NCBI GenBank assembly: GCA_012729115.1
Contig: JAAYDR010000003.1
Coordinates: forward strand, 1 to 60,222
Direction: 5' to 3'
DNA: 60,222 nt
Source: Clostridiales bacterium
GTDB taxonomy: Bacteria; Bacillota; Clostridia; Christensenellales; Aristaeellaceae
The notes below the pieces were generated by a model. The model was not told the origin of the DNA. It saw nothing but the letters and a program-made list of their open reading frames with translations, and searched no databases. Positions 1-60,222 of this stretch are shown piece by piece. The position numbers and the translations under genes were made by a program. The number at the start of each line of letters is the position of its first letter. Positions within the stretch are counted from its first letter, which is position 1.

Positions 1-1230
1 CAGCGCAAGGCATCGCTCCTTGAGGCCCAGCAGGAACGGGCCGGGCGCGTTTCCCTGCTGGAGTATGCCCAGGAGTATTATGACAATTTGCTGCTGCGCA
101 AGGCGCAGGAGCAGCTTCTGGAACAATCCGCTTCCTCATTGGCCATTGATGGATGGCTTCCCGCAGAGCAGGAGGATGCCCTCTCCCGGACCCTGGAAAG
201 CCGTCTGTCCCTGGATTCCTTCTACCTGGCCTTTGACGACGTGCGGGAGGACGAGATTGACGATGTACCCATTCTGCTGAAGAACAACAGGGTTTTTCGG
301 GCCTTTGAGAACCTCACGGAAATGTACAGCCTGCCCCGGTATAACGAGATGGACCCAACCCCCGTGGTGGCTCCCTTCTACATGCTCTTTTTCGGCATGA
401 TGGTAGCGGACGTGGGCTACGGCCTTGTGATGCTGGCGGCCTTGGGCGCGGCCCGGTTCTTCCTGCGGCGGAACGAGGAAATGCGCCGCAAGACGGACTT
501 CTTCTATTATCTTTCCTTTCCGGTGATCCTGTGGGGGTTGGTGTACGGCTCCTTCTTCGGAGTGGACTTGCCCTTCCATCTGCTTTCCCCTGTGAAAGAT
601 ATCATCTCGGTGGTGATTCTCTCCCTGGTCATCGGATGGCTGCAGCTGATGTGTGGCTTGCTACTCAACACCCTGGGGAATTTCCGCAACGGGGACATCT
701 GGGGCGGTCTGTCGGGAGGCGCGGCCTGGCTGGCGTTCCTGGTGGGAGCCGCCATGATGGTCCTGGCCCAGATGGCAATCCCTTCCCAGGTGTTGTTCAT
801 GGTCGGCGCAGGCCTGTGCGTGCTGGCGGCGCTGGGGATCGTGTTTATTCCCATGATCACGAACCGGTCCAAGATGAAGGGCCTGGCCAAAGGTCTGTAT
901 GCTCTGTACGGGGTCAGTTCCTATGTGGGGGATCTGGTGAGCTACACCCGCCTGATGGCCCTGGGCGTGGCTGGAGCCAGTATCGCTATGGCTTTCAATA
1001 CCATCTTGGCATATTTGCCTCTGTTGGTTCGGGTCACTGTGGGCGTGCTCCTGGCCATAGCGCTGCACGGGCTGAACATGTTCCTGTCGATGCTGGGGGC
1101 GTATGTGCATGGCCTTCGGCTCCAGTTCGTGGAGTTTTTCAGCAAGTTCTTCTCCGGCGGAGGCCGGAAATTCAGGCCGTTCGGGGCCAGCAACCGTCAC
1201 GTGACGGTCAAACAGGAGACCCAGCAATAA
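1..1230 (+). CDS. ntpI: V-type ATPase subunit I (5' end cut off by the window edge)
   Basis: Membrane stator subunit that forms the ion half-channels against the proteolipid ring and anchors the peripheral stalk. The reading frame is open from base 1, so 409 C-terminal residues are visible. Full-length relatives are roughly 640-660 residues, so about a third is missing to the left. The visible part starts with the end of the cytoplasmic coiled-coil domain and then has about seven or eight membrane segments. The SYTRLMALG stretch holds the arginine (codon 949-951) that aligns with the essential Arg of yeast Vph1. The next gene follows after a 19-bp gap, so this is the promoter-proximal part of the V-ATPase operon as seen here. 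The family is certain; the start is not visible. Confidence 0.95.
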   Translation, partial: QRKASLLEAQQERAGRVSLLEYAQEYYDNLLLRKAQEQLLEQSASSLAIDGWLPAEQEDALSRTLESRLSLDSFYLAFDDVREDEIDDVPILLKNNRVFRAFENLTEMYSLPRYNEMDPTPVVAPFYMLFFGMMVADVGYGLVMLAALGAARFFLRRNEEMRRKTDFFYYLSFPVILWGLVYGSFFGVDLPFHLLSPVKDIISVVILSLVIGWLQLMCGLLLNTLGNFRNGDIWGGLSGGAAWLAFLVGAAMMVLAQMAIPSQVLFMVGAGLCVLAALGIVFIPMITNRSKMKGLAKGLYALYGVSSYVGDLVSYTRLMALGVAGASIAMAFNTILAYLPLLVRVTVGVLLAIALHGLNMFLSMLGAYVHGLRLQFVEFFSKFFSGGGRKFRPFGASNRHVTVKQETQQ

Positions 1231-1249
1231 AATACTGGAGGGAACTGGT

Positions 1250-1711
1250 ATGTTTTTCGCGGAGAATCTCGGTCTTGTTCTGGGGATATTGGGAATGGCG
1301 CTTGCTGTGGCCCTGCCGGGTATCGGCTCGGCCAAGGGTGTGGGCATGACAGGTGAAGCCGCTGCGGCGCTGACATCGGAGATGCCGGACAGGTTCGGTA
1401 AAGCCCTGATCCTGCAGCTTTTGCCCGGTACGCAGGGGTTGTACGGTTTTATTGTGGCCTTCTTCATCTATTTAAAGCTCCAGGCGGGCATGCCCGCGCT
1501 GCTGGGCCTGCAGCTTCTGGGCGCTGCGCTGCCTGTAACGCTGGGCTGCTTCTTTTCAGCCATATTCCAGGCGCGGGTGTCTGTTGCGGGCCTTCAGATC
1601 CTGGCCAAGAAGGAAGAGCATTCCACCAAGGGTGTGCTGTTCGCCGCCATGGTGGAAACCTATGCCATTTTGAGCTTCGTCATCTCCATCCTGTTTGTGC
1701 TGTCGGTCTAA
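1250..1711 (+). CDS. ntpK: V-type ATPase proteolipid subunit K
   Basis: Rotor-ring subunit of the membrane sector. It has 153 residues and four membrane helices (two fused hairpins), the usual size of the 16-kDa Firmicutes form. The carboxylate is Glu136 in MVETYA. Ligands known from Enterococcus hirae NtpK (Leu61, Thr64, Gln65, Gln110, Glu139) all have counterparts here: Leu58, Thr61 and Gln62 in LLPGTQG, Gln107 in FQARV, and Glu136. That pattern favours Na+ as the coupling ion, which is an inference from family knowledge. A good Shine-Dalgarno (GGAGGGA) precedes the ATG. It lies between subunits I and E in the operon. Confidence 0.96.
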   Translation: MFFAENLGLVLGILGMALAVALPGIGSAKGVGMTGEAAAALTSEMPDRFGKALILQLLPGTQGLYGFIVAFFIYLKLQAGMPALLGLQLLGAALPVTLGCFFSAIFQARVSVAGLQILAKKEEHSTKGVLFAAMVETYAILSFVISILFVLSV

Positions 1712-1723
1712 GGCGGTGTGGGA

Positions 1724-2320
1724 ATGAGGGACATCAACGAATATACCGGCAGCATTCTGCGCAATGCCCGGGAGGAAGCCCAGACCCTGCGCCAGGAAGC
1801 GGCACAGCGGCGGGAAACCCTCATGGCGGAGCAGCGCGGGCAGCTGGCGCTGGAGGATGCCCGCAAACGCGAGGAGCTTAGCTTGTGGCTGGACAAGGAG
1901 TATGCCCAGCGGCTGGCCCACAGGCGGCGTGCTGTGCAAAAGGAGCTCTCCCGTTACCGGCAGCAGCTGATGGCGCAAACCTTTGACCAGGCCCTGGAGC
2001 AGCTCAATGCTCTTTCCCAGGAAAGGCTGGTCGGCCTGCTCCGGCGGGCGGTGAGCCGGCTGGAGCCGGGTGCTTATGAGCTGGTCCTTGGCAGCATCAC
2101 GGCGGAACGCTTTTCTCCCTCCGCACTGGTGGAGTCAGTCACCCCGCCTTTGGGCGTCAGCCTTACCCTATCGGGAGACACCCTCCCCGGCCAGGGTGGT
2201 TTTGTGCTGCGCTCCGGCGTGGTGGAATATGTATTCCTCTTTGAAGATCTGCTGCGGGAGCTGCGGGAACAAAGGGGCAGCGAAATCATCCGCCGTCTCT
2301 TTGAGCAGGAGGAATCATGA
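1724..2320 (+). CDS. ntpE: V-type ATPase subunit E (peripheral stalk)
   Basis: Peripheral-stalk subunit that links the catalytic head to subunit I. It has 198 residues, with a long charged N-terminal helix rich in Glu, Arg and Gln and a C-terminal domain that ends in FEDLLRELREQRG, as is usual in the family. I chose ATG 1724 over GTG 1718 because the AGGCGG at 1711-1716 is 7 nt from 1724 but only 1 nt from 1718. The stop overlaps the next start (ATGA at 2317-2320), which points to translational coupling. Sequence conservation in this subunit is low, so the call rests on operon position as well as on composition. Confidence 0.92.
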   Translation: MRDINEYTGSILRNAREEAQTLRQEAAQRRETLMAEQRGQLALEDARKREELSLWLDKEYAQRLAHRRRAVQKELSRYRQQLMAQTFDQALEQLNALSQERLVGLLRRAVSRLEPGAYELVLGSITAERFSPSALVESVTPPLGVSLTLSGDTLPGQGGFVLRSGVVEYVFLFEDLLRELREQRGSEIIRRLFEQEES

Positions 2321-3237
2321 GTACGCGCGTGTATCCCAAAGCCAATACCCTGGTCCGGGTGCGGGAAACAACGTTTCTGGGCAAGGAGCAGTGGCATGCC
2401 CTGCTCCAGGCCAGAAGCTATGAAGCAGCCCTGACGCTTTTAACGGAGTGGGGCCGTCTGCCGGCAGATGCCCGGGACCGGACGGATGCCAACAGCCTGG
2501 TCAATCATCTTCAGGCGGAGCTGCTTGGCTGGCTTGCCGATATTGCACCAGATGCCAGGGTCACCGCTCTGTTTACCCTGCGCCAGGACCTGAACAACGC
2601 CAAGGCGCTGTTTCGGGAGGAGATTGGGGAGAAGGCGGACGATGCCCTGTGGCTGGAGGGAGCCGGGGCCACCCGGGAAGAGCTCCAAAAGCAGATGGAC
2701 ACCAAGGGGAACCCCTTTCATGGTCTTTTGGAAACCTTCCGCGAAAGCTGGGAGGAGCACGGTTCCTGGCAGCGCCTGGGCCTGCTGGGGGAGACGTTCT
2801 ACCATGCCCGGCTGGCAGTCCTGGCCCGGGAGCTGGGCGAGCCGCAAATCCGCCGATTCATCGAGGTCATGACCGATTACCACAACCTGTCCCTGCTGTT
2901 GCGGCGGCGGGAGGAGGAGTTGCCCTCCCCCGAGGGAGACTTCCTGCCCGGCGGCACCCTGACACCTGCGGTTTTGGAAGATGGCTCCGCCCTGACCACA
3001 ACGCTCTACGGCAAGGCATTGGACCGGCCAGAGCTTTTTGATACCCTGAGGGATAATCACCTGATGCGCCTGGCCATAGAGACGAAACTGCAAGCCTTTG
3101 GTCTGGCCCCCATCTGCGGGTCTGTGTTTGCCGCCGTCATGGAGCTTAAAAACCTGCGGCTGGTTCTTGTGGCAAAGGAGAACAACCTGCCCATGGACAA
3201 GGTGGCGGAAAGGATGCGCATCCTTTATGAACTATAA
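2317..3237 (+). CDS. ntpC: V-type ATPase subunit C (central stalk adaptor)
   Basis: Adaptor (AtpC/NtpC, equivalent to eukaryotic subunit d) that joins the central shaft to the proteolipid ring. It has 306 residues; family members are usually 320-350. All-helical character and motifs such as YPKANTLVRVRE near the N-terminus and AFGLAPICGSVFAA near the C-terminus fit the family. It starts inside the stop of subunit E and its own 3' end overlaps the subunit F start by 11 bp. Its place between E and F is the canonical order. Confidence 0.92.
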   Translation: MSTRVYPKANTLVRVRETTFLGKEQWHALLQARSYEAALTLLTEWGRLPADARDRTDANSLVNHLQAELLGWLADIAPDARVTALFTLRQDLNNAKALFREEIGEKADDALWLEGAGATREELQKQMDTKGNPFHGLLETFRESWEEHGSWQRLGLLGETFYHARLAVLARELGEPQIRRFIEVMTDYHNLSLLLRRREEELPSPEGDFLPGGTLTPAVLEDGSALTTTLYGKALDRPELFDTLRDNHLMRLAIETKLQAFGLAPICGSVFAAVMELKNLRLVLVAKENNLPMDKVAERMRILYEL

Positions 3238-3550
3238 GATCTGCGTCATCGGGGATCCGGGAGACCTGCTTCCCTACCGCATGGCAGGGGTGGAGGCCTT
3301 TGCGCCGGAAAGCGCCCAGGCCCTGGAGCAGCTTTTGGACAGGCTGGCCCACAGGGGATACGGCGTCATCTACCTGATGGAAAATTGGGCAGCCCGCATT
3401 CCCCAGGCCTTGCAACGCTACGAGAAGGAATTCACGCCGGCCATCATCCCCCTGCCGGGCTCCGGGAAAAACCTGGGCATCGGCAGCCAGCGCCTCCAGG
3501 CGATGGTGGAGATGGCAATCGGCATCAACATTCTACAGACCGGAGATTGA
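3227..3550 (+). CDS. ntpG: V-type ATPase subunit F (central stalk)
   Basis: Small central-stalk regulatory subunit (called NtpG in Enterococcus, F in most annotations), 107 residues. The N-terminal [11 protein letters not shown] and the later [13 protein letters not shown] are typical of this Rossmann-like subunit. The start is ATG 3227, inside the last codons of subunit C; no upstream start gives a family-like N-terminus. The next gene, the catalytic A subunit, begins 4 bp after the stop. Confidence 0.93.
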
Positions 3551-3554
3551 GACG

Positions 3555-5327
3555 ATGGGAAAGATTGTGAAGGTTTCCGGGCCTCTTGTCACCGCCGAGG
3601 GGATGAACGAGGCCAAGGTGCAGGATGTCTGCCTGGTGGGCGAAAAGGGGCTCATTGGCGAGATCATCGAAATGCGGGGCAACGTGGCCTCGGTGCAGGT
3701 GTATGAGGAGACCTCAGGCCTCATGCCCGGAGAGCCGCTGGTAAGCACCGGCGAGGCGCTGTCCGTTGAACTGGGCCCGGGCATTGTGGCCCAGATGTTT
3801 GACGGAATTCAGCGTCCTTTGGATGCCTTCCGTGAGGCGACGGGCAGCAACTACCTGGTGAAGGGCATTCACCTGCCGCCCCTCAATCGGGAAAAGAAAT
3901 GGCGGTTTGTGCCTGCGGTCAAAGCCGGGGACGCGGTCCAGGATGGCGACATCCTGGGCACAGTGGCCGAGACAGCCGCAATCATCCACAAGATCATGGT
4001 GCCTCCGGGTGTGAGGGGCACAGTGGCTTCCATCCAGGAGGGGGACTTCACCATTGAGGAGACGGTCTGCACCCTGCAGACTCCCCAGGGAGAAAAAGCC
4101 CTCACCATGCTGCAAAGGTGGCCTGTTCGCCGGCCCCGGCCTGTAGCAGAAAAGAAAAATCCGGACGCGCCCTTTGTGACCGGCCAGCGGGTCATCGACA
4201 CCCTGTTTCCTGTCCTCAAGGGCGGCACGGCGGCAGTGCCCGGCCCCTTTGGCGCGGGCAAAACCGTGGTGCAGCACCAGATTGCCAAATGGAGCAATGT
4301 GGATTTGGTGGTCTATGTGGGCTGCGGCGAGCGGGGCAATGAGATGACCGACGTGCTCATCGAGTTCCCCCAGATCATGGACCCGGGCACCGGGCGGTCC
4401 ATCATGGAGCGCACCATCCTCATTGCCAACACCTCCAACATGCCCGTGGCAGCCCGTGAAGCCTCCATCTACACCGGCATCACCATTGCCGAATACTTCC
4501 GGGACATGGGGTATCATGTGGCGGTCATGGCGGATTCCACCTCCCGCTGGGCGGAAGCGCTGCGTGAAATGTCCGGACGGCTGGAGGAAATGCCCGGTGA
4601 CGAGGGCTACCCCGCCTATCTGGGCAGCCGTATTTCCAACTACTATGAGCGGGCAGGCCAGGTGGTTGCCCTGGGCAGGGACGGCCGCACCGGCAGCATT
4701 ACGGCTATAGGCGCCGTATCCCCTCCGGGCGGAGACATGGCGGAGCCTGTGACGCAAAACACCCTGCGGGTGGTCAAGGTGTTCTGGGGTCTGGATGCCA
4801 CCCTGGCCCGGCAGCGCCATTTCCCGGCCATCCACTGGCTTACCTCCTATTCCCTGTATTCGGACCAGGTGCGAGCTGCTGTGGACAGGCAGTTGGGCAT
4901 GCCCTGGAGCGAGATGGTGATGGAGGTTATGGAAATCCTCCACGATGAGGCCAGGCTGGAAGAAGTAGTCCGGCTGATTGGCATGGATTCCCTCTCCGAC
5001 AAGGACCGTCTCAAGCTGGAGGCTGCCAAGTCCATCCGGGAAGACTACCTGCAGCAGAACTCCTTTGATGAAAACGACAGTCACTCCTCTTTGCTCAAGC
5101 AGGCCAAGATGCTGGAAAACATCCTCCTGTTCGCCCACCTGGCCGCCAAGGCCCGTGAGGCGGGCATCCGCTATCATCGCATCATGCGGGAAACAGAGGA
5201 CATCCGGGACCGCATCGCCCGCAGCAAGTACATCCCCGAAGAGGAGCTCCACCGGATGGACGCCGTCAAGGAATCCATCCTTCAGATAATGAACGGGCTG
5301 ATGGCCAAGGAGGCGGAAGCGGAATGA
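3555..5327 (+). CDS. ntpA: V-type ATPase catalytic subunit A
   Basis: Catalytic ATP-hydrolysing or ATP-synthesising subunit of the A3B3 head. It has 590 residues, the normal length. The P-loop GPFGAGKT lies near residues 229-236, preceded by the beta-barrel domain and the subunit-A-specific non-homologous insert (about residues 110-200). [19 protein letters not shown] and the [10 protein letters not shown] stretch are family signatures. The stop overlaps the start of subunit B (ATGA at 5324-5327). No defects seen. Confidence 0.99.
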
Positions 5328-6724
5328 TTAAGGCCTATCGCAGCATTCGGGAAGTGGTCGGCCCGCTGATGGCCGTGGACCATGTGTCCGGCGTCATGTA
5401 TGACGAGCTGGTGGAAATCCACCTGCAAAACGGGGATGTCCGCCGGGGTCAGGTGCTGATGGTGGACGGAGACAGGGCCCTGGTGCAGATCTTTGAGGGC
5501 ACCGGCGGCATCAACCTCCAGGAGAGCAGCGTCCGGTTTACCGGCCAGCCCATGATGCTCCCCGTATCCAGGGAGATGCTGGGCCGGGTTTTCGACGGCC
5601 TGGGCCGGCCCAAGGACGGCGAACCTCCCGTCATTGCCGAAAAGATGCTCAACATCAACGGCGAAGCCATCAACCCCATCGCCAGGGACTATCCCGACGA
5701 GTTTATCCAAACAGGCATCTCCTCCATTGACCAGCTCAACACGCTGGTGCGCGGGCAGAAGCTTCCCATCTTCTCCGCAGCGGGCCTGCCCCATCAGCAG
5801 CTGGCTGCCCAGATTGCCCGCCAGGCCAAGGTGCTGGGGGATGACAGCCAGTTTGCCGTGGTGTTCGCGGCCATCGGCATCCCCTTTGAAGACGCCTCCT
5901 TCTTTATGGAAAACTTCCGGGAAAGCGGTGCGCTGGCCCGTTCGGTGCTCTACTTGAACCTGGCCAGCGACCCGGCCATGGAGCGGATTGCAACCCCCAA
6001 GATGGCGCTCACCACGGCGGAATACCTGGCCTTTGAGCTGGACATGCACGTGCTGGTCATCATGACCGACATGACCAACTACTGCGAGGCCCTGCGGGAA
6101 ATCTCCGCCGCCCGCCGGGAAGTGCCGGGCCGCCGGGGTTATCCCGGCTACCTGTACACCAACCTGTCCACCATCTATGAGCGGGCAGGCCGCATCAAGG
6201 GCAAGAAGGGCTCTGTAACCCAGATTCCGATTCTGACCATGCCTGAAGGAGATATCACCCACCCCATCCCCGATTTGACAGGCTACATCACCGAAGGCCA
6301 GATCATCCTCTCCCGGGACCTGCACGATGCGGGCATTGCGCCCCCCATTGATGTGCTGCCCTCCCTGTCACGCCTGAAGGACAAGGGCATCGGCAAGGGC
6401 AAGACCCGGGAAGACCACGCCCCCACCATGAATCAGCTGTTCAGCGCCTACGCCCAGGGCAAGAAAGCCACGGAACTGGCGGTGGTGCTGGGTGAGTCGG
6501 CCCTGTCCGAAGTGGACAAGAAGTTTGTGGCCTTTGCCCAGGAGTTTGAGAAATCCTATGTAAACCAGGGCTATGGGGTCAATCGCACCATCCAGGAAAG
6601 CCTGGACCTGGGCTGGAAACTGCTTGCCATGCTTCCCAGAGGCGAACTCAAGCGCATTCAGGAGGACATGCTCAGGCAGTATCTCCCCCAAGAGGAGGAA
6701 GGGGCATGGCAAGACTCAATGTAA
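5324..6724 (+). CDS. ntpB: V-type ATPase subunit B
   Basis: Non-catalytic nucleotide-binding-fold subunit that alternates with A in the head. It has 466 residues, the normal length. The P-loop is degenerate, as expected ([15 protein letters not shown]). Other signatures are [39 protein letters not shown] and [19 protein letters not shown]. The last 19 bp overlap the start of subunit D. Confidence 0.99.
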
Positions 6725-7323
6725 CGCCCACGCGCATGGAGCTTTCCCGGCTCAAGGACCGGCTGACCGTTTCCGTGCGCGGGCACAAGCTCCTCAAGGA
6801 TAAGCAGGACGAGCTGGTGCGTCAGTTCATCGCTCTGGTGCATGAAAACCGCCGCCTGCGTGCCCTGGTGGAGGACGCGCTGGCACAGATCGCCCAGGAA
6901 AGCATCCTGGCAGGGAGCGCTCATTCCCAGGAAGAGATCAGCAACGCCTTCCTGTACCGGCAGAGCCCCTGGACCGTGGAAATCGCGGAAAAAAACCTGA
7001 TGGGCTTTTCCGTTCCTTCCATGACCTCTGTAAAATCGGACGCTGTTGAGCGGGAGGGCCTGTGGGCCCCCAGCCCGCCCCTGTCCCAGGCAGCATTGCG
7101 CATGCAGGTGCTGGTTCCCAAACTGCTGGAGCTGGCTCAGGTGGAAAAAACCTGCATGCTGCTTTCCCAGGAGATTGAGAAGGTTCGCCGCCGGGTGAAC
7201 GCCCTGGAGTACATGACCATCCCTCAGCTCAAGGAAACCATCCGCTACATCAAAATGAAGCTGGAGGATACCGAGCGGGAAGGCATCATCCGCATGATCA
7301 AGGGAAAAAGCTACAGCCAGTAG
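6706..7323 (+). CDS. ntpD: V-type ATPase subunit D (central shaft)
   Basis: Central rotor shaft, 205 residues. It is a long two-helix coiled coil; the N-terminal [16 protein letters not shown] and C-terminal [18 protein letters not shown] are hallmarks of the family. The Shine-Dalgarno GAGGAAGGGG lies just before the ATG. It is the last gene of the operon; a perfect hairpin terminator begins 23 bp after the stop. Confidence 0.97.
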
Positions 7324-7346
7324 GCATCTGCCTCCTGGAGCATAAA

Positions 7347-7390
7347 AGGACACCGCTTCTGGTGCAGTATTGTTTCAGAAGCGGTGTCCT
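7347..7390. terminator. Bidirectional rho-independent terminator
   Basis: A perfect 14-bp inverted repeat (7347-7360 with 7377-7390) with a 16-nt loop. On the plus strand it is followed by GTTGTTTTCC. On the minus strand the stem is followed directly by TTTTATG. It can therefore end both the V-ATPase operon and the convergent minus-strand group that ends at 7486. Confidence 0.88.
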
Positions 7391-7485
7391 GTTGTTTTCC
7401 TGAAAGCATTGTATTTTCATCAGGCAGCTCATAAAGCCAGGAATGGAAACTGTGACTGTTAGCCTTGATGGCGAGGACAGGGTGT

Positions 7486-8049
7486 TTACATTTTCGCGAG
7501 ATCGCTCTTCCCGCGCAGCATCATGGTCTGTGTCCATAAAAAGACGCCCACGCCCATGAAACAATCGCCGATGCTGACCACGCCGGGGATGCCCCACGCC
7601 AAGGGGATCGCGTCGCCAAGCCACCAAAGCGGCGCGTCCCAGCCGACCAGTTTGTATTCCAGAAGCTCACCGCTGGCCACCCTGGCCACAAATTCCTTCA
7701 GCGCCTCAATGTCAAGCGCAGCCGGGCTCACAGGCATCCTCATCTGGTGGAAGGCCATGGCGCACACGTTGAGTGCCGTGCCCGCGGCCAGGAGCCACAG
7801 GGCGCTCTCGTCCCGATTGAGCCACAGAAAAACAAACAGAAGGGCATATTCCACGCATACGGCCACCCAAAGCCAGCGCAGCGGATCGCCGGGGATCCAT
7901 TCTCTCATCTGGCCAAAAGCCGCCTCCAGCAGGAAGGCGACGATTGGCCAACCAAGCCCGCGCAGCGGCTTTTGCATATACCCGCGCAGGCGACCTCCCC
8001 GCATGTAACCAATCAGCAGGGACAGGATCAGAAAGTAAACGAGCAGCAT
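7486..8049 (-). CDS. DUF5317-like integral membrane protein
   Basis: 187 residues with about five hydrophobic segments, two of them at the N-terminus (LLVYFLILSLLIGYMRGGRL). The overall pattern resembles proteins I know as DUF5317, whose function is unknown. An extracytoplasmic or cytoplasmic loop holds MRMPVSPAALDIEALK. It lies 26 bp downstream of the HD-GYP gene and is very probably co-transcribed with it. No catalytic motif is visible. The family assignment is from memory of the sequence pattern and was not checked. Confidence 0.7.
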   Translation of the reverse strand: MLLVYFLILSLLIGYMRGGRLRGYMQKPLRGLGWPIVAFLLEAAFGQMREWIPGDPLRWLWVAVCVEYALLFVFLWLNRDESALWLLAAGTALNVCAMAFHQMRMPVSPAALDIEALKEFVARVASGELLEYKLVGWDAPLWWLGDAIPLAWGIPGVVSIGDCFMGVGVFLWTQTMMLRGKSDLAKM

Positions 8050-8075
8050 GCGGCTTCAGCCCTCTCTTTGCGGCG

Positions 8076-9353
8076 TCAGATGGCATCTTCGCGGATCAGT
8101 TTGACCATCACCTCCACGACGGCGGGGTCAAACTGCGTTCCGCTTCCCTTGCAGAGTTCCTCGATCGCCATGTCCACAGGGATGCCCTTGCGGTAGGGGC
8201 GTTCGCTCGTCATGGCGTCAAAGGCGTCGGCTACGCCCATGATGCGTGTGGCCAGAGAGCACTCGCCGATGGGCTTGCCGTTGGGGTAGCCGCTGCCGTC
8301 GTAGCGCTCGTGGTGGCTCTGGATAATCTCCACCACGCGCTCATCCAGCCCGACCTTCGCCACGATCTCCGTGCCGATGGTGGGATGCTGTTTCATAACC
8401 ACCCATTCCTCGGCGGAGAGAGGGCCGTTCTTGTGCAGAATCTGGTCGCTCACGCCGATCTTGCCGATATCGTGCAGCAGCGCACCCTCGCGCAAAAGCG
8501 CGATATCCTTGTCCTTCATGCCCATCTGGCGGGCGATCTTCTCGGTGTAATCGGCCACGCGCGTGCTGTGGCCCTGCGTATAGGCGTCCCGCGCCTCGAT
8601 GGCGGATATGAAGGCCGTAATGAGCTCGTCCTTATGCCGTGAGGTATCAAGGTACAGCTTCCACGCGTAGCGCGCCAGCATCAGTGGACAGATCAGGATA
8701 AGCGTCAACCAGCCGCCCATGGGCTGGGCAAGCACCAGCGCGATGATCAGCCCCAAGGGCATTGCCGCGATCACGTTGGTGCTGAGCCCCAGCAGAATCT
8801 TGAATGCCTCCCGCAGGCCCATGTCGCCGTTCAGGTAGAACATAAGCAGCAGGATGAGGTAATTGAGGAAGAACGCCAGCAGCGAGAACACCAGCGTGGG
8901 CAGCAGCACCATGGGGAACGACAGGTCGCCGGGCTGCCACGGCAGCAGGCGGCAGATCAGCCCCGGCACGAGGATGGCGATCATGATGTTGGCGGTGTTA
9001 AAGAAGGTCTTGACAGGGCTGATGTTATAGATACTGTGGACCGTGCCGTCTGATTGCCGCTCGAAGGTGATCAGCGAGCTGACAGCGTACACGACCATCG
9101 CCATCGCCGTGCCGTGCATCATAAAAGCGGACAGGATGGCAAGCACGGAAAGATCCAGTCCCTGATCCTTGCGGATGGTGATGGGGAAGGATCGGCAAAG
9201 CGCGCACAGCCCGATCAGAAAAAGAAGCTGCCAGCCATACACCCGGAAGGGAATGCCTTGGAGACTAACAAAATACTTCCAGCAGCATACAACCATTGCG
9301 AGCATGCCAAGGGCGGAAACGATCGCTATATAGATGCGCGCCCTTCTCGTCAT
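8076..9353 (-). CDS. Membrane-bound HD-GYP domain phosphodiesterase
   Basis: Probable cyclic dinucleotide phosphodiesterase or related signalling hydrolase. Residues 1-210 form a membrane sensor region with about six helices of the MASE type. The rest is an HD-GYP domain: AYTQGHSTRVADYTEKIA, the metal-binding LLHDIGKIG near residue 295, HHERYDGSGYPNG with the GYP signature near residue 355, and ADAFDAMTSERPYR. An ATG at 9357-9359 would give 427 residues, but AAAGAGG abuts it directly. That Shine-Dalgarno is 6 nt from the ATG at 9351-9353, so I prefer the 425-residue form. It lies downstream of the peptide gene and upstream of the DUF5317 gene. The ligand sensed is unknown. Confidence 0.9.
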   Translation of the reverse strand: MTRRARIYIAIVSALGMLAMVVCCWKYFVSLQGIPFRVYGWQLLFLIGLCALCRSFPITIRKDQGLDLSVLAILSAFMMHGTAMAMVVYAVSSLITFERQSDGTVHSIYNISPVKTFFNTANIMIAILVPGLICRLLPWQPGDLSFPMVLLPTLVFSLLAFFLNYLILLLMFYLNGDMGLREAFKILLGLSTNVIAAMPLGLIIALVLAQPMGGWLTLILICPLMLARYAWKLYLDTSRHKDELITAFISAIEARDAYTQGHSTRVADYTEKIARQMGMKDKDIALLREGALLHDIGKIGVSDQILHKNGPLSAEEWVVMKQHPTIGTEIVAKVGLDERVVEIIQSHHERYDGSGYPNGKPIGECSLATRIMGVADAFDAMTSERPYRKGIPVDMAIEELCKGSGTQFDPAVVEVMVKLIREDAI

Positions 9354-9397
9354 AAACATCCTCTTTCTGCCGATGATACGTGATCGGGCCTTTATAG

Positions 9398-9608
9398 GAA
9401 AACAACCCGGCCAATCGAGGTTACCCCTTTATACTACTTCCAGGTCGCAAAGGCGCCAGCGGAAAGAAGGAAAGAAGCGATAGCCATCAGGGCCGCCATG
9501 ATCTTAGCCTTTTTCATCGTGAATATAGCCTCCTGTACACAGGCTGTGCCATACGCTAACAGACACGCTATATTCCGCTTCGCTTGATGATTGGGCCGGG
9601 TTGTTTTC
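9398..9608. repeat. 18-bp inverted repeat enclosing the small peptide gene
   Basis: gaaaacaacccggccaat at 9398-9415 is matched by its reverse complement at 9590-9608, with a single extra G in the right arm. The arms lie exactly in the two gaps on either side of the 27-residue peptide gene and are 174 bp apart. They could be paired protein-binding or recombination sites, or the closing stem of an RNA structure around the peptide message. No further extension of the pairing was seen on either side. Confidence 0.85.
9434..9517 (-). CDS. Small 27-residue hydrophobic peptide
   Basis: An ORF of 27 codons that begins MKKAKIM and ends GAFATWK. It has a basic N-terminus, a hydrophobic core of about 16 residues, small residues before the tail, and a short ATWK end. 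A full AGGAGG (9529-9534) lies 11 nt before the ATG. It reads like a signal peptide with a four-residue tail, or a tiny membrane peptide that could be processed into a signal. It sits between the uncharacterised protein gene and the HD-GYP gene on the same strand and is enclosed by an inverted repeat. No homologue is recognised with certainty. Confidence 0.65.
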   Translation of the reverse strand: MKKAKIMAALMAIASFLLSAGAFATWK

Positions 9609-9628
9609 TTTCGTTGGGTAAGGGGGGG

Positions 9629-10312
9629 TCAGTCCTCCGCCACCACTTTGGCCAGGCAGCGGTTGAGCGCGTCCAGCGTGCTCTTGACAAAACCCATTGC
9701 GGGATCGTCCTCCTGGTGCGCCGCGCCGATCAGCAACTGCTCGCCGTGATCGCCCGCATATTCCAGCACGGTAACGGCGATAGGCACAGAGCCCACGGAC
9801 GTGGCTTGCGCGGCTACGAGAGAGAAAATCCCGTCCCTGTTGAAAAACTGATGCACCGCGTTCAGCGTGGCCTGAACGATCGCGTGGACGCGACGCGAGG
9901 GCGTGTAGCGGCAGGAGTCCTCCCCCACCAGATCCCGGTCGTCGGCTCTCAGGTGAACGCTCACATGGTAGTTATCGGCCTCCACGCCGCTTTGCACGCC
10001 CATGCATTGCAGCCGAAACCCCGGCAGCGCTTCCGCGGGACACGGAGCGGAGGCGGCAAAGGGGTTCTCGCCCAGTTGTGCGATGCTGATGATCCTGTGA
10101 TCCACCTGCAGATCAAAGGCCGCCAACAGCGCGGATTGTACATCGCGGCTGATCTGCTTGGGGTTACGCGCTCGGCTCGCCACGATATGGATCTCTCGCA
10201 CCGCCTCGTCCTCGCCGGGCAGTACGGTTGCCGCGTAAACGCCGGGGAGCTTCGTCAGCAGGGAACGGTATTGGATCAACTGCGCCTGAGAACTCTCCGC
10301 TTGATCGATCAT
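9629..10312 (-). CDS. Uncharacterised protein, first gene of the HD-GYP group
   Basis: 227 residues, soluble, with no signal peptide or membrane segment. The N-terminal part has an alternating strand/helix pattern around EIHIVASRARNPKQISRDVQ and DHRIISIAQL, reminiscent of small regulatory alpha/beta (ACT-like) folds. A second half with VSVHLRADD and ATLNAVHQFF has a similar rhythm, so an internal duplication is possible. The Shine-Dalgarno GCGAGG lies 7 nt before ATG 10312, and a sigma-A type promoter is just upstream. It leads the minus-strand group with the peptide, HD-GYP and DUF5317 genes. Function unknown; I do not assign one. Confidence 0.75.
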   Translation of the reverse strand: MIDQAESSQAQLIQYRSLLTKLPGVYAATVLPGEDEAVREIHIVASRARNPKQISRDVQSALLAAFDLQVDHRIISIAQLGENPFAASAPCPAEALPGFRLQCMGVQSGVEADNYHVSVHLRADDRDLVGEDSCRYTPSRRVHAIVQATLNAVHQFFNRDGIFSLVAAQATSVGSVPIAVTVLEYAGDHGEQLLIGAAHQEDDPAMGFVKSTLDALNRCLAKVVAED

Positions 10313-10350
10313 ACGTAATCCTCGCTTTTCATCATATCGGTATGCTAGTA

Positions 10351-10379
10351 AGTATACAACGATTATGAGTTAGCCGCAA
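10351..10379 (-). promoter_or_regulatory. Probable sigma-A promoter for the HD-GYP group
   Basis: On the minus strand TTGCGG (10374-10379), a 17-bp spacer and TATACT (10351-10356). Transcription would start near 10344, about 30 nt before the first ATG of the group. Confidence 0.6.
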
Positions 10380-10551
10380 CGCCTGTGTCGTCATTTTTCA
10401 CTATCAATATAAATGCCTGAATACAAACCGGAAATCATTCGGTTAACAGGCCATAGTTGACTTTTGCTTTCTCATTGAAACAGGATCACTTTACAAGAAA
10501 CATTTCAATCCACAGCGAAACAAAGTTGCTTTCTGTGTTTCAAACCTTGCG
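10380..10551. other. Intergenic region between livF and the HD-GYP group
   Basis: AT-richer spacer downstream of livF. It holds two weak hairpins: attgaaa at 10475 pairing with tttcaat near 10503, and gaaaca near 10517 pairing with tgtttc near 10536. Neither has a clear T-run on the minus strand, so the livF terminator is not identified with confidence. Confidence 0.35.
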
Positions 10552-11280
10552 CTAAGCTTTCTTCCGGCCTGTCTTTCCCAAATAAGCCTCCTGTACGCTT
10601 GTATCTTGCAGGAGCGCCTCCCCTGTACCCTCCAGGGTAATCCGCCCTGTTTCCATCACATAGGCATAATGGGCGGTATGAAGGGCGGCGTTTGCGTTCT
10701 GTTCAATGAGCAAAATGGTAATGCCCTCTCCGCTCAGGCGCTTTATGATGGAAAAGATATCTTTGACAACCAGCGGCGCCAAGCCCAGGGAAGGCTCATC
10801 CATCATCATGATCCTGGGGCGGGTCATCAGGGCGCGGCCTACCGCCAGCATCTGCTGCTCGCCGCCGGATAGGGTTCCGGCCATCTGCCAGCTCCGTTCC
10901 TTAAGCCGTGGAAAAAGGGAGTAAACGTACTCCACGTCCTGCGCAATCTGCGCCGTATCCTTACGCATATACGCGCCGATTTTCAGGTTTTCAAGCACCG
11001 TCAAATTGGGGAATACCCGACGGCCTTCGGGAACTAATGCTATTCCCTGCTCCACGATTTTTTGCGTATCCTTGCCCGTTATGTCCTGCCCTTGATAAAA
11101 AACCGTGCCGCTTTTAACGGGGGTAATGCCCGTGATGGCCCGAAGAGCCGTGGACTTGCCCGCTCCATTTGCGCCGATAAGGGTCACAATCTGCCCCTCT
11201 TCCACGGAAAAGGAGATCCCCTTGAGGGCTTCAATGCCGCCGTAGCTGACCACCAAATCCTGCACTTGCAAAAGGCTCAT
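10552..11280 (-). CDS. livF: Branched-chain amino acid ABC transporter ATP-binding protein LivF
   Basis: One of the two ATPases of a HAAT-family importer. It has 242 residues, the normal length. Walker A is GANGAGKST, the signature LSGGEQQMLAVGRAL, and Walker B IMMMDEPSLGLAP; VPEGRRVFPNLTVLENL is typical of LivF. It starts in the stop of livG (4-bp overlap at 11277-11280) and is the last gene of the operon. Confidence 0.97.
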   Translation of the reverse strand: MSLLQVQDLVVSYGGIEALKGISFSVEEGQIVTLIGANGAGKSTALRAITGITPVKSGTVFYQGQDITGKDTQKIVEQGIALVPEGRRVFPNLTVLENLKIGAYMRKDTAQIAQDVEYVYSLFPRLKERSWQMAGTLSGGEQQMLAVGRALMTRPRIMMMDEPSLGLAPLVVKDIFSIIKRLSGEGITILLIEQNANAALHTAHYAYVMETGRITLEGTGEALLQDTSVQEAYLGKTGRKKA

Positions 11281-12128
11281 TCCTCATCCACCCCCAAATA
11301 TGCGGCAATTACATCCGGATTGCTCTGCACCTCCCGAGGCGTACCCTCGGCGATCAGCTTGCCAAAATCCAGGACGTAAATGCGATCACTGATATCCATG
11401 ACCAGATTCATATGATGCTCGATCAGGAAGACCGTCAGGCTGAACTGTTCCTTGATCTGGCGGATAAAATCGCTTAAATCCTCCGTTTCCTGTGGATTCA
11501 TGCCTGCGGCGGGTTCATCCAGAAGGAGGAGCCTGGGCTGGGTTGCCAGTGCACGGATGATTTCCAGATAACGCTGCTTGCCATAGGGCAAAGAGCTGGC
11601 GGGTTCATCTTTCACATCCGTCATATGCAGCATTTCCAGAAGATCAAGGGTTTCATGGCGGATCCGCTTTTCCTCCTGATGGTTGAGCATAAACGTAGCG
11701 CTGAGCATCCCGGCCTTCAGGCGCATGTGCTTGGCGATAAGCACATTTTCAAAGACAGTCAGATTCTTGAAAAGCCGGATATTTTGAAAGGTACGCGCTA
11801 CGCCCATTTGCGTGATCTGATCCGGCGTGTGGGAGATGAGCTTTTCGTATTCTCCCAGCTGCGAGCCCGCGTACAGGCTGCGCATCTTTCCCGTGGGATG
11901 ACCCTGCGCGATGGTTTTGCCCCGAAGCCGCACGCAGCCGTTGGTGGGTGCGTATACCCCCGAAACCACGTTGAAGACCGTTGTTTTCCCGGCGCCATTG
12001 GGGCCGATCAGGGCTACAATTTCATCCTTTTCAATGTGCATGGAAAAGCTGTCCACAGCCACCACGCCTCCAAACTGCATGGTTACATTTTCCAGCTCCA
12101 AAGCACGGTACTCCATTTTATTGCTCAT
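11277..12128 (-). CDS. livG: Branched-chain amino acid ABC transporter ATP-binding protein LivG
   Basis: Second ATPase of the importer, 283 residues, slightly longer than LivF as usual. Walker A GPNGAGKTT, LPYGKQRYLEIIRALATQP as signature region, Walker B LLLLDEPAAGMNP, and the LivG-type VARTFQNIRLFKNLTVFENV. It overlaps livM by 4 bp at its start and livF by 4 bp at its end, which argues for coupled translation. Confidence 0.97.
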   Translation of the reverse strand: MSNKMEYRALELENVTMQFGGVVAVDSFSMHIEKDEIVALIGPNGAGKTTVFNVVSGVYAPTNGCVRLRGKTIAQGHPTGKMRSLYAGSQLGEYEKLISHTPDQITQMGVARTFQNIRLFKNLTVFENVLIAKHMRLKAGMLSATFMLNHQEEKRIRHETLDLLEMLHMTDVKDEPASSLPYGKQRYLEIIRALATQPRLLLLDEPAAGMNPQETEDLSDFIRQIKEQFSLTVFLIEHHMNLVMDISDRIYVLDFGKLIAEGTPREVQSNPDVIAAYLGVDEE

Positions 12129-13246
12129 GCTTTTTTCCTCCTGTTCGGAAGCCTTTTCAGTAAGCTCTTCCAGGTTTCCGGCAGAAGGAAGTTCCAGTTA
12201 AACTCCCGGGAACCCATGAGGCCTCTGCTGTAAAAAAGCACCACGACCATCAGCAAAAGGGAGAAGATTACCATGCGCAAACCGGTGCGGAAGAAGGGCA
12301 CCTCCCAACCCCAAAGGGTGAGCGGCTGGTCGAAAAAGCGCAGCCACCACTCCTTGCTGGCGGTCATCAAAAATGCGCCAAGGATGCTGCCGGTCATGCT
12401 GCCGATTCCACCGATGACCACAATGAGCAAAATATCATAAGTGAGGCTGATAGAAAAGGTCTTGGCCTCGATGGAACGCATAAACATGGCCAGCATGCCG
12501 CCGGCGATGGCGGTGAAGAAGGAGGATGTTACAAAGCTCATTGCCTTGTGCTTGAGAAGGTTGATCCCCATGGCCTCAGCCGCCACCTCGTCCTCCCGTA
12601 TGGCCTTAAACGCCCTGCCATAGCTGGAGCGAAGCAGCAATACCATAATGGCAATGCACACTGCGGCGATCAGAAAGGGAGAAAGGATGGAGGCAAAGCC
12701 GGGAATTTTATTCAGGCCGTAAGAGCCGTTGGTCACCGTGTCCAGCTGTGGGCTGGCAAGGATGGCGCGGATAATCTCCGAAAATCCCAGCGTGGCAATG
12801 GCCAGATAGTCACTTTTCAGCCGCAGTACGGGAAAGCCTATGAGCGCGGCAAAAGCCGCCGCTACCAGGCCGCCGATCAGCAGCGCCAGGTAGGGATAGG
12901 ATGCGGCGACCCATGAGGGCGCGGTATCCAGCCATTGGCGGAAGGCCTTGATGGAGGGTGCGATGCCATTCATGTAATAAACGCCGTCCAGGTTTTTGGT
13001 GGGGATGGTCAAAAGGGCGGTGACATACGCGCCGATGGCCATAAAGCCCGCCTGCCCCAAAGAAAACAGACCCGTAAAGCCGTTGAGAAGGTTCATGGCG
13101 CATGCGACCACGGCCAGAATGACGCTTTTTTGCAGGATCGAAATCAGCATGCCGTGGTTGGCTTTGTTGGCCTCAAGGCTTGTGAGCCACGCAATCAAAA
13201 GGGTGGAGGCAATGAGGGTTGCAATCCATGGAATTCCTTTTTTCAT
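12125..13246 (-). CDS. livM: Branched-chain amino acid ABC transporter permease LivM
   Basis: Inner permease with about nine to ten membrane helices, 373 residues. Hallmarks are LNGFTGLFSLGQAGFMAIGA near the N-terminus and KSDYLAIATLGFSEIIR and GRAFKAIREDEVAAEAMGI in the cytoplasmic loop region. The C-terminal tail is basic (RLPNRRKKA). It lies 6 bp after livH. Confidence 0.96.
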   Translation of the reverse strand: MKKGIPWIATLIASTLLIAWLTSLEANKANHGMLISILQKSVILAVVACAMNLLNGFTGLFSLGQAGFMAIGAYVTALLTIPTKNLDGVYYMNGIAPSIKAFRQWLDTAPSWVAASYPYLALLIGGLVAAAFAALIGFPVLRLKSDYLAIATLGFSEIIRAILASPQLDTVTNGSYGLNKIPGFASILSPFLIAAVCIAIMVLLLRSSYGRAFKAIREDEVAAEAMGINLLKHKAMSFVTSSFFTAIAGGMLAMFMRSIEAKTFSISLTYDILLIVVIGGIGSMTGSILGAFLMTASKEWWLRFFDQPLTLWGWEVPFFRTGLRMVIFSLLLMVVVLFYSRGLMGSREFNWNFLLPETWKSLLKRLPNRRKKA

Positions 13247-13252
13247 ATCGCG

Positions 13253-14134
13253 TCACACCTTATCTGTCGTTTTTTCGCCAAAGAGCCCGGTTGGCCGAAA
13301 CAGGAGCATGATGATCAGCAGGAGGAAGGTGAAGGCATCCGAGAAGGTGGAATAGCCAAAAGCGACCAGCATCGTCTCGGAAAGGCCGATCAAAAACCCG
13401 CCCACCATCGCGCCGGGAACGCTTCCAATTCCGCCCAGCACGGCGGCCACAAAGCATTTGAGCCCGGGCAGCGTGCCGCTGAACGGGGTTACGGACATGC
13501 GATCCGTGAAATATAAAATGGATCCCACCGCTGCCAGCGTGGAGCCGATGGCAAAGGTTACGCTGATAACGGTATTGATGCGAATGCCCATGAGCTTGGC
13601 GGTTTCAAAGTCTTTGCTCACCGCCCGCATCGCCATGCCCACCTTGGTATGGTTGATGAGCAGCATCAAAAGCACCACCAGCACAACGGAGAGAATCGGC
13701 GTAATAAACGTAACCAGCGACGAGGAAAGCTCGCCTATGCGGAAAATATGCTTGAGAAAGGGAATCTCCGGGTATGCCCTGGGCAGGGCTGTAAACAGAT
13801 AGGTAGCCAGGTTTTGCAGAAGGTAGCTTACACCGATTGCGGAAATCATGATGGACATGCGGGGCGCGTTCCGAAGGGGCTTGTAAGCCGCGCGTTCAAT
13901 CCCCGCACCCAGAAGGAAGGTCAGCACAATGACAAGGGGAATCGCGATTTGCCAGGGAAAGCTGGCCAGGGCAAAGATCATGAAGTAACCGGCCATCATA
14001 AAGATATCGCCATGGGCGAAGTTAATCAGGCGCAGAATGCCATAGACCATGGTGTACCCAATGGCGATCAGCGCGTATGCGCCTCCCAGGGATATGCCCG
14101 TCAGGCAGTGCTGGAGAAATGTCGTCAGTGTCAT
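13253..14134 (-). CDS. livH: Branched-chain amino acid ABC transporter permease LivH
   Basis: Partner permease, 293 residues and about eight helices. GISLGGAYALIAIGYTMVYG and LINFAHGDIFMMAGYF are strong LivH signatures; RAVSKDFETAKLMGI is the coupling loop. It is separated from livK by 113 bp that contain an attenuator-like hairpin, so it is probably expressed below the level of the binding protein. Confidence 0.97.
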   Translation of the reverse strand: MTLTTFLQHCLTGISLGGAYALIAIGYTMVYGILRLINFAHGDIFMMAGYFMIFALASFPWQIAIPLVIVLTFLLGAGIERAAYKPLRNAPRMSIMISAIGVSYLLQNLATYLFTALPRAYPEIPFLKHIFRIGELSSSLVTFITPILSVVLVVLLMLLINHTKVGMAMRAVSKDFETAKLMGIRINTVISVTFAIGSTLAAVGSILYFTDRMSVTPFSGTLPGLKCFVAAVLGGIGSVPGAMVGGFLIGLSETMLVAFGYSTFSDAFTFLLLIIMLLFRPTGLFGEKTTDKV

Positions 14135-14200
14135 AGGATTGCCTCCCAGGGTTCAGATAAGGGCAATAGTATTGGCATTTTGATTGCTGAATGAAGAAAA

Positions 14201-14223
14201 GGGGCGGAGATGAACCCCGCCCC
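14201..14223 (-). terminator. Hairpin with T-run between livK and livH
   Basis: On the minus strand GGGGCGG, a 9-nt loop and CCGCCCC, followed at once by TTTTCTT. It is a partial terminator after livK, a common device to make binding protein in excess of permease. Confidence 0.75.
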
Positions 14224-14247
14224 TCCGCATTTTATAGATCTGAAAGC

Positions 14248-15393
14248 TTATTCCACTGTAACGGTCTTCAGGAAAACAAACTTGCCATCCTTGACGGTCT
14301 TGATGAAGGCCATATCCTTTTTGGCGTCGCCATTTTCATCAAAGGAGATCGCTCCGGTCACGCCCTCGATGGCGATGCCGGGCAAAACAGCCTGTATGTC
14401 CGCTCCCTTTGTGCTTGCGGCGGTCTCGATAGCCTTGAGGGCAACGAGGTAAGCATCATAGCCCAGCGCGGAAACCGCGGGGATTACATCGGGCTGGCCG
14501 ATGGAAACCAGATATTCCTTGAAGCCGGGGATAAACTTGGCGGCTTCCTCGGTGGCGGGGTCGGCGTCATCAAAGAAGGTGGAGAGCACGATGCCTTCCG
14601 CGTCCGCGCCCGCGTTTTCGATGATGGTGCCGTTCTCCCAGGTGTCGCCGGCCATGATGGGCGCGGTAATTCCAAGCTCTCTGGCCTGCTTGATCAACAG
14701 CGGCGCAGTGGCAATGGAGGAGGGCGCGAAGATCACGCCGGGATTTGCGGCCTTGATATTGGTCAGGATGGCTTTAAAGTCCGTCTGGTTGGTTTGGAAC
14801 TGCTCCTCAGAGACGATGGCCGCATCCCCCGCCAAAGCCTTGAAGGCTTTCAGGAAGAAGTTGCCAAGACCGGAGGAATAGTCGTCGCCAAGCTGGGTGA
14901 TCACAGCCGCGGTGGTGGCTCCGCTTTGGAAAGCGTAGTTCGCCATGACCGTGCCCTGGAAAGGATCCAGGAAGCAAACACGGAAGTAATAGTCATTGCC
15001 CAAGGTCACCTGGGGATTGGTGCAGGAAGCGCCAATGGCGGGAACCTGCGCTTCGGCGAAGATTTCGCCTGCGGCGATCGACACGCCGGAGCCATAGGAG
15101 CCGAGAACCACAGAAACACCACTGGAGATAAGACTTTGAGCGGCGGTGACGGCTTCGGTCTTGTCGCTCTTGTTATCCGCTTCCACCAGCTCGACTTTAT
15201 ACTCCTCACCGCCAATGGTCACTGTGGGATAGACCTGGTTGGCATAGCGCATGCCATAGACCTCTTGGAGGCCACCGCCTCCGTTTTCACCGGTCTGTGG
15301 CTCGAAAACGCCGATTTTGATGACGTTTTCCGCCATGGCCAGCGCGGGAACCATGAGCAGTATGACAAGGAGTAGTGCAAGGAGTTTTTTCAT
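14248..15393 (-). CDS. livK: Branched-chain amino acid ABC transporter substrate-binding protein
   Basis: Captures the substrate outside the membrane and delivers it to LivHM. It has 381 residues: a signal peptide (MKKLLALLLVILLMVPALAMA), then a type I periplasmic-binding fold with IKIGVFEPQTGENG, VLGSYGSGVSIAAGEI and FEIDENGD-like SFDENGDAKKDM near the end. There is no Cys at the cleavage site, so it is not a typical lipoprotein. First gene of the liv operon, with a good promoter upstream. Substrate (Leu/Ile/Val or another small amide) cannot be settled from sequence alone. Confidence 0.95.
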   Translation of the reverse strand: MKKLLALLLVILLMVPALAMAENVIKIGVFEPQTGENGGGGLQEVYGMRYANQVYPTVTIGGEEYKVELVEADNKSDKTEAVTAAQSLISSGVSVVLGSYGSGVSIAAGEIFAEAQVPAIGASCTNPQVTLGNDYYFRVCFLDPFQGTVMANYAFQSGATTAAVITQLGDDYSSGLGNFFLKAFKALAGDAAIVSEEQFQTNQTDFKAILTNIKAANPGVIFAPSSIATAPLLIKQARELGITAPIMAGDTWENGTIIENAGADAEGIVLSTFFDDADPATEEAAKFIPGFKEYLVSIGQPDVIPAVSALGYDAYLVALKAIETAASTKGADIQAVLPGIAIEGVTGAISFDENGDAKKDMAFIKTVKDGKFVFLKTVTVE

Positions 15394-15710
15394 GAGATTC
15401 GCCCCCCTGTTTTATTTGGTAAGAGAATAACCATATTATAAGGAATGCTATGAAAAATGCAAGATTTATGCCGTGAAAATGCAAGGTAAGAACAGGAACC
15501 TGCTAAGAAGATCAATCGCAGGATCATAGAAACAAAGGAGGGGGAGGACGAAGCAAAAGGCATTGCGAGAGGAGCGTGAGCATGATTGCATGATCCGGGT
15601 TTTCTGCGTTCGCAGGAGTTTTTTGCGCCGGTGAAGAACCTTGCTTCGATCTTGTGGGTTTCTTAAAAGAACCAGACCAATCCATTGGAACGAAAGAGGA
15701 GGAAACGAGG
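15394..15710. other. Intergenic region between divergent liv operon and ketopantoate reductase gene
   Basis: 317 bp. It holds the liv promoter (15435-15462). It also holds a short hairpin around 15600-15615 (ctgc/gcag, 4-nt loop) followed by GAGTTTTTT, which looks like a small terminator or attenuator in front of the plus-strand gene. The Shine-Dalgarno AGAGGAGGAA is at 15696-15705. Nothing else recognised. Confidence 0.5.
15435..15462 (-). promoter_or_regulatory. Sigma-A promoter of the liv operon
   Basis: On the minus strand TTGCAT (15457-15462), a 16-bp spacer and TATAAT (15435-15440). The transcript would start about 35 nt before the livK ATG. Confidence 0.7.
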
Positions 15711-16718
15711 ATGCGGGTGGCAATCTATGGCGCGGGATCGTTGGGAATTGTAATGGGCGCGTATCTGTCCAGGGCGGGTATACAGGCGGAGCTGATCAAC
15801 CGCAATGAGGCCCAGGTGCAGGCGCTGCGGGAGAAAGGGGCCTGTGTCACCGGGGAGGCGTCTTTTTGCGCTCCCGTCAAGGCCCTCCTGCCTCATGAAA
15901 TGGAGGGGGAATACCAGCTGATCCTGCTCATGACCAAGCAGCAGGACAATCCCCAGGTGGTCCGGTTCCTGGAGCCCCATCTGGCGCAGGACGGCGTTCT
16001 TTGCACCCTGCAAAACGGCCTGCCGGAGCCCGGCATCGCGGAGATTCTGGGGGAGGACCGGGTGCTGGGCTGCGCAGTGGAATGGGGCGCAACCCTGGAA
16101 GCCCCCGGTACATCCCGCTTGACCTCCTCGCCGGACAGCCTCTCCTTCAGCCTGGGAGCGCTGAGCCCGGCAGGGAGGCAGAAGATTCCCGCGGTGAAAG
16201 CCCTGATGGAAAAAATGTGTCCGGTAAGGGTGGAGGAGGACTTCCTGGGGGTGCGCTGGGCCAAACTGCTCATCAACGCCTCCTTCAGCGGCATGTCGGC
16301 GGTGCTGGGCTGCACCTTTGGCGAGGCGGCGGCGGACAGACGCTCCCGGGTGTACGTGCAGCGGATCATCAAGGAATGCATTGATGTGGCCCATGCCCGC
16401 GGGGTGGCCATCGCCCCGGTGCAGGAGAAGGATATCGTGAAGCTGCTGGACTACAAAGGGCCGGTAAAGAAAGCCCTGTCCTCCTTCATCATCCCCATCG
16501 CCATCAAAAAGCACAGGCTTCTGAAAGCCAGCATGCTCCAGGACCTGGAAAAGGGCAAGCTCACCGAGGTGGACGCCATCAACGGCGTGGTATCCGCTCA
16601 AGGCCGCGCGGCAGGGGTTCCCACCCCCGTGAACGACCGGGTGGCGGAGATCATCCACAGAATCGAGCGGGGGGAAGCAAGGCCCGGATTTGACAACCTG
16701 GCGCTAATGGTTGATTAA
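15711..16718 (+). CDS. Ketopantoate reductase family protein (PanE/ApbA)
   Basis: NADPH-dependent 2-dehydropantoate 2-reductase fold, 335 residues. The N-terminal VAIYGAGSLGIVMGAYLSRA is the Rossmann nucleotide-binding motif. The TLQNGLPE and GVRWAKLLINASFSGMSAVLG segments carry the Lys/Asn positions typical of PanE, and NGVVSAQGRAAGVPTPVND is the conserved C-terminal helix. The start at ATG 15711 follows a strong AGAGGAGGAA; an upstream in-frame extension has no family similarity. It may act in pantothenate synthesis, but the family contains many paralogues and no other pan gene lies nearby. Confidence 0.88.
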   Translation: MRVAIYGAGSLGIVMGAYLSRAGIQAELINRNEAQVQALREKGACVTGEASFCAPVKALLPHEMEGEYQLILLMTKQQDNPQVVRFLEPHLAQDGVLCTLQNGLPEPGIAEILGEDRVLGCAVEWGATLEAPGTSRLTSSPDSLSFSLGALSPAGRQKIPAVKALMEKMCPVRVEEDFLGVRWAKLLINASFSGMSAVLGCTFGEAAADRRSRVYVQRIIKECIDVAHARGVAIAPVQEKDIVKLLDYKGPVKKALSSFIIPIAIKKHRLLKASMLQDLEKGKLTEVDAINGVVSAQGRAAGVPTPVNDRVAEIIHRIERGEARPGFDNLALMVD

Positions 16719-16740
16719 TCATCGTATATCGGCGTATAAT
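16711..16740 (+). promoter_or_regulatory. Possible promoter of murC
   Basis: TTGATT (16711-16716), an 18-bp spacer and TATAAT (16735-16740). The -35 overlaps the end of the ketopantoate reductase gene; the murC ATG is 32 nt after the -10. Confidence 0.5.
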
Positions 16741-16771
16741 AAACCTGAATACTGATAAAGCGGGTGAAGCG

Positions 16772-18178
16772 ATGGGGGACCCACACATCCGGGATTTTCA
16801 GAGCAAGCGCATTCATATGATCGGCGTGGGCGGCTCCAGCATGAGCGGCCTGGCGCAAATGCTCAAGGATAAGGGCTATCAGGTCAGCGGCTCCGACAAT
16901 TTGGAAACATATACCACCCGGCATTTGCGGGAGGCGGGCATTCCTGTGGTGATCGGCCACTTGCCCGAGAATGTCCACGGGGCGGATCTGGTGGTCTACA
17001 CCATCGCCATTTTGCCGGACAACCCCGAGCGGGTGGAACTGACGCGGCTGGGGATTCCCTGCCTGGAGCGGGCCACGCTGCTGGGCCAGCTGATGGAGGG
17101 CTATGAGGTGGCCATCGGCGTATGCGGGGCCCACGGCAAGACCTCCACCACTTCCATGCTCTCCCAGGTGCTCATGGAAACGGGCAAGGACCCCACCATT
17201 CACATCGGCGGCTCCCTGGATTTTATCGGGGGCAGCACCCGCATCGGCAAGAGCGGCACATTTTTGGCGGAGGCCTGCGAGTTCAATGCCAGCTTTCTGC
17301 ACCTTAGGCCCACGGTGGCCATCGTGCTGAACATAGACGCGGATCATCTGGATTTCTACCGGGATATCGAGCATATCGAAGAGACCTTTGGCCATTTTCT
17401 GGGCCTGCTTCCTGCCCATGGCCTGGCCATCGGCTATGGGGATGACGAAAGGGTGGCCCGGCTGCTCAGCAAGGTCCATTGCGCCGCCACCACCTTTGGT
17501 TTTGGAGAGACCAACGACTGGCAGCCCGGCGGGCTTGCCTATGATGCCCTGGGCCGTGGCAGCTTTGACGTATGCTTCCGGGGCCAGGTGCTGGGCCATG
17601 TGGACCTTCAGGTGGCCGGCTTCTTCCATGTCATCAACGCGCTGGCCTGCCTGGCCTGCGCCTATTCCCAGCAGGCGGACATGGGCAAGGCCTGCCAGGC
17701 GCTGAGCAGCTTTGCCGGGGCCCACCGGCGCTTTGAGCACACCTCCACCATTGAAGGGGTGAAGCTGTACCATGACTATGGCCATAACCCTGCGGAGATG
17801 CGCAACATCCTCTCCGTGGCAGTCAAGCAGCCCCACAACCGCCTTTGGGCCGTGATGCAGCCCCATACCTACAGCCGGGTGAAGCGGCTTTTTGAGGATT
17901 ACCTCACCTGCACCCGGGAGGCGGACATTACTTTGGTCACGGATATTTACGCCGCCAGGGAGAAGGACCCCGGCGACATCAAGGCCAGCCAGATTGTGAA
18001 AGGCATGCGGGCGAACGGGATTAATGCCGTGCACACGCCCAGCTTTGACGATACCGAGCGGTATCTGCGGGAGCATTGGCAGGAAGGGGACCTGGTGCTC
18101 ACCATGGGCTGCGGAAACATCAACCAGCTCAACGACCAGATCTGGGAAAACCAGCAGAAAAACACCAAAGAGGTGTAA
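16772..18178 (+). CDS. murC: UDP-N-acetylmuramate--L-alanine ligase MurC
   Basis: Adds L-Ala to UDP-MurNAc in the cytoplasm, the first peptide step of peptidoglycan synthesis. It has 468 residues, the usual length. N-terminal Rossmann-like MIGVGGSSMSGLAQML, the ATP-binding GAHGKTSTTSML near residues 118-129, EACEFNASFLHL and LNIDADHLDFY in the central domain, and AHRRFEH and HDYGHNPAEM in the C-terminal ligase domain. It is convergent to the amino-sugar kinase gene, so its nearness to the amino-sugar locus may be coincidental. Confidence 0.93.
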   Translation: MGDPHIRDFQSKRIHMIGVGGSSMSGLAQMLKDKGYQVSGSDNLETYTTRHLREAGIPVVIGHLPENVHGADLVVYTIAILPDNPERVELTRLGIPCLERATLLGQLMEGYEVAIGVCGAHGKTSTTSMLSQVLMETGKDPTIHIGGSLDFIGGSTRIGKSGTFLAEACEFNASFLHLRPTVAIVLNIDADHLDFYRDIEHIEETFGHFLGLLPAHGLAIGYGDDERVARLLSKVHCAATTFGFGETNDWQPGGLAYDALGRGSFDVCFRGQVLGHVDLQVAGFFHVINALACLACAYSQQADMGKACQALSSFAGAHRRFEHTSTIEGVKLYHDYGHNPAEMRNILSVAVKQPHNRLWAVMQPHTYSRVKRLFEDYLTCTREADITLVTDIYAAREKDPGDIKASQIVKGMRANGINAVHTPSFDDTERYLREHWQEGDLVLTMGCGNINQLNDQIWENQQKNTKEV

Positions 18179-18263
18179 GCGTATTTTCCCTCCGGCCATC
18201 AGGGCAGCCAAAACAGCACACCGTGCATCCTTTGGGCTTGCGGAAACAGCAAGGCTTTTGCAA

Positions 18264-18288
18264 ACAGGGCGGCCAACGGCCGCCCTGT
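18264..18288. terminator. Perfect 11-bp hairpin between convergent genes
   Basis: acagggcggcc at 18264-18274 and its exact complement at 18278-18288 with a 3-nt loop. There is no strong T-run on either side. It is a probable shared terminator for murC and the minus-strand amino-sugar operon. Confidence 0.6.
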
Positions 18289-18303
18289 GAATAAGATCAA
18301 AAT

Positions 18304-19224
18304 TCAGGAGCGGGAAAGCATCTTCCGGGCCAGGATGCAAGCGCCCTCCAGGGCGTCGCCCCCGCCCGTAACCAGCACCAGCTCCGGCAGGCGGCGGTGA
18401 AGCAGGTCCATCAGCTCTCGCCTGAGAAACGCGCTGTTTTCAATCACGCCACCGGAGAGGGCCGCCCGGGGCGCTTCCAGCGGCATGCGGGCCACCACGC
18501 TTTCCAGCAGAGCGCACAACTCCCCTGCGGCTTTTTCCGCAATATCCAAGGCCAGGGGATCCCCCGCCTCGGCGGCTTGCAACACCAGCGCCGCCGAAGC
18601 GGCTACCTGGGCCTTTTGAAAATGATGATGAAACAGCGGCACAAAGGCGTCCCCCTGGTCCACACCGAAAAACGCGCATAGGTCCGGCAGCATGCCCGTG
18701 GGCAAGTCCCGCCCCTCGACGCTGCGCAGGGCCCGCTTCACGGCCTCCCAGCCAATCCAGCAGGCGGACCCCTCGTCGCTGATCATATAGCCCAAGCCGC
18801 CGGCCCGCAGGACTTCCCCGGCGGCATTTCTGGCAAGGGCCAAAGAGCCCGTGCCGCCGATGAGGCAATATCCCTGGGTGCTTTCCAGGCTGCCCACCAG
18901 CAGGATCTCCCCGTCGTTGCACAGCTTCACCGGGCATTGTAAATAGCTTTGGAAAAACGCTTCAAAGGGGCCCCGCTCCTTGGGCCGCCCCAAGCCCGCG
19001 GTGCCCAGGCATCCGCAGGCAAGCTCCCGGAGGGAAACCCCGGCCCTTTCGCAGCCCTGGGCGATCAACTGGCGCAGGTTGGCAAGCACCGTTTTCATCT
19101 CGGCGCCGTAGATATTGGTGCTGCCGCCCTCCCCCTGGTAAAGGATTTCCTTCCCCGGAAGGGCGAAGATTTTGATCCGGGAGCGGGTGCCGCCGCCGTC
19201 GATGCCAAAGCCGCAAGCGCTCAT
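18304..19224 (-). CDS. BadF/BadG-type amino-sugar kinase
   Basis: ATP-dependent sugar kinase of the ASKHA fold, 306 residues. Phosphate-binding motifs are FGIDGGGTRSRI at the start, CLGTAGLGRP, CLIGGTGSLALARN and VTGGGDALEGACILA at the end. This family includes GlcNAc kinase and Clostridium acetobutylicum MurK, which phosphorylates both MurNAc and GlcNAc. With murQ in the same locus a MurK-like role is attractive, but ManNAc or GlcNAc kinase is equally possible. Start at ATG 19224 overlaps the stop of the epimerase gene (ATGA, 19221-19224); longer in-frame starts only add epimerase-shadow sequence. Confidence 0.88.
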   Translation of the reverse strand: MSACGFGIDGGGTRSRIKIFALPGKEILYQGEGGSTNIYGAEMKTVLANLRQLIAQGCERAGVSLRELACGCLGTAGLGRPKERGPFEAFFQSYLQCPVKLCNDGEILLVGSLESTQGYCLIGGTGSLALARNAAGEVLRAGGLGYMISDEGSACWIGWEAVKRALRSVEGRDLPTGMLPDLCAFFGVDQGDAFVPLFHHHFQKAQVAASAALVLQAAEAGDPLALDIAEKAAGELCALLESVVARMPLEAPRAALSGGVIENSAFLRRELMDLLHRRLPELVLVTGGGDALEGACILARKMLSRS

Positions 19225-20405
19225 GCCTTTTCCGCCATTTCCGCAAGCCACTGCTCGCATACCATCAGGGTGCGGGGCAGGTGGAAAAAGCCCTTCCATT
19301 TGCCGCCCTTGAGTCCAAAGACCGGGTTGCCCTGGCGGTCCAGGTAGCCGTACCATTCCCCGTAGGCGTGGTCGGAAAAATGGGTGAAGGAGTACTCGTG
19401 CAGGCGAAGGAACCACTCCCAGTGCTCCTTGCGGCCCGTCAGCTTGTAGGCCAGCAAAAACGCGTTGATGGCCTCGGCATGGACCCACCAAAGCTTCATC
19501 TGGGACTCCAGCTTGTCCGTGGGATAGCCCATGTAGTCCTGGTAGTAATAAAGGCCGCCATACTGTTCGTCCCAGCCCCGCTTTGCGGGCCAGAGCATGA
19601 TGTCCGCCACATCCTCCACCATGTCCTGCCGCCCCATTTCATGGGCGATATCCATGATGAACCAAAGGTTCTCCAGGGCGTGGCCGGGGTTAAGCAGCCG
19701 TCCCTCCATCACGTCAAACAGGTGGCCGCCATCCGGCAGCACTCGTTCAAAGACGCATTCCAGCTTCCGGTCCACATGGCGGTGAAAGAAAATCCCCAGG
19801 TTCTCCTCGATGATGGGGCCCAGCTCCTCCTGGGGCACCAGCCCCCGCAGCTCCCGGGCCATCATCATCTGGATCATGGGCATGGCCATGGCGCAAAGGT
19901 TGCGCGCTCCGGGCACAGCCTTGGTCCAGACTCCCTTGGGGTTATCCTTGCGGACCTGGATGCGGCGGTAAATCGCCAGGGCTTCCTCCAGGGCCTTCTC
20001 ATCGCCGGATACCTTGCCGTACTCCGCAAGGGCCGTGCACATGAAGCAGTCGGAAAAGATGTTATAGGGCTGGGTCAAGGGGTTGCCGGCCCGGTCCATG
20101 GCAAAGTAAAAGTCGCCGTTTTCCGCCCGGCCATGGGCTCGCATGAAGTCCACCCCCAGCTTGGCCGCGTCAAGCCATTCCCGCCTGACGCCGTATTGGG
20201 AGCAGAGCTTGGAAAGCATCCAGATTTCACGGCCCTGGAGCCACGCGTACTTATCCGTGTCAAAAACTGTGCCATCCCGCTCCAGGAGGGTAAAGTAGCC
20301 ACCTTGTTCCGTATCCAGGGAATGCTTCAGCCAAAAGGGCACCACATACTCAAAAAGCTCGGCGCGGTAGATATCGCGGTAGCGCGCAAACGTCTGCTTG
20401 TCCAT
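19221..20405 (-). CDS. N-acylglucosamine 2-epimerase (AGE/RenBP family)
   Basis: Interconverts GlcNAc and ManNAc, or acts on a related aldose. It has 394 residues and the length and pattern of the (alpha/alpha)6-barrel family. Visible signatures are YAWLQGREIWMLSKL, NPGHALENLWFIMDIAHEMG and KLWWVHAEAINAFLLAYK, with the conserved His residues of the active site. It lies between the permease gene and the kinase gene on the same strand, which suggests that the imported sugar is epimerised and then phosphorylated. Confidence 0.9.
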   Translation of the reverse strand: MDKQTFARYRDIYRAELFEYVVPFWLKHSLDTEQGGYFTLLERDGTVFDTDKYAWLQGREIWMLSKLCSQYGVRREWLDAAKLGVDFMRAHGRAENGDFYFAMDRAGNPLTQPYNIFSDCFMCTALAEYGKVSGDEKALEEALAIYRRIQVRKDNPKGVWTKAVPGARNLCAMAMPMIQMMMARELRGLVPQEELGPIIEENLGIFFHRHVDRKLECVFERVLPDGGHLFDVMEGRLLNPGHALENLWFIMDIAHEMGRQDMVEDVADIMLWPAKRGWDEQYGGLYYYQDYMGYPTDKLESQMKLWWVHAEAINAFLLAYKLTGRKEHWEWFLRLHEYSFTHFSDHAYGEWYGYLDRQGNPVFGLKGGKWKGFFHLPRTLMVCEQWLAEMAEKA

Positions 20406-20435
20406 GGAAAGACCTCCCTGCCCAGCGGCAGTGTG

Positions 20436-21290
20436 TTATTTGACCGCCCCCGCGGTCATACCCTTGATGAAGTATTTGGACATGAACAGGTACAGGATCA
20501 GCATGGGCACGATGGCGATGGACAGCCCTGTAAAGAGCAGGTCCCATTTGGTGTTGTGCTGGCCTATGAAGCTGGACAGGCCCACGGGCAGGGTTTTGAG
20601 CTTATCGCTTTGGATGAACACCAAGGGGAAGAAAAAATCGTTCCAGATGGGCACCGCGTTATAGATGACCACCAAAGCCACGGAGGGGGCCGCCACCGGC
20701 ATGATGATCTGGCTGTAAATCCTCAAATCGCTGCATCCGTCGATCCTGGCGGCCTGTTCCAGGGCCAGGGGGATAGTGCGCATGAAGCCCGCCAGGATGA
20801 AGACCGTGGAGGGCAGGCCCATGGCGATGAAAATGAAGATTACCGAGAAGGGGCTATCCATGAGCCCCAAAGACCGGACGATCTGGAACAGGGGGATCAC
20901 CGCCGCCTTTAAGGGCAGCATGATGCCGCTGAGGAACAGCATGTAAAGCAGGTTGCTGCCTTTGAAGGTGTAGCGGGCGATGCCAAAGGCGGCCATGGAG
21001 CCGAACAGCACCACGAATACCATGGCGCCGGCGGTAAACAGGAGGCTGTTGAGGAAATACCGGCCAAAGCCCTTATCCACCCAAATGGTGGCGTAGTTGG
21101 AGAAATCAAAGGCCTGGGGCAGGGAAAAGGGCGTCTGCATGATGGCCCGGGTGGGCTTGAAGGAGGACATGACCATGTTGAACAAGGGATACACGATGAG
21201 GAATACATACAGCGCCATCACCAGCTGCATCACAAGGATGAAGGCTTTTTTAGACGGGCTTGCGTGCCTGAGGCGCATACCGGTCATCAT
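20436..21290 (-). CDS. Carbohydrate ABC transporter permease (MalG type)
   Basis: 284 residues, six membrane helices. The coupling-loop motif EQAARIDGCSDLRIYSQIIMP is the EAA signature of MalG-type permeases. The start ATG 21290 overlaps the end of the partner permease gene by 4 bp. It works with the adjoining permease and binding protein. No ATPase gene is present in the locus, so a shared MsmK-type ATPase from elsewhere is probably used. Confidence 0.95.
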   Translation of the reverse strand: MMTGMRLRHASPSKKAFILVMQLVMALYVFLIVYPLFNMVMSSFKPTRAIMQTPFSLPQAFDFSNYATIWVDKGFGRYFLNSLLFTAGAMVFVVLFGSMAAFGIARYTFKGSNLLYMLFLSGIMLPLKAAVIPLFQIVRSLGLMDSPFSVIFIFIAMGLPSTVFILAGFMRTIPLALEQAARIDGCSDLRIYSQIIMPVAAPSVALVVIYNAVPIWNDFFFPLVFIQSDKLKTLPVGLSSFIGQHNTKWDLLFTGLSIAIVPMLILYLFMSKYFIKGMTAGAVK

Positions 21291-22198
21291 AATTCCACCT
21301 CCTTGGAAGACGTAAAGGTGATGGAGCCCAAAGACACAAAGAACGTCAGCAGGTAAATCACCACGGCGATGGCGGAGCCGATGCCGATTTCAGGCGCGCC
21401 GGAATCCACGGAGCCAAAGGCCGTGCGGTAAAACAGCGTGCCGATGGTATCGGTGGCGTAATTGGGCGGGCCGTCCAGCCCGGCCATGGTGTACACCTGC
21501 TCAAACACGTTCAGGCTGCCGATGATGGTTAGCACCGTGATGATGGTAATGGAGGGCACGATCAAAGGCAAGGTGATTTTGGAGAACATCTGCCATTCGT
21601 TCACCCCGTCCAGGTAGGCGGCCTCGGTGCATTCCTGGGGAACGTTGTCGATGGCAGTCATAAAAACCAGCGTGGGGAAACCCACCCAGCGCCAGATGTT
21701 GACGATGATGATGGTATAGGTGGCGATGGAGCCGTCCCCCAGCCAGGCCCGCTTCCATTCCTCCCGGCCCAGGGCTCCCAACAGGCTGTTGACCATGCCG
21801 TTGGGACGCAGGTACAGGCCCCACAAAAAGCCCACCGCGATAATGGAAAACAGCACCGGGATAAAAAAGACCCGGCGGTAAAACCCACTGCCCGCAATGC
21901 CCCGGCTGAGGGCGTAGCCCAGGAGAATGCCCAGGGCGTTTTGGATCAGCATGGTCATGGCGAACCATTTGAGGTTGTTGCCCAGGGCGTTCATAAAGCG
22001 CTGCTGGTAGGGATAGCCCGTAAAGAGGCGTTTGAAGTTTTCAAGGCCGGCAAACTCGCCCCGAATGAGTTGGTTCCATTGGAAAAAGCTATTGAACAAG
22101 GACATAAAAAGGGGCAGCAGAATAAACACGAATACGATCAGCGCGCCGGGGAGCACAAAAAAGGTGATCCATCCCGCCTTTTTCCAACCTTTTGCCAT
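21287..22198 (-). CDS. Carbohydrate ABC transporter permease (MalF type)
   Basis: 303 residues, six membrane helices. The EAA loop is CTEAAYLDGVNEWQMFSKIT. ATG 22198 has AAGAGGTG upstream and gives a normal N-terminus (MAKGWKKAGW); a longer start at 22237 would add a Cys-rich stretch unlike the family. It lies directly downstream of the binding-protein gene. Confidence 0.95.
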   Translation of the reverse strand: MAKGWKKAGWITFFVLPGALIVFVFILLPLFMSLFNSFFQWNQLIRGEFAGLENFKRLFTGYPYQQRFMNALGNNLKWFAMTMLIQNALGILLGYALSRGIAGSGFYRRVFFIPVLFSIIAVGFLWGLYLRPNGMVNSLLGALGREEWKRAWLGDGSIATYTIIIVNIWRWVGFPTLVFMTAIDNVPQECTEAAYLDGVNEWQMFSKITLPLIVPSITIITVLTIIGSLNVFEQVYTMAGLDGPPNYATDTIGTLFYRTAFGSVDSGAPEIGIGSAIAVVIYLLTFFVSLGSITFTSSKEVEL

Positions 22199-22283
22199 AT
22201 CAACACCTCTTCTTTGGCAGCAGTGGGCGTTACACAAAGAGCGGGGGAAACCGGCGACGGCTTCCCCCGCATAATGCTGCGTC

Positions 22284-23540
22284 TTACTTCTGGAAGGGGG
22301 CGTAGTAGCTGGCGATGCCGTCTTGCACGCTTTGGCAGATCTCCTGGGCCGTCTTGTCGCCCACCATCAAGCTCTGGGCCTCGGCCTGGAACAGGGAGGA
22401 GCCTGTGGGCTGCTCGTAACGGAAGCCCACCAGGAAGAGGTAGGGCGTGTTGTTGGCTTGCAGTTCCAGCACCCGGGCGATGAAGGGATTGGCCGACACA
22501 TCCACGCCGGGAACGGAGGAGACCATCTTCAGCTCATTCACCATGGACTCGCCGAATTCCTTGGTAGCCAGGAACCGGAGGAACTTCAGGGCGGCTTCCT
22601 GCTTTTTGGAGGAGGCGGCGATGGAGAAGTTCATATCCGCATAGACGGACACATAGGCGGGATTCTCGGCCTTTTCCCCGGGAACGGCGAAGATGTCGAA
22701 GTTCAGGTCGGGGTTCTCGCTGCCGAAGTAGCCCGCTTCATAGGAGCCGCCCACGAAGTGCGCGGACAGCTCGTTGATAAAGCTGGCCTGCATGTCCGTG
22801 TAGGCGACGCCTTCATACATGGAGGGCATGTAGGGGGTCAGGTCCTTGATCTTTTGCACCGCGTCCACGAAGATGGGATCCACAAAGGTGGTTTCCCCGG
22901 CCACGACCTTGTCGAAGAAATCGTTGCCGCCGTAGAAGGAGGGGCCCACGCCGCCGAAGAGGAACTCGCAGCACCAGCCTTCCTTGGTGCCGTTGGCCAG
23001 GGCTTCGTACCCGGCGGCCTTGCAGGCCTCAAGGTTCTGGAGGAACTCATCCCAGGTCTTGGGGATGCTCAGACCCAGTTCTTCGTAAACGTCCTTGTTG
23101 TAGTAGCACAGCATGGTCTGGCTCACGGCGGGCACGCCGTAGATCTTGCCGTCGGTGATGGAGGTGGCGCCCCGGCGGGTGGCGTCGGAGAAATCCGCCA
23201 ATTCGGGCATCAGCTCATCCAGGGCCAGCATGTAGCCGGAATCCGCAAAGGTCTGCAATCCGCCGTAGGCGCGGCTCATGAACACGTCGGGCGCGCCGTC
23301 GCCCGCTGCCAGGGCCGCGGAAAGGATGGTGTTATACTCGGTGTTTTTGATGGCGTTTTGTACCACCTTCACATCCGGGTTGGCGGCCTCAAAAGCGGCA
23401 ATGGTTTTGTTGTAGAAATCCACATCCTCGGGACGCCAGGTCCAGAATTGGATCTCGGTGACCTCCTGCGCAAAGGCCGGCGCGGCGGCGAGCCCCAGCA
23501 GGATGCAAACGGAAAGGATCATCCCCAAGAAACGTTTCAT
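22284..23540 (-). CDS. Carbohydrate ABC transporter substrate-binding protein
   Basis: Extracellular solute-binding protein of the family-1 type, 418 residues. A signal peptide ends PAFA before QEV, with no lipobox Cys. The mature start TEIQFWTWRPED and later YYNKDVYEELGLSIPKTWDE and NFSIAASSKKQEAALKFLRF are typical. It is the first gene of the minus-strand amino-sugar operon. The Shine-Dalgarno AAAGGAG precedes ATG 23540; the longer ORF start at 23741 is unsupported. The ligand is inferred, from the enzyme genes, to be an N-acetylated amino sugar or muropeptide sugar. Confidence 0.93.
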   Translation of the reverse strand: MKRFLGMILSVCILLGLAAAPAFAQEVTEIQFWTWRPEDVDFYNKTIAAFEAANPDVKVVQNAIKNTEYNTILSAALAAGDGAPDVFMSRAYGGLQTFADSGYMLALDELMPELADFSDATRRGATSITDGKIYGVPAVSQTMLCYYNKDVYEELGLSIPKTWDEFLQNLEACKAAGYEALANGTKEGWCCEFLFGGVGPSFYGGNDFFDKVVAGETTFVDPIFVDAVQKIKDLTPYMPSMYEGVAYTDMQASFINELSAHFVGGSYEAGYFGSENPDLNFDIFAVPGEKAENPAYVSVYADMNFSIAASSKKQEAALKFLRFLATKEFGESMVNELKMVSSVPGVDVSANPFIARVLELQANNTPYLFLVGFRYEQPTGSSLFQAEAQSLMVGDKTAQEICQSVQDGIASYYAPFQK

Positions 23541-23591
23541 GATTCGTAATCTCCTTTCTATTGTACGGTTATCGGGTACGGCGTTAGGGAT

Positions 23592-23620
23592 AGCATAGCA
23601 AACCCCTATACACCCGTCAA
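23592..23620 (-). promoter_or_regulatory. Sigma-A promoter of the amino-sugar transport operon
   Basis: On the minus strand TTGACG (23615-23620), a 17-bp spacer and TATGCT (23592-23597). The transcript would start about 45 nt before the binding-protein ATG. Confidence 0.75.
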
Positions 23621-23628
23621 GGGGTTTG
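23599..23628. promoter_or_regulatory. Candidate operator over the transport-operon promoter
   Basis: caaacccc (23599-23606) and its exact complement ggggtttg (23621-23628), 14 bp apart. The two arms bracket the -35 box and the upstream part of the spacer of the minus-strand promoter. A repressor bound here would block the promoter; MurR from the divergent gene is the natural candidate, by inference. Confidence 0.5.
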
Positions 23629-23679
23629 TGGGCATTTGATCGTAAAAATTTTCTAAAAATATTTTTTTCGAAACTCAAA

Positions 23680-23700
23680 ATTCCATAAAAAATATGGAAT
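23680..23700. promoter_or_regulatory. 8-bp palindrome in the murR-transporter intergenic region
   Basis: attccata, five A and tatggaat: a perfect inverted repeat inside a very AT-rich 190-bp stretch between the two divergent promoters. It may be a second regulator site or an upstream activator site. The sequence differs from the palindrome at 23599. Confidence 0.4.
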
Positions 23701-23788
23701 TGTTCCTTATTATTCAAAATATTTATGTATATTTCGAACAATATTTATAAAACTATTGCCGTTTTAAAATTATATTTATGTAACAAAC

Positions 23789-23817
23789 TTGAAAACGAGG
23801 TTTGAAAAATGTATAAT
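23789..23817 (+). promoter_or_regulatory. Sigma-A promoter of murR-murQ
   Basis: TTGAAA (23789-23794), a 17-bp spacer and a consensus TATAAT (23812-23817), about 50 nt before the murR ATG. Confidence 0.75.
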
Positions 23818-23874
23818 AGTTTTATTCATTCATAGCCTTGGCGCTAGGGCCAAGCCCCAAGGGGGAGGGAGCAA

Positions 23875-24747
23875 ATGGAAGACTGCATCGTGAAAATCAA
23901 TCAGATCCTGGACCAGCTGGCCCCGGCGGAGAACCGGGTCGCCCACTACATGCTGGAAAACTCCCACGAGGTGATCGGCCAGACCATCGACCAGGTAGCC
24001 ACGGCCTGCCAGACCTCCAAAACCACGGTGGTGCGGCTGTGCAAGCAGCTTGGGTATAAGGGGTACAAGGCGTTTTGCATCGCGCTGTCCACGGATCTGG
24101 CCTCGGGAGGGCAAAACCGCATCTCCTACCAGGACGTTTCCCCCACCGATGATCTTCACACCATTTGCCAGCACGTGTCCCGGCATAACCAGGCGGCCAT
24201 TGCCGATACCATGCGCGTATTAAAGGAGGAGGATTTGGCCAGGGTGGTTGAAGCGGTGCACCGGGCCTCCCGGGTGGATTTTTACGGCGTGGGCAGCTCA
24301 GGCCTGGTGGCCTTGGACGCCCAGCAGAAGTTCCAGCGCCTGGGCAAGGAAACCCAGACCACCCTGGACCCCCATGTGCAGGTGGTGACGGCGGCACGCC
24401 TTTCCCCCGGGGATGTGGCGGTGCTTTTCTCCTACTCCGGGGAAACCACGGACATCATCGACACCCTGGAATCCGTGAAGCGGGCCGGGGCCACGGCGGT
24501 GGCCGTGACGCGCTTTGGGGGAAACCGCCTGAGCCGCTGCGCGGATATCTCCCTGTGCGTGGCCTCCTCTGAAATGCTGGTGCGCTCCGCCGCGGCCGCC
24601 TCCCGCACGGCGATGCTCCACATCGTGGATTTGATTTTCTTCGGCGTCGCCACCATGGGGTATGACACCTACAAGCCGTACCTGGACCGCACCCATTTGG
24701 AAGGGCGGGCCAAGCGGCGCGCTCAGAAGGAACGCCGCAGCCGGTAA
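23875..24747 (+). CDS. murR: MurR/RpiR family transcriptional regulator
   Basis: 290 residues. An N-terminal RpiR-type helix-turn-helix (IGQTIDQVATACQTSKTTVVRL and the following helix, residues about 30-65) is followed by a C-terminal SIS domain with YGVGSSGLVALDAQQKFQRLG and LFSYSGETTDIIDTLESVK. Such proteins usually sense a phosphorylated amino sugar. It is divergent from the transporter operon and 25 bp upstream of murQ, so it probably controls both. MurR is the best name from context; NanR-type sensing of ManNAc-6-P is an alternative. Confidence 0.88.
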   Translation: MEDCIVKINQILDQLAPAENRVAHYMLENSHEVIGQTIDQVATACQTSKTTVVRLCKQLGYKGYKAFCIALSTDLASGGQNRISYQDVSPTDDLHTICQHVSRHNQAAIADTMRVLKEEDLARVVEAVHRASRVDFYGVGSSGLVALDAQQKFQRLGKETQTTLDPHVQVVTAARLSPGDVAVLFSYSGETTDIIDTLESVKRAGATAVAVTRFGGNRLSRCADISLCVASSEMLVRSAAAASRTAMLHIVDLIFFGVATMGYDTYKPYLDRTHLEGRAKRRAQKERRSR

Positions 24748-24772
24748 AACAAAAGGAAAAGAGGATCACAGG

Positions 24773-25705
24773 ATGGCCGTGACGGAAATGAACCCTTATT
24801 TAAGCCAACTATCCACCGAGCAGGTGAATCCCGCGAGCCTGGCGCTGGATACGATGCCGGGGGCGGAAATCGCCCGGCTGATGAACCGGCAGGACCAGCT
24901 CGTAGCCCAGGCCGTGGAGAGGGCTGTGCCCGTGATCGGTGAAGCCATTGACGCCATCGCCTCCCGGATGGAAAGGGGCGGCAGGCTTTTGTATATCGGC
25001 GCGGGCACCAGCGGGCGGCTGGGCGTGCTGGACGCGTCGGAATGCCCGCCCACCTTCGGCGTCTCCCCCAGCCTGGTGCAGGGCATCATCGCCGGGGGGG
25101 ATTACGCGCTGCGAAACGCCGTGGAGGGCGCGGAGGATAACCGGGACATGGGCCGGGAGGATTTGATCTCCTGCGGCCTGTCATCCCTGGACAGCGTTGT
25201 GGCCATCAGTGCCAGCGGCTTTGCACCGTACTGCGCGGGCGCCTTGCTCTATGCCAAAGAGGTGGGGGCGCTGGCTATTTCCTTGGTCTGCAATGAGAAC
25301 GCCCTTCTGTCCGCCCACGCGGACCTGGCTATTGAAGTGCCCACCGGGGCCGAGGTGCTGATGGGCTCCACCCGGTTGAAGGCGGGCACCGGCACCAAAA
25401 TGGTGCTGAACATGCTCTCCACCGGGGTAATGGTACGTACGGGCCGGGTCTACCAAAACCTGATGGTGGACCTGAGCGTTTCCAACAGCAAATTGTCCGA
25501 CCGGGCCGTGCGCATCCTCTGCCACGCCACAGGGCTTGCGCCCAGCGAGGCCGCGCCCTTACTGCAGGAGGCCGGGGGCAGCGTAAAAGCGGCCATTGTG
25601 ATGAAGGTGACCGGCGTGTCCCTTTCCCAAGCGGAGGAAGTCCTTGGCAAAGCCAAGGGCTGGGTGTCCGCGGCCATCGGGGCGCTGGGCGTGGGGCGGT
25701 CCTGA
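24773..25705 (+). CDS. murQ: N-acetylmuramic acid 6-phosphate etherase MurQ
   Basis: Cleaves the D-lactyl ether of MurNAc-6-P to give GlcNAc-6-P and D-lactate in the cytoplasm. It has 310 residues, the family length. A SIS domain carries YIGAGTSGRLGVLDASECPPT, with the catalytic Glu in DASE, and TGAEVLMGSTRLKAGTGTK. ATG 24773 has GAGGATCACAGG upstream and begins with the familiar NPYLSQLSTEQVNPAS; the longer ORF start lies inside murR. It forms an operon with murR. Confidence 0.97.
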   Translation: MAVTEMNPYLSQLSTEQVNPASLALDTMPGAEIARLMNRQDQLVAQAVERAVPVIGEAIDAIASRMERGGRLLYIGAGTSGRLGVLDASECPPTFGVSPSLVQGIIAGGDYALRNAVEGAEDNRDMGREDLISCGLSSLDSVVAISASGFAPYCAGALLYAKEVGALAISLVCNENALLSAHADLAIEVPTGAEVLMGSTRLKAGTGTKMVLNMLSTGVMVRTGRVYQNLMVDLSVSNSKLSDRAVRILCHATGLAPSEAAPLLQEAGGSVKAAIVMKVTGVSLSQAEEVLGKAKGWVSAAIGALGVGRS

Positions 25706-25722
25706 CCGGGGCTGTACCCCGG
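25706..25722. terminator. Short GC hairpin between murQ and the PBP gene
   Basis: ccgggg, ctgta, ccccgg between the convergent stops at 25705 and 25728. No T-run follows, so it is only a possible bidirectional stop. Confidence 0.4.
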
Positions 25723-25727
25723 GCCCG

Positions 25728-28628
25728 TTAATCGCTCCAGAAGATGGAGGAGGTATTCTCGGTGACCTCCTGATCCCCGCTGCCCTGCACCGGAGCATAG
25801 CTGGCTGCCCCAGGGTTTCCTGCATCGCCCGATTCGCCTCCAAACAGAAAATCCGTAATTCGGTCCAGCACGCTGTTGCTCCCTGCCAGCTTCGCCTGGG
25901 CTACCTGAACGGCCTGCATGCCCTCCAGCACGATGCCGTTGTTCAGCAGTTCCGCATGGACGGGAATCACCCGGTAGGTGTACACCACTCCGGCCCTGGC
26001 CTTGGTATCCGTGTAATACAGGGTTTCCCCGGCAGTTCCGTACAGTTCGGTCAGTATGAAGCTCTCGCCTATGGCGTCCCGCTGGACGCGGTATACGGCA
26101 GTATCGGCAGGCTGGATGATCAGTAGGGGGAAGCCCTTGTCGCTGTGTCCAACGGTGAATTTGCTGGGGGTTTTGGGCGGCACCCACACATCGCTGTATT
26201 TGGTGGGATGGTTGTTGGCCGTAAAATACTCGGTGTAGCGGTAGCCCGCCGGGGTCAGATTCACGGCCAGCATGGGTTCGCCCCGCCATTTGATGGCCTG
26301 CTTGTCGATCTCCAGGGCCACGATCCCATCCGGCCTGGAAAACTGAGGCTTCTTTTTGCCGGAATACAGCTTTTGAAAATAGTTGCGGGCCATCAGTGCC
26401 GTGTTGTCCCCGCCGCTGACCCAGCTTTGCAGCTGATGCTTGCTGTCGGTCTGGTCAAAGCCCATCCAGAAAGCGCAGGAAATGTCCGTGTTGTAACAGC
26501 ACATCCAGATGTCCCGGTTGCCCCCGCCGGAGATGTTGACCGTGCCGGTTTTCCCGGCCACCGGAGTGCCCGCCCCTGCCAGCTTGGCCCCGGTGCCGCT
26601 GGAAGTGACGCTGGACAGAAGGCTGGTCATCAGATAGGCGGATTGGGCCTTGAGCACGCGGGTTCCGGTGTCCCGCCGCTGGTAGAGCACCCGGCCCTGG
26701 CTGTCCGTTATCTTGGTGATGAAGTGGCTGCTGTTAAAGGTGCCGCCGTTGCCAAAGGGGGCGTAGGCAGCCGCCATCTGCACCGGGGACACGCCGTAGG
26801 TCAGGGCCCCCAGGGCCATGGACAGGTTGTCGTCCTTTGCATCCAGGGGGATGCCCACCTTTTGCACATAGTTTTTGCCGGCCTGGACCCCAATCTTGTC
26901 CAGCAGGGATACGGCGGCCACGTTCAGGCTGTTGGTCAGGGCCGTGCGGATGCTCACGTTGCCGTAATAGGCATAGCCGCTGTTGCGGGGCTTGTAACCG
27001 CGGAAATTGGTGGGCTCGTCCTTGAGTACGCTGGCGGTCATGTACCCGAACTGGTCGATGGCGGGGGCGTACACCATCAGGGGTTTGAAGGCGGAACCCG
27101 GCTGGCGGCGCAGCTGGGTGGCCCGGTTCAGGCCCCGGCGCACCTCGTATTTCCGTCCGCCTACGATGGCCAGCACGGCCCCAGTCTGGGTGTTCACCAC
27201 AGCGGCGGCGCCCTGCACCAATGTGCCGTCCTTGGCCTTGGCGGGGAACACGTCCGTCTGGAACTGCTTGTCCAGCAGGTCCTGATGGGCGCGGGAGAGG
27301 GTGCTGTCGATGTGGAAGCCGCCGGTTAAAACCTGCTCGCTGGACAGGCCCAGCAGCTGCTCCGCCTCATCCAGCACCGCGTCCACAAACCAGCCGTAGG
27401 GGAGGTCCGGCGGGGGAGCCTCCGCCAGCACCAGCTCCCCTTTGACGGCTTCATCATGGGCTTCCTGGTCAATCATCCCCTGGGCCAGCATGGTGTCCAG
27501 GATGTAGGTCCGGCGGGAGCGGTTGTTCTCGGCGGAGATGTGGGGGGAGTAGTAGCTGGTGGCCTTGATGGAGGCAGCCAGAGAAGCAGCCTGGAGCAGG
27601 GTCAGATCCTTGGCATCCACACCGAAATAGGTTTCCGCCGCCGCCTGAATACCATAGGCGCCGTTGCCAAAATAGATGTAATTGAGATACATCTCCATGA
27701 TTTGGTCTTTGGATAGCTGTTGTTCCATCATCAAAGCCAGGTAGATTTCCTCCAGCTTGCGGGCAACGGTTTTTTGCGTACTCAGATGGCTTTGGCGGAT
27801 CAGCTGCATGGTGATGGTGCTGCCGCCCTGGGCATAGCTGCCCTGCTTGAGGTTGGCCACCACAGCCCCGGCAAAGCGGATCAGGTCGACTCCATGATGC
27901 TGGTAAAAGCGCAGGTCCTCCGCGGCCAGAAAGACATCCTGAATCTGCCGGGGGATGTCGCTGAGGGATACGGGCACACGGTTTTGGGAGCCTTTGATGG
28001 TGGTAACCAGGGTGCCGTTGTTGTCAAAAAGGCTGCCGGTTTTGGGAGCGGCGGTAATCTTGGTGAGGTCCACCCTTTGCCAGTGAGGCACGTCAAAATA
28101 AAAGAACGCACCCACCAGGGCCATCAGAAAGAGGCTTGCCATGGTGAGCAAGGTTTTGCGCAGGAGATGTCGCTTGGGTCTGCTCCGGCGATGCTTTTTA
28201 CGCTTGGGCTTTTCCACTGCCGCGGCTTCCGTCCCTTGGGCGTCAGCTACGCTCTCCTCACCTGGAGGGATCAGGCCGGCATCCGCTTCGGCCCCGGCCA
28301 ATGGGCTTTCCAGCAGCGCACCCTGGGACAGGGGGAGCTCCGCAGCCACCCTTTCCAGGTTGTCCTCATTTTCAGGATCTCCCAGGGTGGCGTCCGGTTC
28401 GCTTTCCTCCGCTTCCGGCTCCCCGGTACGGCCCTCCGCTTCCGGCTGACCGGGCTGCTCCCCTTCCTGGGGTCTTTCTTCCGTCTCTTCTCCAGCCTCA
28501 TCATCCAATTCCTCGGCCCAGGTCTTGGCCTGATCCATTTCATCCAGGGAGGGCCGACCGGGCGTCTCCGTCTGACCGGGCGTTGCCGCCGGGCCTTTCA
28601 AACGCTTGTCACGTTTCTTTTTTTTCAT
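25728..28628 (-). CDS. ponA: Class A penicillin-binding protein (PBP1A type)
   Basis: Bifunctional glycosyltransferase/transpeptidase that polymerises and crosslinks peptidoglycan at the outer face of the membrane. It has 966 residues. An acidic Glu/Pro-rich cytoplasmic tail of about 155 residues precedes a basic patch (RKKHRRSRPKRH) and one membrane helix. The glycosyltransferase domain shows AAEDLRFYQHHGVD and GGSTITMQLIRQ. The transpeptidase domain shows PGSAFKP (catalytic Ser), SLN and GKTGTVN. A C-terminal part after the transpeptidase domain looks like a beta-rich fibronectin-III module. ATG 28628 (MKKKKRDK) is preferred; ATG 28643 or 28682 would add a few residues. Divergent from ftsH. 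Confidence 0.95.
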   Translation of the reverse strand: MKKKKRDKRLKGPAATPGQTETPGRPSLDEMDQAKTWAEELDDEAGEETEERPQEGEQPGQPEAEGRTGEPEAEESEPDATLGDPENEDNLERVAAELPLSQGALLESPLAGAEADAGLIPPGEESVADAQGTEAAAVEKPKRKKHRRSRPKRHLLRKTLLTMASLFLMALVGAFFYFDVPHWQRVDLTKITAAPKTGSLFDNNGTLVTTIKGSQNRVPVSLSDIPRQIQDVFLAAEDLRFYQHHGVDLIRFAGAVVANLKQGSYAQGGSTITMQLIRQSHLSTQKTVARKLEEIYLALMMEQQLSKDQIMEMYLNYIYFGNGAYGIQAAAETYFGVDAKDLTLLQAASLAASIKATSYYSPHISAENNRSRRTYILDTMLAQGMIDQEAHDEAVKGELVLAEAPPPDLPYGWFVDAVLDEAEQLLGLSSEQVLTGGFHIDSTLSRAHQDLLDKQFQTDVFPAKAKDGTLVQGAAAVVNTQTGAVLAIVGGRKYEVRRGLNRATQLRRQPGSAFKPLMVYAPAIDQFGYMTASVLKDEPTNFRGYKPRNSGYAYYGNVSIRTALTNSLNVAAVSLLDKIGVQAGKNYVQKVGIPLDAKDDNLSMALGALTYGVSPVQMAAAYAPFGNGGTFNSSHFITKITDSQGRVLYQRRDTGTRVLKAQSAYLMTSLLSSVTSSGTGAKLAGAGTPVAGKTGTVNISGGGNRDIWMCCYNTDISCAFWMGFDQTDSKHQLQSWVSGGDNTALMARNYFQKLYSGKKKPQFSRPDGIVALEIDKQAIKWRGEPMLAVNLTPAGYRYTEYFTANNHPTKYSDVWVPPKTPSKFTVGHSDKGFPLLIIQPADTAVYRVQRDAIGESFILTELYGTAGETLYYTDTKARAGVVYTYRVIPVHAELLNNGIVLEGMQAVQVAQAKLAGSNSVLDRITDFLFGGESGDAGNPGAASYAPVQGSGDQEVTENTSSIFWSD

Positions 28629-28750
28629 GACCACACCCCACATGGGGCGACCCCTGCAAGGCCGCTTGGGCCGCCGCCGCATTTTCTTCGAAACTAATAT
28701 GCGCCGCGAAATCCTTTTGCAACCATGGCAAGAGCGTTAATAAGTACCAT

Positions 28751-28779
28751 TTACTTAGGGTTTGTCTATCTTGTATACT
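28751..28779 (+). promoter_or_regulatory. Possible promoter of ftsH
   Basis: TTACTT (28751-28756), a 17-bp spacer and TATACT (28774-28779), 33 nt before the ftsH ATG. The -35 box is weak. Confidence 0.45.
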
Positions 28780-28811
28780 TTGAAACACAGTGATTTTTGG
28801 AGGTGTAAGGT

Positions 28812-30518
28812 ATGCGCGCAAGGTACGAAAAGGTGTTTCGTCTTTGTGTGCTTGCGCTCATGCTGGGCATGATCCTGTTTGTGGTTCTGCAAAACCAGAG
28901 CCAGGCCGTGGAAGAGATCGACTATCAGACATTTTTGCAAAGGGTGAAGGCGGGGCAGGTCAGCCAGGTTCAGTTGGGCGAGGGTGCGAAGCTCACGGCC
29001 AAGGACAAGGCCGGAAACCGCTTCCGGTTTGACAATCCGCGCATTGAAACCCTCAAGCACAGCCTGTTGTTGCAGGGGATTACCGTTACGGAGCAGGTCA
29101 TCGGCCCGGGCAGCCTGGCGCTGTTGGCGTTTTTGCTGACCGTGGGCGGGCTGGCCGTCTGGGGAAAGGTGAGGCAGGGGGTACGCGCTCCTGTGGGCAA
29201 AAGCGTGATGGAAAGCGAGAAGACCGTGCCCACCACACGCTTTGAGCAGGTGGCGGCCAATGAGGAGGCCATGGAAAGCCTGCGGGATCTGGTGAGCTTC
29301 ATCCGTTCCCCGGAAAAATACAGCCGATATGGGGCCCGAATCCCCAGGGGTGTGCTGCTCTACGGCCCGCCGGGCACAGGCAAGACGCTGATGGCCCGGG
29401 CGCTGGCCGGGGAGGCGGGCGTGCCCTTCTTCGCCGTCAACGGCGCGGACTTTGTGGAGATGTACGTGGGCGTAGGAGCCAGCCGGGTGCGCACCCTGTT
29501 TGCCAAGGCCCGCAAGGCAGGCAGTGCGGTGATCTTTATTGATGAAATAGACGCAATCGGCAAAAAACGGGACAATACCAGCGATGAGCGGGAGCAGACC
29601 CTCAACGCCCTGCTTTCGGAGATGAGCGGCTTTCGGGAGCAGGAAGGCATCATCGTGATGGCCGCCACCAACCGCATCGACACCCTGGACGAGGCGCTGC
29701 TGCGGGCGGGCCGGTTTGACCGCCAGATTGAGGTGCCCCTGCCGGGCTATGAGGAGCGGGTGAAAATCTTGCAGGTACATGCCCAGGGGAAACCCATCGA
29801 TGAAGGTGTCTCCCTGCCCGCCCTGGCTGCCCAGACTGCGCTGTTTTCCGGAGCGCGGCTGGAGAGCATGCTCAACGAAGCCGCCATCATCGCGGCCAAG
29901 CGCAATGCCCAGTCCATCACCCGGGAGGACATCGACCATGCCTATGACGTGATGCTGTGCGGCATGGACCGGCGCAGCGGATTCGGCCTGGAGAGGGAGA
30001 GGGAGCTGACCGCAGCCCATGAGGCGGGGCATGCCCTGACCACCTTCTTCCTGCTGCCCGACAGCCACATCCGCAAGGTGAGCATTGTGCCCTCCTCCAA
30101 GGGTGCGGCGGGGTACAGCATGGCGATTCAGCCGGAGAAGATGTTCCATTCCAAGCAGGAGCTGCTCCATCATATTGCCGTGGCCCTGGCCGGCCGGGCT
30201 GCGGAGGAAATCCTGTACGGCAGCGATATGGTCAGCACAGGCGCAGCCAATGACCTGGAGAAAGCCGCGGCCCTGTCCCGCAGGATGGTCTGTGAGTGGG
30301 GCATGCTCCCCGATGGGGACGGACTTTATCTGTTCAACCAGGCCAAACGGGATGAGGCCGCCCAGCAATGGCTGCAGCTGGGGTATGAGCTGGCTAAAAA
30401 GGTGCTGCTGGGATATCGCGCGGCCTGGAATCGGCTGACCCTGCTGCTGCTGGCCAGAGACGCGGTCAGCGAGGAAGAGGTAAAGGCGTGCCTGGCACAG
30501 GAAGCAAGATATTCGTAA
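28812..30518 (+). CDS. ftsH: ATP-dependent zinc metalloprotease FtsH
   Basis: Membrane-anchored AAA protease that degrades unfolded and regulatory membrane proteins. It has 568 residues, a little shorter than the usual 600-650. Two N-terminal helices (about residues 8-25 and 98-117) frame a small outer domain. The AAA module has GPPGTGKT near residue 185, VIFIDEIDAIG and ATNRIDTLDEALLRAGRFDR (second region of homology). The protease has HEAGH near residue 403 and a downstream Asp in STGAANDLEKA. GTG or ATG alternatives were not needed; GGAGGTG precedes ATG 28812. Confidence 0.97.
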   Translation: MRARYEKVFRLCVLALMLGMILFVVLQNQSQAVEEIDYQTFLQRVKAGQVSQVQLGEGAKLTAKDKAGNRFRFDNPRIETLKHSLLLQGITVTEQVIGPGSLALLAFLLTVGGLAVWGKVRQGVRAPVGKSVMESEKTVPTTRFEQVAANEEAMESLRDLVSFIRSPEKYSRYGARIPRGVLLYGPPGTGKTLMARALAGEAGVPFFAVNGADFVEMYVGVGASRVRTLFAKARKAGSAVIFIDEIDAIGKKRDNTSDEREQTLNALLSEMSGFREQEGIIVMAATNRIDTLDEALLRAGRFDRQIEVPLPGYEERVKILQVHAQGKPIDEGVSLPALAAQTALFSGARLESMLNEAAIIAAKRNAQSITREDIDHAYDVMLCGMDRRSGFGLERERELTAAHEAGHALTTFFLLPDSHIRKVSIVPSSKGAAGYSMAIQPEKMFHSKQELLHHIAVALAGRAAEEILYGSDMVSTGAANDLEKAAALSRRMVCEWGMLPDGDGLYLFNQAKRDEAAQQWLQLGYELAKKVLLGYRAAWNRLTLLLLARDAVSEEEVKACLAQEARYS

Positions 30519-30556
30519 AGTTTCTGGCCCCTTGGAAAACTCTTGTGCAAATCTCT

Positions 30557-30584
30557 TTGCAAAATGGAGCAAAATCGGTATAAT
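30557..30584 (+). promoter_or_regulatory. Sigma-A promoter of the orphan solute-binding gene
   Basis: TTGCAA (30557-30562), a 16-bp spacer and TATAAT (30579-30584), 53 nt before the ATG. Confidence 0.65.
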
Positions 30585-30637
30585 AGCAAGTGTTGTTCCG
30601 ATGGGAGCAAGGCACGAGCTTTCCAAGGAGGCACAAA

Positions 30638-32146
30638 ATGAAGACCAGCACAAGGGTTTGGATTGTCAGCATTCTTTGTTTTTTGTTGGTGCTCCCACTG
30701 GCGGGCGCATCGGCGGAGGGGTTGCGTTTTTCCATGGCGGGGTTTGACGGCGACAAAAGCTCCCACCAATGGGAAACCAACGCTTTTTTTTCGCGGATGG
30801 AAGCCCGCACCGGGATAGGCTTTACCTTTGAGCAGTATACGGATTATGACAAGTGGCAGGAAGCTAAGGCACGGATGTTTGGGGAAGGCCCCCTGCCGGA
30901 AGTGCTCTTCAAGGCGGAGCTGACCACCCCCGAATTGGTTGAGTATACGGACAGCGGCAAGCTCCTGGACCTGAAGCCCCTGCTAGCCCAAAACGCACCC
31001 AATCTATGGGCTCTGTTGCAGGAAAATCCGCAGTGGCTTGAGGCCATTACCCTTCCCAATGGGAAAATCGGCGCGCTGCCGGGGCTTAACCCCCTGCCGC
31101 CCCAGAACGCAATGTGGATCAACCAGAAGTGGTTGGACAAGCTGGGTCTGGCCATGCCCGCCTCTGCGGAAAGCCTCAAAGCCGTGCTGCAGGCCTTTTT
31201 GCAGGGGGACCCCAACCAGAACGGAAAACGGGATGAAATTCCCCTGGGTTTTCTGGGAGTTTGGGACCTCAAGTTTCTCTCCCATGCCTTTGGCGTGGTG
31301 GTCAATGATTACAACATCTATCTGGACCAGGAGGGCCAGGTTCGCTTCTGGCCCCTGGAGGACGGATTTTTTGAGATGCTTGCCTATCTGCGGGAGCTGC
31401 AGCAGGAAAAGCTGCTGGACCCCAACGGCTTCTATCTGTCCGATGCCCTGCGCTCCTCCGGGGAGAAGGACGCCCCGGCGGTCTACGGCGTGTTTTTTGG
31501 GCCCAACCCCCTGTCGCTGATGGGTTATGACCAGGCCAGGGACTATGTGCTGCTGCCGCCCCTTGCCTATCATGGGCAGCAAGTCTACAGGGAGCTGGAG
31601 GGGGAGATTACCCGGGGGACCTTTGCGCTGACCTCCGCCTGCAAAGACCCTGCCGCCATGCTTTACTGGGTGGATGTGCTGTATACCGCCGAGGGGGCCG
31701 TGGAGGCCATGGCCGGCACCCAAGACGCCGACTACACTGTGGATGCGGACGGGCGCTGGAACTTTACGGCAGACTTGTCCACCATGGGGGTATCCGCGCT
31801 CAATGACCTGAGTGTTTACGACTCCGGCAACATGCCCTGGCTGTTCCCTCTGGAGTTCTACAACCGCTACGACCAGGAGGGTGTGGTGAGCATCAACTCC
31901 CAGCTTGCCATCCTGAAACCCTATCTTCGCAAGCCCTTTCCCATTTTCCAGTTTACAGGTGAACAGAGCCGGGAGGTTCTGGGCATTCAGAACGAGCTGG
32001 GCAAAATGGTGGACGAGGGTTTTGCCCGCTTTGTGCTGGGCCAGCGGGAACTGACCCATGAGAGTATGGAGAGCTTCCGGCAGGAACTGCGGGAGCATGG
32101 GGCGGACAGGATGACCGCCTTCTGGCAGAAAATGGCGACCCAATGA
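30638..32146 (+). CDS. Orphan extracellular solute-binding protein
   Basis: 502 residues with a signal peptide (MKTSTRVW, then a hydrophobic core ending AGASA) and no lipobox Cys. The mature part follows the family-1 solute-binding pattern used by LipO-like oligosaccharide binders: FEQYTDYDKWQEAKARMFG, MWINQKWLDKLGLAMPASAE, and an EF-hand-like GDPNQNGKRDEIPLGFLG that is common in these proteins. No permease or ATPase gene adjoins it, so its transporter or sensor partner is unknown. ATG 30638 follows AAGGAGG; it precedes galK by about 60 bp. Confidence 0.85.
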   Translation: MKTSTRVWIVSILCFLLVLPLAGASAEGLRFSMAGFDGDKSSHQWETNAFFSRMEARTGIGFTFEQYTDYDKWQEAKARMFGEGPLPEVLFKAELTTPELVEYTDSGKLLDLKPLLAQNAPNLWALLQENPQWLEAITLPNGKIGALPGLNPLPPQNAMWINQKWLDKLGLAMPASAESLKAVLQAFLQGDPNQNGKRDEIPLGFLGVWDLKFLSHAFGVVVNDYNIYLDQEGQVRFWPLEDGFFEMLAYLRELQQEKLLDPNGFYLSDALRSSGEKDAPAVYGVFFGPNPLSLMGYDQARDYVLLPPLAYHGQQVYRELEGEITRGTFALTSACKDPAAMLYWVDVLYTAEGAVEAMAGTQDADYTVDADGRWNFTADLSTMGVSALNDLSVYDSGNMPWLFPLEFYNRYDQEGVVSINSQLAILKPYLRKPFPIFQFTGEQSREVLGIQNELGKMVDEGFARFVLGQRELTHESMESFRQELREHGADRMTAFWQKMATQ

Positions 32147-32207
32147 GGAGCCGCCGGGTCTGTGCGGGGCAGCCCGCCGGGAGAACCAAAGAAGGATGGG
32201 AAAAGCA

Positions 32208-33509
32208 ATGAGTCAGTATGCACATATGATCCGTCAACTGAAAACCCCGGATGTGATGAAAACCCTGACCCACCTGTACGGGCAGCGCAATGGGATCCTG
32301 GTGGAGCAGACCGCCCGCTACATTCACATTGTCAAACATCATGAGGAACTGGTGGGGGCTCAGACCCCCGTTCTGCTGGTAAGCGCCCCCGGACGGACGG
32401 AAATCGGCGGCAACCATACGGACCACAACAAGGGCAAGGTGCTGGCAGCGGCGGTAAATCTGGACACGCTAGCCGCGGTGAGCGTCCGCACGGACAACCG
32501 GGTGCGGGTGTTCAGCGAAGGCTACGAGCCCATGGAAATGAGCCTGGAGGACCTGTCCTGTCAGGAGTCGGAGAAGGGGACCACAGTCGCCATGATCCGC
32601 GGTGTGGCCGCCAGGATGAAAGAAATGGGGTATGCCATCGGCGGCTTTGACGCGGTGGTGACCTCCAATGTGCGCTCGGGCAGCGGGCTCAGTTCCTCCG
32701 CTTCCTTTGAGGTGCTGGCCTGCGCGATCTTTGACGCCCTGTACGGGGGATGGACCATGGATGCCCAGGTGCGGGCGCAGATCTCCCAGTACGCGGAAAA
32801 CGTCTATTTCGGCAAGCCCAGCGGATTGATGGACCAGATGGCCAGCAGCGTGGGCGGGCTTACCTTCATGGATTTCAAGGACGATCAGGCCAAGATCATT
32901 GAGCTTCCCTATGACTTTGCCAGCAAGGACATGGCCCTTGTGGTGGTAAACACCGGCGGCAGCCATGATGACCTCACCCCCCTGTACGCCTCCATTCCCC
33001 AGGAGATGCGCGCCGTGGCCGCCCTGTTTGGGGAAAAGAATCTGCGCCGGGTGCGGGCGGAGCAGTTTTTCCAGCTGATCCCCAAGCTGCGCCACGAGCT
33101 CAAATGCGAGCATCCCGACCGGGCGATTCTGCGGGCCGCCCACTTCTTTGAGGAAAACTGCCGGGTGATGGACCAGGTGGAGGCCCTCCAGCGGGACGAT
33201 TTGCCCGCCTTCCTGGAGAAGGTGATCGAGTCGGGCCGCAGCAGCTTCATGTATTTGCAAAACATCGTGTCCGCTTCTGCCGGGCAGGAACTGGCCCTGG
33301 CGCTGATGATGGCGGAAAAGAAGCTGCGGGGTAAGGGCGCCTGGCGCATCCACGGCGGCGGTTTTGCGGGCACGACGCTTAATTTTGTGCCGGGCAGCGA
33401 GCTGGAGGAATTTGTGAAGGACATGGAGTCCGCCTTTGGAGCCCACAGTTGCAATGTGCTGGATATCCGGCCTGTGGGCGCGGCCTATTTGAATCTGTGT
33501 GAGAATTGA
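32208..33509 (+). CDS. galK: Galactokinase (GHMP family)
   Basis: Phosphorylates galactose, or a related sugar, at C1. It has 433 residues. The galactokinase signature is a variant, APGRTEIGGNHTDHNKG, in place of the classical GRVNLIGEHTDYN. The GHMP phosphate loop is RSGSGLSSSASFE, and GKPSGLMDQMASSVGG holds the catalytic Asp region; the C-terminal motif is WRIHGGGFAGTTL. ATG 32196 would add MGKA, but AGAAGG abuts it; 32208 is used here with moderate certainty. Other gal genes are not in the window, so a role with the N-acetylhexosamine-kinase-like gene far to the right is only a thought. Confidence 0.9.
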   Translation: MSQYAHMIRQLKTPDVMKTLTHLYGQRNGILVEQTARYIHIVKHHEELVGAQTPVLLVSAPGRTEIGGNHTDHNKGKVLAAAVNLDTLAAVSVRTDNRVRVFSEGYEPMEMSLEDLSCQESEKGTTVAMIRGVAARMKEMGYAIGGFDAVVTSNVRSGSGLSSSASFEVLACAIFDALYGGWTMDAQVRAQISQYAENVYFGKPSGLMDQMASSVGGLTFMDFKDDQAKIIELPYDFASKDMALVVVNTGGSHDDLTPLYASIPQEMRAVAALFGEKNLRRVRAEQFFQLIPKLRHELKCEHPDRAILRAAHFFEENCRVMDQVEALQRDDLPAFLEKVIESGRSSFMYLQNIVSASAGQELALALMMAEKKLRGKGAWRIHGGGFAGTTLNFVPGSELEEFVKDMESAFGAHSCNVLDIRPVGAAYLNLCEN

Positions 33510-33534
33510 CACAGCCGCCCCTTGGTGTTATGAT
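33506..33534 (+). promoter_or_regulatory. Strong sigma-A promoter of the FMN riboswitch-ribU unit
   Basis: Consensus TTGACA (33506-33511), a 17-bp spacer and TATGAT (33529-33534). The -35 box overlaps the galK stop codon (33507-33509). Confidence 0.85.
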
Positions 33535-33557
33535 GCAGGGGAACCTGGTTGATGGCA

Positions 33558-33690
33558 TCTTCGGGGCGGGGTGAGAATCCCCACCGGCGGTATAGCCCGC
33601 GAACCCTGGAGGGTTTCCCTCCTGGGCCGACTCGGTGAAATTCCGGGGCCGACAGTAATGGCGCATGCGCCAGAGTCTGGATGATAGAAG
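33558..33690 (+). promoter_or_regulatory. FMN riboswitch (RFN element)
   Basis: Contains the conserved RFN blocks in order: tcttcggggcgggg with gtgaaattccc-type helices, here GGGGTGAGAATCCCCACCGG, then GGTATAGCCCGCGA, CTGGGCCGACTCGGTGAAAT, CCGGGGCCGACAGTAATG and GTCTGGATGATAGAAG. It binds FMN and is followed by a terminator hairpin, so it controls transcription into ribU. Confidence 0.97.
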
Positions 33691-33712
33691 TGCAGCCGCC
33701 GTTGTCGGCGTG

Positions 33713-33750
33713 ATTGCCCCTGATGAAAGAGCCATCAGGGGCAATTTTTT
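33713..33750 (+). terminator. Riboswitch expression-platform terminator
   Basis: A perfect 13-bp stem (33713-33725 with 33733-33745), a 7-nt loop and six T. It would form when FMN is bound and stop transcription 20 nt before ribU. Confidence 0.92.
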
Positions 33751-33769
33751 GGATAGGCGGTGGATTTGG

Positions 33770-34414
33770 ATGACAAGAACTGGGAAAAGGTTGTTAACCA
33801 CCCGGGAGATGAGCACCATTGCCGTTTTAGCGGCCGTGGCCTCGGTGCTGTTCGTACTGGAGTTTTCCGTGGTGCCCGGCGTTCCCTTTTATAAAATGGA
33901 CTTCAGCAATTTGCCCGTGCTCCTTGGCACCTTTGCCATGGGGCCTCTGGCAGGCACGCTGATACTGGGGGTCAAAAGCCTGGTGGGGCTGTTGCATACC
34001 ACTTCCCAGGGCGTGGGGGAACTGGCTGATTTTCTGATCGGCCTGGCCATGGTGCTGCCCGCCGGGTTTTTCTACCGGCACTTCAAATCCCGCAGGGGCG
34101 CGGTCATCGGCATGACGATTGGCGCGGTGCTTGCTTCCATTACGGGCGTGCTGCTGAACGTGTACCTGCTGATCCCCTTTTTCAGCGCCCTGTTCCATCT
34201 GCCCGTGGAGGACATTGTGAGCATGGGCAAGGGGCTGATTCCCTCCATTAACAGCCTGTGGCAGTTTGTGCTGTACATCACCGGCCCCTTCAACCTGCTT
34301 AAATGGGTAGCCATCAGCGTGGTAGGCACGCTGATGTACAAACCCCTCTCCCCCCTGCTCCATGGAGCCGTGGGAAGAAGAACAGCCCGTCGGGCGGAGC
34401 AGGCCAACAAATGA
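33770..34414 (+). CDS. ribU: Riboflavin ECF transporter substrate-binding subunit RibU
   Basis: S-component of an energy-coupling-factor importer for riboflavin, 214 residues and about six helices. EFSVVPGVPFYKMDFSNLPVLLGTFAMGP is the family region (KMDFSNLP is diagnostic), and ITGPFNLLKW is near the end. ATG 33770 lies just after the FMN-controlled terminator; a longer ORF start at 33665 falls inside the riboswitch and is rejected. The ATPases and EcfT must be encoded elsewhere. The stop overlaps the tsaE start. Confidence 0.96.
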   Translation: MTRTGKRLLTTREMSTIAVLAAVASVLFVLEFSVVPGVPFYKMDFSNLPVLLGTFAMGPLAGTLILGVKSLVGLLHTTSQGVGELADFLIGLAMVLPAGFFYRHFKSRRGAVIGMTIGAVLASITGVLLNVYLLIPFFSALFHLPVEDIVSMGKGLIPSINSLWQFVLYITGPFNLLKWVAISVVGTLMYKPLSPLLHGAVGRRTARRAEQANK

Positions 34415-34860
34415 TGCGCTATGTAACCAAAAGCGCAGCTCAGACGCGAAAGCTGGGGGAGGCGCTGGCTCGCCTCCTCCTCCCCGGCGACGCGGTGCTG
34501 CTGTATGGAGATTTGGGCGCGGGCAAAAGCGAATTCACCCGCGGCATCGCCCGAGGGCTGGGGGTGGGGGAAACCGTCACCAGCCCCAGCTTCACCATCC
34601 TGCAGGTGTATGAGTCGGGCAGAATCCCCCTGTACCACTTTGACTGGTACCGGCTGGAGGATCCCCAGGAGCTGTACGAGCTGTCCATGGAGGAATACCT
34701 GCAGGGGGACGGCGCGGCGGTGGTGGAATGGCCCCAGCAGGCCGCTGAAGCTGTTCCCGTCAGGCATTTGCGGGTGACCCTCACCGCCCTGGGCGAGGAC
34801 AAACGGGAGATCCTCCTGGAGCCCATGGGCGGATTCCGGGAACTGGAGCCACTGGAATAG
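34411..34860 (+). CDS. tsaE: tRNA threonylcarbamoyladenosine biosynthesis ATPase TsaE
   Basis: P-loop ATPase that works with TsaB and TsaD to make t6A37 in ANN-decoding tRNAs. It has 149 residues, normal. Walker A is GDLGAGKSEFTRG, followed by VTSPSFTILQVYE, LYHFDWYRL and the VVEW segment. ATG 34411 overlaps the ribU stop; a second ATG follows at once at 34414. A longer ORF from 34303 lies within ribU and is a shadow. Confidence 0.95.
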   Translation: MMRYVTKSAAQTRKLGEALARLLLPGDAVLLYGDLGAGKSEFTRGIARGLGVGETVTSPSFTILQVYESGRIPLYHFDWYRLEDPQELYELSMEEYLQGDGAAVVEWPQQAAEAVPVRHLRVTLTALGEDKREILLEPMGGFRELEPLE

Positions 34861-34893
34861 CCCGGTTGCGGCACAAGGGAAGAAGGATGCTTT

Positions 34894-35601
34894 TTGAAGC
34901 TGTTGGCATTGGATACCTCAGGCCCTGTGGCAGGGGTGGCGATTCTCCGGGACGGGCAGGTGGCCTACGAGGGAGCGGCGGTGAACGCCATGACCCATTC
35001 CGTGAGCCTTCTGCCCATGGTGGAGGAAGCCCTGACCCGCAGCGGCCTCACCATAGAGGACATCGACCTGTACGCGGCGGTGACAGGGCCGGGCTCCTTT
35101 ACCGGGGTGCGGATTGGGGTCAGCATGGTGAAGGGCATGGCCCACGGGGCAGGCAAGCCCTGCGTGGGCATTGACGCGCTCCAGGCCCTGGCGGCGGGAG
35201 TGAGCGGGAAGGATGCGCTGATCTGCCCCATCCAGGATGCCCGGGCCGGGCAGGTGTACGGCGCAGCTTTCCGGGCGGGGATGCCTCCCCGGCGGGCCCT
35301 GGAGAATCAGGCCCAGGAGCTTTCCCTGTTTGTGAATGCCTGCCTTGCAGTGGCAGAAACCCACGAATCCCTTTGCTTTGTGGGAGACGGGGTTTCCCGG
35401 TACCGGGCAGCCCTGGAGGAGATGCTGGGGGAGAGAGCTGATTTTCCCCCGGCCCATCTTGCCTACCTTCGGCCCGCCTCCGTGGCGATGCTGGCCCAGG
35501 TGTATGCACAGCAGGCTGGGGATTACCTGACCCTCCAGCCCCAGTACCTCCGCGCTCCCCAGGCGGAGCGGGCCAGGGCCCGGAAAGCGGGGGACGCATG
35601 A
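34894..35601 (+). CDS. tsaB: tRNA threonylcarbamoyladenosine biosynthesis protein TsaB
   Basis: ASKHA-fold partner of TsaD, 235 residues. The N-terminal LALDTSGPVAGVAI and AAVTGPGSFTGVRIG are strong signatures. It starts with TTG at 34894, with AGAAGGA about 7 nt upstream; no ATG is in a suitable place. The stop overlaps rimI by 4 bp. TsaD itself is not in the window. Confidence 0.94.
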   Translation: MKLLALDTSGPVAGVAILRDGQVAYEGAAVNAMTHSVSLLPMVEEALTRSGLTIEDIDLYAAVTGPGSFTGVRIGVSMVKGMAHGAGKPCVGIDALQALAAGVSGKDALICPIQDARAGQVYGAAFRAGMPPRRALENQAQELSLFVNACLAVAETHESLCFVGDGVSRYRAALEEMLGERADFPPAHLAYLRPASVAMLAQVYAQQAGDYLTLQPQYLRAPQAERARARKAGDA

Positions 35602-36092
35602 GCAGGGAAGCGCAGGGTGAGGCGTATATCATCCGCCGTATGACCGCTGCCGACGTGGACCAGGTCCACGCGCTGGAGGCGGCTACTTTTGTTGACCCCT
35701 GGAGCCGGGAGAGCTTTCAGGACGAAATGGAGAAGAACTGCTGCGCTCGTTATCTGGTGGCGGAACGGGACGGAATCATCCTGGCCTATGCGGGAGCCTG
35801 GATGATCCTGGAGGAAGGGCATATTACCAATGTGGCCGTGACTCCCTCCGAAAGGGGCAAGGGCCTGGGCAAGGCCATCACCGCTGCTCTGATGCAGTAT
35901 GCCGCCAACCTGGGGGTCCAGTACATGACCCTGGAGGTCCGAAAAAGCAACCTGGTGGCCCAAAGCCTTTACCAAAGCCTTGGGTTTCAGACCCTGGGCG
36001 TGCGCAAACGGTATTATGAGAACAACGGCGAGGATGCGCTGCTGATGGTGTGCCAGCAGATGCCGTCGGTGCAGGAGGACTTTGAGGAATAA
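35598..36092 (+). CDS. rimI: Ribosomal protein S18-alanine N-acetyltransferase RimI
   Basis: GNAT acetyltransferase, 164 residues. Acetyl-CoA site in TNVAVTPSERGKGLGKAI, then YMTLEVRKSNLVAQSLYQSLGF and YYENNGEDALLM, all RimI-like. It follows tsaB in the common tsaE-tsaB-rimI order. The acceptor is S18 in Escherichia coli; the true target here is unproven. Confidence 0.92.
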   Translation: MSREAQGEAYIIRRMTAADVDQVHALEAATFVDPWSRESFQDEMEKNCCARYLVAERDGIILAYAGAWMILEEGHITNVAVTPSERGKGLGKAITAALMQYAANLGVQYMTLEVRKSNLVAQSLYQSLGFQTLGVRKRYYENNGEDALLMVCQQMPSVQEDFEE

Positions 36093-36129
36093 GGGGCTGC
36101 CTCAGATTCCATGGGAACCCCGTATGGGC

Positions 36130-36490
36130 AGGAGACCGGAGCGCTCCCCAAAAGTGACGCGCAGGTTGTGGGCGCGGGGCCGGTGGATCTGGTGGGCATG
36201 ACGGCCTGCGACCTGTATGAGCTTATTACGCAGTACTGCGGCGGCTGGTACTGGGATCAGTCCGAGCGATACCTGCAGCATTCACCCATTCGCCATGTCC
36301 AGAATGTAAACCGCCCACGCTGATTCAGCATGGGACGGAGGATTTCAGGGTGCCTGTGTCCCAGGGGCAGATGCTATACCATGCGCTGAAAACCCGGGGC
36401 GTACCCGTGGAGATGGTGCTGTGGGCGGCCGATAGCGCCTGCCCCATGGATGTATCCACCGGCGACTTCCTCCCCGGCGCCGCTTCCTAA
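36130..36490 (+). pseudogene. Remnant of an S9-type peptidase (acylaminoacyl/prolyl oligopeptidase) with a frameshift
   Basis: The first part reads AGPVDLVGM, then ELITQYCGGWYWDQSERYL and HSPIRHVQNVNRP and hits TGA at 36321. A shift of one base near 36315 restores TLIQHGTEDFRVPVSQGQML, YHALKTRGVPVEMVLW and a stop at 36488-36490. Together these match the C-terminal end of S9 peptidases, including the HGTED Asp. The nucleophile-Ser region and the N-terminal propeller are gone, and the final catalytic His motif is not recognisable. The last bases overlap the 3' end of the convergent methyltransferase gene. It is a decayed gene, with little doubt about the family. Confidence 0.82.
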
Positions 36491-37605
36491 AAGATCATAA
36501 ACTCGCATTCCAGCCGCCCGTTGTACAGGCGGCGTTTTTGTGTGGCCCGCCTGCCAAAGAACCGCTCAAAGGCCGGGTCGGATACGATAATCCCCATTCG
36601 CCAGCCGGGGTGGCGGCGCAGCAGCGCGCCCAGGTCCCTGTACAGGGCCTGGCAGGAGGCCTTGTCCCCCAGCCGCTCCCCGTAGGGAGGGTTCGTCAGA
36701 AACACACCCTGAGGCTTTTGCAGCTGCAGCTCCCGCAAATCCAGTCGGCGGGCGGTAATTCTCCCCTCAAAGCCTGCCTGCCGCACATGCTTTTCACACA
36801 GTGTGAGTGCTTGGGGGTCAATGTCGCTGCCCAGGATATCCATGGCTGCCTGGGGGGCATAGGCTTCCTGCGCCTGCTGCCGCAAGGCTTTCATCTCTCC
36901 GGCCGGCATAAAGGCAAAGCTCTCGCAGGCAAAGGAGCGGGTCAGGCCGGGAGCGCGGCGGGCTGCCTTCATGGCCGCCTCGATCAGCAGCGTGCCTGTG
37001 CCGCAGCAGGGGTCTGCCAGGGGCATGCCCACCCGCCAGGGGCTCAGGTCCACCAATGCCGCCGCCAGGGTTTCCCTCAGCGGCGCTTCCCCGTTCCAGG
37101 TGCGATAGCCTCTGCGGTTTAATGCCTCACCGCTCATGTCCAGGGTAATCCGGGCCAAATCCTTGTGGATTGCCACATCAATGGGATAGGCAGCCCCGGT
37201 TTCCGGAAGGCGCTCCAGGTGGTAGCGGCCTTGCAGACGGTTGCAGATGGCCTTTTTACTCACCGCCTGGCAGTCCCGCACGCTCATCAGCCGGCTTCGC
37301 ACGCATTTTCCCGTCACCGGAAAGGCCGCGTCCTTGGGCAGCAGGTTCTCCCAGGGAATGGAAGACACCAACTGGTACAGATCCTCAAAGCTGGCCACGG
37401 TCTGCTCCGCCAGCACCAGCAGCACCCGGTCTGCCGTCCGCAGCCACAGGTTCGCCCGGAAGGCGTCCGCCGGCGCGGCTTCAAAGCGGGCGCCGCCCTG
37501 CTCCGCCTTGGCAGGGATGCCCATGCGCCTCAGTTCGCCGGCGGCCACCCCCTCCAGCCCGAAGGCGGCGGAGGCCAGATAGGTACGGGGTGGGAAAGCG
37601 CTCAT
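36487..37605 (-). CDS. THUMP-domain class I SAM-dependent RNA methyltransferase (YpsC/RlmL type)
   Basis: Probably methylates a guanine of 23S rRNA. It has 372 residues. The N-terminal THUMP region (about 1-160, including LVSSIPWENLLP) is followed by a UPF0020 methyltransferase domain with PLADPCCGTGTLLIEAAM, LGSDIDPQALTLCEKHV and the catalytic VFLTNPPYGERLGDK. Length equals that of Bacillus YpsC rather than the fused Escherichia coli RlmKL. It is convergent with the pseudogene, with a 4-bp overlap, and divergent from deoB. Confidence 0.93.
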   Translation of the reverse strand: MSAFPPRTYLASAAFGLEGVAAGELRRMGIPAKAEQGGARFEAAPADAFRANLWLRTADRVLLVLAEQTVASFEDLYQLVSSIPWENLLPKDAAFPVTGKCVRSRLMSVRDCQAVSKKAICNRLQGRYHLERLPETGAAYPIDVAIHKDLARITLDMSGEALNRRGYRTWNGEAPLRETLAAALVDLSPWRVGMPLADPCCGTGTLLIEAAMKAARRAPGLTRSFACESFAFMPAGEMKALRQQAQEAYAPQAAMDILGSDIDPQALTLCEKHVRQAGFEGRITARRLDLRELQLQKPQGVFLTNPPYGERLGDKASCQALYRDLGALLRRHPGWRMGIIVSDPAFERFFGRRATQKRRLYNGRLECEFMIF

Positions 37606-37710
37606 GGGTCATACCCCCGATTCATTCATTCCAATGCGCTTTGCATTATACCGGATCGCGGGGGAAAAGGAAAGAAGAACAGGAAGGGCCTGCGCCCCCC
37701 ACGATTCCCT

Positions 37711-37738
37711 TTTCAATTCCGGCAGATTCGTGTACAAT
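37711..37738 (+). promoter_or_regulatory. Possible promoter of deoB-punA
   Basis: TTTCAA (37711-37716), a 16-bp spacer and TACAAT (37733-37738), about 45 nt before the deoB start. Confidence 0.45.
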
Positions 37739-37782
37739 ACAGGTAGACCTGCCGATGAACCAACAAAGGAGGATTGTTCCTT

Positions 37783-38946
37783 TTGAAACGTGTTTTTTTG
37801 ATTGTGCTGGACAGCGTGGGCGTGGGTGCCCTGCCGGACGCGGAGAAGTATGGCGACGTGGGGGCCAACACAATGGCCCATATCCTCAAAGAAGCCAGGC
37901 CCAGCCTGCCCAACATGGCAGCCTTGGGGCTGGGCAAAATTCCTCTGGTGGATTATCCCGTTCCTCCCTCGGCAGCGGGGGCCTATGGCCGAGCTATGGA
38001 GGTATCTCCCGGCAAGGATACCACCACCGGCCATTGGGAAATGATGGGTCTCACGCTGCAGAAGCCTTTTCCCACCTACCCCGACGGCTTTCCCCCCCAA
38101 ATCATCCAGGCTTTTGAGCAGGCCATTGGCCGCAAAAGCTTGGGCAACTATGCCGCCAGCGGCACCGAGATTCTGGACCAGCTGGGGGAGGAGCACCTGA
38201 AAACAGGTTATCCCATCGTGTATACCTCGGCGGACAGCGTGTTTCAGATCGCCTGCCATGAGGACATCGTGCCCATCCGGACCCTGTATGACTGGTGTGA
38301 AATTGCCCGCGATATCCTGCAAGGGGAGCACGCCGTGGGCCGGGTGATTGCCCGTCCCTTCACCGGTCCCGGCAAGGGCGCCTTCAGCCGTACCCCAAGG
38401 CGTCGGGACTTTTCCCTGCCTCCCACCGGGGAGACCCTGCTGGACGCCATGAAAGCCCAGGGCCTGATGACCATCGGCATCGGCAAGATCGAGGACATCT
38501 TCTGCATGCGGGGCCTGGTGGAAAGCAACCATGCCGCCGGCAACCCGGCCTGCATGGAAGCCATGATGGACACGGTGGACCGGGATTTCAAGGGCCTGGT
38601 GTTTGTCAATCTGGTGGATTTTGACTCGGTGTATGGCCACCGCCGGGACGCGGACGGCTACGCCCGGGCGCTGGAAGCCTTCGATGTGGTTCTGGGCAAG
38701 CTGACGGCCCGCATGGGAGGAGAGGATCTGGTGCTGATCACCGCCGACCACGGCTGCGACCCCACCTTTACCGGCACGGACCACACCCGGGAGCACACCC
38801 CGCTTCTGGCCTGGCATCCGGGCATGAAGGGGCTTACCGATCTGGGCACCCGCGGAAGCTTTGCCGACATCGCCGCCACCATCGCCGAGCTGTTTGGCCT
38901 TCCCCAGCGCTTTGGAGCCCAATCCTTTGCCGCCGCCATTGAATAG
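37783..38946 (+). CDS. deoB: Phosphopentomutase DeoB
   Basis: Interconverts (deoxy)ribose 1- and 5-phosphate in nucleoside salvage. It has 387 residues. Metal-site motifs of the alkaline-phosphatase superfamily are FLIVLDSVGVGALPDA, KDTTTGHWEMMG, ITADHGCDPT and DHTREHTPLLAW. The start is TTG 37783, because AAAGGAGG (37765-37772) is 10 nt away; an in-frame TTG at 37774 is only 1 nt from it. It is followed after 15 bp by the purine nucleoside phosphorylase gene, its usual partner. Confidence 0.97.
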   Translation: MKRVFLIVLDSVGVGALPDAEKYGDVGANTMAHILKEARPSLPNMAALGLGKIPLVDYPVPPSAAGAYGRAMEVSPGKDTTTGHWEMMGLTLQKPFPTYPDGFPPQIIQAFEQAIGRKSLGNYAASGTEILDQLGEEHLKTGYPIVYTSADSVFQIACHEDIVPIRTLYDWCEIARDILQGEHAVGRVIARPFTGPGKGAFSRTPRRRDFSLPPTGETLLDAMKAQGLMTIGIGKIEDIFCMRGLVESNHAAGNPACMEAMMDTVDRDFKGLVFVNLVDFDSVYGHRRDADGYARALEAFDVVLGKLTARMGGEDLVLITADHGCDPTFTGTDHTREHTPLLAWHPGMKGLTDLGTRGSFADIAATIAELFGLPQRFGAQSFAAAIE

Positions 38947-38961
38947 AAAGGGAGATACACC

Positions 38962-39783
38962 ATGAGCGAGACCTATTTTCAGAGGATCCAAAAGGCCGCC
39001 GATGCTGTGGAAGCAGCCTGCGGGCGGGCCGAAATCGGTTTGATCCTGGGCAGTGGCCTGGGGGATTATGCCCAGGCCCTGGAAAACAGCCGTTCCATCG
39101 CCTACAAGGACATCCCCGGCTTCCCCCTCTCCACGGTGGAAGGCCATGCGGGTATGTGGCATACGGGAGAACTGAGGGGCAAGCGGGTTTGCATGATGCA
39201 GGGCCGGTTTCACGGCTATGAGGGCTATGACCTGGCGGAGGTTACGCTGCCGGTGCGGGTGATGCAGCTCCTGGGCGTCAAGATCCTCATCGTCACCAAT
39301 GCCGCCGGGGGTGTCAACACCGCCTTCTCCGCCGGAGATTTGATGCTCATCACGGATTTCATCAACCTGTCCGGCAAGAACCCTCTGACCGGGCCCAACG
39401 ATTCCCGCTTGGGTCCCCGTTTCCCGGACATGAGCTTTGCCTATGACCGGGATCTTCAGGCCCTGGCCCTTGCAACCGCCCAGCGCCTGGGCATCAAGCT
39501 TCAAAACGGCGTCTATTGCTGGCTCAACGGACCCAACTACGAAAGCCCGGCGGAGATCCGCATGACCCGGGTTTTGGGGGCCGATGCCGTGGGAATGTCC
39601 ACCGTACCGGAAACCATTGTGGCCAGGCACGGCGGCATGCGCGTGCTGGGCATCAGCTGCATCACCAACATGGCTGCCGGCATCCTGGACGAGCCGCTGA
39701 ACCATCAGGAGGTCGTGGAAACGGGCATCCGGGTTCGGGACACCTTCCGCAAGCTGCTGGACAACATCATTGAGGCCATGTAA
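38962..39783 (+). CDS. punA: Purine nucleoside phosphorylase (PNP-I, trimeric type)
   Basis: Splits guanosine or inosine with phosphate to base and ribose 1-phosphate, which DeoB then uses. It has 273 residues. Phosphate-site LGSGLGDYAQAL, MQGRFHGYEGYD, VTNAAGGVNTAF, and the substrate loop GPNYESPAEIRM with VGMSTVPETIVARH are all family hallmarks. AAAGGGAG precedes the ATG. Confidence 0.97.
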   Translation: MSETYFQRIQKAADAVEAACGRAEIGLILGSGLGDYAQALENSRSIAYKDIPGFPLSTVEGHAGMWHTGELRGKRVCMMQGRFHGYEGYDLAEVTLPVRVMQLLGVKILIVTNAAGGVNTAFSAGDLMLITDFINLSGKNPLTGPNDSRLGPRFPDMSFAYDRDLQALALATAQRLGIKLQNGVYCWLNGPNYESPAEIRMTRVLGADAVGMSTVPETIVARHGGMRVLGISCITNMAAGILDEPLNHQEVVETGIRVRDTFRKLLDNIIEAM

Positions 39784-39827
39784 TCTCCCCTGTTTTTCCA
39801 ATATTTTCCGCAAGGGATCACACAAGC

Positions 39828-39883
39828 AAAACTCCTTCCATGGGCATGCTACCACATGAGGATGCAGCCATGGAAGGAGTTTT
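39828..39883 (+). terminator. Perfect 16-bp hairpin carrying the Shine-Dalgarno of the next gene
   Basis: aaaactccttccatgg (39828-39843) pairs completely with 39868-39883 over a 24-nt loop. The right arm contains AAGGAG (39874-39879), which is the Shine-Dalgarno of the carboxypeptidase gene, ending 8 nt before its ATG. It ends in TTTT, so it may terminate deoB-punA transcripts, hide the ribosome site in read-through transcripts, or both. Confidence 0.8.
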
Positions 39884-39887
39884 ATCA

Positions 39888-41060
39888 ATGCGCAAGGGTG
39901 TGTTACGAAAAGGCGTGGCGCTGCTGGCGGCCCTGGGGATCCTGGGATGTGCTACCGGCGCGGCCTCCGCAAGGCCGCTGGAGGAAGGAACCCCGGTGGA
40001 AATCGCCTCTCCTTCGGCCATGTTGCTGGAGGCGGATACCGGCACAGTAATTTTTGAAAAGGATGCGGACAGCAAGCGGCAGGTGGCAAGCCTCACCAAG
40101 CTGATGACACTGCTGATTGTTCTGGAGGAGCTCCAGGAGGGAAGCATCCGCCTGGAGGATGAGGTGACTGTCAGCAAGGCTGCTGCCGCCCAGGTGGGCA
40201 GCCAGGCTCTCCTGGACGCCGGCGCGGTTTATCCCCTGGGGGACCTGCTCAGGGCCACCATCATCGCCAGCGGCAATGACTCCGCCTGCGCCCTGGCCGA
40301 GCATATCGCGGGCACCGAGGAAGCCTTTGTGGAGATGATGAATGCGCGGGCGGCGCAGCTGGGGCTCAGGGATACCGTCTATCGAAACTGCACCGGCCTC
40401 CCCGCCGATGGCTCCCACACCACTGCCCGGGACGTGGCCCGGCTTTCCTGCGAGGTCATCAAGTTTCCCGTTTATTTTGACTACGCCGCCATCTGGACGG
40501 ATACCCTCAAGCATCCCAGCGGGCGAACCACCGACCTGACCAACACCAACCGTCTGGTGCGCTTTTACCCAGGCTGCGACGGCCTGAAAACCGGCAGTGC
40601 CGATGCGGCCAGATACTGCCTCAGCGCCACCGCCCAAAAGAACGGCCTGCGGCTGGTGGCTGTGGTGCTGGGCTCCTCTGCCAGCCAAAAGCGCTTTGAT
40701 GAAGCCCGGGCCATGATGGACTACGGATTTGCCACCTACCGCCGGGTACAGATCCTTCGCACGGGCGAGCTGCTGGGCAGGCAGGTTCCCGTGAAGCTGG
40801 GCGGCGTAGACCAGGTGGAGGCAGCGGTGGGGACGGGCCTGACCATGCTCATGAAGGCCGGGCAGGAGAAGCAGCTTACCCTGGAGGTGGAGCTTCCCCA
40901 GGAGGTTCAGGCCCCTGTTGCTGCCGGTGATACCCTGGGCATGGTCCGTGTTCTCCTGAGCGGCCGCATCATTGCCAAACTCCCCGCCGTAGCTGCCACG
41001 GACGTACCCATGCCCGGGCTCATCGAGGGCTTCCTGAGGCTGCTCACCAACTGGCGGTAA
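39888..41060 (+). CDS. dacA: D-alanyl-D-alanine carboxypeptidase (PBP5/DacA type)
   Basis: Removes the terminal D-Ala from peptidoglycan stems outside the membrane. It has 390 residues with a signal peptide. Ser-Leu-Thr-Lys (ASLTKLM, SxxK), Ser-Gly-Asn (IASGNDSACALAEH) and Lys-Thr-Gly (GLKTGSADAARY) form the active site. The C-terminal PBP5-associated beta domain follows, with a short amphipathic end (IEGFLRLLTNW) that may anchor it. The signal peptide contains LGILGCA, which could be a poor lipobox. ATG 39888 is set by the AAGGAG within the hairpin arm. Confidence 0.95.
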   Translation: MRKGVLRKGVALLAALGILGCATGAASARPLEEGTPVEIASPSAMLLEADTGTVIFEKDADSKRQVASLTKLMTLLIVLEELQEGSIRLEDEVTVSKAAAAQVGSQALLDAGAVYPLGDLLRATIIASGNDSACALAEHIAGTEEAFVEMMNARAAQLGLRDTVYRNCTGLPADGSHTTARDVARLSCEVIKFPVYFDYAAIWTDTLKHPSGRTTDLTNTNRLVRFYPGCDGLKTGSADAARYCLSATAQKNGLRLVAVVLGSSASQKRFDEARAMMDYGFATYRRVQILRTGELLGRQVPVKLGGVDQVEAAVGTGLTMLMKAGQEKQLTLEVELPQEVQAPVAAGDTLGMVRVLLSGRIIAKLPAVAATDVPMPGLIEGFLRLLTNWR

Positions 41061-41096
41061 CCGGCACGTTTTCTGCGGCATAAGCCATACCAGGTC

Positions 41097-41130
41097 CAAG
41101 ACGGAGGCATGTTCTCCGCCTTGTTTTTTT
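41097..41130 (+). terminator. Rho-independent terminator after the carboxypeptidase gene
   Basis: caagacggag (41097-41106) and ctccgccttg (41114-41123), one mismatch, 7-nt loop, then seven T. Confidence 0.85.
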
Positions 41131-41149
41131 ATCCCTGACAAGCTATAAT
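41121..41149 (+). promoter_or_regulatory. Possible promoter of the site-2 protease-scp operon
   Basis: TTGTTT (41121-41126), a 17-bp spacer and TATAAT (41144-41149). The -35 box lies in the T-run of the preceding terminator. Confidence 0.5.
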
Positions 41150-41220
41150 GGTCCTACCGCCCACTCCCGCCGGGCGGCCATTTTCACAAAACCTCCGTGT
41201 TTTGATAAAGGAGACTTCTG

Positions 41221-42018
41221 TTGAACATTCTTTCTCGGCTGCAATCCTGGGGCAACTGGCTCACCAGGGACCCGGTTGGCTTCCTGGTCTATTTGCTTTA
41301 TCTGGCCGTGGCCGTCCTCAGCACGCTGATTCTCCATGAGGTAGCCCACGGCTATGTGGCCTACCGCTGCGGCGACCCCACCGCCAGGATGCTGGGCAGG
41401 CTGTCCCTGGATCCCCGTAAGCACCTGGACCCCATCGGCACCGTTTTTATGGTGCTGTTCGGTTTTGGCTGGGCTAAGCCAGTGCCTGTCAACCCCCGTA
41501 ATTTCCGCAACCGTGTCCGGGACGACCTGCTGGTCAGCCTGGCCGGGGTGACGGTGAACTTTACCCTGTTTCTGTTGTCCCTGGCTCTGGCTGTGGGAAT
41601 CAACGGGCTGCTGTGGAAGCCGGAGCTGATCAGCGCCGTGGGAAGCCGGGAGCTGATTTCCTCCGATGGAGCCGCCTTTGCGTATCTGGTGAGCGGCCAG
41701 GGCAGTCAGCTCACCGAGTATATGCGTGTCCCCTGGCTTCAGTATGTCCAGCGGTTTTTGATGCTGTTCTTTTCCCTGAATCTTGGCCTGGGAGTGTTCA
41801 ACCTGCTGCCCATCCCGCCCCTGGACGGCTGGCATGTGCTGGATGATGTGGTATTTGGGGGCAGGCTGAGCCTGAACCCCCAGATCCATCAGATTGCCCG
41901 GTACGGGCTGATGATCCTGGCCCTCACCGGGATGCTGACAACCCTGCTGTCCACCCTCACCGGAGCCATTGAAAGCGGCGTGCTGAACCTGTTTTTACTG
42001 ATGACAGGCCGCGTGTAG
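41221..42018 (+). CDS. Site-2 protease family membrane metalloprotease (M50)
   Basis: Polytopic intramembrane or membrane-embedded zinc protease, 265 residues and about five helices. The zinc motif is HEVAH in LILHEVAHGYVAYRCGD, and the distal ligand is in NLLPIPPLDGW. It starts with TTG at 41221 after AAAGGAGACTTCTG. It corresponds to the small YwhC-type proteases commonly found before scpA in Clostridia. Substrates are unknown. Confidence 0.94.
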   Translation: MNILSRLQSWGNWLTRDPVGFLVYLLYLAVAVLSTLILHEVAHGYVAYRCGDPTARMLGRLSLDPRKHLDPIGTVFMVLFGFGWAKPVPVNPRNFRNRVRDDLLVSLAGVTVNFTLFLLSLALAVGINGLLWKPELISAVGSRELISSDGAAFAYLVSGQGSQLTEYMRVPWLQYVQRFLMLFFSLNLGLGVFNLLPIPPLDGWHVLDDVVFGGRLSLNPQIHQIARYGLMILALTGMLTTLLSTLTGAIESGVLNLFLLMTGRV

Positions 42019-42027
42019 GAGCTATTT

Positions 42028-42762
42028 ATGCCGGTTCATGTACGCCTGAAACAGTTTGACGGCCCTCTGGATCTGCTGCTGCATCTGATTGGAAAGGCAA
42101 AAATCGATCTCGAGGACATCTTCGTGAGCCAGATCACGGAGCAGTATATTGACGTGGTCCGAAACGCGCCGGATTTTGACATGGAGGAAGCCAGCGAGTT
42201 TATCGCCATGGCCGCCCTCCTGGTGGAGATCAAAAGCCGCGCCATTCTTCCCAAGCCGCCCAAGGAAGAGGAAGAGGACCCCGAGCAGCAGCTCATCAGC
42301 CGCCTGATCGCCTACCAGCAGTTTAAGGAAGGCGCGAAAGTCATGGCGGAGTATGAGAAGGGTGCGCAGTGCATCTTTGGCAAACTGCCGGAGGAATACC
42401 CCCTGCCGCCCCCCTCCCTGGAGATCGACGGCTTGACCTTTGCCGCCCTGTGGGAGGCGCTGGAGCGTTTGGCGGAACGGGCCCCCAGGCAGCCCCGGGA
42501 GGTGGACTTTCACCTGCGGGACATCCGCCGGGACAGCTACACTGTGGAGGGCTGCATGGAGGTCATCCAGACCCGGCTGTCCCTGGGCAGCGCCTGCTTT
42601 GAGGACCTGTTCAGTGAAACGCCCGATAAAGAGGAGATTGTTACGCTGTTTATTGCGCTGCTGGAGCTGCTCAAGCTGGGCAAAGCCCATGTTTCCCAGA
42701 AATCTACTTTTGACCGGATCGTTCTGTGTCCGGGGAGGAGGGCCGAGGATGGACTTGAATGA
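42028..42762 (+). CDS. scpA: Segregation and condensation protein A
   Basis: Kleisin of the Smc-ScpAB condensin, 244 residues. FDGPLDLLLHLIGKAKIDLEDIF is the N-terminal signature that contacts Smc; the C-terminal winged-helix region binds the other Smc head. It starts 9 bp after the protease gene and overlaps scpB by 14 bp. Confidence 0.97.
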   Translation: MPVHVRLKQFDGPLDLLLHLIGKAKIDLEDIFVSQITEQYIDVVRNAPDFDMEEASEFIAMAALLVEIKSRAILPKPPKEEEEDPEQQLISRLIAYQQFKEGAKVMAEYEKGAQCIFGKLPEEYPLPPPSLEIDGLTFAALWEALERLAERAPRQPREVDFHLRDIRRDSYTVEGCMEVIQTRLSLGSACFEDLFSETPDKEEIVTLFIALLELLKLGKAHVSQKSTFDRIVLCPGRRAEDGLE

Positions 42763-43297
42763 AGCGCCTTCTGTCATCGAAGCCATCTTGTTCGTGGCGG
42801 GAGACCCCATCTCCGTGGAGGAGTTGGGGACGGCCCTGGGCCTTAGCGAGCTGGAAACCATCCACGCCGTGGAGGTGCTGCAGAAGGAATATGATTGTTC
42901 CAGGCGGGGCATTCTCCTGAGGCGGTATGGCAATCACCTGAAGCTGGAAACCCGCCCGGAATTTGCCCCCTATGTGGAGCGGATGCTCCAGCCCGTGCAG
43001 CGGCAGACCCTGTCCCAGGCGGCCCTGGAGACCCTGGCGGTGATCGCCTACCGCCAGCCCGCCACCCGGGGGGATGTGGAGCTGGTGCGCGGCGTGAAGT
43101 GCGATTATTCCATTCAATCCCTGCTGTCAAAAGGACTTATCAAGGAGGTGGGCCGCAAGGAGGCCCTGGGACGGCCCATCCTCTACGCCACTACCGACCG
43201 GTTTTTGGAGCATTTTGGAATCTCCGACATTCGGGAGCTTCCGCCCCTGCCCCAGGCCCAGCCCATGGAAAAGGACGACATTCCCCTGGTACCCTGA
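42749..43297 (+). CDS. scpB: Segregation and condensation protein B
   Basis: Winged-helix dimer that binds ScpA, 182 residues. Hallmarks are VIEAILFVAGDPISVEELG near the start and TLAVIAYRQPATRGDVELVRG with the following helix. ATG 42749 lies 5 nt after GGGGAGGAGGGC and inside the scpA end; the longer ORF is a shadow of scpA. Confidence 0.96.
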   Translation: MDLNEAPSVIEAILFVAGDPISVEELGTALGLSELETIHAVEVLQKEYDCSRRGILLRRYGNHLKLETRPEFAPYVERMLQPVQRQTLSQAALETLAVIAYRQPATRGDVELVRGVKCDYSIQSLLSKGLIKEVGRKEALGRPILYATTDRFLEHFGISDIRELPPLPQAQPMEKDDIPLVP

Positions 43298-43352
43298 GGG
43301 CGGACAGGCCCTCCCACCGGCAAAATTTCCAGCGGATGGCATAAACCCCAAG

Positions 43353-43384
43353 AACCCGTCATATGCTAATGCACAGGACGGGTT
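43353..43384 (+). terminator. Weak hairpin after scpB
   Basis: aacccgtc (43353-43360) and gacgggtt (43377-43384) with a 16-nt loop, followed by TGTCATTTT. It is probably a leaky terminator before the coiled-coil gene. Confidence 0.5.
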
Positions 43385-43426
43385 TGTCATTTTGCGCGCA
43401 AAAAGTGTGAAAAGGTGGGGGACAAG

Positions 43427-44944
43427 GTGAAACAGGCGCTTACCATTCTGGCCATCGTTGTGGTGGCGTTGCTGGTGGTATCCGGCTTTATCGTGGCCGG
43501 CAGCATGCAGCAATCCAAACAACTGGCCACCAAGGTGGACCAGGTCAATGAACTCAAACAAAAGCAGCTCGCTCTCCAGGAGCAGCTGGAGGCCCTGGCG
43601 GCTGAAAGGGAAGAGCAGGCGCTGATTCTTCAGGAAAAGGAGAAGAAGCTGGCCGCTTCCCAAAAGGAAAAGGAAACCTTGCAGACTGGTTTGACGGAGA
43701 TCCAGCAGCTCATCACGGAGAACCAGACGGCGCTCACCGAGGCCCAGGCTACCGCGGACACCGCCGTGGCCGCTTTGGCGCAGAAGGACACGGATCTGGC
43801 ATCCGCCCAGGATGCCTTTGACCGGGAGCGCGCCGCCCTCACCCAGGAGAAGGAAAAGCACAAAGCCCTGGCGGCAAGCCTTGGAGAACAGCTCACCGCG
43901 GCCCAAAAGGAGCGGGACGACGCCCTGGCCCAGGTGGAAACCCTCAAGGGGGAGCTGGAGGTCAAGGTGACCGCAACCCAGGAAGCGCAGACGGCTCTTG
44001 CCGGAGCCCAGACCGCTTTGGATGAACTGGCCGCGCTGCAAACCGAGTACCAGGCCGCGCAGGACCAGCTGGCCGCTCTGCAGGGGGAGTACCAGGCTGC
44101 GCAGGAGGCGTTCACCGGGCTGCAAGCCGAGCACCAGGCTGCGCAGGACCAGCTGGCCGATCTGCAAACCGAGTACCAGGCCGCGCAGGACCAGCTGGCC
44201 GATCTGCAAACCGGGTACCAGTATGCTCAGGATGAACTGATCGCAGTGAAAACCGGGCATCAAGCCGCCCGGGATGAGCTGACTGCGCTAAAAGCCGAGC
44301 AGCAGTCTACGCAGGATGAGCTTGTCGAGCTGCAAGGGGAGTACCAGGCTGTGCAGGAGGCATCTTCCGCGCTTAAAACCGAGCATCAGGCCACGCAGGA
44401 ACAGCTGGCCGCGCTGCAGGGGGAGTACCAGGCCGCGCAGGAGGCATTTACCGCACTGAAAACCAAGTATCAGACCACTTGGAATGAACTGACCGGGCTG
44501 CAGGGGGAGTATCAGGTCGCGCAGAAGGCACTTGACGCGCTGCAAGGGGAGTATCAGGCCGTGCAGGAGGCACTTGCCGGGCTGCAAACCGAGCATCAGA
44601 CCGCCTTGGAGGAGCTGGCTGCCCTGCAAGGGGAGTACCCTGCTGTCCGCAGTGCGCTCACCGAGCTGGAAGCCAAGCATCAGGCTACCCAGGAGGCACT
44701 GGCCGCCAAGGATGGAGAGATCCAGGCCTACATGGATGCCGTAAAGGCACTTCTCCAATTAAATGCCGGAGAAGCAGCCAAAGCCCAGGAAACGATGGAT
44801 GATTTCCGGAAGGCCTATCCCGGAAGTATGATGACCTTTGCCTGGTTCCAGATGCCTCAGCCCACACCGGCGCTTACGGCATCGCCTACCACAAACCCCA
44901 CGGCCACTCCCAAGCCGTCGGTGGCCCCTGTTTCCGTGCCATAA
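43427..44944 (+). CDS. Membrane-anchored coiled-coil protein with 17 tandem 14-residue repeats
   Basis: 505 residues. An N-terminal helix (LTILAIVVVALLVVSGFIVA) anchors it; the rest is predicted outside the cell. Residues about 30-200 are a heptad-rich coiled coil. Then come 17 exact-length repeats of 14 residues (typical unit ELAALQGEYQAAQE), two heptads each, and a short globular end (LLQLNAGEAAKAQETMDDF). A Pro/Thr/Ser tail closes it. GTG 43427 has AGGTGGGG 6 nt upstream; GTG 43415 is an alternative (509 residues). No known family; EzrA- or M-protein-like shape only. Its position after scpAB need not be functional. Confidence 0.88.
   Translation: MKQALTILAIVVVALLVVSGFIVAGSMQQSKQLATKVDQVNELKQKQLALQEQLEALAAEREEQALILQEKEKKLAASQKEKETLQTGLTEIQQLITENQTALTEAQATADTAVAALAQKDTDLASAQDAFDRERAALTQEKEKHKALAASLGEQLTAAQKERDDALAQVETLKGELEVKVTATQEAQTALAGAQTALDELAALQTEYQAAQDQLAALQGEYQAAQEAFTGLQAEHQAAQDQLADLQTEYQAAQDQLADLQTGYQYAQDELIAVKTGHQAARDELTALKAEQQSTQDELVELQGEYQAVQEASSALKTEHQATQEQLAALQGEYQAAQEAFTALKTKYQTTWNELTGLQGEYQVAQKALDALQGEYQAVQEALAGLQTEHQTALEELAALQGEYPAVRSALTELEAKHQATQEALAAKDGEIQAYMDAVKALLQLNAGEAAKAQETMDDFRKAYPGSMMTFAWFQMPQPTPALTASPTTNPTATPKPSVAPVSVP
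44024..44737 (+). repeat. 17 tandem 42-bp repeats inside the coiled-coil gene
   Basis: 714 bp equals 17 units of 42 bp without any indel. Units differ by substitutions but share blocks such as CTGCAGGGGGAGTACCAGGC. Several alternating pairs (QLAALQGEYQAAQE, AFT-LQ/K) suggest duplication of 84-bp blocks as well as single units. Confidence 0.92.
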
Positions 44945-44983
44945 GAAGCCCGCCGCTTCCCCCCACTCTCCCTTGCATGAACC

Positions 44984-46237
44984 TCAGGGGCAGACCGCGA
45001 CCCCCTGTCGATACATCAGTCCTGCCGCCTCTCCGGCGCCCAGCGCCCACAAATCATAGGCTTTTTCATCCAGACGGTACGCATCCTCCTCCAGAGGACC
45101 GTCCGCCGCCTTTGACACAACCAGCAGGGAACTTTGCCTCAGCAGCGAAAGCAATCCCTCCTGACCCACACGCAGGCCCAGCAGACGCACATAGGCAGGC
45201 AAGGGGTTTTCCTTCAGCATCCGCCCGGTGAGGCCCAGCATCCCATGGCAGCACAGCCTGGAGAGCCTGGCATAGGTATACCGTCTGGTTTTCAGCCTCC
45301 GGAGAAGATCCTCCCGATTCAAGGCTTCCCGGCAGGCTTTGTACAGGCGGTTTTGCAGGCCTTCAGTGCAGTCGGGCAGGGCGGCCAGCTGAGCCTTGCT
45401 CATGGAGCGAAGTTCATTGAGCAGGACAAGGTCCAGGCTCTTTTCCGGATGGAAAGGAAGTCCCCGGTGATCATAGCCGCAGGCAGCCTGGGCTTCGGCC
45501 CAGTTTTCTTTTGCCAGGGCGGTGCGAACAGCCGTGGCGGAGGGATAGCCCCGACTGGGGTCCAGCGACGTTTCGTGATAGCTTCCCACCCTGAGTACCG
45601 GCAAGGGCCGGATCGGGCTGTGAAGGCGTGCCAGCGCCCGCAGATAGCTGATGGCCAGGATGTTGTTGGGAGCGGAAAAGATACGGCCAAGGGCTTCCTT
45701 TGACAGGGGGAGACTCTCCTCTGTTTCGCGCTCCTCCCGGCCAAGCACCTGGGCCAGCGCCCATCCCTGGGCCGCGGCAAAGGGCATACCCCGTCCCAGC
45801 GCTTCCCTGAGCCTGTCTGTAAAGCAATCGTCCTGCTGTTCCAGCACCTGGGCCGCTTCCGCCAGCAGCGGGATCTCATGATTTTCACATCCAAAGCTGA
45901 TATGGGTGACAAACCCCAGGTCATGTAAAATCGAAACGCCCCCCAGGGCAAAATGCTCCGCCTCCCGAATGGCAAAGAGGGCAGGCAGCTCCAGCACCAG
46001 GTCCGCTCCTGCAGTAAGCGCTGCCCTGGCTCGCTCAGCCGGGGCGTAGACAGCCGGCATGCCCCGCTGGGTGAAGGGCCCGCTCATGACGCATACAATG
46101 GCCGCTTCCGGCAATTTTTCCCGGATAAGTTCAAACTGACGGGCATGCCCCCTGTGAAAGGGGTTGTATTCGCAGACGATCCCCACCACCGCCGGCGGGT
46201 TTTGGCAGGGCATTTTTTGCTTATTTTTCTGGTGCAT
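44984..46237 (-). CDS. tmcAL: tRNA(Met) cytidine acetate ligase TmcAL
   Basis: Forms ac4C34 in elongator tRNA-Met using acetate and ATP. It has 417 residues. The nucleotidyltransferase site is VVGIVCEYNPFHRGHARQF, followed by MSGPFTQRGMPAVY and the typical ISFGCENHE and FSAPNNILAISYLRAL. ATG 46237 has AAAGGGA 9 nt upstream; ATG 46213 is a later alternative. It is divergent from pta, an arrangement often seen (ylbM next to pta-ackA or yceD-rpmF). Confidence 0.95.
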   Translation of the reverse strand: MHQKNKQKMPCQNPPAVVGIVCEYNPFHRGHARQFELIREKLPEAAIVCVMSGPFTQRGMPAVYAPAERARAALTAGADLVLELPALFAIREAEHFALGGVSILHDLGFVTHISFGCENHEIPLLAEAAQVLEQQDDCFTDRLREALGRGMPFAAAQGWALAQVLGREERETEESLPLSKEALGRIFSAPNNILAISYLRALARLHSPIRPLPVLRVGSYHETSLDPSRGYPSATAVRTALAKENWAEAQAACGYDHRGLPFHPEKSLDLVLLNELRSMSKAQLAALPDCTEGLQNRLYKACREALNREDLLRRLKTRRYTYARLSRLCCHGMLGLTGRMLKENPLPAYVRLLGLRVGQEGLLSLLRQSSLLVVSKAADGPLEEDAYRLDEKAYDLWALGAGEAAGLMYRQGVAVCP

Positions 46238-46273
46238 TTTGCATTTTCCCTTTCATTTCGTGCTGAAAAGGTG

Positions 46274-46279
46274 TATAAT
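46274..46279 (+). promoter_or_regulatory. Possible -10 element of the pta-ackA transcript
   Basis: A consensus TATAAT 61 nt before the pta ATG. No good -35 box is visible at 16-18 bp (TTTCAT at 46251 is the best), so the call is weak. Confidence 0.35.
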
Positions 46280-46339
46280 ACATCGGTTGTCAATATCGCT
46301 GAGCACAGCACAGTATACCATACTAGGGAGGAAGCCGTC

Positions 46340-47338
46340 ATGTCCGTCATTGAAAAAATCAAGGCGAAGGCCAAACAAAGGCCCATGCACATCCTGCTGC
46401 CCGAGGGCACGGAACCGCGCACCGTCCAGGCTGCCGCCAGGATCGCCGCCGAGGGTATCGCCCGGGTGACCCTGCTGGGGGATGCCGGGGAGATCGCAAA
46501 GGTCGCCCAGGAGAAGGGCGTGGAACTTGGGGGAGTGGAGATCCAAAACCCCGCCACCAGCGAGAAATCTCCGGCCTACGCACAGCTTTTGTTTGAACTT
46601 CGCAAGGCGAAGGGCATGACGGAGGATCAGGCCAGGGAACTGGTCACCACCAACCCCCTGTATTATGGCGCGGTGATGGTGAAAGCCGGGGATGCCGACG
46701 GCATGGTGGCCGGCGCCATCCATTCCACCGGAGACGTGCTGCGGCCGGCGCTGCAAATCATCAAGACCGCTCCGGGCATCAAGGTGGTGTCCAGCTGCTT
46801 CATCATGGAGCTGGCCACGGCCCGGTATGGCCAGGAGGGCGTGATGATCTTCGGCGACTGCGCCGTGATCCCCAACCCCACGGCGGAGGAGCTGGCCGCT
46901 ATTGCCATCGCCAGCGCCCAAACCGGCAAGAGCCTGGTGGACTTGGACCCCAAGGTGGCGATGCTTTCCTTCTCCACCAAGGGCAGCGCCAAGGACGCGC
47001 TGGTCACTAAGGTGCAGGAAGCCACAGCCCTGGCCCATGCCCAGGCTCCTGAGCTGGAGCTGGATGGTGAGCTGCAGGCGGATGCGGCCCTGGTGGAAAG
47101 CGTTGGTCAGCTGAAGAGCCCCGGTTCCACGGTGGCGGGTCATGCCAACGTGCTCATCTTCCCCGACCTGCAGGCCGGCAACATCGGTTACAAGCTGGTG
47201 CAGCGCCTGGCCGGAGCCCAGGCCGTTGGCCCCATCATCCAGGGCCTTGCCAAGCCCGTGAACGATCTCAGCCGCGGCTGCTCGGTGGAGGACATCGTCA
47301 GCGTGGTCGCCATTACTGCCGTGAAAGCGCAAGCATAA
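46340..47338 (+). CDS. pta: Phosphate acetyltransferase Pta
   Basis: Converts acetyl-CoA and phosphate to acetyl phosphate. It has 332 residues, the short form without the extra N-terminal domain. Signatures are ILLPEGTEPRTVQAA, MVAGAIHSTGDVLRPALQII, MLSFSTKGSAKD and GHANVLIFPDLQAGNIGYK. ATG 46340 follows GGGAGGAAGCC; the long ORF from 45953 is not supported. Forms an operon with ackA, 12 bp away. Confidence 0.98.
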   Translation: MSVIEKIKAKAKQRPMHILLPEGTEPRTVQAAARIAAEGIARVTLLGDAGEIAKVAQEKGVELGGVEIQNPATSEKSPAYAQLLFELRKAKGMTEDQARELVTTNPLYYGAVMVKAGDADGMVAGAIHSTGDVLRPALQIIKTAPGIKVVSSCFIMELATARYGQEGVMIFGDCAVIPNPTAEELAAIAIASAQTGKSLVDLDPKVAMLSFSTKGSAKDALVTKVQEATALAHAQAPELELDGELQADAALVESVGQLKSPGSTVAGHANVLIFPDLQAGNIGYKLVQRLAGAQAVGPIIQGLAKPVNDLSRGCSVEDIVSVVAITAVKAQA

Positions 47339-47350
47339 GGAGCATATCAG

Positions 47351-48553
47351 ATGAAGATTCTCATTCTCAACGCCGGTTCCTCCTCCCTGAAATACCAACT
47401 CATCGACATGGAAGGCGAAAAGCTGCTGGCCAAGGGCATTTGTGAGCGCATTGGCATCGAAGGCAGCAAGCTCAAGCAGAACGTGAATGGACAGGCCTAT
47501 GAGCGCATCGCCCCCATGAAGGACCATACCGCCGCCATCCAGCTGATGCTGGAAGCCCTCACCGGAGACAAAGGCGCGCTTTCCAGCATGGACGAGATCG
47601 GCGCGGTGGGGCACCGGGTGCTCCATGGCGGCGAGCGGTTTACCGCCAGCGTGCTCATCAACGAGGAGGTCAAGGAGGCCATCCGCGCCAACATCCCCCT
47701 GGGCCCCCTGCACAACCCCGCCAATCTGATGGGCATTGAGGCCTGCGAAAAGGTGATGCCGGACACCCCCAATGTGGCGGTGTTCGACACGGCTTTCCAC
47801 CAGACCATGCCCAAGAAGGCGTATCTCTACGGCATTCCCAAGGAATACTATGAGCGGCTGCACATCCGCCGTTACGGCTTCCACGGCACCAGCCACCGTT
47901 ATGTCAGCAAGCGGGCCTGCACCTTCCTTGGCCTGGACTATAAAAAGACCAGGGTGATTACCTGCCATTTGGGCAACGGCTCCAGCCTGGCGGCTGTGGA
48001 CTGCGGCAAGTGCGTGGACACCAGCATGGGCCTGACCCCTCTGGAGGGCGTCCTCATGGGCACCCGCTCGGGCAGTGTAGACCCGGCTGTGGTGCAGTTC
48101 ATCGCCAATAGCGACGGCCTGTCCGTAGACCAGGTGCTGGACATCCTCAACAAAAAGAGCGGACTCATGGGCATCAGCTGCAAGAGCAGCGACATGCGGG
48201 ACATCGATGACCTTTGCGACGCGGGTGACGAGGACGCGCTGACTGCCCGTGACATGCTGGCCCACAGCATCCGCAAGTACATTGGCGCCTACGCGGCGGT
48301 GATGGGCGGTGTGGACGTCATTGCCTTTACGGCCGGCATCGGTGAAAACAACGATATCATTCGCCGCATGGTCATGGAAGGCATGGAGTTCATGGGCGCG
48401 AAGCTGGACACGGAAAAGAACCTGAAAAACCGGGTCGAAACCGTGGTTTCCGCCGATGACAGCCGCGTGAAGATCGTGGTGATCCCCACGGACGAGGAGA
48501 TTGTCATCGCCAGAGACACGCTGGCCATCGTGTCCGGCGCGTTGATGGACTAA
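47351..48553 (+). CDS. ackA: Acetate kinase AckA
   Basis: Makes ATP and acetate from acetyl phosphate, the last step of acetogenic fermentation. It has 400 residues. Signatures are LILNAGSSSLKYQLID at the start, GHRVLHGGERFT, YGFHGTSHRYVS, CHLGNGSSLAAVD and FTAGIGEN. The Shine-Dalgarno AAGGAG lies 7-8 nt upstream. A small hairpin (48551-48566, taaggc-aaac-gcctta) overlaps its end. Confidence 0.99.
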   Translation: MKILILNAGSSSLKYQLIDMEGEKLLAKGICERIGIEGSKLKQNVNGQAYERIAPMKDHTAAIQLMLEALTGDKGALSSMDEIGAVGHRVLHGGERFTASVLINEEVKEAIRANIPLGPLHNPANLMGIEACEKVMPDTPNVAVFDTAFHQTMPKKAYLYGIPKEYYERLHIRRYGFHGTSHRYVSKRACTFLGLDYKKTRVITCHLGNGSSLAAVDCGKCVDTSMGLTPLEGVLMGTRSGSVDPAVVQFIANSDGLSVDQVLDILNKKSGLMGISCKSSDMRDIDDLCDAGDEDALTARDMLAHSIRKYIGAYAAVMGGVDVIAFTAGIGENNDIIRRMVMEGMEFMGAKLDTEKNLKNRVETVVSADDSRVKIVVIPTDEEIVIARDTLAIVSGALMD

Positions 48554-48566
48554 GGCAAACGCCTTA
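48551..48566 (+). terminator. Small hairpin at the end of ackA
   Basis: taaggc, aaac, gcctta followed by AAAAT. It is short and without a T-run, hence at most a weak terminator or mRNA end-stabiliser. Confidence 0.35.
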
Positions 48567-48575
48567 AAATCATGG

Positions 48576-48604
48576 TTGACAAACCCTCCCTGCGGCCTTA
48601 TAAT
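48576..48604 (+). promoter_or_regulatory. Consensus sigma-A promoter of yceD-rpmF
   Basis: TTGACA (48576-48581), a 17-bp spacer and TATAAT (48599-48604): a full match to both boxes at ideal spacing. Confidence 0.92.
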
Positions 48605-48633
48605 ACTGCATGGTCACGTTTGAGGAGGGTACC

Positions 48634-49143
48634 ATGCTGCTGGATGTTTCAAAGGCTTTTTTGAATCCTGGCACCGCGTTCCCCTTTGAGGCGAAGGTAC
48701 AGCTTCCGCCTCAGGACGTGATGGGTGAAACGGTTTCATGGGATGAGGCTCTGCTGCAAGGGACGTACACCGTTGTGCAGGATGAGGTTCATCTGAAGGG
48801 AACCCTTCATGGGATGGCCCATGCGGCCTGCGCCCTGTGCCTGGGCCAGGCGGACGTTCCCCTGCGGCTCCCCTTTTCGGAGGTGTTCCGCAAGAACGCA
48901 GGCAGCCCGGAGGACGAGTCCTTTCCCTATGAGGGGAAAGCCGTTTCCCTGGACCAGATGGTGCTTACGCTGATGATGCTCAGCCTCCCCATGCGCTTTG
49001 TTTGCAAAGCGGACTGCAAGGGGACACAGGAGCTTCAGGCGTGGCAAAAGGACATTTCCAAGAGCTCATGCCAAGATGGACCGCCCACGCAGCGTCCTTT
49101 TGAAGCATTGCAGCACTTGCTGAAGAAGGACGAGGAGGTGTAG
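48634..49143 (+). CDS. yceD: DUF177 (YceD) family protein
   Basis: 169 residues. Two Cys pairs, CALCLGQ and FVCKADCKGT, are usual for this family, which is linked to 23S rRNA or ribosome biogenesis and nearly always precedes rpmF. ATG 48634 follows GAGGAGGGT; the ATG at 48610 lies only 6 bp after the -10 box and so would sit at the transcription start. The next gene starts 2 bp after the stop. Confidence 0.9.
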   Translation: MLLDVSKAFLNPGTAFPFEAKVQLPPQDVMGETVSWDEALLQGTYTVVQDEVHLKGTLHGMAHAACALCLGQADVPLRLPFSEVFRKNAGSPEDESFPYEGKAVSLDQMVLTLMMLSLPMRFVCKADCKGTQELQAWQKDISKSSCQDGPPTQRPFEALQHLLKKDEEV

Positions 49144-49145
49144 AT

Positions 49146-49343
49146 ATGGCTCTTCCCAAAGGTAAAGTATCCAAGGCCAGAGGCCGCAGCCGTCGGGCGA
49201 ATTGGAAGCTCAGCCTGCCCGGCATCGTGGAATGCCCGCAGTGCCACCAAAAGAAGCTTTCCCACCGCGTGTGCAAGCATTGCGGATATTACAACGGTAA
49301 ACAAGTAATTGACATGACCGAAAAACAGAAGGAAAACGCTTAA
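49146..49343 (+). CDS. rpmF: Ribosomal protein L32
   Basis: 65 residues. The N-terminal MALPKGKVSKARGRSRRAN is typical; the zinc site is CPQC with CKHC. AAGGACGAGGAGGTG before it overlaps the end of yceD, so translation is probably coupled. Confidence 0.98.
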   Translation: MALPKGKVSKARGRSRRANWKLSLPGIVECPQCHQKKLSHRVCKHCGYYNGKQVIDMTEKQKENA

Positions 49344-49353
49344 GTTTTCCAAT

Positions 49354-49408
49354 GCCGCGGACCGCCTGCTATTCCTCCCTTCAGGAGAGCATGCAGGATG
49401 CCCGCGGC
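49354..49408 (+). terminator. Large stem-loop after rpmF
   Basis: gccgcgg (49354-49360) pairs with ccgcggc (49402-49408), and an inner cctgc/gcagg extends the stem. It is followed by GTTTGCCCTTT. It may terminate yceD-rpmF transcripts just before the T-box begins. Confidence 0.5.
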
Positions 49409-49412
49409 GTTT

Positions 49413-49660
49413 GCCCTTTGAACAAGAGGAGTATGCGTTCCGCCCCACAGAGAGAGCAACCCATTGGCTGAAACGTTGCTTGGATCGGCGGAAGCGCAGA
49501 AGGTCGCTTGGGAGGGCGCGGGATGAACGGCCTGGGCCGCTAGTTCCGCCGTATGCGCCCGTTACCGCGCACAGAGGCGCTTGCCTGGCAGGCGCAAAAT
49601 AAGGTGGTACCACGGAGCCGCTCCGTCCTTTGGGACGAGGCGGCTTTGCTGATTTTCAGG
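49413..49660 (+). promoter_or_regulatory. T-box leader, valine specifier
   Basis: Stem I closes between gccct (49413-49417) and agggc (49513-49517). Inside it are the AGTA of the specifier loop (49430-49433), AGAGAG, and a distal loop with GGCTGAAA. GAAGGTCGC places GTC (Val) at 49503-49505 as the specifier. The conserved T-box AAGGTGGTACCACGGA is at 49601-49616. A terminator stem (agccgctccgtcc with ggacgaggcggct, one mismatch) and TTT runs end it at about 49655. Uncharged tRNA-Val would allow expression of the two genes downstream. Confidence 0.93.
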
Positions 49661-49669
49661 AGGGATTCC

Positions 49670-49882
49670 ATGGGGTTTTGGGATAGGGTTATGGGAAGGC
49701 TTAGCGTGCCTGGGCTTCTCCTGCTCACCGCCGGGGTGGTGCTGGTTCTGCAGGCGGCCAAGCTGTGCAGGCTGGTGCTCAGGGACAACGGGGAAAGAGT
49801 CATCCCGTGGGTGAAGGTGCTGGGGCTGGTCCTGGCAGTTTTAGGAAGCGTCATTTTGCTGGATTGGATTCCAGGGCTGTAG
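49670..49882 (+). CDS. Small two-helix membrane protein between the T-box and valS
   Basis: 70 residues with two hydrophobic helices (PGLLLLTAGVVLVLQAAKL and WVKVLGLVLAVLGSVILLDW) joined by a basic loop, LVLRDNGERVIP. A good CAGGAGGG lies 5 nt before the ATG. It starts right after the T-box terminator and 32 bp before valS, so it falls under the same valine-tRNA control. No family recognised. The longer ORF that starts at 49553 runs through the T-box and is rejected. Confidence 0.7.
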   Translation: MGFWDRVMGRLSVPGLLLLTAGVVLVLQAAKLCRLVLRDNGERVIPWVKVLGLVLAVLGSVILLDWIPGL

Positions 49883-49914
49883 CCCCGGAGTAAGCACAGT
49901 ACGGAGGGACTTAT

Positions 49915-52569
49915 ATGAGTCAGCAACCGCAGGAATTTGCGATGGAGAAGGTATACAACCCCCAGGCCATTGAGGATAAGCTCTATCGGATGTGGGAGGA
50001 AAGCGGGGCTTTCACGGCCCATCCCGTTCCCGGCAAGAAGCCTTTTACCATTGTGATGCCGCCGCCCAACATCACCGGGCAGCTGCACATGGGCCATGCC
50101 ATGGACTGCCTTTTGCAGGACGCTCCCACCCGCTATCACCGCATGAAGGGGGACCCCACCCTGTGGCTCCCCGGCACGGATCACGCCTCCATTGCCACGG
50201 AAGTGAAGATCGTGGAGCAGATGCGGGCGGACGGGGTAACCAAGGAGCAGATCGGCCGGGAGGGCTTTTTGGAGCGCGCCTGGAAGTGGAAGGAAGAGTA
50301 CGGCGGCAGGATCAACCGGCAGCAGCGCAGGCTGGGTGCCAGCTGCGACTGGAGCCGGGAGCGCTTTACCATGGACGAGGGCTGCAACGAGGCCGTGCGG
50401 GAGGTCTTTGTGCGGCTGTATGAAAAGGGACTGATCTACCGGGGTGAGAGGATCATCAACTGGTGCCCGGTGTGCAAGACCGCCCTGTCCGATGCGGAGG
50501 TGGAGTACGAGGAGCAGGCCAGCCACCTGTGGCATATCCGCTATCCGGCGGCGGACGGCGGCCCGGGCGTGGTGGTGGCCACCACCCGGCCTGAGACCAT
50601 GCTGGGGGATACCGGCGTGGCCGTGAACCCCGCCGACCCGCGCTACACCCACCTGGTGGGCCGAAGAGTGATCCTGCCCCTGGTGAACAAGGAAATCATC
50701 GTGGTGGCCGATGACTATGTGGACATGGAGTTTGGCACCGGCGCGGTGAAGATGACCCCCGCCCACGACCCCAACGACTTTGAGGTGGCCCAGCGCCATG
50801 GCCTTGAGGTGCTTCGGGTGACCAACGATGACGGCACCATGAACGAGAACGCGGGCCGGTTTAATGGCATGAAGGCGTTGGAATGCCGCAAGGCGGTGGT
50901 TCAGGAGCTGGAAAGCCTTGGCCTGCTGGTAAAGATTGAGGACTATACCCACAATGTGGGCACCTGCTACCGCTGCCATCAGACCGTGGACCCGCTGGTC
51001 AGCCGCCAGTGGTTTGTGAAAATGGAGCCACTGGCAAAGCCCGCCATTGAGGCTGTACAAAGCGGAAGGACGCGCTTTGTGCCCGAGCGCTTTACCAAGA
51101 CCTACTATAACTGGATGGAGAACATCCGGGACTGGTGCATCAGCCGTCAGCTGTGGTGGGGCCATCGGATTCCCGCCTGGTACTGCGACGACTGCGGCGA
51201 GCTTATCGTAGCCCGACAGGCACCGGCGGCCTGTCCCAAGTGCGGCAGCACCCATCTGCATCAGGATGAGGATGTGCTGGACACCTGGTTTTCCTCCGCA
51301 CTGTGGCCTTTCAGCACCCTGGGCTGGCCCAGAGAAACCGAGGATCTCCAGTACTTCTATCCCACCAACATGCTGGTCACCGGTTATGACATCATCTTCT
51401 TCTGGGTGGCCCGGATGATTTTCAGCGGCATCGAGCAGATGGGGGAAGTGCCTTTTGATACGGTGCTGATCCATGGCCTGGTACGGGACGACAAGGGACG
51501 CAAGATGAGCAAGAGCCTGGGCAACGGCGTGGACCCCCTGGAAGTGATCGACCGGTATGGCGCCGACGCCCTGCGCTTTTCCCTGGCCAATGGGGTGAGC
51601 CCGGGCAATGACACCCGCTTCTCCACCGAGAAGGTGGAAAGCGCCCGCAACTTTGCCAACAAGGTATGGAACGCCGCCCGCTTTGTGTTGATGAATACGG
51701 CCAGCCGGGAGGAGATTCGCATCCGGGAGCTGACTCTGCCGGACCGTTGGATCCTAAGCCGCTTCCAGGAGGCCGTGACGGAGATCAGCAAGCACATGGA
51801 GGAGGGGGATTTCGGCCTGGTCGCCTCCAAGATCTATGACTTTGCCTGGAGCGAGTTCTGCGACTGGTACATCGAACTGAGCAAGGGGCGGCTGATGGGC
51901 GAGGACGAAGCTGCCAAACGCAATGTCCGCGCCGTGCTGCTGTACGTGCTGGAGGGCATCCTCAAGCTGCTGCATCCCTTTATGCCCTTCCTCACGGAGG
52001 AGATCTACCAATACCTGCCGGGCAAAGAGGGCATGCTGATTCTGGCCTCCTGGCCCCAGGTGAGGCCGGATCTTACCTTTGCTCAGGAGGAGCGGCAGAT
52101 GGAGGGGCTCATGGAGATCATCCGGACCATCCGCAACCTGCGGGCGGAGATGAATGTGCAGCCCGGCAAACGCACCCATGTGACCCTGATCCCCGAGGCG
52201 GGCTGGGAGGATACCCTGGCCTTGGCCGAGCCCTATCTGCAGCGCCTGGCAGGGGCCAGCGACGTGAAGCTGGGAGACAAGGACGCCCTGACAGGGCAAA
52301 AGACAGTCAGCGCCGTGTGCGCTGCCGGTGAGATCCGCATCCCCCTGGGAGACCTGGTGGACTTTGCCAAGGAGGTGGCCCGTCTGGAGAAGGAGGCCGC
52401 CCAGCTGGCGGCAGAGATTGGCCGGGGAGAGGCGAAGCTGGGAAATCCGGGGTTTGTGGATAAGGCCCCCCCGGCTCTGGTGGAGCAGGAAAAGGAGAAG
52501 CTGAAGACCAACCAAAGCATGCTGGCTTCCCTTCAGGAGCGCATTGCCGCTCTCAGGGAGAGCCTGTAA
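49915..52569 (+). CDS. valS: Valyl-tRNA synthetase
   Basis: Charges tRNA-Val. It has 884 residues, the normal length. The class I site is PPPNITGQLHMGHAMD (HIGH variant HMGH) and GRKMSKSLGNGVDP. The editing domain has TTRPETMLGDTGVAV and the C-terminal coiled-coil arm ends KTNQSMLASLQERIAAL. It is controlled by the valine T-box. Confidence 0.99.
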   Translation: MSQQPQEFAMEKVYNPQAIEDKLYRMWEESGAFTAHPVPGKKPFTIVMPPPNITGQLHMGHAMDCLLQDAPTRYHRMKGDPTLWLPGTDHASIATEVKIVEQMRADGVTKEQIGREGFLERAWKWKEEYGGRINRQQRRLGASCDWSRERFTMDEGCNEAVREVFVRLYEKGLIYRGERIINWCPVCKTALSDAEVEYEEQASHLWHIRYPAADGGPGVVVATTRPETMLGDTGVAVNPADPRYTHLVGRRVILPLVNKEIIVVADDYVDMEFGTGAVKMTPAHDPNDFEVAQRHGLEVLRVTNDDGTMNENAGRFNGMKALECRKAVVQELESLGLLVKIEDYTHNVGTCYRCHQTVDPLVSRQWFVKMEPLAKPAIEAVQSGRTRFVPERFTKTYYNWMENIRDWCISRQLWWGHRIPAWYCDDCGELIVARQAPAACPKCGSTHLHQDEDVLDTWFSSALWPFSTLGWPRETEDLQYFYPTNMLVTGYDIIFFWVARMIFSGIEQMGEVPFDTVLIHGLVRDDKGRKMSKSLGNGVDPLEVIDRYGADALRFSLANGVSPGNDTRFSTEKVESARNFANKVWNAARFVLMNTASREEIRIRELTLPDRWILSRFQEAVTEISKHMEEGDFGLVASKIYDFAWSEFCDWYIELSKGRLMGEDEAAKRNVRAVLLYVLEGILKLLHPFMPFLTEEIYQYLPGKEGMLILASWPQVRPDLTFAQEERQMEGLMEIIRTIRNLRAEMNVQPGKRTHVTLIPEAGWEDTLALAEPYLQRLAGASDVKLGDKDALTGQKTVSAVCAAGEIRIPLGDLVDFAKEVARLEKEAAQLAAEIGRGEAKLGNPGFVDKAPPALVEQEKEKLKTNQSMLASLQERIAALRESL

Positions 52570-52572
52570 AAC

Positions 52573-53568
52573 GTGGCAAGGATGATGGACAATCAAATGG
52601 ATCAGCCCGGCGGGTTTCACCATCTTCCCGTGCTCTTTGACGAGGTGATGGAGTGGCTTCGCCCACGCGGCGGCGGTGTGTACCTGGACGGAACGCTGGG
52701 CGGCGGCGGCCACAGCGAAGGCATCCTGCAAGCCGCAGGGGGAGAGGCCACCCTCTGGGGGCTGGACCGGGACGAGGCGGCTATTGCCGCCGCCTGTGAA
52801 AGGCTGCGTGTCTATCCGGGCTTTCATGCCATCCGGGGAAACTTCCATGACGCCAAGGCGCTGCTTTCCGCAGCAGGGGCAGTTCCCCTGACGGGGACCC
52901 TGCTGGATTTGGGCGTAAGCAGCCATCAGCTGGATACGGCAGACCGGGGTTTCAGCTACCACGAGGACGCACCTTTGGACATGCGCATGGACCGGAGCCG
53001 GGGTATGACGGCGGCCGAGTATCTGGCCACGGTGAGCCGGGAGGAACTGCGGCGGGTACTTACGGACTATGGCGAGGAGAAGTGGGCTGCCCGCATTGCC
53101 CAGGTGCTGGAGGAGAGACGGGCCAAGGCCCCGATTCTCACCACGGCGGACCTGGTGGCGGTGGTGGATGCGGCCATCCCCAAGGCGGTGCGCCGCAAGG
53201 ACGAGGGCCATCCCGCCCGCCGAACCTTTCAGGCGGTGCGCATTGCGGTTAATGACGAGCTGGCTCCGCTGGACCAGGCCCTTTGCGATATCGCGGATTG
53301 CCTGGCTCCCGGCGGCAGGCTGCTGGTCATTACCTTCCATTCCCTGGAGGACCGGATTGTAAAAAGCACATTTCGCAAGCTGCAAAACCCGTGCGTATGC
53401 CCGCCCAAGGCCCCCATCTGCACCTGCGGCAAAAAGCCCCTGGGGAAGGTGCTGGCAGGTGGCGCGGTAAAGCCGTCCGCTGAGGAAGTGAAACGCAACC
53501 CCCGTTCCCGCAGCGCCAAGCTGCGGGTGTTTGAACGCTTCCCCCGGGCAGGGGAGCAAAGGAGGTAG
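52573..53568 (+). CDS. rsmH: 16S rRNA (cytosine1402-N4)-methyltransferase RsmH
   Basis: Methylates C1402 in the 16S decoding centre. It has up to 331 residues. Signatures are YLDGTLGGGGHSEGIL, LLDLGVSSHQLDTADRGFSY, RRTFQAVRIAVNDEL and FHSLEDRIVKSTF. The start is uncertain: GTG 52573, or ATG 52582, 52585 or 52597; none has an ideal Shine-Dalgarno. It lies 3 bp after valS and 2 bp before rsmI rather than in the usual cell-division cluster. Confidence 0.96.
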   Translation: MARMMDNQMDQPGGFHHLPVLFDEVMEWLRPRGGGVYLDGTLGGGGHSEGILQAAGGEATLWGLDRDEAAIAAACERLRVYPGFHAIRGNFHDAKALLSAAGAVPLTGTLLDLGVSSHQLDTADRGFSYHEDAPLDMRMDRSRGMTAAEYLATVSREELRRVLTDYGEEKWAARIAQVLEERRAKAPILTTADLVAVVDAAIPKAVRRKDEGHPARRTFQAVRIAVNDELAPLDQALCDIADCLAPGGRLLVITFHSLEDRIVKSTFRKLQNPCVCPPKAPICTCGKKPLGKVLAGGAVKPSAEEVKRNPRSRSAKLRVFERFPRAGEQRR

Positions 53569-53570
53569 CC

Positions 53571-54434
53571 ATGCCAACCCTTTATGTGGTGGCAACGCCC
53601 ATCGGCAACCTGGCGGACATGACCCCCAGGGCCATTGACACGCTGAAAAGCGTGGGTTTGATTGCGGCGGAGGATACCCGCGTGACCCAGAAGCTGCTCA
53701 GCGTTTTTGGCATCTCTACCCCCATGACCAGCTGCCATGAGCACAACGAGCGGAGCAAGGCGGAGAGAATCGTAGCCCGGATGCTGGCGGAAAACCTGGA
53801 CGTGGCCCTGACAACGGACGCGGGCACCCCCTGCATCAGCGACCCCGGCAGCATTTTGACGGAGGAAGCGGTAAAGGCAGGAATCCAGGTGGTAGCGGTG
53901 CCGGGTCCCACAGCCCTGGCGGCAGCCCTCAGCGTCAGCGGCATGCCGGTGAGCGAGTTCACTTTTTACGGCTTTCTGCCCAGGGCCAGGGGAGAGCTGA
54001 AGGAAAAGTTGCGGGAGATGCGCACCCATTCCAGGCTGGCGGTGGTGCATGAGTCTCCCCATCGGGTGGTGGATTTGCTGGACGCGATGGGGGAGCTTTT
54101 TCCCCATACCCAGGTCAGCGCCAGCTGCGACTTGACCAAGAAGCATGAGTGTACCCTGCGGGGGAGTGTGGCACAGGTGCTGGATGCCCTGCGGGCCAAC
54201 CCCAAGGCAGACAAGGGTGAATATTGCCTGGTGCTGCGCTGGGGGGATGAGGATGCCATTCCCGCTGCCAGGCAGGAATGCCAGGTGTCCCTGGAAGGCC
54301 GCCTTCTGGAGAAGATGTTCCAGGGGCTGAGCCTGCGGGAGGCCATGGAAGCCCTCACCGGAGCAGGGGAGAGGAAGAACGCCGTGTACGCGGCTGGACT
54401 TGCCGTGAAGCAGTGGCTGGGGGAAAGGGAGTAG
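53571..54434 (+). CDS. rsmI: 16S rRNA (cytidine1402-2'-O)-methyltransferase RsmI
   Basis: Methylates the ribose of the same nucleotide as RsmH. It has 287 residues. Tetrapyrrole-methylase-type fold with LYVVATPIGNLADMTPRAI, AAEDTRVTQKLL, TDAGTPCISDPG and VPGPTALAAAL. AAGGAGGTAGCC precedes the ATG and overlaps the rsmH stop. The pairing of rsmH and rsmI makes functional sense, since both act on C1402. Confidence 0.97.
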   Translation: MPTLYVVATPIGNLADMTPRAIDTLKSVGLIAAEDTRVTQKLLSVFGISTPMTSCHEHNERSKAERIVARMLAENLDVALTTDAGTPCISDPGSILTEEAVKAGIQVVAVPGPTALAAALSVSGMPVSEFTFYGFLPRARGELKEKLREMRTHSRLAVVHESPHRVVDLLDAMGELFPHTQVSASCDLTKKHECTLRGSVAQVLDALRANPKADKGEYCLVLRWGDEDAIPAARQECQVSLEGRLLEKMFQGLSLREAMEALTGAGERKNAVYAAGLAVKQWLGERE

Positions 54435-54481
54435 GGAAGCTCCCGGAAGGCATCCCTTGGTATACGCAGAATAGAATGTAC

Positions 54482-54505
54482 GCCCGGAAGTCCGCCGGGC
54501 TTTTT
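54482..54505 (+). terminator. Rho-independent terminator after rsmI
   Basis: gcccgg, aagtccg, ccgggc and TTTTT; it closes the valS-rsmH-rsmI unit. Confidence 0.85.
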
Positions 54506-54533
54506 CATATGACTCAATCATGCTTTGCCCCGT

Positions 54534-54562
54534 TTGGAACTCCCTTCCTTGGCGCATACTAT
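54534..54562 (+). promoter_or_regulatory. Possible promoter of the ferritin-like gene
   Basis: TTGGAA (54534-54539), a 17-bp spacer and TACTAT (54557-54562), 32 nt before the ATG. Confidence 0.45.
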
Positions 54563-54594
54563 CCCTTGGCAACAAGCCGGAAGGAGAGAGAAGC

Positions 54595-55899
54595 ATGAAT
54601 CCTTTTGATCAAAAGAACGGGCGGCTGGATGACTGCATTGTGGACTGGAAGGGGCTGTACCCTGCCCCCTACAACAAGAACGAGGTGGACCCCTATACCC
54701 GCACGCGGATCATCCTGATGAATGGTACGGAGTTTGAGAATGTCTGGTATTCCCATCAATTCTCCCGCCACTGTCCAAACGGAGACGTGCGCAGGCAGCT
54801 GGCCCTGCTGCGCAGGCTGGAACAGCAGCAGCAAAAGCTGCTCAGTGCCTTAAAGCCCCCCGATGAGACGGTGCTGGAACATACCATCGGCTACGAGCAG
54901 CTGGCTGTGGACCTGACGGCTCATCTGGCCCAGCGGGAAGCGGATCCCCATGTGAAAAACGCATTGGATTTTGCCCTGCTGGAGGACTTTGATCATCTCT
55001 ACCGCTATGCAGACCTGATGGACATGGAAACCGGCGTTCACGCGGAGGACCTGGTGGGGCATTATACGGAAGTGATGCCCGGCAGGCCCACCATCTCGGA
55101 GCATTGCTATCCCTATGATACCATCAAGAAGCCCATTGACAATACGGCTGCCCTGGGCACCAAGCTGTGCGTGGGTATCATCACCGCCGCCGAGCAGCAG
55201 ACCATGAACTTTTATATGAACGTCTGCGGAACCTATCAAAACGACAGAGGCCGCAAGCTGTACCAGGAGATCGGCATGATTGAGGAACAGCACGTGAGCC
55301 ACTATGGCAGCCTGATGGATCCTGCCTGCACCTGGCTGGAAAACCTGCTGATGCATCAGTACATCGAGTGCTATCTGTACTATTCCTGCATGGAGACGGA
55401 AAGCTGCCCCAAAACCAAGCAGGTCTGGCAATGGCTTTACGATCAGGAGACCATCCACCTGGCCGCCACGGTGAGGCTGCTCCAAAAGGAAGAGAAGAAG
55501 GATTATCAGCAGGTGGTGGGCAAGGGAGACTTCCCCCCGCCCATCTGCCTGTGCTCCAACATCGACTATGTGCGCCAGGTGCTGGGGAGCACAGTTCAGC
55601 AGGCCACCTGCCGGGAGAGCTATGCCAGCGTGGACAATCTGGAGAAGGACGCGGATTTCTTTCGCTACCAGGGCCGGGTGAATGCCGACGCTGCCTGCGT
55701 GCCCAGCCACATGGTCATCAAGGATCACATTGGCCAGTTCACCCGGGACTACCGCTGGGAGACCGCCCCCAATCCCATCCAGCAGCTGCGGGATGTGCGG
55801 GTGGACAACATTGACGTGGGCCGGGTGCCTGGAGGCGTGCAGCCGCCCCCGCCTCCCACCATGATGGGGATGGGGGCCAGGCCGCAACCGGGGATTTGA
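54595..55899 (+). CDS. Uncharacterised ferritin-like protein
   Basis: 434 residues, soluble, strongly helical, with no signal peptide. Repeated carboxylate-His pairs of the di-metal type are seen: LLEDFDHLYR, IGMIEEQHVSHY and YDQETIHLAA, plus Glu in GYEQLAVDLT, TAAEQQTMNFY and QYIECYLYYSCMETES. These suggest two four-helix ferritin-like bundles. The C-terminus ends in a PPPPPT and Met/Gly-rich tail; several Cys are present (CICLCS-like PPICLCSNIDY). ATG 54595 follows GGAAGGAGAGAG. Manganese catalase or a spore-coat-type protein are thoughts only. It is followed 4 bp later by the convergent end of the ABC exporter operon. Confidence 0.78.
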   Translation: MNPFDQKNGRLDDCIVDWKGLYPAPYNKNEVDPYTRTRIILMNGTEFENVWYSHQFSRHCPNGDVRRQLALLRRLEQQQQKLLSALKPPDETVLEHTIGYEQLAVDLTAHLAQREADPHVKNALDFALLEDFDHLYRYADLMDMETGVHAEDLVGHYTEVMPGRPTISEHCYPYDTIKKPIDNTAALGTKLCVGIITAAEQQTMNFYMNVCGTYQNDRGRKLYQEIGMIEEQHVSHYGSLMDPACTWLENLLMHQYIECYLYYSCMETESCPKTKQVWQWLYDQETIHLAATVRLLQKEEKKDYQQVVGKGDFPPPICLCSNIDYVRQVLGSTVQQATCRESYASVDNLEKDADFFRYQGRVNADAACVPSHMVIKDHIGQFTRDYRWETAPNPIQQLRDVRVDNIDVGRVPGGVQPPPPPTMMGMGARPQPGI

Positions 55900-55903
55900 G
55901 CTG

Positions 55904-56695
55904 TCAGCTGCTGGCGCTTTGATACTTCCTTAGCCCAAACCTCCAGAACCACAGGGCAAACCATGTGAAGAAGAGAACTGTCGCCACAGCTGCCCACAGG
56001 CTTCCGGCTTCAAGGCTGCGGGTGATGAACTGGGTGGGCACGGTGGACATGATCCCATAGGGAAGAATGAAATAGAACAGCAGCCTCATGATTCCCTTGT
56101 ACAGCACCCCCGGCACCTTGAAGCTGAACTGGAGCATCTGTTCCTCCAGACGCATGATGCCATCGGCGGAGATTACCAGAAAGGGGATGGTGCGCAGAAT
56201 CAGTTCCAGGTCATACCACAGCAGCGTCATCAGGAGCACCAGGCTGGCATAGCCCAGGATCAGCCCCAGTGACACCCGAATGCCCGCCACGGACAAGCCA
56301 TAGCAGAGGATCAGCACGCTCAGGATGACCAGTGGGAAGGAGCCCGGATTCACGTTTTCAAAGGTCAGGCGCAGCAGGGGATTCATGGGCTTGGTCAGGT
56401 ACTGGTCCAAATCCCCCCGCCTGATCTTTCCGGGAAGGTCCACAATGCCAAAGAAGTAGATGAGCATGTTCAGGGCATTGATCATGGAAAAGGTGCCCAC
56501 AAAGAGGATCATGTGTCCCCGGCTCCAGCCGCCAATGCTGTCCACCTGGGAATAGACGGCTTCAAAGGTAAGCAGCTGAATCAAAAACAGGGCCCCGTCC
56601 GACAGAAACGCGCCGAAAAAACTCACCCGGAACGCCATCATGCGGGAAAACTTGTACTTGATCAGCAGGTGGATCAGCCGCAGGTTGCGCCTCAT
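55904..56695 (-). CDS. ABC-2 type exporter permease (second)
   Basis: 263 residues, six helices, of the ABC-2/DUF990 type. GDLDQYLTKPMNPLLRL is the characteristic loop. ATG 56695 overlaps the stop of the first permease gene (4 bp). It has no downstream gap: the ferritin-like gene ends 4 bp away on the other strand. Confidence 0.9.
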   Translation of the reverse strand: MRRNLRLIHLLIKYKFSRMMAFRVSFFGAFLSDGALFLIQLLTFEAVYSQVDSIGGWSRGHMILFVGTFSMINALNMLIYFFGIVDLPGKIRRGDLDQYLTKPMNPLLRLTFENVNPGSFPLVILSVLILCYGLSVAGIRVSLGLILGYASLVLLMTLLWYDLELILRTIPFLVISADGIMRLEEQMLQFSFKVPGVLYKGIMRLLFYFILPYGIMSTVPTQFITRSLEAGSLWAAVATVLFFTWFALWFWRFGLRKYQSASS

Positions 56696-57489
56696 ACGCC
56701 CACCCCCTCGTATCGGGTACGAAGACTGTGGTACAGCCACTGTCCGGCCAGCAAAATGGCCGCAAGCCACACCAGCAGCACAGCCAGGGAGAGGCATCCT
56801 TCAGCCACGCTCATTTGGTCTGTGAGCAGCATGGCCGGGGTAAACACCACGTGGGGAAAGGGCAGGAAGCGAAGGAAATCCGCCAAAGGGCCCCGGAGCA
56901 GGGACAGGGGTACCAGCGCGCCGGTGGCAAAGGAAAGGATGGCCTCCTGCAGGTACAGAAAGAATTCCATCTCCACAAACCGGAAAGCCAGGATGCCGAT
57001 CACATAGTGGTATCCGGCCATGAACAGCAGTCCAAGAAGCGCTGTGCTTATCCCCAGCACCAGCCTGGAGAGATCCCAGGAAAGAGTGATGTTGATTTTC
57101 AGCAGTCCGGCGGCGATGGCGGCGGCAAGGAAGCTGAACCCCAGGCGCGAGGCGGATTGTCCGGCGGCCTTGGTGCAGAAAAAGCCAAAGGGGTTCATGG
57201 GCGTAACCATGTGCTTGGAAAAGCTGCCCTCCCGGATCAGGCGGGAGACCTCCCGGCTGATCCTTGGGGACATGTCAAGGGATACCAGCAGGGATCCTGT
57301 CAGGTAATAGGACAGCATGCCGTGAAAGGTGAAGCCGCTCACCAGCTCGCGCCCCGAAAAGGCAGCATTCCAGAGCACCCCCGCAGCGATGATCTCGCCC
57401 AGGATGGCCGCCAGGGTCATCACCACGTCCAGCCGCCAGATGAGCTGCATCTTAAAGCTCCAGCGAAAAACCTCCAGGTATTTTTTCAT
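56692..57489 (-). CDS. ABC-2 type exporter permease (first)
   Basis: 265 residues, six helices. REGSFSKHMVTPMNPFGF matches the same family loop seen in its partner, so the two probably form a heterodimer. ATG 57489 overlaps the ATPase gene stop by 4 bp. Confidence 0.9.
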   Translation of the reverse strand: MKKYLEVFRWSFKMQLIWRLDVVMTLAAILGEIIAAGVLWNAAFSGRELVSGFTFHGMLSYYLTGSLLVSLDMSPRISREVSRLIREGSFSKHMVTPMNPFGFFCTKAAGQSASRLGFSFLAAAIAAGLLKINITLSWDLSRLVLGISTALLGLLFMAGYHYVIGILAFRFVEMEFFLYLQEAILSFATGALVPLSLLRGPLADFLRFLPFPHVVFTPAMLLTDQMSVAEGCLSLAVLLVWLAAILLAGQWLYHSLRTRYEGVGV

Positions 57490-58475
57490 GCTCGCACCTC
57501 CCTGTGGCTGCGGTAGATTTTTTCCACCACCACGCTGATGTCCTCTTCCTCCACGGAGACATCCAGAAGCCGGATTTCCCGCATAAGCTGGGCCAGAATG
57601 GACCCGCTGCGCTCCTTGGGGCACAGGAATACTGCTTTGTGGCCGTTTTGTTCCAGGATTTCACAGCCCTGGGGCAGGATAAAGGGGGATTCCTCCTCAT
57701 AACACACGGTGATTTTTTTGTGGGTCTGGAAAGAGGCAAACAGTTCCTCCGTCCCGCCGTCGTAGGCCTTGCGCCCCTCCTTTAATACCACGCTGCGGGG
57801 GCAGAGGTTGCGGATGTCCTCCATGTAATGGGAGGTCAGCAATATGGTGGTTCCGTTGCGCGTGTTTACTTCTTTTAGGAACTCCCGGATCTGCCGCTGG
57901 GCGGGGGCATCCAGGCCGATGGTGGGCTCATCCAGAAAGAGCACCCTGGGATTATGCAGCAGGGAGGTAATCAGCTCCATCTTCATCCTCTCGCCCAGGG
58001 ACAGGGTCCGGACCTGGGCGTTCAGGTATTCCCTGGAATCAAACAGATCGGCGAAGAGTTCCAGGTTGCGCCGGTAGACCTCTGTGGGGATGTCATACAT
58101 CTCCTTGAACAGCAGGAAGGTGTCGGCAGCGGTCATTTCATAGATAAGCTGGCTCTTTTGGCCCATCACCACTGCGTATTGTTTCTTGAAGGCGTTTTCC
58201 AGCTTGTTGGGATAAAAGCCCAGCACGGAGATTTCGCCGCTGGTGGGGGCGATAATGCCCGTGAGCATCTTCACCAGGGTGGTTTTTCCCGCCCCGTTGG
58301 GGCCAATCAGCCCCAGAAACTCTCCTTCTTCCACCTTCAGGTCAAAGTCTGAAAGGGCGGCTTTGGTTTCATAGGTCCTGTGGAACAGGGCACGGAAGCT
58401 TCCCTTGAGCCCTGCCTCCTTTTGGAACCGTTTATATTCCTTTGTCAGGCCCTTGGTATATAGGATGTGATTCAA
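57486..58475 (-). CDS. ABC exporter ATP-binding protein
   Basis: 329 residues. Walker A GPNGAGKTT, signature LSLGERMKMELITSLL, Walker B VLFLDEPTIGLDAP, switch His in LLTSHYMEDI. The N-terminal FRALFHRTYETKAALSDF before the core is typical of ATPases that pair with DUF990 permeases, and a C-terminal extension of about 80 residues follows. TTG 58475 with GAGAGGGG 8 nt upstream gives MNHILYTKGLTKEYKRF; the longer frame from GTG 58595 adds a Cys/Arg-rich stretch within the leader and is rejected. Substrate unknown; some relatives export toxic dyes. Confidence 0.92.
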   Translation of the reverse strand: MNHILYTKGLTKEYKRFQKEAGLKGSFRALFHRTYETKAALSDFDLKVEEGEFLGLIGPNGAGKTTLVKMLTGIIAPTSGEISVLGFYPNKLENAFKKQYAVVMGQKSQLIYEMTAADTFLLFKEMYDIPTEVYRRNLELFADLFDSREYLNAQVRTLSLGERMKMELITSLLHNPRVLFLDEPTIGLDAPAQRQIREFLKEVNTRNGTTILLTSHYMEDIRNLCPRSVVLKEGRKAYDGGTEELFASFQTHKKITVCYEEESPFILPQGCEILEQNGHKAVFLCPKERSGSILAQLMREIRLLDVSVEEEDISVVVEKIYRSHREVRA

Positions 58476-58569
58476 CGTGAGGTCCCCTCTCCAAATAAAT
58501 GGCCCGCAAAAGACACTCCGCGCCTGTAAAGGGCGGATAATCCCTGCGGGCAAAAGCTTCAGATATGAA

Positions 58570-58610
58570 AAGGCGCAGCGGTCACTCCTCGCCACGCCTC
58601 ATGATCCAAA
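58570..58610 (-). terminator. Hairpin in the ABC exporter leader (attenuator candidate)
   Basis: On the minus strand ggcgtggcg and cgctgcgcc can pair over nine positions with two wobble pairs and a 9-nt loop, followed by TTTTCAT. It lies about 110 nt before the ATPase start. It is a possible terminator whose formation could depend on upstream leader folding. Confidence 0.4.
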
Positions 58611-58642
58611 GATCTTGAAACAGCCTGTCAGGTAGTGTCTTT

Positions 58643-58691
58643 CAAAGGCAACACAAACAATCGGATATTACCCGGCCAATGTGTTCCTTTG
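58643..58691 (-). promoter_or_regulatory. Strong stem-loop in the ABC exporter leader
   Basis: On the minus strand CAAAGGAACACA pairs with TGTGTT and CCTTTG with one bulged G, 12 bp in all. It begins 9 nt after the stop of the possible leader peptide, so a stalled ribosome would cover its left arm. Confidence 0.55.
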
Positions 58692-58700
58692 CAACTTGAT

Positions 58701-58736
58701 TCAGTTGACGACCACCAGAGCAGACCGGACCGACAT
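58701..58736 (-). CDS. Possible 11-residue leader peptide before the ABC exporter
   Basis: MSVRSALVVVN then TGA. GAGGTG (58742-58747) lies 5 nt before the ATG, and the promoter start is about 28 nt upstream. Four of eleven codons are valine. Short ORFs with good Shine-Dalgarno are common by chance, so this is a candidate only, supported by its place in a 290-nt leader with hairpins. Confidence 0.4.
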   Translation of the reverse strand: MSVRSALVVVN

Positions 58737-58770
58737 CAAGACACCTCAACTTGTTGAATATTTCGCGCTT

Positions 58771-58798
58771 AGTATAGCAGGTTGGATGGGTTTGTCAA
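58771..58798 (-). promoter_or_regulatory. Sigma-A promoter of the ABC exporter operon
   Basis: On the minus strand TTGACA (58793-58798), a 16-bp spacer and TATACT (58771-58776). Transcription would start near 58764, leaving a leader of about 290 nt before the ATPase gene. Confidence 0.82.
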
Positions 58799-58820
58799 TA
58801 GCCGGCCGGGGCGTTCTTCG

Positions 58821-59900
58821 TCACCCTAGCCCCAGTTCCCCGCAAACCCTGGCCAGGATGTCCGCCATTTCCTGCCAGTGCGCCTCCATTTCCTGCACCA
58901 GTTTGAACTGTGTGCGGGCACGGTCCAGATTGTGGCCCGGGCGGGAAATGCGGTAGTACACATCACCGGCAAGGTGATCCGCTAAAAAGCGGATGCCGTT
59001 TTCCAGGGTCATCAGCTTGGCCCCCAGGGGCAATGTCTCAATTTCCTTTGGGGTGAAGCGCTTCCCGCATTGCTCCAGGAAGCCCCGGGTATAGGCCTCA
59101 TACAGTTCCAGGGAAATCCGCACCAGGCTCAAATCCCGCTCATCCTCCGCCGCTGTGGAAGCGCCAAAGCGGATGGAATCCCCAAAATCATTGGCTGCCA
59201 GGCCGGGCATGACGGTGTCCAGATCAATCACGCACAGGGCGCCGCGTGTTTTCGCATCCAGCATGACGTTGTTGAGTTTGGTGTCGTTGTGGGCCACTCT
59301 CAGGGGCAGTTCCCCCTTCTGGAGCAGTTCCATCATCACCGATGCCTCCGCCTCCCTGGCCAGGGCAAAGGCAATGTCCTCCTGCACGTCCCTGCCCCTC
59401 CCGGCAGCGTCCTCCTGGACGGCCTGGCGGAACTGGACATAGCGGTTGGGGGTATCATGAAAGCGGGGAATGGTCTCATGGAGAGTTTCCGCCGGAAAGT
59501 CCGCCAGCAGGTTTTGAAATGTGCCAAAGGCCACGGCGCTTTGGTAGAAGTCTTCCTTGCTTTCCGCCCTGTCCAGGCAGATACTGTCTGGGATATAATC
59601 ATAAAGCCGCCAATATTCTCCCTCGTCATCCAGGAAATAGGTACTGCCCTCATGGGTGTTGATCAGCCGCAGGGAATGGCGGGGCCTGGGGTCAGCCTGG
59701 CTCAGATGCTGGGTCACGGCTGAAACGTTGTGCATCAGGGCTGGAACATCCTTAAACACATGCCGGTTGATTTTCTGCAAAACATAGGACAGTCCCTCAT
59801 CCGTTACCAATCGGTAGGTGGCGTTAATATGACCGTGCCCATGGCGCTCGCATTGGATAGGGCGGCCCTTTACCGCAAAGGCGTTGGCAGCCTTAAGCAT
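58821..59900 (-). CDS. Aminoglycoside-phosphotransferase-fold sugar kinase, N-acetylhexosamine 1-kinase-like
   Basis: 359 residues. The catalytic loop is RVAHNDTKLNNVML and the metal site VIDLDTVMPG, followed by NDFGDSIRFGAST. An N-terminal lobe has GHGHINATYRLVTDEG and YVLQKIN, with the Lys of the ATP site. Overall it resembles Bifidobacterium NahK, which makes GlcNAc- or GalNAc-1-phosphate, more than antibiotic kinases. GGAGGG precedes ATG 59900. No partner genes such as a lacto-N-biose phosphorylase are visible in the window; the amino-sugar locus lies far to the left. Confidence 0.85.
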   Translation of the reverse strand: MLKAANAFAVKGRPIQCERHGHGHINATYRLVTDEGLSYVLQKINRHVFKDVPALMHNVSAVTQHLSQADPRPRHSLRLINTHEGSTYFLDDEGEYWRLYDYIPDSICLDRAESKEDFYQSAVAFGTFQNLLADFPAETLHETIPRFHDTPNRYVQFRQAVQEDAAGRGRDVQEDIAFALAREAEASVMMELLQKGELPLRVAHNDTKLNNVMLDAKTRGALCVIDLDTVMPGLAANDFGDSIRFGASTAAEDERDLSLVRISLELYEAYTRGFLEQCGKRFTPKEIETLPLGAKLMTLENGIRFLADHLAGDVYYRISRPGHNLDRARTQFKLVQEMEAHWQEMADILARVCGELGLG

Positions 59901-60222
59901 CGTGTTCCCTCCGTTGTGACTTCATTTGTGAACCGCGAATCCCATTTAATATACGCCGCCTTCCGACGGTTTTCCTGCGTTGGGTGAGGATAGAAAAATC
60001 CGGCCGCAACCATTGTTTGACACTAACTTCAATATATGTTATGTTTACCACCATGTAGGCCGCGACTCTGTTATAGGTCTCGTCATGTAGCCCTTGATGT
60101 ACATCAAAGCGCTTTGTTTCTAAAAGACCGCATATACAAAGCACAGGCTGTGCGGTTGGACGCGTTGTTGTATCTCCATAGGCTCATTCTTCAGGAAAGA
60201 AGGCGACCCGAATGAAAAACAG
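59901..60222. other. Region upstream of the kinase gene at the right edge
   Basis: 322 bp without a firm gene. It contains two adjoining palindromes (60094-60116). A possible plus-strand start lies at the extreme end: AGAAGG and ATG 60212, of which only MKN and part of the next codon are inside the window. A minus-strand 83-codon frame (59893-60144) shows no family features and looks random. Confidence 0.45.
60094..60116. promoter_or_regulatory. Two overlapping palindromes, LacI-type operator candidate
   Basis: ttgatgtacatcaa (60094-60107) is a perfect 14-bp palindrome. It overlaps by three bases the perfect 12-bp caaagcgctttg (60105-60116). The second resembles LacI/GalR-family half-sites (AAAGCGCTTT). 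They could control the gene starting at 60212 or the kinase gene. Confidence 0.5.

What the first reader, a model, noticed from the sequence alone, without database searches (positions are those of the whole stretch)
7486..10312. Four-gene signalling group: unknown protein, tiny peptide, membrane HD-GYP enzyme, DUF5317-like protein
Directly visible: four same-strand genes behind one promoter, among them a 27-codon ORF with a full AGGAGG. A sensor-type HD-GYP protein next to a secreted-looking or membrane-embedded peptide suggests that the peptide is a ligand, cofactor or product of the system. The first gene, of unknown function, and the DUF5317 protein could make, process or export it. I know of no described system with this make-up; that is inference and may reflect limited knowledge.
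Basis: partly seen in the sequence, partly recalled or inferred. Interest (0 to 1): 0.78.

Follow-up and report, generated by a model that had tools for sequence, protein, structure and literature searches.

The report
RNA-gated microprotein with membrane HD-GYP enzyme
A 27-residue membrane-type peptide with its own structured RNA sits beside a membrane signalling enzyme of the HD-GYP kind in many related bacteria; peptide and RNA are conserved and matched nothing known in our searches, so the cell probably makes a dedicated small partner or regulator for that enzyme.

Summary
On the minus strand lie an unknown soluble protein (UNK, 227 aa), a 27-aa peptide, a membrane HD-GYP protein (427 aa) and DUF5317 (187 aa). 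Relatives show more. Of 89 UNK genes followed by the HD-GYP gene, 87 have a 20-31 aa peptide ORF of one family (consensus ...LVLAGGAN[FY][KR]W) in between; of 23 UNK genes without it, none has. The peptide is under purifying selection (pN/pS 0.30). Its Shine-Dalgarno lies inside a covarying three-way-junction RNA (AGCGNAGCGG core, UAGCG loop) without an Rfam match. A long-range helix pairs the flanks of RNA plus ORF in 79 of 88 loci, often with a U-rich end. Outside the window's family the cassette often sits between hpf and secA. Most likely: a membrane microprotein dedicated to the HD-GYP sensor, its translation gated by the RNA, possibly through UNK. Function is inferred; a cis-acting leader peptide is a real rival. 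A SecM-type secretion monitor does not fit so short a peptide.

The parts
9629..10312 (-). UNK, 227-aa soluble protein of unknown function; alpha-beta N part plus (beta-beta-beta-alpha)x2 C part in the model
9594..9608 (-). 5' arm of long-range helix P0 (gaaaacaacccggcc)
9518..9586 (-). three-way-junction RNA element with AGCGAAGCGG core (9584-9575) and UAGCG loop; P1, P2 and P3 enclose the Shine-Dalgarno
9529..9534 (-). Shine-Dalgarno AGGAGG of the peptide, within P3, the junction and P1 of the RNA element
9434..9517 (-). 27-aa peptide MKKAKIMAALMAIASFLLSAGAFATWK
9398..9412 (-). 3' arm of P0 (ggccgggttgttttc), between the peptide stop and the HD-GYP start
8076..9359 (-). membrane HD-GYP protein, 427 aa; hydrophobic N part about 1-240, HD-GYP domain about 245-424 with HD at 296-297 and GYP at 357-359
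7486..8049 (-). DUF5317 protein, 187 aa, hydrophobic

Best explanation
The peptide is a real, dedicated membrane microprotein of the membrane HD-GYP protein. N-terminal Lys/Arg, a hydrophobic stretch with an A-G-G-A packing motif, and an aromatic, usually Trp-containing end suggest a short helix with its N-terminus in the cytoplasm and its aromatic end at the outer membrane interface. It would sit against the membrane part of the HD-GYP protein (or of DUF5317) and set the activity of this presumed cyclic-dinucleotide phosphodiesterase. Its synthesis is gated by the RNA in front of it: with the three-way junction folded the Shine-Dalgarno is hidden, with it open the peptide is made. The long-range helix around RNA and ORF, with its often U-rich end, would end or process most transcripts after the peptide, so that peptide is made in excess over HD-GYP. 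Shown by sequence: the peptide family, purifying selection, RNA pairing, the long-range complementarity, co-occurrence. Inferred: membrane placement, contact with HD-GYP, the switch and its signal, termination or processing.
For: Peptide in 87 of 89 UNK-HD cases (78 by filter; 9 more by eye), 0 of 23 UNK cases without HD, 14 of 851 controls. Among 20 further DUF5317 loci, the 3 with this HD-GYP gene before DUF5317 and sequence to judge have it (L236, L241, L248); the other 16 apart from L239 (cut at the contig start) do not, bar one unrelated-looking ORF on the other strand of L229. The one UNK-HD locus without it (L037) lacks DUF5317 and has HD changed to RD. pN/pS 0.30 over 22 non-overlapping pairs, pN below pS in 21 of 22. 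Of 88 peptides 83 have no acidic residue and 87 a net positive first nine residues; 85 of 87 anchored tails have an aromatic residue, 65 a Trp. RNA: 16 of 17 pairs with double changes, 84.8% of cells paired, covariation score 0.430 against at most 0.097 for slid controls; 60 of 60 checkable matches end within 30 nt of the peptide start on the same strand; no Rfam match. P0: 79 of 88 loci score at least 26 against 9.1% of cross-locus pairings. Nine GGDEF matches in the own genome make cyclic-dinucleotide signalling plausible. L236, without the RNA core, has a plain hairpin with a T tract after the peptide (by eye).
Against: No experiment shows translation, membrane location or binding. Three peptides (L182, L183, L198) have only 20 residues and cannot easily span a membrane. 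The conserved C-terminal end next to the stop codon and a terminator-like P0 arm a median 12 nt further would also fit a leader peptide that acts only in cis. P3 is weak in the wider set (63.8% of cells paired), 30 of 93 sources gave no RNA match at E 0.5, and some loci (L083, L098, L155, L156, L158) seem to have lost the UAGCG loop (by eye). RNAalifold alone gave another structure, and the single-sequence fold of the window pairs the P2/P3 region differently. A helix closing about 216 nt would be an unusual terminator. The substrate is unknown: the closest solved HD-GYP by sequence is a 3'3'-cGAMP-specific enzyme (5z7c). The membrane part of HD-GYP could not be modelled (mean pLDDT 55.7).
Confidence: 0.55

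Rival explanations
1. Cis-acting leader peptide (attenuator). Translation of the short ORF, perhaps with stalling near its conserved Trp or stop codon, decides whether the P0 helix forms and whether transcription or translation goes on into HD-GYP, DUF5317 and, in many genomes, secA. The peptide itself has no later role.
For: The stop codon lies a median 12 nt before the P0 3' arm, and 36 of 79 arms end in at least 6 T of 8 against 5 of 88 shuffled controls. The best conserved residues are near the C-terminus. 20-aa versions keep the tail but lose the hydrophobic stretch. secA follows in 37 of 70 loci.
Against: Stop-to-arm distance varies from 0 to 64 nt. N-terminal charge and hydrophobic stretch are also conserved. 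The peptide stays with HD-GYP where secA is not near: in the window's family secA follows in 0 of 12 loci, yet the peptide is kept.
Confidence: 0.25
2. Secreted short signal: the peptide is a signal sequence cut near the AGA/GGA, and the released tail of a few residues is a pheromone sensed by the HD-GYP membrane domain.
For: The peptide has the layout of a signal sequence and a possible signal-peptidase site (S-A-G-A before F in the window). Counted from after the second small-motif glycine, so mostly with one alanine, tails have 4 to 7 residues in 78 of 87.
Against: The -3 residue would be G in most relatives (AGGA), a poor site by the recalled -3,-1 rule. Tails vary between close relatives while the hydrophobic part stays. 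No curated peptide or pheromone family over cut-off.
Confidence: 0.1
3. Type-I-toxin-like or dual-function small RNA: a hydrophobic peptide mRNA with paired ends and a hidden Shine-Dalgarno, harmful to the membrane when translated.
For: Small hydrophobic peptide, buried Shine-Dalgarno and 5'-3' end pairing recall toxin mRNAs (resemblance from memory).
Against: Kept at one place beside HD-GYP across many families; one RNA copy in the own genome. No antisense RNA was searched for.
Confidence: 0.06

Closest known systems
HD-GYP phosphodiesterases with solved structures (5z7c, 4mcw, 4r8z)
   Same: Catalytic domain with HD and GYP motifs, E 8e-48 to 1e-21
   Different: The matches cover only the catalytic domain (query from about 241); I know of no dedicated microprotein gene for them. 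The best match is named a 3'3'-cGAMP-specific enzyme, so the substrate here is open
Small transmembrane regulators of membrane signalling enzymes, such as MgrB with PhoQ (recalled)
   Same: One short hydrophobic protein encoded for a membrane sensor
   Different: Partner here would be an HD-GYP protein, and the mRNA has a conserved structured RNA; eight peptides had no curated match over cut-off (weak ones below cut-off to LptM, YoaJ and MgtS, E 0.05-0.12)
Sec/YidC monitoring arrest peptides SecM, MifM, VemP (PMC10987492, passages seen)
   Same: Short ORF with a hydrophobic stretch upstream of secA in many genomes
   Different: The published search asks for more than 30 residues between localisation signal and end of the conserved C-terminal sequence; here the whole peptide has 20-31. 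The peptide stays with HD-GYP where secA is absent
Downstream-peptide RNA motif of cyanobacteria, RF01704 (PMC2864571, passages seen)
   Same: A structured RNA in front of a conserved short ORF
   Different: Different hosts; the element here has no Rfam match

Membership tests
HD-GYP phosphohydrolases | HD domain with HD and HHExxDGxGYP motifs | tested here: met
   HDIGK at 296-300, HHERYDGSGYP at 349-359; PF13487 E 4e-34
HD-GYP phosphohydrolases | Hydrolysis of c-di-GMP or cGAMP | not testable with these tools
   only GGDEF presence in the genome seen
DUF5317 | Score over Pfam cut-off | tested here: met
   90.2 bits, cut-off 25
Known RNA families (Rfam 15) | Match to a family model | tested here: not met
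   window 7000-11000, E up to 10: six weak matches, none at the element; 12 relatives at gathering score: five tRNAs only
Sec/YidC monitoring arrest peptides | More than 30 residues between localisation signal and end of the C-terminal conserved sequence | tested here: not met
   88 peptides have 20-31 residues in all; criterion from PMC10987492
Sec/YidC monitoring arrest peptides | Encoded upstream of secA, secDF or yidC | tested here: inconclusive
   secA after DUF5317 in 37 of 70 loci, 0 of 12 in the window's family; secDF and yidC not looked for
Sec/YidC monitoring arrest peptides | Translation arrest | not testable with these tools
   needs a toeprint or in vitro translation
AgrD-type or other curated peptide families | Match to a curated Pfam or NCBIfam model over cut-off | tested here: not met
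   window peptide; eight typed peptides; no Cys in 84 of 88 peptides
Type I toxins | Toxic peptide repressed by antisense RNA | not tested
   no expression data; resemblance recalled only

The most novel reading that the evidence does not exclude
A new regulatory module. UNK, a LeuA-like or RNA-binding-like protein, senses a ligand and binds a previously undescribed three-way-junction RNA. That switches translation of a membrane microprotein, which in turn controls a membrane HD-GYP phosphodiesterase. Through its place between hpf and secA in many genomes it would tie cyclic-dinucleotide turnover to ribosome hibernation and protein secretion. In its favour: in 36 of the 37 genomes with an RNA match the match lies just 3' of UNK, and the one HD locus without a detected UNK that could be checked (L236) also lacks the RNA core. 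Against: UNK also occurs without this RNA or peptide (23 cases).
Probability: 0.2. Interest if true: 0.9.

Novelty: new variant of a known kind. Interest (0 to 1): 0.75.

Why it matters
Peptides of 24-30 residues are easily skipped by gene finders. Here one is kept with one signalling enzyme across many families of a phylum, together with an RNA element that matches nothing in Rfam. If the reading holds, it gives a dedicated microprotein for an HD-GYP enzyme (the first known to me), a new RNA switch, and a testable link between cyclic-dinucleotide signalling, secretion and ribosome hibernation. It also gives UNK and DUF5317, both of unknown function, a defined context.

Tried and rejected
Riboswitch of a known class: rejected, no Rfam match. 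General metabolite riboswitch: less likely, because the RNA occurs once in the own genome and almost only at this locus (36 of 37 genomes with a match, read; the exception is G207:C20 at E 0.06). Secretion monitor of the SecM type: rejected on length. Enzyme role for UNK: no family over cut-off, one weak PDB sequence match (E 0.18). UNK fold: the top Foldseek match is LeuA of M. tuberculosis (E 2e-5, TM 0.40, rmsd 8.9), then double-stranded-RNA-binding proteins (E 1e-4 to 1e-3, TM 0.17-0.22); too weak to assign. The model rests on 3 sequences (pLDDT 80.5, pTM 0.62). HD-GYP model: low confidence, not searched.

RNA controls that went against or were neutral: the single-sequence fold of the window element (z -3.5; 1 of 200 shuffles as low) has P0 and P1 but pairs the P2/P3 region differently. 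RNAalifold alone predicted another, 11-pair structure on the first alignment. My three-helix structure came from reading the aligned sequences and was then counted. A4, A5 and A9 were fitted to it by the model and lean towards it. On A3, a plain MAFFT alignment, 6 of 17 pairs show double changes (7 of 500 shuffles as many), 89.3% of cells pair against 31-45% for slid versions, and the number of further pair types is no more than in shuffles (134 of 500 as high). On A9 6 of 500 shuffles reach the 16 pairs with double changes. P0: the score allows G-U and one mismatch, and the threshold 26 was set after seeing the scores. Cross-locus pairings have median 18.5 and 95th percentile 28.0, observed median 32.5. 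Many arms share a GGCCGAC-like core, so the 77 distinct arms are not 77 independent changes. In a first test with a narrower search region 74 of 88 exceeded all of 20 mononucleotide shuffles.

Literature: searches showed no paper on DUF5317 (0 papers hold the word) or on this cassette; the library is open-access only and I looked at listings. Passages, not whole texts, were seen of PMC6429828, PMC2864571, PMC2965389, PMC10987492 and PMC7897499.

Limits of the survey: the 99 phylum loci with UNK that I used come from the better-scoring part of the list, not at random; lower-scoring UNK matches were mostly not examined. Loci dropped: L024 (same record as L022) and L103 (wrong place, no UNK). Contig ends cut L032, L075, L153, L154, L178 and L183; these 6 of 118 cases count neither as HD nor as the 23 without HD. 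L183 still shows the whole peptide and is one of the 88. L033 and L034 are near-identical.
Full report
What is there. The HD-GYP protein has an N-terminal hydrophobic part and a complete HD-GYP domain; DUF5317 scores well over its Pfam cut-off; UNK and the peptide match no curated family over cut-off. The own genome has four matches to the HD-GYP protein, and only this one covers the membrane part. Nine GGDEF matches make cyclic-dinucleotide signalling plausible. The substrate is open: the closest solved HD-GYP by sequence is named a 3'3'-cGAMP-specific enzyme.

Relatives. UNK was found in 16 of 150 genomes of the window's family, the own one included, and with a profile in 162 of 398 genomes of the phylum (113 of 267 genera). 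The phylum is presumably Bacillota: the two named relatives are Eubacteriales and Clostridiales MAGs. I examined 118 UNK matches in 116 of 117 fetched loci, the window among them. HD-GYP is the next gene in 89. Where HD follows and at least 2600 nt are held, DUF5317 is found in 75 of 80.

The peptide. A mechanical filter (18-45 codons, Shine-Dalgarno, hydrophobic, small-residue motif) finds a peptide in 78 of 89 UNK-HD cases, in 0 of 23 UNK cases without HD and with at least 1500 nt of sequence, and in 14 of 851 control stretches. By eye, 9 of the 11 misses also have a family member with a slightly different motif (L026, L029, L030, L102, L145, L174, L180, L182, L198). The two left are the first UNK of a tandem pair (L073, peptide after the second) and L037, whose HD-GYP gene follows directly, is not followed by DUF5317 and has RD in place of HD. 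The 88 complete peptides have 20-31 residues, mostly 24-28. Aligned on the small-residue motif, 72 of 87 have G at the first motif glycine, 69 of 87 at the second, and 65 of 87 have Trp in the tail. Over 22 non-overlapping pairs (65-97% identical, equal length) pN is 0.100 and pS 0.331, ratio 0.30, with differences by codon position of 65, 48 and 144; pN is below pS in 21 of 22. So the ORF is constrained as protein.

What the peptide goes with. I fetched 20 further DUF5317 loci, from genomes without a UNK match or with a second DUF5317 copy. Four have the membrane HD-GYP gene before DUF5317: L236, L241 and L248 have a peptide, L239 starts at a contig end. In the other 16 the scan found one ORF, on the other strand of L229 and unrelated-looking. 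L241 begins 35 nt before its peptide and L248 has UNK-like pieces in two frames, so only L236 is a clear case without UNK. The peptide therefore follows the membrane HD-GYP gene rather than UNK or DUF5317 alone.

The RNA. Upstream of the peptide lies a conserved element: AGCGNAGCGG, helix P1, hairpin P2 with UAGCG[GA] in its loop, GAG, a small hairpin P3, then the Shine-Dalgarno inside P3 and P1. On the plain MAFFT alignment of 15 loci 89.3% of cells pair and 6 of 17 pairs show changes on both sides. On the 63 matches of model R2 among 93 sources it is 84.8% and 16 of 17; the covariation score is 0.430, with none of 500 shuffles as high and at most 0.097 for slid structures. P2 is 98.4% paired, P1 86.0%, P3 63.8%. 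All 60 matches that could be checked end within 30 nt of the peptide start on the same strand; 3 lie at contig ends. The AGCGNAGC core is in 76 of 88 loci against 1 of 88 shuffled. The own genome holds one copy. In the phylum search 37 of 398 genomes had a match at E 0.1 or better, 36 of them just 3' of UNK by reading the tables; this search used strict filters and misses divergent copies. No Rfam match at the element.

The long-range helix. Between the region just after UNK and the region just after the peptide stop there is a helix P0, mostly 11-20 bp. In the window gaaaacaacccggcc (9608-9594) pairs with ggccgggttgttttc (9412-9398). 79 of 88 loci reach score 26, against 9.1% of pairings between different loci (null 95th percentile 28.0, observed median 32.5); the 79 have 77 different 5' arms, many with a GGCCGAC-like core. 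The element from arm to arm has a median 216 nt; the 3' arm starts a median 12 nt after the stop codon (0-64); 36 of 79 arms end in at least 6 T of 8 against 5 of 88 controls; the window has 5 of 8. The window's RNA folds at -81.7 kcal/mol, z -3.5, with P0 formed. L236, which lacks a detected UNK and the RNA core, has a local hairpin with a T tract right after the peptide (by eye), as if P0 were replaced by a plain terminator.

Context. Outside the window's family the cassette often lies between a gene like hpf and secA (labels recalled from sequence). By tblastn with one HPF and one SecA sequence, hpf precedes in 20 of 42 loci with at least 900 nt upstream and secA follows DUF5317 in 37 of 70 with at least 500 nt downstream, on the same strand wherever found; in the window's family it is 0 of 12 and 0 of 12. 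These are lower bounds. The own genome's secA match is on another contig. The link to HD-GYP holds without this context.

Mechanism. Committed reading: a membrane microprotein for the HD-GYP sensor, with translation gated by the three-way junction and excess synthesis through P0. UNK may be the protein that reads the RNA: it is encoded just upstream, the RNA is almost only next to it, its predicted fold (pLDDT 80.5) ranks near LeuA and RNA-binding proteins, weakly, and the one clear HD locus without a detected UNK lacks the RNA core. That last point is a single case, and UNK also occurs without the RNA. The main rival is a cis-acting leader peptide. A secretion monitor of the SecM kind does not fit by length: the published search asks for more than 30 residues between signal and the end of the conserved sequence (PMC10987492, passages).

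Novelty. Peptide, RNA and UNK match no curated family tested, and the paper searches named under Tried and rejected showed nothing on them. The parts resemble known kinds (small membrane regulators, Shine-Dalgarno-masking leaders, HD-GYP enzymes), so I rate it a new variant of a known kind with high interest.

Noticed in passing
L092 and L104, just 3' of UNK: UNK copies without HD-GYP stand directly before an 86-aa gene that looks like spoVS (name recalled), in genomes with two and three UNK matches; no peptide found there.
   Followed up: partly
L236, 2100-2530: HD-GYP and DUF5317 locus without a detected UNK: peptide kept, RNA core absent, a promoter-like TTGACA...TATATT upstream and a plain hairpin with a T tract after the peptide (by eye).
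   Followed up: partly
L082, L094, L100, L106 upstream of the peptide: The AGCGNAGCGG core occurs twice, or nearly so, in some genomes (by eye).
   Followed up: no
L070, L073, L077, L086, L089: A second HD-GYP domain gene lies between the membrane HD-GYP gene and DUF5317.
   Followed up: no
own genome G000:C108, 295-3776 (L229): A second DUF5317 gene about 2 kb upstream of a protein with GGDEF and HD domains in one open frame of 577 aa.
   Followed up: no
control genomes: DUF5317 also matches in Thermotoga maritima and Thermus composti, 2 of 14 control genomes.
   Followed up: no
window 5324-7323 (+) and 10552-13246 (-): The cassette is flanked by genes that look like V-type ATPase subunits and branched-chain amino-acid ABC transporter genes (names recalled), not by hpf and secA as in other families.
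   Followed up: partly
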